Shown here: positions 1-13,384 of the stretch, in pieces
How the letters are laid out: each line of letters starts with the position of its first letter
Numbering within the stretch: the stretch's first letter is position 1
Assembly: GCA_947488485.1 (NCBI GenBank)
Contig: CANKZO010000048.1
Coordinates: 1 to 13,384, forward strand
Source: Opitutia bacterium
GTDB taxonomy: Bacteria > Verrucomicrobiota > Verrucomicrobiae > Opitutales > UBA953
Direction: 5' to 3'
DNA: 13,384 nucleotides
Program-made: the position numbers and the translations under genes
The notes under the pieces: generated by a model
Told to the model about the DNA's origin: nothing
The model's input: the letters and a program-made list of their open reading frames with translations, nothing else
The model's database searches: none

Positions 1-1482
1 GTGAAGAAGACGGAAGTCGCCGAAGCGAAGGCCACGCTCACGGCCGGCCAGCACGAGTTCACGCTGAAGTGGCTCAACCCGCCCACGAAGATCGCGGGCA
101 ACAACCGCACGCTCTCCGGCCTGCGCCTACGCCTGCTCGGCCCGACCGACACGCGCACCGAACTCCAGCGCCGCCTGGCCGTCGTCGTCGGCACGGCGAC
201 CGGCGAAGCCCGCGCCCGCCTCGTCGCCAATTCCTTCGTCAGCCGCGCGTTCCGCCGCCCGGCCACGCCCGCCGAGATCAACCGCTACGTGAAGGTCTGG
301 CTCGAGGGCGAGAAGAACGGCGGCAACTGGGAAGCCGGCGCGCAGGCGATGATCGCGGTCGTGCTGGCTTCGCCGAAATTCATCTTCCGCGCCGAACAGG
401 ACGACGCTCCGACGGCCAAGGACGCTCATCCGGTCAGCGAGTTCGCCCTGGCTTCGCGCCTCAGCTATTTCCTCTGGGGCTCGATGCCCGACGACGAGCT
501 TTTCCAGCTGGCCTACGCGAAGAAGCTCTCGGCCAACCTCGAAGCCCAGGCCCGCCGCCTGCTCAAGGACCCGCGCTCGCGCTACCTGACCGAAGGCTTC
601 GGCCTGCAGTGGCTGCAGCTCCGCCAGCTCTCCACGGTCTCGCCCGATCCGGGCATGTTCCCGGGCTTCAACGACGCGGTGCGCACGTCGATGGTCAAGG
701 AGACGGAGCTGTTCTTCGCCGAAATCGTTCGCGAGGACCGCAGCGTGCTCGACCTGATCGACGCGGACTTCACCTACCTCGACCGGAATCTCTCGCAGTT
801 CTACGGCATCCCGATCGAAGCCCAGCGTGGCCGCGGGCCCTCTTCGTTCGTCCGCGTGACGCTCCCCAAGGGCGAACGCGGCGGCATCCTCACGCACGCG
901 TCGATCCTCACGGCGACTTCCAACCCGACCCGCACGTCGCCGGTGAAGCGCGGCAAGTGGATCCTGGAACAGATCCTCGGTTCGCCGCCGCCGCCCGCGC
1001 CGCCTTCCGTCCCGACCCTCGAAGGTCAGCAGCTCAAGGGTAACCTGCGACAGCGCATGGAGCAGCACCGCGCCGATCCGGCCTGCGCCTCCTGTCACTC
1101 GCGCATGGACGCCATCGGTTTCGCGTTCGAGAAGTTCGATGCGGTCGGCCAGATCCGCCAGAAAGACGAAGGCCAGCCGATCGATCCCTCCGGTAAGCTG
1201 CCCGACGGCCGCTCCTTCGCCGGCGCGGGTGAGCTCAAGAAACTCCTCCTCGCCGATAAGGAGAAGGTGGTCCGTAACCTCTCTTCGAAGCTCCTCACGT
1301 TCGGCCTCGGCCGCGGCCTCGATTACTACGACGGCCCGGCGGTCGATAAGATCACCGAAGCCGCCCTCAAGGCCGACGGCCGTTTCTCGGCCTTGGTCCT
1401 GGGCGTGGTCCAGAGCGAACCTTTCCGCCTCCGCCGGGGAACTTCCCAGGTTGAAGGCGGGTCACAACCTGCTAAGAAGTAA
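1..1482 (+). CDS. DUF1595/DUF1592/DUF1588/DUF1585 haem-containing protein, 5' truncated by window edge
   Basis: This is the C-terminal part (493 residues in view) of the large multi-DUF cytochrome-like proteins of Planctomycetota and Verrucomicrobiota. Residues 1-50 resemble the end of the carbohydrate-binding-like domain usually placed before DUF1595. DUF1595 follows at about 65-130 (FRRPATPAEINRY, SPKFIFRAE), DUF1592 at about 145-270 (ASRLSYFLWGSMPDDEL), DUF1588 at about 285-385 (RGGILTHASILTATSNPTRT), and DUF1585 at about 405-478 (LLTFGLGRGLDYYD). A c-type haem motif CASCH sits at C362-H366 inside DUF1588, so export is expected. The protein is shorter than the family norm and opens on a GTG at base 1 with no leader or DUF1587, so the true start lies upstream. 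It ends 10 nt before the DUF1552 gene, its usual partner, and the two are probably co-transcribed. The family's biochemical role is not settled; a link to carbohydrate breakdown or surface redox chemistry is inference. Confidence 0.93.
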   Translation: MKKTEVAEAKATLTAGQHEFTLKWLNPPTKIAGNNRTLSGLRLRLLGPTDTRTELQRRLAVVVGTATGEARARLVANSFVSRAFRRPATPAEINRYVKVWLEGEKNGGNWEAGAQAMIAVVLASPKFIFRAEQDDAPTAKDAHPVSEFALASRLSYFLWGSMPDDELFQLAYAKKLSANLEAQARRLLKDPRSRYLTEGFGLQWLQLRQLSTVSPDPGMFPGFNDAVRTSMVKETELFFAEIVREDRSVLDLIDADFTYLDRNLSQFYGIPIEAQRGRGPSSFVRVTLPKGERGGILTHASILTATSNPTRTSPVKRGKWILEQILGSPPPPAPPSVPTLEGQQLKGNLRQRMEQHRADPACASCHSRMDAIGFAFEKFDAVGQIRQKDEGQPIDPSGKLPDGRSFAGAGELKKLLLADKEKVVRNLSSKLLTFGLGRGLDYYDGPAVDKITEAALKADGRFSALVLGVVQSEPFRLRRGTSQVEGGSQPAKK

Positions 1483-1492
1483 GCACCCCGCC

Positions 1493-2839
1493 ATGCCGTC
1501 CGACCTCCTCCATCGCCGCACGGTCCTCAAAGGACTGGGCACCGTCATGGCGCTGCCGTGGCTCGAAGCGATGGGCCTCCAGACCGGCTGGGCCGCGGGC
1601 AATACGCCGACCAAACAGGCTGCGCCGAACCGCATGGCGATCCTTTACGTCCCCAACGGCGTGAACATGGACGGCTGGCGCGTGGGCGCCGAAGGCTCCT
1701 TGCCTTCCAAACTGCCGGCGATCCTCGCGCCCCTCGCGGCGCACAAGTCCGACTTCTCGGTGCTCACCGGCCTCACCGCTGACAAGGCCCGCGCCAACGG
1801 TGACGGCGGCGGCGACCACGCGCGCGCGATGTCCGCCTTCCTCACCGGCGCCCAGCCGCGCAAGACCGACGGCGCCAACATCCGCTCCGGTGTCTCGGCC
1901 GACCAGCTCGCCGCGGCCCGCATCGGCGACCGCACGCGCCTCGCCTCCCTCGAGATCGGCACCGAAGCCAGCAAGCTGGCCGGCGGTTGCGACTCGGGTT
2001 ACTCCTGCATCTACCAGTCCAACATCGCCTGGCGCTCGGCCACCCAGCCGATGCCGAAGGAAGTGAACCCGAAGCTGATCTTCGAACGCCTCTTCGGCGC
2101 CGGCACCGACCTCGAGCGCCAGCGTCGCGACGCCCAGCGCAAGTCGGTCCTCGACGCCGTGCGCGACGACTTCCGTGAGCTCAACGTCCGCCTCGGTGCC
2201 GACGACCAGCGCAAGCTCGACGAATATTTCACCGCCGTGCGCGAGATGGAGCTGCGCATCCAGAAGTCCGGCGCCTCCGGCCAGCCTAAGGTCCCGGCCA
2301 ACGCGTCCATCCCCAAGGGTATTCCGGAAAGCTACGCCGAACACCTGCGTCTGCTCGCCGACCTCATGGTCCTCGCGTTCCAGACCGACACCACGCGCGT
2401 GGCGACGTTCGTCCTGGCCAACGAAGGTTCCAACCGCTCGTACCCGTTCATCGGCGTGCGTGACGGCCACCACAGCATCTCGCACCACGGCCACGATCCC
2501 GTGAAGCTGTCGAAGATCCAAGACATCAACGTCTTCCACGCCACGCACTTCGCGTATCTCCTCGAGCGCCTCAAGTCCGTGAAGGAAGGCGACGGCAATC
2601 TTCTCGATCATTCCATGATCGTCTACGGCTCCGGTAACGGCGACGGCGACCGTCATAACCATGACGACCTTCCGATCATCCTCGCCGGCAAGGGCTGCGG
2701 CACGATCCGTCAGGGACGTCACGTCGTCTATCCCAAGGAGACCCCGCTGAACAATCTCTGGGTCAGCATGCTCAACCGCATGGACATCCGCGACGTCCAG
2801 CTCGGCGACAGCACCGGCGAGTTGAAGAAATTGAGCTGA
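1493..2839 (+). CDS. DUF1552 family protein with Tat signal
   Basis: A 448-residue DUF1552 protein. The N-terminus carries a twin-arginine signal (HRRTVLKGLG, R8-R9) followed by a hydrophobic stretch, so folded export through Tat is expected. Family landmarks are clear: LYVPNGVNMDGW near residue 50, HARAMSAFLTGAQP, GYSCIYQSNIAWRS, PMPKEVNPKLIFERLFGAG, KLDEYFTAVREMELRI, and the C-terminal GSGNGDGDRHNHDDLPI and TPLNNLWVSMLNRM. The length matches the family. The ATG at 1493 was chosen because it puts the RR motif at the right distance; the frame is open further upstream, but only as a shadow of the preceding gene. It follows the DUF1592-group gene by 10 nt, the standard pairing. No enzymatic activity is established for the family. 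Its last 19 bases form one arm of a perfect palindrome. Confidence 0.95.
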   Translation: MPSDLLHRRTVLKGLGTVMALPWLEAMGLQTGWAAGNTPTKQAAPNRMAILYVPNGVNMDGWRVGAEGSLPSKLPAILAPLAAHKSDFSVLTGLTADKARANGDGGGDHARAMSAFLTGAQPRKTDGANIRSGVSADQLAAARIGDRTRLASLEIGTEASKLAGGCDSGYSCIYQSNIAWRSATQPMPKEVNPKLIFERLFGAGTDLERQRRDAQRKSVLDAVRDDFRELNVRLGADDQRKLDEYFTAVREMELRIQKSGASGQPKVPANASIPKGIPESYAEHLRLLADLMVLAFQTDTTRVATFVLANEGSNRSYPFIGVRDGHHSISHHGHDPVKLSKIQDINVFHATHFAYLLERLKSVKEGDGNLLDHSMIVYGSGNGDGDRHNHDDLPIILAGKGCGTIRQGRHVVYPKETPLNNLWVSMLNRMDIRDVQLGDSTGELKKLS

Positions 2840-2857
2840 GCTCAATTTCTTCAACTC
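2819..2857. repeat. Perfect 39-nt palindrome spanning the DUF1552 stop codon
   Basis: Bases 2819-2837 (GAGTTGAAGAAATTGAGCT) are the exact reverse complement of 2839-2857, with one central base at 2838. The left arm encodes the protein's last residues, ELKKLS, and the TGA stop lies across the centre. As RNA it would fold into a long hairpin with a loop of 3-5 nt. No T-run follows, so it is not a classic intrinsic terminator, although it could still stabilise the 3' end of the mRNA. The palindrome itself is certain; its role is not. Confidence 0.9.
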
Positions 2858-2908
2858 AGAGTATCGAGTCTGGAGTATCGAGTATCGGGGGGTGTGCCCT
2901 CTGCCTTG

Positions 2909-2934
2909 GGTAGGGATGCGATGACATCGCATCC
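2909..2934 (+). repeat. GGTAGGG hairpin module, copy 1
   Basis: The leader GGTAGG runs into a 9-bp stem, GGATGCGAT (2914-2922) pairing with ATCGCATCC (2926-2934) around the loop GAC. The leader matches the other copies, but the arms differ and still pair. Confidence 0.75.
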
Positions 2935-2945
2935 GCCGTTTCTCA

Positions 2946-2971
2946 GGTAGGGACAGTACCACGTGCGGTCC
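2946..2971 (+). repeat. GGTAGGG hairpin module, copy 2
   Basis: GGTAGG leader with arms GGACAGTA (2951-2958) and TGCGGTCC (2964-2971) around CCACG. The stem has one mismatch and one G-T pair. It is nearly identical to the copy at 3668-3693, and the same CTCTGTCT linker leads into the next module in both places. Confidence 0.75.
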
Positions 2972-2981
2972 TCTGTCTCCA

Positions 2982-3006
2982 GGTAGGGTCGGGACCGCGT
3001 CACGAC
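2982..3006 (+). repeat. GGTAGGG hairpin module, copy 3
   Basis: GGTAGG leader, then GTCGGGAC (2988-2995), loop CGC and GTCACGAC (2999-3006). Seven of eight positions pair. It lies 10 nt after copy 2. Confidence 0.7.
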
Positions 3007-3019
3007 ATAGCTGTCTCTA

Positions 3020-3045
3020 GGTAGGGTCGGCACTGCGTGCCGATC
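3020..3045 (+). repeat. GGTAGGG hairpin module, copy 4
   Basis: GGTAGG leader with stem GGTCGGCAC (3025-3033), loop TGC and GTGCCGATC (3037-3045). It pairs over 9 positions including one G-T pair, and differs from the copy at 3704-3729 by a single base in the hairpin. Confidence 0.75.
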
Positions 3046-3098
3046 TAGTATGCCTCAAGTCGCATCGCGCCCTCCTATCCCCCGGCCCCCACGCAAAG

Positions 3099-3159
3099 GG
3101 AGACCGGAAGCCGGAACGTTAGCTTCGGACATATATCCCCCGCCAATCATCCGGTCTCC
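3099..3159 (-). terminator. Long inverted-repeat hairpin, possible terminator of the leucine-zipper gene
   Basis: A 10-bp perfect inverted repeat, GGAGACCGGA (3099-3108) with TCCGGTCTCC (3150-3159), encloses about 40 nt. On the minus strand the interior contains GGGGGATATATGTCCG, very like the GGGGGAGATATCCCTCGG inside the hairpin at 3761-3806. On the minus strand the stem is followed only by CTTTG, so intrinsic termination would be weak. It lies about 130 nt past the stop of the small minus-strand gene at 3288. Confidence 0.4.
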
Positions 3160-3185
3160 GGTTCCCCCTTGAGTTAATCCCTGCC

Positions 3186-3222
3186 CGCCACCTGCCACCC
3201 GGGGCTGCCACCCGCCACCCGG
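3186..3222. repeat. Short C-rich tandem repeat
   Basis: Two copies of a 17-nt unit, 3186-3202 and 3206-3222, match at 15 of 17 positions. Both end in GCCACCCGG and are separated by GGC. This is low-complexity spacer DNA with no visible role. Confidence 0.5.
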
Positions 3223-3287
3223 AATCATCCCCGATACTCAATACTCCATACTCTATACTCTACTCCGGCGGGCTTCGCCGCAGCCGC

Positions 3288-3479
3288 TCAGATCAATCCC
3301 GCTTCTTCGGCTATCAAATCAATCTTGTGTTCCAGGAGGTCCGTCTTGGCCTGCAGCTCCGCGACCTGCTGCAGCAGTGCGGCGTTCTGGGCGACGAGCT
3401 GCTGGAGGAGGGCGAGGATCTGTTCGTTGGAAATGTTGTTGTTCACGAGTGTGATGAATGATGCGTGCGGAGCAGTCAT
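3288..3479 (-). CDS. Small leucine-zipper protein
   Basis: A 63-residue protein that is nearly all predicted helix after a 17-residue N-terminal segment. From I21 it shows six unbroken heptads with I21, L28, L35, L42, L49 and I56 at one core position and L25, N32, V39, T46 and I53 at the other. This is the pattern of a parallel dimeric leucine zipper, with a lone core asparagine as in GCN4. There is no basic DNA-binding region, membrane segment or enzyme motif, so it probably dimerises or pairs with another coiled coil. The start is the ATG at 3479; no clear Shine-Dalgarno is present, and a 6-bp GC hairpin lies just upstream (3485-3500). It is the only credible gene in about 1.07 kb of repeat-rich spacer. 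The function is unknown; the heptad register argues that it is a real protein. Confidence 0.6.
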   Translation of the reverse strand: MTAPHASFITLVNNNISNEQILALLQQLVAQNAALLQQVAELQAKTDLLEHKIDLIAEEAGLI

Positions 3480-3667
3480 CCCGACGCCGGCACGCCGGCG
3501 AAGGAAAGGCGCGGATTTATCCCGGGAGGGAAGGGGAGCGGGCCGAAGGCCGATTTCTTTAAGCGCGAAAACACCCGTGGATCAGCGTGAGCTGAACCTA
3601 CATGGATAGTGTATTCGCATTCTTAAGGACACGCCCCCGACTCTGCATCCCCCATTCCCTGTGTCAA

Positions 3668-3693
3668 GGTAGGGACAGCACCACGTGCTGTCC
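3668..3693 (+). repeat. GGTAGGG hairpin module, copy 5
   Basis: GGTAGG leader and a perfect 9-bp stem, GGACAGCAC (3673-3681), loop CAC, GTGCTGTCC (3685-3693). It is the intact version of copy 2 and is followed by the same CTCTGTCT linker. Confidence 0.8.
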
Positions 3694-3703
3694 TCTGTCT
3701 TTA

Positions 3704-3729
3704 GGTAGGGTCGGCACTGCGTGCCGACC
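3704..3729 (+). repeat. GGTAGGG hairpin module, copy 6
   Basis: GGTAGG leader and a perfect 9-bp stem, GGTCGGCAC (3709-3717), loop TGC, GTGCCGACC (3721-3729). With copy 5 it repeats the tandem arrangement of copies 2 and 3. Confidence 0.8.
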
Positions 3730-3760
3730 TAGCGTCCTCATGCCCCCCCGCCACAGGCAC

Positions 3761-3806
3761 AAAAAAGGCCGGGAGCCGAGGGATATCTCCCCCAACCCCC
3801 GGCCCC
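3761..3806 (-). terminator. Rho-independent terminator, minus strand
   Basis: Read on the minus strand, a 7-bp GC stem (GGCCGGG at 3804-3798 pairing with CCCGGCC at 3773-3767) with an inner GGGA/TCCC stem is followed at once by six T (3766-3761). It lies about 105 nt past the stop of the lipoprotein gene at 3912 and is the best terminator in the window. On the plus strand the hairpin is followed by TGTTTTA, so weak bidirectional action is possible. Confidence 0.7.
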
Positions 3807-3818
3807 TGTTTTATCTCC

Positions 3819-3849
3819 GGCCAACCGGCTAACTGATCAACCGGTCAAC
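3819..3849 (-). repeat. Dispersed 31-nt repeat, copy 1 (minus orientation)
   Basis: The reverse complement of this stretch begins GTTGACCGGTTGA and ends GGTTGGCC. It matches 12947-12977 at 27 of 31 positions. In both places it neighbours a GTGACACGGGG-type repeat and a GGTAGGG hairpin. Confidence 0.75.
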
Positions 3850-3862
3850 TAGCGGTGCAACG

Positions 3863-3889
3863 CCCCGTGTCACCGTGTCCACGTACCCC
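3863..3889 (-). repeat. GTGACACGGGG-type dispersed repeat, copy 1
   Basis: Read on the minus strand this is GGGGTACGTGGACACGG followed by TGACACGGGG. It is related to 12865-12884 and 13010-13046, which share GTGACACGGGGAC and GGGGACACGTGGGCA. Confidence 0.55.
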
Positions 3890-3911
3890 CTCGCGCGCGA
3901 GCGCACCCCTC

Positions 3912-4925
3912 TTACCTTCCCGCTTCTTCGATGAGCTCGCTGATGCTCTCGGTATAGATCTTGAGGAACTTCGGGGTTAGTGACTTGGAGGCCGAGACGG
4001 AATACTGGATATTCTCCTGGGTGGCTTCGTTGGAGAGGATGACCGCCGCGGCCTCGCTGTCGCCACGCGCGCCGGTGATGATGAGCGCCTGGTCATGCGG
4101 CATGATCTGGATGATCCGCGCCGCGATGCGGTCCGAGGAGCTGTTGCCGCGGGCCTGCGCCGTCGCTGCCTCGATCAGGCGAGGGTTGTTGAAGCAGAGG
4201 TAGAAGTTCCAATCCTTGAAGTCTTCGGTCGCCTTGACGATGGCCGGTTTGAGGGAGGCGCGTTCGCCCTTGAGTGCACCCAGGGATTTGCGGAGCGTGT
4301 TGCGGGTGCCCACCGCAAGCGTGCCGTTATCAGCGAAGGCGAACCATACGGACTTCTCTTCTTTGGCTTCGCCGAAGGAGGCTTCGCCGCTGAGCTTCGC
4401 CAGGAGCTGGCCCAGATCCCAGGCCGTCTGGCCTTCGATCAAGGATTCCGGAACCCGTTCCGCTTGGCAGAAGGACTTGGTGCGTTCGGGGGAGAATTTC
4501 CCGCGCAAAATCAAGGTGATTTCCGCGTCTTCCGGCTCGAAGCGCATGAAGCCGAGCGGGGACTCCGGCAAGGTCAGGCCGAGGACGATGGAGTCGAGGT
4601 CTCCCTTCGTGAAGTCGCCGAGGCCGGCGTCCTTGAGGCGGCCGACGACTTCTTCGATCTTGCGGAGGACCTCCCGGCCTTCGGCCTTGGCGCTGGCCGC
4701 TTTGACCACGCTGTCGATGAGGGCGCCATAGGCCTGCTTCTGCTGCGGATCCAGCTTCAGGTCCAGCTGGGCGTAGAGGTTGGTCGTGACGGGCAGGCCC
4801 TTGGTGTTGGGCAGCTTGGCTGTCGGCTTGGGCGGGGGAGCCTCTTCCGGCTTCTTATCGCAACCGGTCGTCAGCAGGACGGCGGTCAGGAGTAATGAAG
4901 TAATTAGACCGTGGGTGCGTCGCAT
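3912..4925 (-). CDS. Predicted lipoprotein of unknown function
   Basis: A 337-residue protein with a clear lipoprotein signal: RR at residues 2-3, a hydrophobic core, and lipobox LTTGC with lipidated C22. A charged, proline-rich linker (KKPEEAPPPKP) follows, and then a soluble body of about 300 residues with no family I recognise. The mature protein should be anchored to a membrane on the periplasmic side. The ATG at 4925 was preferred because AGG lies 5 nt upstream and the signal peptide is then compact; an in-frame GTG at 4931 adds two residues. TTGAAC and TATCAG, 17 nt apart just upstream, could be a promoter that places transcription start at the ATG, but this is weak. The gene follows the DUF805 gene by 57-63 nt on the same strand and is followed by a strong terminator. 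Confidence 0.88.
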   Translation of the reverse strand: MRRTHGLITSLLLTAVLLTTGCDKKPEEAPPPKPTAKLPNTKGLPVTTNLYAQLDLKLDPQQKQAYGALIDSVVKAASAKAEGREVLRKIEEVVGRLKDAGLGDFTKGDLDSIVLGLTLPESPLGFMRFEPEDAEITLILRGKFSPERTKSFCQAERVPESLIEGQTAWDLGQLLAKLSGEASFGEAKEEKSVWFAFADNGTLAVGTRNTLRKSLGALKGERASLKPAIVKATEDFKDWNFYLCFNNPRLIEAATAQARGNSSSDRIAARIIQIMPHDQALIITGARGDSEAAAVILSNEATQENIQYSVSASKSLTPKFLKIYTESISELIEEAGR

Positions 4926-4988
4926 CGACACCTGATATTTCGACTTATTCTGGCGTTCAATAGCAAACCCGCCGCCCGCCGGCGCCGC

Positions 4989-5513
4989 TTAGTTCGGGCC
5001 GCCGCAGTAGTCGCAGGTCGCGGCCCCGGGCGCGGCGGCCTGGCTGTTGCTGGCCCCGCAGCTGGAGCACACGAAGCGCCTTACCCTGGCGACCTCGCGC
5101 GGCCTGTCTCGTGCGGGCGCCTCAGGGGAGATGACGCTGCCGGGCGAAGGCTGCGCGATAGGCGGAGTGGCCGCGACCTGGCCTGGTTGGCGTGGGTCCG
5201 GGCCATAGGCGTTCGGGCCGTTCGTTCCGGATAAGGCGAATAAGACTAAATTGACGCCGGGAAGCAGGCCGACCTGCCCGGGCCAGCCGACGTCTTGTGA
5301 ACGTCGCCAGAATCCTGCAGCGGCTACCGCAAAGAACTGGCACATGAGCAAAAAGAAGAGACAGGGCCACAGTCCCCCGCGAAGGAACTCGGGCTCAGCT
5401 CCAAAGGTAATCAGGGCTGTGCCTAGGATGATGACCAGGAAGGACCCGGCTAAGGACGCCAGCAGCCTCCGGCGGGTGATCCGGCCTTGGAATGAGAACA
5501 ACGAGCTGAGCAC
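4989..5513 (-). CDS. DUF805 membrane protein with C-terminal zinc ribbon
   Basis: Residues 1-110 are a DUF805 domain: FSFQGRITRR at the start, membrane segments at about 18-37, 46-68 and 80-95, the family motif RRSQDVGWPG (70-79), and the closing TNGPNAYGPDP (97-107). A Pro/Ala/Arg-rich linker then leads to a zinc ribbon with C149, C152, C167 and C170 (CSSC, CDYC). DUF805 proteins are usually about 110-140 residues and lack this tail, so this is an extended form. The start is a GTG at 5513; no ATG was seen in the stretch just upstream. It is transcribed divergently from the SPFH operon 166 nt away, whose proteins carry the same kind of ribbon, which suggests joint function. The role of DUF805 is not established. 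The domain call is firm; the link to the operon is inference. Confidence 0.88.
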   Translation of the reverse strand: MLSSLFSFQGRITRRRLLASLAGSFLVIILGTALITFGAEPEFLRGGLWPCLFFLLMCQFFAVAAAGFWRRSQDVGWPGQVGLLPGVNLVLFALSGTNGPNAYGPDPRQPGQVAATPPIAQPSPGSVISPEAPARDRPREVARVRRFVCSSCGASNSQAAAPGAATCDYCGGPN

Positions 5514-5679
5514 CTGCCCAGAAACCGCTTTTGGCCCCGGATTACAAATATTTTACTTAATTATCCCGCCCGGCCCCCTTTCTGCGTTGATGCAGGCCCA
5601 CCCCTGGGCGATTTTGTACGTCTATTGAATAAGCCGTCCCCGTCGGCATACTCTCCCTGACCCCCCTTTTCCCGCACTC
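5514..5679. promoter_or_regulatory. Divergent promoter region between the DUF805 and SPFH genes
   Basis: The 166-nt spacer must drive both divergent units. It has an AT-rich core at about 5541-5567 that contrasts with the GC-rich surroundings, and a small hairpin (GCCCA 5596-5600, TGGGC 5605-5609). Possible elements are TTGATG (5587-5592) and TATTGAAT (5623-5630) for the plus strand, but their spacing is poor. No exact promoter is claimed. Confidence 0.35.
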
Positions 5680-6816
5680 ATGGCTATCGTAGACGTAATC
5701 AAATGGAACGGCGACCCGGACACCCTCGCCTGGAAGCATCCTGGTGATGAACTGGGCACCTGGACGCAGATGATCGTGGCGGAATCCCAGGAGGCCTTCC
5801 TCTTCAAGGGTGGCCAGCCGGTGGGTCCGTTCACGGCCGGACGTCACACGCTGGATACCGCCAACTACCCCGTCCTCGGCCAGATCCTGAAGATCGCCAC
5901 CGGCGGCCGCTCCCCGTTCACCGCCGAGGTCTGGTACGTCAACAAAGTCATCAGTCTCGACGTGAAGTGGGGCACCCCCACCGCCATCCAGGCGCTCGAC
6001 CCGCAGTATCGCATCATGCTGCCGGTGCGGGCGTACGGTCAGCTCGGCCTGCAGGTCGTCGACTCGGGTAAGTTTCTCGTCAAGCTCGTCGGCACGCTCG
6101 GCACCTTCGACCGCGAGCGCTTCAACAACTACTTCCGCGGCGTCATCGTGACGCGCGCCAAGGATGCCGTCGCGACCCTGCTCACGACCAAGAAGATCTC
6201 CATCCTCGAGATCTCCGCCCACCTCAACGAGATCTCCGACGCGCTCAAAGCCGAACTCACGCCCGAGCTCGAGGAGTTCGGCCTGGGCCTGACGAAGTTC
6301 TTCGTCAACTCGATCGATACGCCCGAGGACGATCCCGCGGTGGCCCGGCTCAAGGCCGCGCTCGCCCGCAAGGCCGAGATGGACATCGTCGGCTACAACT
6401 ACCAGCAGGAGCGTAATTTCGACGTGCTGCAGGAGGCCGCCGGTAATACCGGCTCGCCGGGCACCATGATGGGCGCCGGCCTCGGACTCGGCATGGGTCT
6501 CGGCGTCGGTCCGGCCTTCGGCGGCGCGATGGCGGCCATGGGCGGACAGTTGCAGGGCCAGCCCCAGACGGCGCCTTGCCCGAAGTGCCAGGCCGCTAAT
6601 CCGGCCGGCGCAAAATTCTGTGTCTCCTGCGGCGGCGGCCTCGGGGTCGTGGCCACCATCGCGTGCCCGGCTTGCCAAGTCGCTTCGCCGGCCACCGCCG
6701 CCTTCTGCACCGGCTGCGGCGGCGCCTTGAAGCCGAAGTGCGGCAAGTGCTCGGCCCAGCTGCCGGCCGGCGCGAAGTTCTGCCTCGATTGCGGGACGCC
6801 GGTCACCAAGGCCTGA
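5680..6816 (+). CDS. SPFH-domain protein (YdjI / virion core-like family) with three C-terminal zinc ribbons
   Basis: Residues 1-250 match the bacterial SPFH family typified by Bacillus YdjI: MAIVDVIKWNGDPDTLAWKH at the start, ESQEAFLFKGG (35-45), GPFTAGRHTLDTANYPVL (49-66), an SPFH core to about 210, then VARLKAALARKAEMDIVGYN (221-240). A glycine/methionine-rich linker (about 256-290) leads to three ribbons: C300/C303/C314/C317, C329/C332/C343/C346 and C354/C357/C368/C371. No membrane segment is seen, so it probably sits on the cytoplasmic membrane face as an oligomeric scaffold, as SPFH proteins do. In Bacillus the YdjG-YdjH-YdjI complex recruits the PspA homologue under membrane stress; a similar job here is inference, since no pspA is in view. 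It heads a five-gene run, with the next start 18 nt downstream. No Shine-Dalgarno precedes the ATG. Confidence 0.92.
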   Translation: MAIVDVIKWNGDPDTLAWKHPGDELGTWTQMIVAESQEAFLFKGGQPVGPFTAGRHTLDTANYPVLGQILKIATGGRSPFTAEVWYVNKVISLDVKWGTPTAIQALDPQYRIMLPVRAYGQLGLQVVDSGKFLVKLVGTLGTFDRERFNNYFRGVIVTRAKDAVATLLTTKKISILEISAHLNEISDALKAELTPELEEFGLGLTKFFVNSIDTPEDDPAVARLKAALARKAEMDIVGYNYQQERNFDVLQEAAGNTGSPGTMMGAGLGLGMGLGVGPAFGGAMAAMGGQLQGQPQTAPCPKCQAANPAGAKFCVSCGGGLGVVATIACPACQVASPATAAFCTGCGGALKPKCGKCSAQLPAGAKFCLDCGTPVTKA

Positions 6817-6834
6817 TCACGGTAAGCTTTCACC

Positions 6835-7557
6835 ATGCAACCCAAGAACTTCTTCCGGATCCTCGGACTCACGCTCCTCGTCGTGGCCGCCACTATCGGG
6901 CTGGCTTTCCTCCTCGCTCCGCAGCCGATCGACGCCGGCCGGTTCAGCCTGGCGCTGGTGCCGGTGGTCTTCGCGGAGCTGCTGCTCGGCGGTGGGATTC
7001 TTTTCTCCGGCACCGATAACCCCCGCTCCGCCCGTCTGCTGTTCGGTTTCAGCCGCGCCTGGGTGGCCACGCTGTACCTCGGCTTCACGCTCCTCGCCGC
7101 CGCGGTCGTCGCCCTCGGCGCCGGCATCGTCGTGCTGGCCGTCGCGCACATCATCGCGGCCGTCGCCGTGACCGGCTGGTTCGTGCTTGGGTCCATGCTG
7201 GCGGAGTCCGCAGATGCTTCCGAAGCCGTCCACCCCGTAGACTCGACGCTCAGCCAGTTCAAGTCCGCCGCCGCTCGTCTCCACGCGCGCCTGCGCGTGG
7301 TCGTCTCCCCGGGTCTCGACGCCGCCAAGGCTGCGCTGGCCAAGGCCGAAGACGACCTCCGTTACGTCTATGTGGAGTCCACGGCGGCTTCCGCCGCGGA
7401 TGACGCCGAGATCGGCGAACTCCTGGGCTCGTTGCAAGCCGCCGTCGAGCAGGCCGAGCAGGCTGACGCCGCCGCCGCCCAGACGATCGTCGGCCAGGCC
7501 GCCCGCCTGTCCGCCGCCGTCAAGCGCCGCACCGCCACGCTCGCGCGCCGTCTTTGA
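6835..7557 (+). CDS. Four-helix membrane protein with C-terminal helical tail
   Basis: A 240-residue protein of no recognised family. Hydrophobic segments at about 7-27, 36-57, and two within 75-120 predict four membrane helices. Residues 130-240 are a soluble, Ala/Glu/Gln-rich tail rich in predicted helix (AAKAALAKAEDDL, SLQAAVEQAEQADAAAAQ), probably cytoplasmic and coiled. It is the only product of the run without a zinc ribbon. The ATG at 6835 is preceded by GGTAAG about 9 nt upstream, the best ribosome-binding candidate in the operon. Spacing of 18 and 21 nt to its neighbours implies co-transcription, so it may be the membrane anchor or tether of the SPFH protein. Confidence 0.88.
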   Translation: MQPKNFFRILGLTLLVVAATIGLAFLLAPQPIDAGRFSLALVPVVFAELLLGGGILFSGTDNPRSARLLFGFSRAWVATLYLGFTLLAAAVVALGAGIVVLAVAHIIAAVAVTGWFVLGSMLAESADASEAVHPVDSTLSQFKSAAARLHARLRVVVSPGLDAAKAALAKAEDDLRYVYVESTAASAADDAEIGELLGSLQAAVEQAEQADAAAAQTIVGQAARLSAAVKRRTATLARRL

Positions 7558-7578
7558 TTCGCCGTCGGAACTTAGCCC

Positions 7579-8421
7579 ATGAGTCTCGGCATGATCATCG
7601 GCGCCGCCGACGCGGTTTCTTCCGCCATCCTCTACCTGGTGCTCCTGGGAGGTGCTTTCGGTTGGCTCTTCTGGAGTCGTACCCAGCTGGAGCTGACGCC
7701 GGAACAGTCGCAGCTCGACCCGCTCATCACCCGGCAGTTCCTCGCCGGAGGCGTCTATTATCCGGAGAACCAGAAGCGCGTCCGCCCGTGGCGTGCGCAA
7801 GCCTGGATGGGTCTCTTGGTCGCCGCCCCGAGCCTGTTCCTGCTGCTCGGCGGCCCGTCTTTCGTCAGCCTCTTCCCGCTGCTGGCCGGCTTGGCTCTCG
7901 CGGCCTGGTGCTTCTTTTACGCCGACGCCGTCATGACGGATCGGCCGGCCTGGGCTAATTTCCAGCCGGATCACGTCGTCGTCACCACCGTCGGCAGCAG
8001 CCGGACCGTGTTCGTCCTCGGGCCGCGGGTCAGCCTCACGCTCGAGCTGGAGCGACTCCCGCTTTCGCCCTTCGGCGACAAAGCCACGGGCCGTCGGTCT
8101 TTCCTGACGATCGCGGAAGGCGCGTCGTCGGTGCGGCTGCCGCTGGCCTTCGGGGGCTCCGCCCAGTTTCTGGCGCTCGGCCGGAAAGAGGGCGCCCGCA
8201 TCGCTTTCGCGCCGGGGACCCCGAAATGGTTTGTCGACGCGATGAATAGCGCGTCCGCGCGCGGCTCGGAGACTTCTAAGACCGGGCGCGGCGGTGCGGG
8301 GCCGATGGTAACGCTGACCTGCCCCGGTTGCGGCAGCACCGCGCTGTACCCGAAGTCGGGTTCCGGCGCCGAATGCCAGTTCTGCGGGACCTCCGGCCTC
8401 CAGCCGGCGGCGAAATCCTGA
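7579..8421 (+). CDS. Membrane protein with C-terminal zinc ribbon
   Basis: A 280-residue protein with membrane segments at about 12-32, 76-92 and 97-117. The soluble domain at about 125-235 is beta-rich by eye (HVVVTTVGSSRTVFVLGPRV, SSVRLPLAFGGSAQFLALG). After a Ser/Gly-rich linker the C-terminus has a ribbon with C248, C251, C266 and C269 (CPGC, CQFC). I do not recognise the family. Third in the run, it starts 21 nt after the previous stop with no clear Shine-Dalgarno. Its layout of membrane anchor, soluble domain and terminal ribbon matches the two following proteins, although sequence similarity to them is not evident. Confidence 0.88.
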   Translation: MSLGMIIGAADAVSSAILYLVLLGGAFGWLFWSRTQLELTPEQSQLDPLITRQFLAGGVYYPENQKRVRPWRAQAWMGLLVAAPSLFLLLGGPSFVSLFPLLAGLALAAWCFFYADAVMTDRPAWANFQPDHVVVTTVGSSRTVFVLGPRVSLTLELERLPLSPFGDKATGRRSFLTIAEGASSVRLPLAFGGSAQFLALGRKEGARIAFAPGTPKWFVDAMNSASARGSETSKTGRGGAGPMVTLTCPGCGSTALYPKSGSGAECQFCGTSGLQPAAKS

Positions 8422-8472
8422 ACTTAACCTGCACGCTCGCCAACGGCGCGTTCACCCCCAACTTTTCCAACC

Positions 8473-9153
8473 ATGTCAGACGTCGCCAACGTAATACCCG
8501 GGTTGCTGTGCCTTGGCTTCGTCGGCTGGATTGTCTCCAAGATCTGGAGTTCGCTGACGTCCGTCGAGCCCGTGACGGTCCCCCCGACGCTGCCAGACGT
8601 CCGCCCGAAGCCTCCCTTCGACGTGTATCGCGATGCGCGTGGCCCCACTCCCTTGTTCGGCTTCCCGGTGGAGTTCTCCTCCAAATTCGAGGCGTCGCTT
8701 TATCCGAACATCGTCACGGGGCTCACCCTCAACCGGGATTATCTCGCCGTGCGCCGGGGTTCTTACGGGGTGAAGGCTTTCCTCTTGGATAAGAATCTCA
8801 CGGTCGGCGTCACCACCGGCGTCCCGCCCGGCTTCAAGGAAGCCGCTCAATACTCGATGGAATTGGAGTCCGAGACCGAGGTCGCCCGGTTCCCGGTCTC
8901 ATTCCAAGGCTGGCTGCAGATCGTCGACGCGGCCAGGCGATGCGGCGCGCAGCTGGAGGTGGCCGACGATCTCCCGGCCTCGCTCCGGGTGCTCATCGAG
9001 ACTCCGTTGCCTGGCGACGAAGCGATCAAGCCCGCCCGTGCCAAGTCGAAGGGCTCCCCCGCGGCCGCGTCGCGCGAGACCGGACGCTGCAAGTGCTGCG
9101 GAGCGAACGTCGGCCGCAAGGCGGCGTGCGATTTCTGCGGCGCCAGCCAATAG
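8473..9153 (+). CDS. Membrane-anchored zinc-ribbon protein, paralogue 1
   Basis: A 226-residue protein with one N-terminal membrane segment (about 7-25), a Pro-rich linker, a soluble domain (about 65-175) and a terminal ribbon with C206, C209, C219 and C222 (CKCC, CDFC). It is paralogous to the next gene: shared landmarks are VTGLTL, a central RRGS or RGQG stretch, GFKE, SMELESE or SMTLASE, ARFPVSFQGWL or ARFPLEFPGWL, and identical ribbon spacing. No known family was recognised. With only a short N-terminal segment ahead of the membrane, the topology is not fixed by sequence alone; ribbons are normally cytoplasmic. The ATG follows a 51-nt gap, the longest in the run, which holds a weak CGCC-AAC-GGCG hairpin. 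Confidence 0.87.
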   Translation: MSDVANVIPGLLCLGFVGWIVSKIWSSLTSVEPVTVPPTLPDVRPKPPFDVYRDARGPTPLFGFPVEFSSKFEASLYPNIVTGLTLNRDYLAVRRGSYGVKAFLLDKNLTVGVTTGVPPGFKEAAQYSMELESETEVARFPVSFQGWLQIVDAARRCGAQLEVADDLPASLRVLIETPLPGDEAIKPARAKSKGSPAAASRETGRCKCCGANVGRKAACDFCGASQ

Positions 9154-9161
9154 CGAAAGCC

Positions 9162-9884
9162 ATGGGGGCCTTCGTCTGCATCTTTTTCGGCCTCCTCGGA
9201 TATTGGCTGATATCCAAGCTCAGCTCCGAGCCAGATGAATCATCGGACGATGGGGATGGCCAGCGCTTGCCTCCTGCGCCTGCTTCGCTCCCCGGCCGCG
9301 ACCCGGGTCCCTATTCTGGGACGGTCCTGGCGTCTCCGCGGCGCGCGTTCGACCTCTATGAGGATGCGGTGTCCGAGTCCGGCCGTTTCGACGCGAGCCA
9401 CGAAGCGTTTTCCTCGAGCCGTTTCCCGCATAAGCAGGCGAGCATGGTGACGGGCCTGACGTTCGAAGACGATCGGATCTACGTCCTGCGCGGACAGGGC
9501 GTCACCATTTTCCCCTTCGTGCCATCACTCACCTTGGCCGTGGTGGCGGGGCGCACGGAAGGCTTCAAGGAGACCACGCCCTTGAGCATGACGCTGGCCA
9601 GCGAAGTCCAAGGCGACTCCGCGCGTTTCCCCTTGGAATTCCCCGGCTGGCTGGAAGTCCTGCATCAGGCTCGCGAGGGCGGCGCGGTCATCGAACTCGA
9701 CGCCAGTCTCCCGGAGCGGCTCAAGGAATTCATCACTGAGCCGACCGTCGACGACGGCCTCCCTCCGATCGTGATTCGACCGGGCCAGCCCGAGGTGTCC
9801 GCCCCCCGCCCGAGCAAATGCCGGGCCTGCGGCGCCAGTTTCGGCCGTAGGGAGACATGTGATTTTTGCGGTACGCCGCGATAG
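9162..9884 (+). CDS. Membrane-anchored zinc-ribbon protein, paralogue 2
   Basis: A 240-residue tandem paralogue of the preceding gene, starting 8 nt after its stop. It has a membrane segment at about 3-18, an acidic linker (EPDESSDDGDGQ), the shared soluble domain (VTGLTF, GFKETTPLSMTLASE, ARFPLEFPGWLEVL) and a terminal ribbon with C220, C223, C233 and C236 (CRAC, CDFC). The ATG at 9162 was chosen over open frame further upstream because it begins directly with the membrane segment and clears the previous gene. It is the last gene of the run and faces a minus-strand gene only 20 nt away. Gene duplication followed by divergence of linker and pre-domain is inferred from the matched layout. Confidence 0.87.
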   Translation: MGAFVCIFFGLLGYWLISKLSSEPDESSDDGDGQRLPPAPASLPGRDPGPYSGTVLASPRRAFDLYEDAVSESGRFDASHEAFSSSRFPHKQASMVTGLTFEDDRIYVLRGQGVTIFPFVPSLTLAVVAGRTEGFKETTPLSMTLASEVQGDSARFPLEFPGWLEVLHQAREGGAVIELDASLPERLKEFITEPTVDDGLPPIVIRPGQPEVSAPRPSKCRACGASFGRRETCDFCGTPR

Positions 9885-9887
9885 GCC

Positions 9888-9906
9888 GACCAGTCCGAGG
9901 ACGGTC
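9888..9906. terminator. Small hairpin at the convergent gene ends
   Basis: GACCAGTCC (9888-9896) can pair with GGACGGTC (9899-9906), giving 8 pairs with one bulged base. It sits between the two convergent stop codons, where a shared terminator would be expected, but neither strand has a T-run after it. Confidence 0.25.
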
Positions 9907-11122
9907 ACTTCGCCGGCAAGGGCGCTAGTGACTCGACGAGCTCGCGGTAGCCCCGGGTGAAGACTTCCTTCGAGGGGTGGTTGGTGTTGAACGCGATGAC
10001 CAGGTAGCGGTCCGATCTGAGGGCGACGAAAGTGATGGTTGTCGCAACCTTGCCGGACACCATGGGGTGTTCGCCGATGAAGTCGGCTTCCGCGTACGCG
10101 AGGCCCTTGGCGGTGATACCGTCACGCGAGCTACCCGTCTGCACGGGCGGCTTGTCGAGGTTGCGTTTGGCCAAGGCTATCTCGTTGCGCAGGAGTTCCG
10201 CCGGCGATGAGTTCGCGACCGTCCGTTCCTCGAGGAAGACGGCGTTACAGACCGTGCCGCCGCTGCCATGCGTGATAAAGCAGACGACCGGCTCGGCCAC
10301 GCCTTTCTCCGGGCGACGGACCCAGGCGATCGGCACTTCGTATTGGTAAAGGCCGCTGGCGGAGCGCACGGTGTCCATGTGCCGGGGAGCTTTGTAGGCG
10401 GGGTCCTCGGCGACGGTCGCCCCGGCGATTTCTTTCACGAACGACTTAAGTTGAGCGAGCCGGGCCTCGCTGCTCGGCTTGTCGCCGTGCGAATAGAGCA
10501 TGACCTGCCGGGATTCGCAGGCGAGCGTGGCGATGTAATGGGAGTAGTCTGTTCCGCTCAGACGCATGATGAAATGTCGCCCATCTTGAGCCAGCACGGC
10601 CGCTTCGACCGCGCCTTCACTCCGCCGTCGGGTCTCGTCGGCCGCTTCGACCTCGACCTTTCCCGTCGCGCTTAAAGCCTTGTTGGCGCTCAGGGTCTTT
10701 TCTGTCAGGCGCTTTTTATCGGCGAGGAAGTCCAGGGTCATTTTGATCCGCTCTGGGATATCCTGCGGGGTGAATTTTCCGTCCGTGATCAGGATTGTGA
10801 AGATCGGAGCGGCATCGGGCTCCTCCGCCGGCGAGAATGTGATCATCTGTGTCCCGCGCAGATTGTCTTTGAAGTATGCCTTCACGTAGTCCGGCATCAG
10901 GTCTTTCGACCGGTCCGTCGCGCCCATGCCCGGCGGGGCCGTCACGGCGACTTTCCGCGACCCGATGTTGAGGATGACCTCTTCGGCGGCCAGTGCCAGG
11001 GTGCCGAGGAATATCAACCCGCCCAGCAGCCCTGCCCGGACGGCACTCGCCCAGGCAACTCTGCGCGGGGCACGAAATCCACGATTGGCGAGTGATATTG
11101 GCGCAGAGGCGGTGATGGTCAT
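9905..11122 (-). CDS. Predicted secreted protein of unknown function
   Basis: A 405-residue protein with a long N-terminal region (about 21 residues, ending in two arginines), a hydrophobic core (AGLLGGLIFLGTLALAA) and a likely signal-peptidase I site after A46 or A47. The mature part begins EEVILNIGSRKVAVTAP and shows no transmembrane segment or catalytic motif I recognise. The ATG at 11122 is preceded by TCC with no Shine-Dalgarno; the unusually long N-region leaves a later start possible. It lies 34 nt after the upstream minus-strand membrane protein gene, so the two probably form an operon. The function is unknown. Confidence 0.87.
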   Translation of the reverse strand: MTITASAPISLANRGFRAPRRVAWASAVRAGLLGGLIFLGTLALAAEEVILNIGSRKVAVTAPPGMGATDRSKDLMPDYVKAYFKDNLRGTQMITFSPAEEPDAAPIFTILITDGKFTPQDIPERIKMTLDFLADKKRLTEKTLSANKALSATGKVEVEAADETRRRSEGAVEAAVLAQDGRHFIMRLSGTDYSHYIATLACESRQVMLYSHGDKPSSEARLAQLKSFVKEIAGATVAEDPAYKAPRHMDTVRSASGLYQYEVPIAWVRRPEKGVAEPVVCFITHGSGGTVCNAVFLEERTVANSSPAELLRNEIALAKRNLDKPPVQTGSSRDGITAKGLAYAEADFIGEHPMVSGKVATTITFVALRSDRYLVIAFNTNHPSKEVFTRGYRELVESLAPLPAK

Positions 11123-11156
11123 GGATGCGGTAGCAGTGCGGAGGGTTCGGCGAGAA

Positions 11157-11945
11157 CTACGAGTGGCGATTGGTTCCGATGAGGATCAGGCGAAGGAAGA
11201 AGGAGACGGCGGGAAGCAGGCACCAGCACAACGTCGGACCGAGCACACGCTTCGCAAAGAGACGATCGGGCCCGCGCGGGATGCCTTTGGCCACGTAGTA
11301 AAGGACGCAGATCACGAGAGGAGCGACGACGGTGCACAACACCCATTGTATAAGCTCCTTAGGAACGTGCTCGCCGGTGCTCGCAAAGAGGGCGATGCCG
11401 AGGTCGCTGATGCCGATGGCCAGGATGAGCACCAGGCAGAGTCGGCCGATGATCGTGGGCTGGTCGGCCTCCGGGGCGTCCCCAATCGGCTTCATCAGGG
11501 CCTCCGCGTGCTCCATGGGCATCAGTCGCCGCGCCGTCCAGGCCAAGGCCGAAAGCACGACGTAATACCCCAAGAAGAGCAGGATCAGGTCGGGAGTCGC
11601 CGCGTTGCGGAGCTTCTGGCTGGCGACGATTTCCTTCTTATTGGACTCAACCGAGGTGGCGAGGGCGGGGAGCAGCGCATTCGGCAGCTCCACCTGGCTG
11701 GTCTTGGCATCGCGCTGAATCGATTCATAGGAGGCGATGCTGGCTTCGTAGCGAGCTTCGGCGCGCCAGCAGGCGAATTGGAAGTAGAGCAGCGTTCCGC
11801 CCAGGAAGCAGCATAGGCTCAGGATGGCCGTTCGCTGCGCACTGTGCGCCTCCGGGCGGCGGAAGCGGCGGATGACGAAGAAAATCGGGCTGAGCAGGCC
11901 GAAGGCGAGCAGGGCCATCCAGACGATGAATGAAAAAGAAGGCAT
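11157..11945 (-). CDS. Six-helix membrane protein of unknown function
   Basis: A 262-residue protein with hydrophobic segments at about 5-25, 39-58, 118-137, 166-190, 199-218 and 233-256. A charged segment at about 60-112, likely helical, separates helices 2 and 3 and could be an extra-membrane coiled loop. I recognise no family or catalytic motif. The ATG at 11945 has no clear ribosome-binding site. It precedes the secreted-protein gene by 34 nt on the same strand. Upstream, 77 nt away, lies the orphan C-terminal tail of another minus-strand gene, which may once have been the first gene of this operon. Confidence 0.85.
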   Translation of the reverse strand: MPSFSFIVWMALLAFGLLSPIFFVIRRFRRPEAHSAQRTAILSLCCFLGGTLLYFQFACWRAEARYEASIASYESIQRDAKTSQVELPNALLPALATSVESNKKEIVASQKLRNAATPDLILLFLGYYVVLSALAWTARRLMPMEHAEALMKPIGDAPEADQPTIIGRLCLVLILAIGISDLGIALFASTGEHVPKELIQWVLCTVVAPLVICVLYYVAKGIPRGPDRLFAKRVLGPTLCWCLLPAVSFFLRLILIGTNRHS

Positions 11946-11995
11946 CGAGGGCGGGGTGCGTAAAGGTGGGCCGTGAGGAAGCGTAGCGCAAGGCC

Positions 11996-12823
11996 GTGAT
12001 AGGCCACGAAGCCCCCTCGGCCTTACTTAACCGCGGGAGCGGGCTTCTCTTCGGAGGGCTTTCCCGGCGCGGGAGCCTCGGGCGTCTTTGCGCAGGTCTG
12101 CACGCCGCGGAGCCGGCGAAGGTGGTCTGGGCGACGCCCGACAAGCCGGAGTGGGACGGCTGGGTGAAGGATGTCGCGAAGATGCGCGCCGCTCGGAAGC
12201 CGCAGCCGGCGGCCGGATACCTACATACGGAGACCGTCACCTGGGACAGCTATCACGACGCCAACCAAGGCCATCTTGCCGATGGCCGCGTCCTTTCCTT
12301 GGAGTGGAAAGACAAGGAGTGGGAAGTCCTCAACGGATGGGAAAAGGGCAAGAAACTGATGCTCTGTTATGACGAGGCGAACGGGGCCTCGCTGCTCGAG
12401 CCGAAATCCCAGAAGCGTTTCCTGGTGAGCGCGGCGTGGAAAAAGGCCGGGGGCTTCGCTCATCCGCTCGACGACTATCTGGCCTCGCTCGGGGCGCTCT
12501 CCACTTATGACATGATGTCGGCCAACTACGAGGGCACGCGCTTGTGGCAGCTGGAGATCGACCGCGTCGTGAAGCGCGTCCTCGCCATGAAATATCTTCC
12601 CCCGAAAAAGCGCGACGACTTCATCAAGCTGACCGCGGCCCGGGTCAGGTATTGCGAGCTCCAGGGGTCGTTCGGCGCGGCCGCCATCCATGCCGATATC
12701 ACCGGCACGGCGGCGGGTCCGTTGGGGCTCAGTTATTTCGCGGGTATCTATCGTGACGCCTACGAGCACCTGGCCGACCTGGCCGATCATCTGCCCGCCT
12801 TCGACCGCGATCCGGGGAAGTGA
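11996..12823 (+). CDS. Probable exported protein with damaged 5' end
   Basis: From about 12100 the frame reads as a convincing protein, beginning AGLHAAEPAKVVW, which looks like the end of a signal peptide and the start of a mature chain. The body has many Trp/Lys/Asp residues and a C-terminal part (RDDFIKLTAARVRYCELQG) reminiscent of, but not assignable to, LprI-like or DUF1311 domains. The only in-frame start upstream is a GTG at 11996, and residues 2-32 look like an antisense shadow with no hydrophobic core. No other plus frame supplies a signal peptide. So the real start and promoter may be missing, or lie at the GTG at 12122. The body is credible; the start and expression are not secure. 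Confidence 0.65.
   Translation: MIGHEAPSALLNRGSGLLFGGLSRRGSLGRLCAGLHAAEPAKVVWATPDKPEWDGWVKDVAKMRAARKPQPAAGYLHTETVTWDSYHDANQGHLADGRVLSLEWKDKEWEVLNGWEKGKKLMLCYDEANGASLLEPKSQKRFLVSAAWKKAGGFAHPLDDYLASLGALSTYDMMSANYEGTRLWQLEIDRVVKRVLAMKYLPPKKRDDFIKLTAARVRYCELQGSFGAAAIHADITGTAAGPLGLSYFAGIYRDAYEHLADLADHLPAFDRDPGK
12023..12091 (-). pseudogene. Orphan C-terminal tail of a minus-strand gene
   Basis: On the minus strand this stretch reads AKTPEAPAPGKPSEEKPAPAV, one more lysine and then a TAA stop. A Pro/Ala/Glu/Lys-rich tail ending at a stop is typical of a real C-terminus, and resembles the linker of the lipoprotein at 3912-4925. Beyond about 12091 the frame stops looking like a protein and becomes antisense to the plus-strand gene, with an in-frame stop at about 12231-12233. 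It appears to be a remnant left by a rearrangement. Chance composition cannot be excluded. Confidence 0.4.
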
Positions 12824-12829
12824 GCCGAA

Positions 12830-12852
12830 GGTAGGGGCGCGACGGAGTCGCG
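12830..12852 (+). repeat. GGTAGGG hairpin module, copy 7
   Basis: The GGTAGGGG leader starts 7 nt after the preceding stop codon. A perfect 6-bp stem follows, CGCGAC (12838-12843), loop GGA, GTCGCG (12847-12852). The arms are unrelated to those of the other copies, but leader and layout are the same. Confidence 0.65.
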
Positions 12853-12864
12853 AGGGGGCACGTT

Positions 12865-12884
12865 GACACGGGGACACGTGGGCA
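12865..12884 (+). repeat. GTGACACGGGG-type dispersed repeat, copy 2
   Basis: GACACGGGGACACGTGGGCA. Its 12870-12884 part is the exact reverse complement of 13032-13046 (15 bp), and its 12865-12875 part that of 13010-13020 (11 bp). The spacer can therefore form alternative long-range stems. Confidence 0.65.
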
Positions 12885-12946
12885 AGGGGGAGACATAAGA
12901 GGCACAGAGGCTCGGAGGCTCAGTGGACCAGAACGATACAGGGTGA

Positions 12947-12977
12947 GTTGACCGGTTGACCCGTTGGCTGGTTGGCC
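12947..12977 (+). repeat. Dispersed 31-nt repeat, copy 2
   Basis: It begins GTTGACCGGTTGA and ends GGTTGGCC, matching the reverse complement of 3819-3849 at 27 of 31 positions across a distance of 9.1 kb. Internally it is built from GTTGRCCG-like and GTTGGC-like units. Confidence 0.75.
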
Positions 12978-13009
12978 AGGGAGACAATGACCGTTTACAC
13001 GAAGGCATC

Positions 13010-13046
13010 GTCCCCGTGTCACCATTACTCGTGCCCACGTGTCCCC
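13010..13046 (-). repeat. GTGACACGGGG-type dispersed repeat, copy 3
   Basis: Read on the minus strand it contains GGGGACACGTGGGCACGAG and then GGTGACACGGGGAC. It is inverted relative to 12865-12884 and lies just after the glycoside hydrolase stop, so the pair could act as a structured 3' region for either convergent gene. Confidence 0.65.
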
Positions 13047-13052
13047 TGATCC

Positions 13053-13384
13053 TCAACCTCCGGCGTCGCGGTAGATCTCGCCGAGTTTGGTGAGGGCGCC
13101 GTCCTTGAGGAGCGCGGCCTTGCCTTCCTTGGGATTGAAGTAGGCGTAACGTTCGACGAAACGCTGCCGGTCCATGGCCTTGAGCGCGCCGCGGAGGAAC
13201 TGGGCATGGCCGTTGTCATCGGCCTTGGTGAACATAGCGTTGAATTCGGTGACCCAGATCGGCCGGCGATACGTGGCGTAAAGTTCCTTGAGCCATTCTT
13301 CATAGGCCACGGGGTCGGCGCTGCGATACCAATGGGCGGTGATGAAATCGACCTTCAGCTTCTTGCGCTGGGCCTGCTCCATGA
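13053..13384 (-). CDS. Glycoside hydrolase catalytic-core protein (Glyco_hydro_cc type), 5' truncated by window edge
   Basis: The visible 109 residues match the C-terminal half of the asl1-like glycosyl hydrolase catalytic domain (Glyco_hydro_cc, the GH128 group): a strand ending KVDFITAHWY (10-19), a helix YEEWLKELYATYRRP, the strand IWVTEFN with the likely catalytic Glu46, then VERYAYFNP (about 76-84), ALLKDGALTKLGEIYRD and the stop. These enzymes typically cleave beta-glucans; substrate and export cannot be judged without the N-terminus. An ATG at 13382 is internal, because the fold needs strands upstream of it. The gene converges on the exported-protein gene across a repeat-rich spacer. 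Confidence 0.85.
   Translation of the reverse strand, partial: MEQAQRKKLKVDFITAHWYRSADPVAYEEWLKELYATYRRPIWVTEFNAMFTKADDNGHAQFLRGALKAMDRQRFVERYAYFNPKEGKAALLKDGALTKLGEIYRDAGG

What the first reader, a model, noticed from the sequence alone, without database searches (positions are those of the whole stretch)
4989..9884. Divergent SPFH/DUF805 island in which five unrelated membrane-linked proteins all end in zinc ribbons
DUF805, SPFH, a three-helix protein and two tandem paralogues each finish with CxxC-n-CxxC ribbons (1, 3, 1, 1 and 1). The bodies differ, so the ribbon looks like a shared tag, perhaps for mutual assembly or recruitment of a common partner at the membrane. SPFH/zinc-ribbon complexes that recruit PspA are known in Bacillus (YdjG-YdjH-YdjI), but this gene set, with a DUF805 fusion, a four-helix coiled-tail protein and the paralogue pair, is not one I recognise. 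A joint function is inference from layout.
Basis: partly seen in the sequence, partly recalled or inferred. Interest (0 to 1): 0.72.

Follow-up and report, generated by a model that had tools for sequence, protein, structure and literature searches.

The report
Zinc-ribbon-tagged membrane scaffold gene cluster
In uncultured bacteria related to Verrucomicrobiota, a gene for a membrane scaffold (SPFH) protein with a zinc-binding tail sits next to several membrane proteins that carry the same kind of small zinc-binding tag, which probably holds them together as one complex; it resembles, but is not the same as, a stress system known from Bacillus.

Summary
Five of six genes at 4989-9884 end in CxxC-n-CxxC ribbons: DUF805 protein A (1), SPFH protein B (3), D (1), tandem paralogues E and F (1 each). 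C, four helices with a helical tail, has none. The island recurs in an Opitutae MAG as A-ribbon / B / C / E-ribbon plus two tiny proteins that are only a membrane helix, linker and ribbon. The ribbon is kept in 64 of 64 aligned E/F proteins and 7 of 7 full-length D proteins. In 39 other SPFH loci of the class, ribbon-bearing membrane proteins lie beside SPFH (28 of 155 nearby ORFs), not farther off (0 of 216). Of 11 readable DUF805 relatives, only the one beside SPFH has a ribbon. Corrections: D, E and F probably share one PH-like body; and PspA is not implied (none in the nearest genome; no co-occurrence above chance). Best reading: a PspA-less cousin of Bacillus YdjG-H-I in which the ribbon is an assembly tag docking membrane proteins on the SPFH scaffold. 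Docking is inferred; no binding was tested. The full island is rare in sequenced genomes. New variant of a known kind.

The parts
4989..5513 (-). A: DUF805 membrane protein with one C-terminal ribbon (CSSCGASNSQAAAPGAATCDYCG), divergent from the + strand operon
   Evidence: PF05656 E 9.6e-10; ribbon at residue 149; L001 homologue 35% identical, also with ribbon and also divergent from SPFH
5680..6816 (+). B: SPFH / Band_7_1 protein with three C-terminal zinc ribbons; no hydropathy peak except one inside the ribbon tail
   Evidence: PF13421 2.8e-39, PF12773 and PF13240; 87-88% identical in L001/G001
6835..7557 (+). C: four membrane helices plus a predicted helical tail, no ribbon
   Evidence: 65% identical in L001; a similar-shaped protein follows ribbon-tailed SPFH in L040-L042, with only weak sequence similarity; 0 of 69 homologues carry a ribbon
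7579..8421 (+). D: three membrane helices, PH-like body (probable), C-terminal ribbon
   Evidence: part of the body matches E's body by profile, E 1.4e-4 over 43 columns without the ribbon
8473..9153 (+). E: one membrane helix, PH-like body (probable), C-terminal ribbon
9162..9884 (+). F: tandem paralogue of E, same layout
   Evidence: 37% identity to E; full-length homologue in L002 beside the same 405-aa neighbour gene

Best explanation
The island encodes a PspA-independent SPFH membrane-scaffold complex of the YdjG-YdjH-YdjI kind. B, which has no membrane helix of its own, forms the cytoplasmic SPFH oligomer. C is the likely dedicated membrane anchor. A, D, E and F (and in a relative two minimal helix-plus-ribbon proteins) are brought to the scaffold through a small cytoplasmic zinc ribbon at the end of a linker. 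The PH-like bodies of D, E and F would face the membrane or a protein ligand. Shown: gene content, ribbons, their conservation, the adjacency statistics, and that ribbon-tailed SPFH genes have a C-shaped neighbour. Inferred: that B oligomerises; that the ribbons bind each other, B or C; that they bind zinc; that tails are cytoplasmic; that the complex organises or protects the membrane.
For: (1) Most of the layout lies in an Opitutae MAG: A-ribbon divergent from B-3 ribbons / C / E-ribbon, then an 89-aa and an 84-aa protein, each only helix-linker-ribbon. The 89-aa one matches F and E over linker and ribbon and has no room for their body, so helix plus ribbon seems to be what is kept. (2) In 39 SPFH loci of the class, window and L001 left out, ribbon-plus-membrane ORFs number 28 of 155 within 1.7 kb and 0 of 216 beyond 2.5 kb (p 5e-12); among membrane proteins alone 28 of 73 against 0 of 64. 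They fall into 7 sequence families once ribbons are masked. (3) DUF805: of 15 places found in 384 genomes, 11 could be read, and only the one beside SPFH has a ribbon; the second DUF805 of that same genome has none. (4) Ribbon-tailed SPFH has an adjacent 200-260 aa protein of 3 or more helices in 5 of 5 loci, against 1 of 36 with other tails (window and L001 included). (5) 8 of 63 E homologues share their 'longest contig' length with a C homologue (chance about 0.35), and 3 of 7 D homologues with an E homologue: indirect linkage. (6) In B. subtilis, loss of YdjG or YdjH abolishes membrane recruitment of YdjI and PspA (PMC8581546, abstract and passages); that operon is described as having band-7 plus C-terminal ZnR in one protein (there called YdjL, which I take to be YdjI) and two ZnRs plus TM in YdjG (PMC11237479, passages).
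Against: No interaction was tested or predicted. 18 of the 28 ribbon neighbours are one family, so the adjacency figure is not 28 independent events. All 28 carry the ribbon in the N-terminal part (first ribbon at residue 3-76), and SPFH tails there are GYF_2 (4) or HTH_17 (2) in the 6 non-ribbon tails checked, so the general pairing is not ribbon to ribbon and C-terminal ribbons are special to the window/L001 type. 13 of 39 loci had no ribbon-plus-membrane neighbour by my caller. The 5 of 5 pairing rests on about three lineages: L041 and L042 are near-identical, and the window's C resembles the L041/L042 proteins only at E 3e-4, a level that D against L001's C also reaches, so homology of C across them is not established. 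No D homologue shares a contig length with a C homologue. The full island is rare: E only in G001 of 95 relatives, C in G001 and one weak hit of 384.
Confidence: 0.53

Rival explanations
1. The ribbons are zinc or redox sensors: all parts of the complex are switched together by zinc loss or thiol oxidation, not docked by the ribbon.
For: Many four-Cys sites in one gene cluster; CxxC ribbons are redox-sensitive in other proteins (recalled, no call).
Against: Survival of helix-plus-ribbon minimal proteins in L001 fits a tag better than a regulated body; not a direct test.
Confidence: 0.15
2. It is a Psp system: the SPFH-ribbon complex recruits a PspA encoded elsewhere, as in Bacillus.
For: YdjI is needed for PspA membrane foci in B. 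subtilis (PMC8581546, passages).
Against: No PspA match in G001; SPFH and PspA co-occur 13 of 85 versus 33 of 299, p 0.34; no PspA family match among the 13 window proteins scanned. SPFH-negative genomes may include misses, since only a few candidates per genome were scored.
Confidence: 0.1
3. Ribbons bind nucleic acid, linking membrane and DNA or RNA, as suggested for the YdjG ribbon in print.
For: PMC9239133 passage calls the YdjG ribbon a DNA-binding type; SPFH tails in related loci include HTH_17.
Against: Apart from the ribbons themselves, no nucleic-acid-binding family over its cut-off in A to F.
Confidence: 0.12
4. Coincidence of unrelated small-ribbon genes in a lineage rich in ribbons.
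For: Zinc ribbons are common in prokaryotes (general knowledge).
Against:: local enrichment, conservation and DUF805 specificity.
Confidence: 0.03

Closest known systems
Bacillus subtilis pspA-ydjG-ydjH-ydjI operon
   Same: SPFH (band-7) protein with C-terminal zinc ribbon, encoded beside membrane proteins of which one carries zinc ribbons (PMC11237479 and PMC9239133, passages)
   Different: No PspA, TPM-domain or two-ribbon protein found here; instead ribbon-tagged DUF805, ribbon-tagged PH-like proteins and the four-helix C protein. No B. subtilis sequence was compared directly
Class-wide SPFH / ribbon membrane protein pairs (18 members of one family, 17 with two ribbons by motif)
   Same: Same SPFH family, ribbon membrane neighbour
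   Different: Ribbons in the N-terminal part of the partner; SPFH tail is GYF_2 or HTH_17 in the examples checked
SPFH / four-helix protein / zinc-ribbon-TM2 loci (L040, L041, L042)
   Same: Ribbon-tailed SPFH followed by a four-helix protein like C in size and layout and by a ribbon membrane protein
   Different: Single partner with N-terminal ribbon and TM2 domain (PF05154, tested in L040); no DUF805, D, E or F
Archaeal Meth_adaptin / ESCRT-linked loci
   Same: Include an SPFH-family protein with coiled-coil and zinc ribbon (PMC10936438, passages)
   Different: Adaptin-appendage and GOLD-domain partners, archaeal
SHOCT domain
   Different: Not a zinc ribbon; no SHOCT match in the window proteins

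Membership tests
YdjG-H-I / PspA system | SPFH Band_7_1 protein with C-terminal zinc ribbon(s) | tested here: met
YdjG-H-I / PspA system | pspA in the locus | tested here: not met
   No PspA family match among 13 window proteins scanned
YdjG-H-I / PspA system | pspA elsewhere in the genome | tested here: inconclusive
   The window's own genome is not held; none in nearest genome G001
YdjG-H-I / PspA system | YdjH-like TPM domain membrane protein | tested here: not met
   No TPM family match in A-F
YdjG-H-I / PspA system | YdjG-like protein with two ribbons before a body and TM | tested here: not met
   A, D, E and F have one C-terminal ribbon each
YdjG-H-I / PspA system | Membrane partners required to recruit the SPFH protein | not testable with these tools
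   Needs an experiment
DUF805 (PF05656) | Match over the gathering score | tested here: met
   39.3 bits against 25.7
PH-like superfold (E, F, D bodies) | PH fold | tested here: inconclusive
SHOCT-tagged SPFH | SHOCT domain at the C-terminus | tested here: not met
   Tail is DZR / Zn_Ribbon_1

The most novel reading that the evidence does not exclude
In this lineage the zinc ribbon is a true address label: a multi-ribbon SPFH scaffold with its four-helix partner C recruits any membrane protein that acquires one ribbon, so cargo can be swapped (DUF805, PH-like, TM2) or reduced to a bare helix plus ribbon. This would be a modular docking code for a bacterial membrane microdomain that works without PspA.
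Probability: 0.35. Interest if true: 0.72.

Novelty: new variant of a known kind. Interest (0 to 1): 0.5.

Why it matters
How bacterial SPFH proteins choose their membrane partners is open. A cluster where one small module is attached to several different membrane bodies, and apparently kept when the body is lost, makes a specific, testable rule: the ribbon is the docking part. It also separates SPFH/ribbon complexes from PspA, with which they are usually discussed.

Tried and rejected
PspA recruitment: tested by class-wide co-occurrence and not supported (the two searches each report 384 genomes of the class and their handles agree, so I took them as one set). A viral origin: no relative of E in viral contigs, and no viral fold match under E 0.001. 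Solved structures: B has no SPFH match by sequence; the only hit is the ribbon stretch of 9sfa at E 0.13; one class SPFH gave none. D structure: pLDDT 42.8, not used for fold claims. RNA families: none at the gathering score. Promoters: none found by the sigma-70 scan, which is not informative for this phylum. C-like hit in G216 (L009): weak (E 8e-7), no SPFH among the ORFs listed around it, not counted as the same locus. Family-level search of G001: SPFH in 2 of 79 genomes, G001 itself and one distant (27% identity), so conservation across a family could not be shown and the island looks sporadic. Sampling: 40 of the 88 SPFH places listed were fetched, mostly the best-scoring, with G259 and G296 passed over and the lower part of the list not fetched; L063 was dropped because my ORF caller did not recover its SPFH. 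L050 and L055 are cut by contig ends. Of 15 DUF805 places 4 could not be read (L100, L102, L104, L111); one (L112) was read by eye. The regular-expression classes of SPFH tails are rough (L051 was classed 'other' but has HTH_17 by Pfam). Membrane helices are from a simple hydropathy rule.
Full report
What is there. The six genes are as described: DUF805 protein A on the minus strand, and B to F on the plus strand in one tight run. B is a Band_7_1 SPFH protein with a double-zinc-ribbon tail plus a further ribbon; A is a DUF805 protein; C to F have no informative Pfam family (NCBIfam gives nothing above its cut-offs for A to F). Ribbon counts are A 1, B 3, C 0, D 1, E 1, F 1. E and F are paralogues, 37% identical.

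Conservation. E homologues (63 found) keep the ribbon: 64 of 64 rows of the alignment of E, F, the L002 copy of F and 61 homologues. Of the two hits not aligned, P0007 has the ribbon and P0010, probably a chimera, does not. D has 7 hits; the 6 full-length ones and D itself have the ribbon, the fragment P0070 does not. None of 69 C homologues has a ribbon. In an Opitutae MAG (L001) the order is A-ribbon, B with 3 ribbons, C, E-ribbon, then an 89-aa and an 84-aa protein made of a membrane helix, a linker and a ribbon; D and a full F are missing. The 89-aa protein is closest to F and E over linker and ribbon, so it is probably an E/F copy that lost its body. A contig labelled Prosthecobacter (L002) carries F next to the same 405-aa neighbour gene as the window (DNA 87% identical over 1,697 bases and 92% over 132; the neighbour protein 82%). 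Without genomic context for the metagenome proteins, linkage is indirect: 8 of 63 E 'longest contig' lengths recur among the 69 of C, expected about 0.35 (at most 4 in 2,000 simulations), and 3 of 7 of D recur among E; none of D recurs among C.

Is the ribbon a tag for SPFH neighbours? SPFH relatives were found in 85 of 384 genomes of the class. In 39 loci other than the window and L001 (of 88 places, 40 fetched, one dropped), ORFs with both a ribbon and a membrane helix number 28 of 155 within 1.7 kb of SPFH and 0 of 216 beyond 2.5 kb; of membrane ORFs 28 of 73 against 0 of 64; 26 of 39 loci have one, 13 do not. With ribbons masked these 28 fall into 7 families, one with 18 members; one of the seven is a ribbon-plus-TM2 protein. 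All 28 carry their ribbons in the N-terminal part, whereas the window and L001 carry them at the C-terminus. DUF805 gives an internal control: in 384 genomes, 15 places match A, 11 could be read, and only the SPFH-adjacent one has a ribbon; the second DUF805 of that same genome does not. By the places printed, none of the other ten lies on a contig with a listed SPFH match except one in G281, 2.2 Mb away.

A refinement. SPFH tails differ across the class: of seven tested by Pfam, four have GYF_2, two HTH_17 and one ribbons (alignment). Ribbon-tailed SPFH occurs in 5 of the 41 loci, and in all 5 a protein of 200 to 260 aa with 3 or more helices lies directly beside it, against 1 of 36 for other tails. 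The window's C and L001's C are 65% identical; those of L040 to L042 are related to each other (E 1e-17); between the two groups the best match is E 3e-4, which is no better than D against L001's C, so common descent across the groups is open. Still, ribbon tail and a C-shaped neighbour go together, and C is the best candidate for the membrane anchor of B. About three lineages stand behind this.

PspA. Here PspA is not implied: none in G001; overlap 13 of 85 against 33 of 299 (p 0.34); none among 13 window proteins scanned.

Novelty. Searches of the held papers for YdjI/YdjG/PspA/SPFH, SPFH with zinc ribbon or DUF805, PspA/SPFH/Toastrack, DUF805 or zinc ribbon (5 of 456 listed), band 7 with zinc ribbon and gene neighbourhood (12 of 15 listed), Band_7_1/PF13421/zinc-ribbon/Verrucomicrobi and SPFH with GYF/TM2 listed no paper whose title or abstract start describes this set; apart from the passages cited I did not read them. 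SPFH plus zinc ribbon as such is in print, in Bacillus and in archaeal ESCRT-linked loci (PMC10936438, passages). The library lacks most subscription journals.

Verdict. A real and unusual gene cluster, conserved in close relatives but rare in sequenced genomes; the docking model is the best reading and is directly testable, but no binding has been shown.

Noticed in passing
window 2945-3048, 3659-3733: Short dispersed repeats (about 38 nt, palindromic core); blastn also finds 36-74 nt matches to them in flanks of L001 and 30-37 nt matches in L002.
   Followed up: partly
window 3809-3850 and 12946-12987: Inverted pair of 42 nt, 81% complementary, 9.1 kb apart, enclosing the island.
   Followed up: no
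window 1-2839: Adjacent DUF1592/DUF1588/DUF1585/DUF1595 protein and DUF1552 protein (PF07631, PF07627, PF07624, PF07637; PF07586), a pair that I recall as common in Verrucomicrobiota and Planctomycetota.
   Followed up: partly
window 13053-13382 (-): End of a glycosyl hydrolase catalytic-core protein (PF11790), cut by the window end.
   Followed up: no
L074 7256-9206: SPFH followed by a DUF4178 protein (PF13785) and a 439-aa membrane protein, each with one ribbon motif: another partner type.
   Followed up: no
L051, L054, L057-L062, L066, L068, L069, L077, L079 among others: SPFH beside a two-ribbon membrane protein; SPFH tails of L051 and L066 are HTH_17, unexpected at a membrane scaffold.
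   Followed up: partly
L001 16007-20647: Genes that look like DUF262-type and type I restriction-modification HsdM/HsdS lie a few kb from the island in this MAG (recognised from memory, not searched).
   Followed up: no
L009 4976-5901 (G216): Weak C-like four-helix protein beside a protein ending in a Gly/Ser/Cys-rich tail, without SPFH among the listed ORFs.
   Followed up: no
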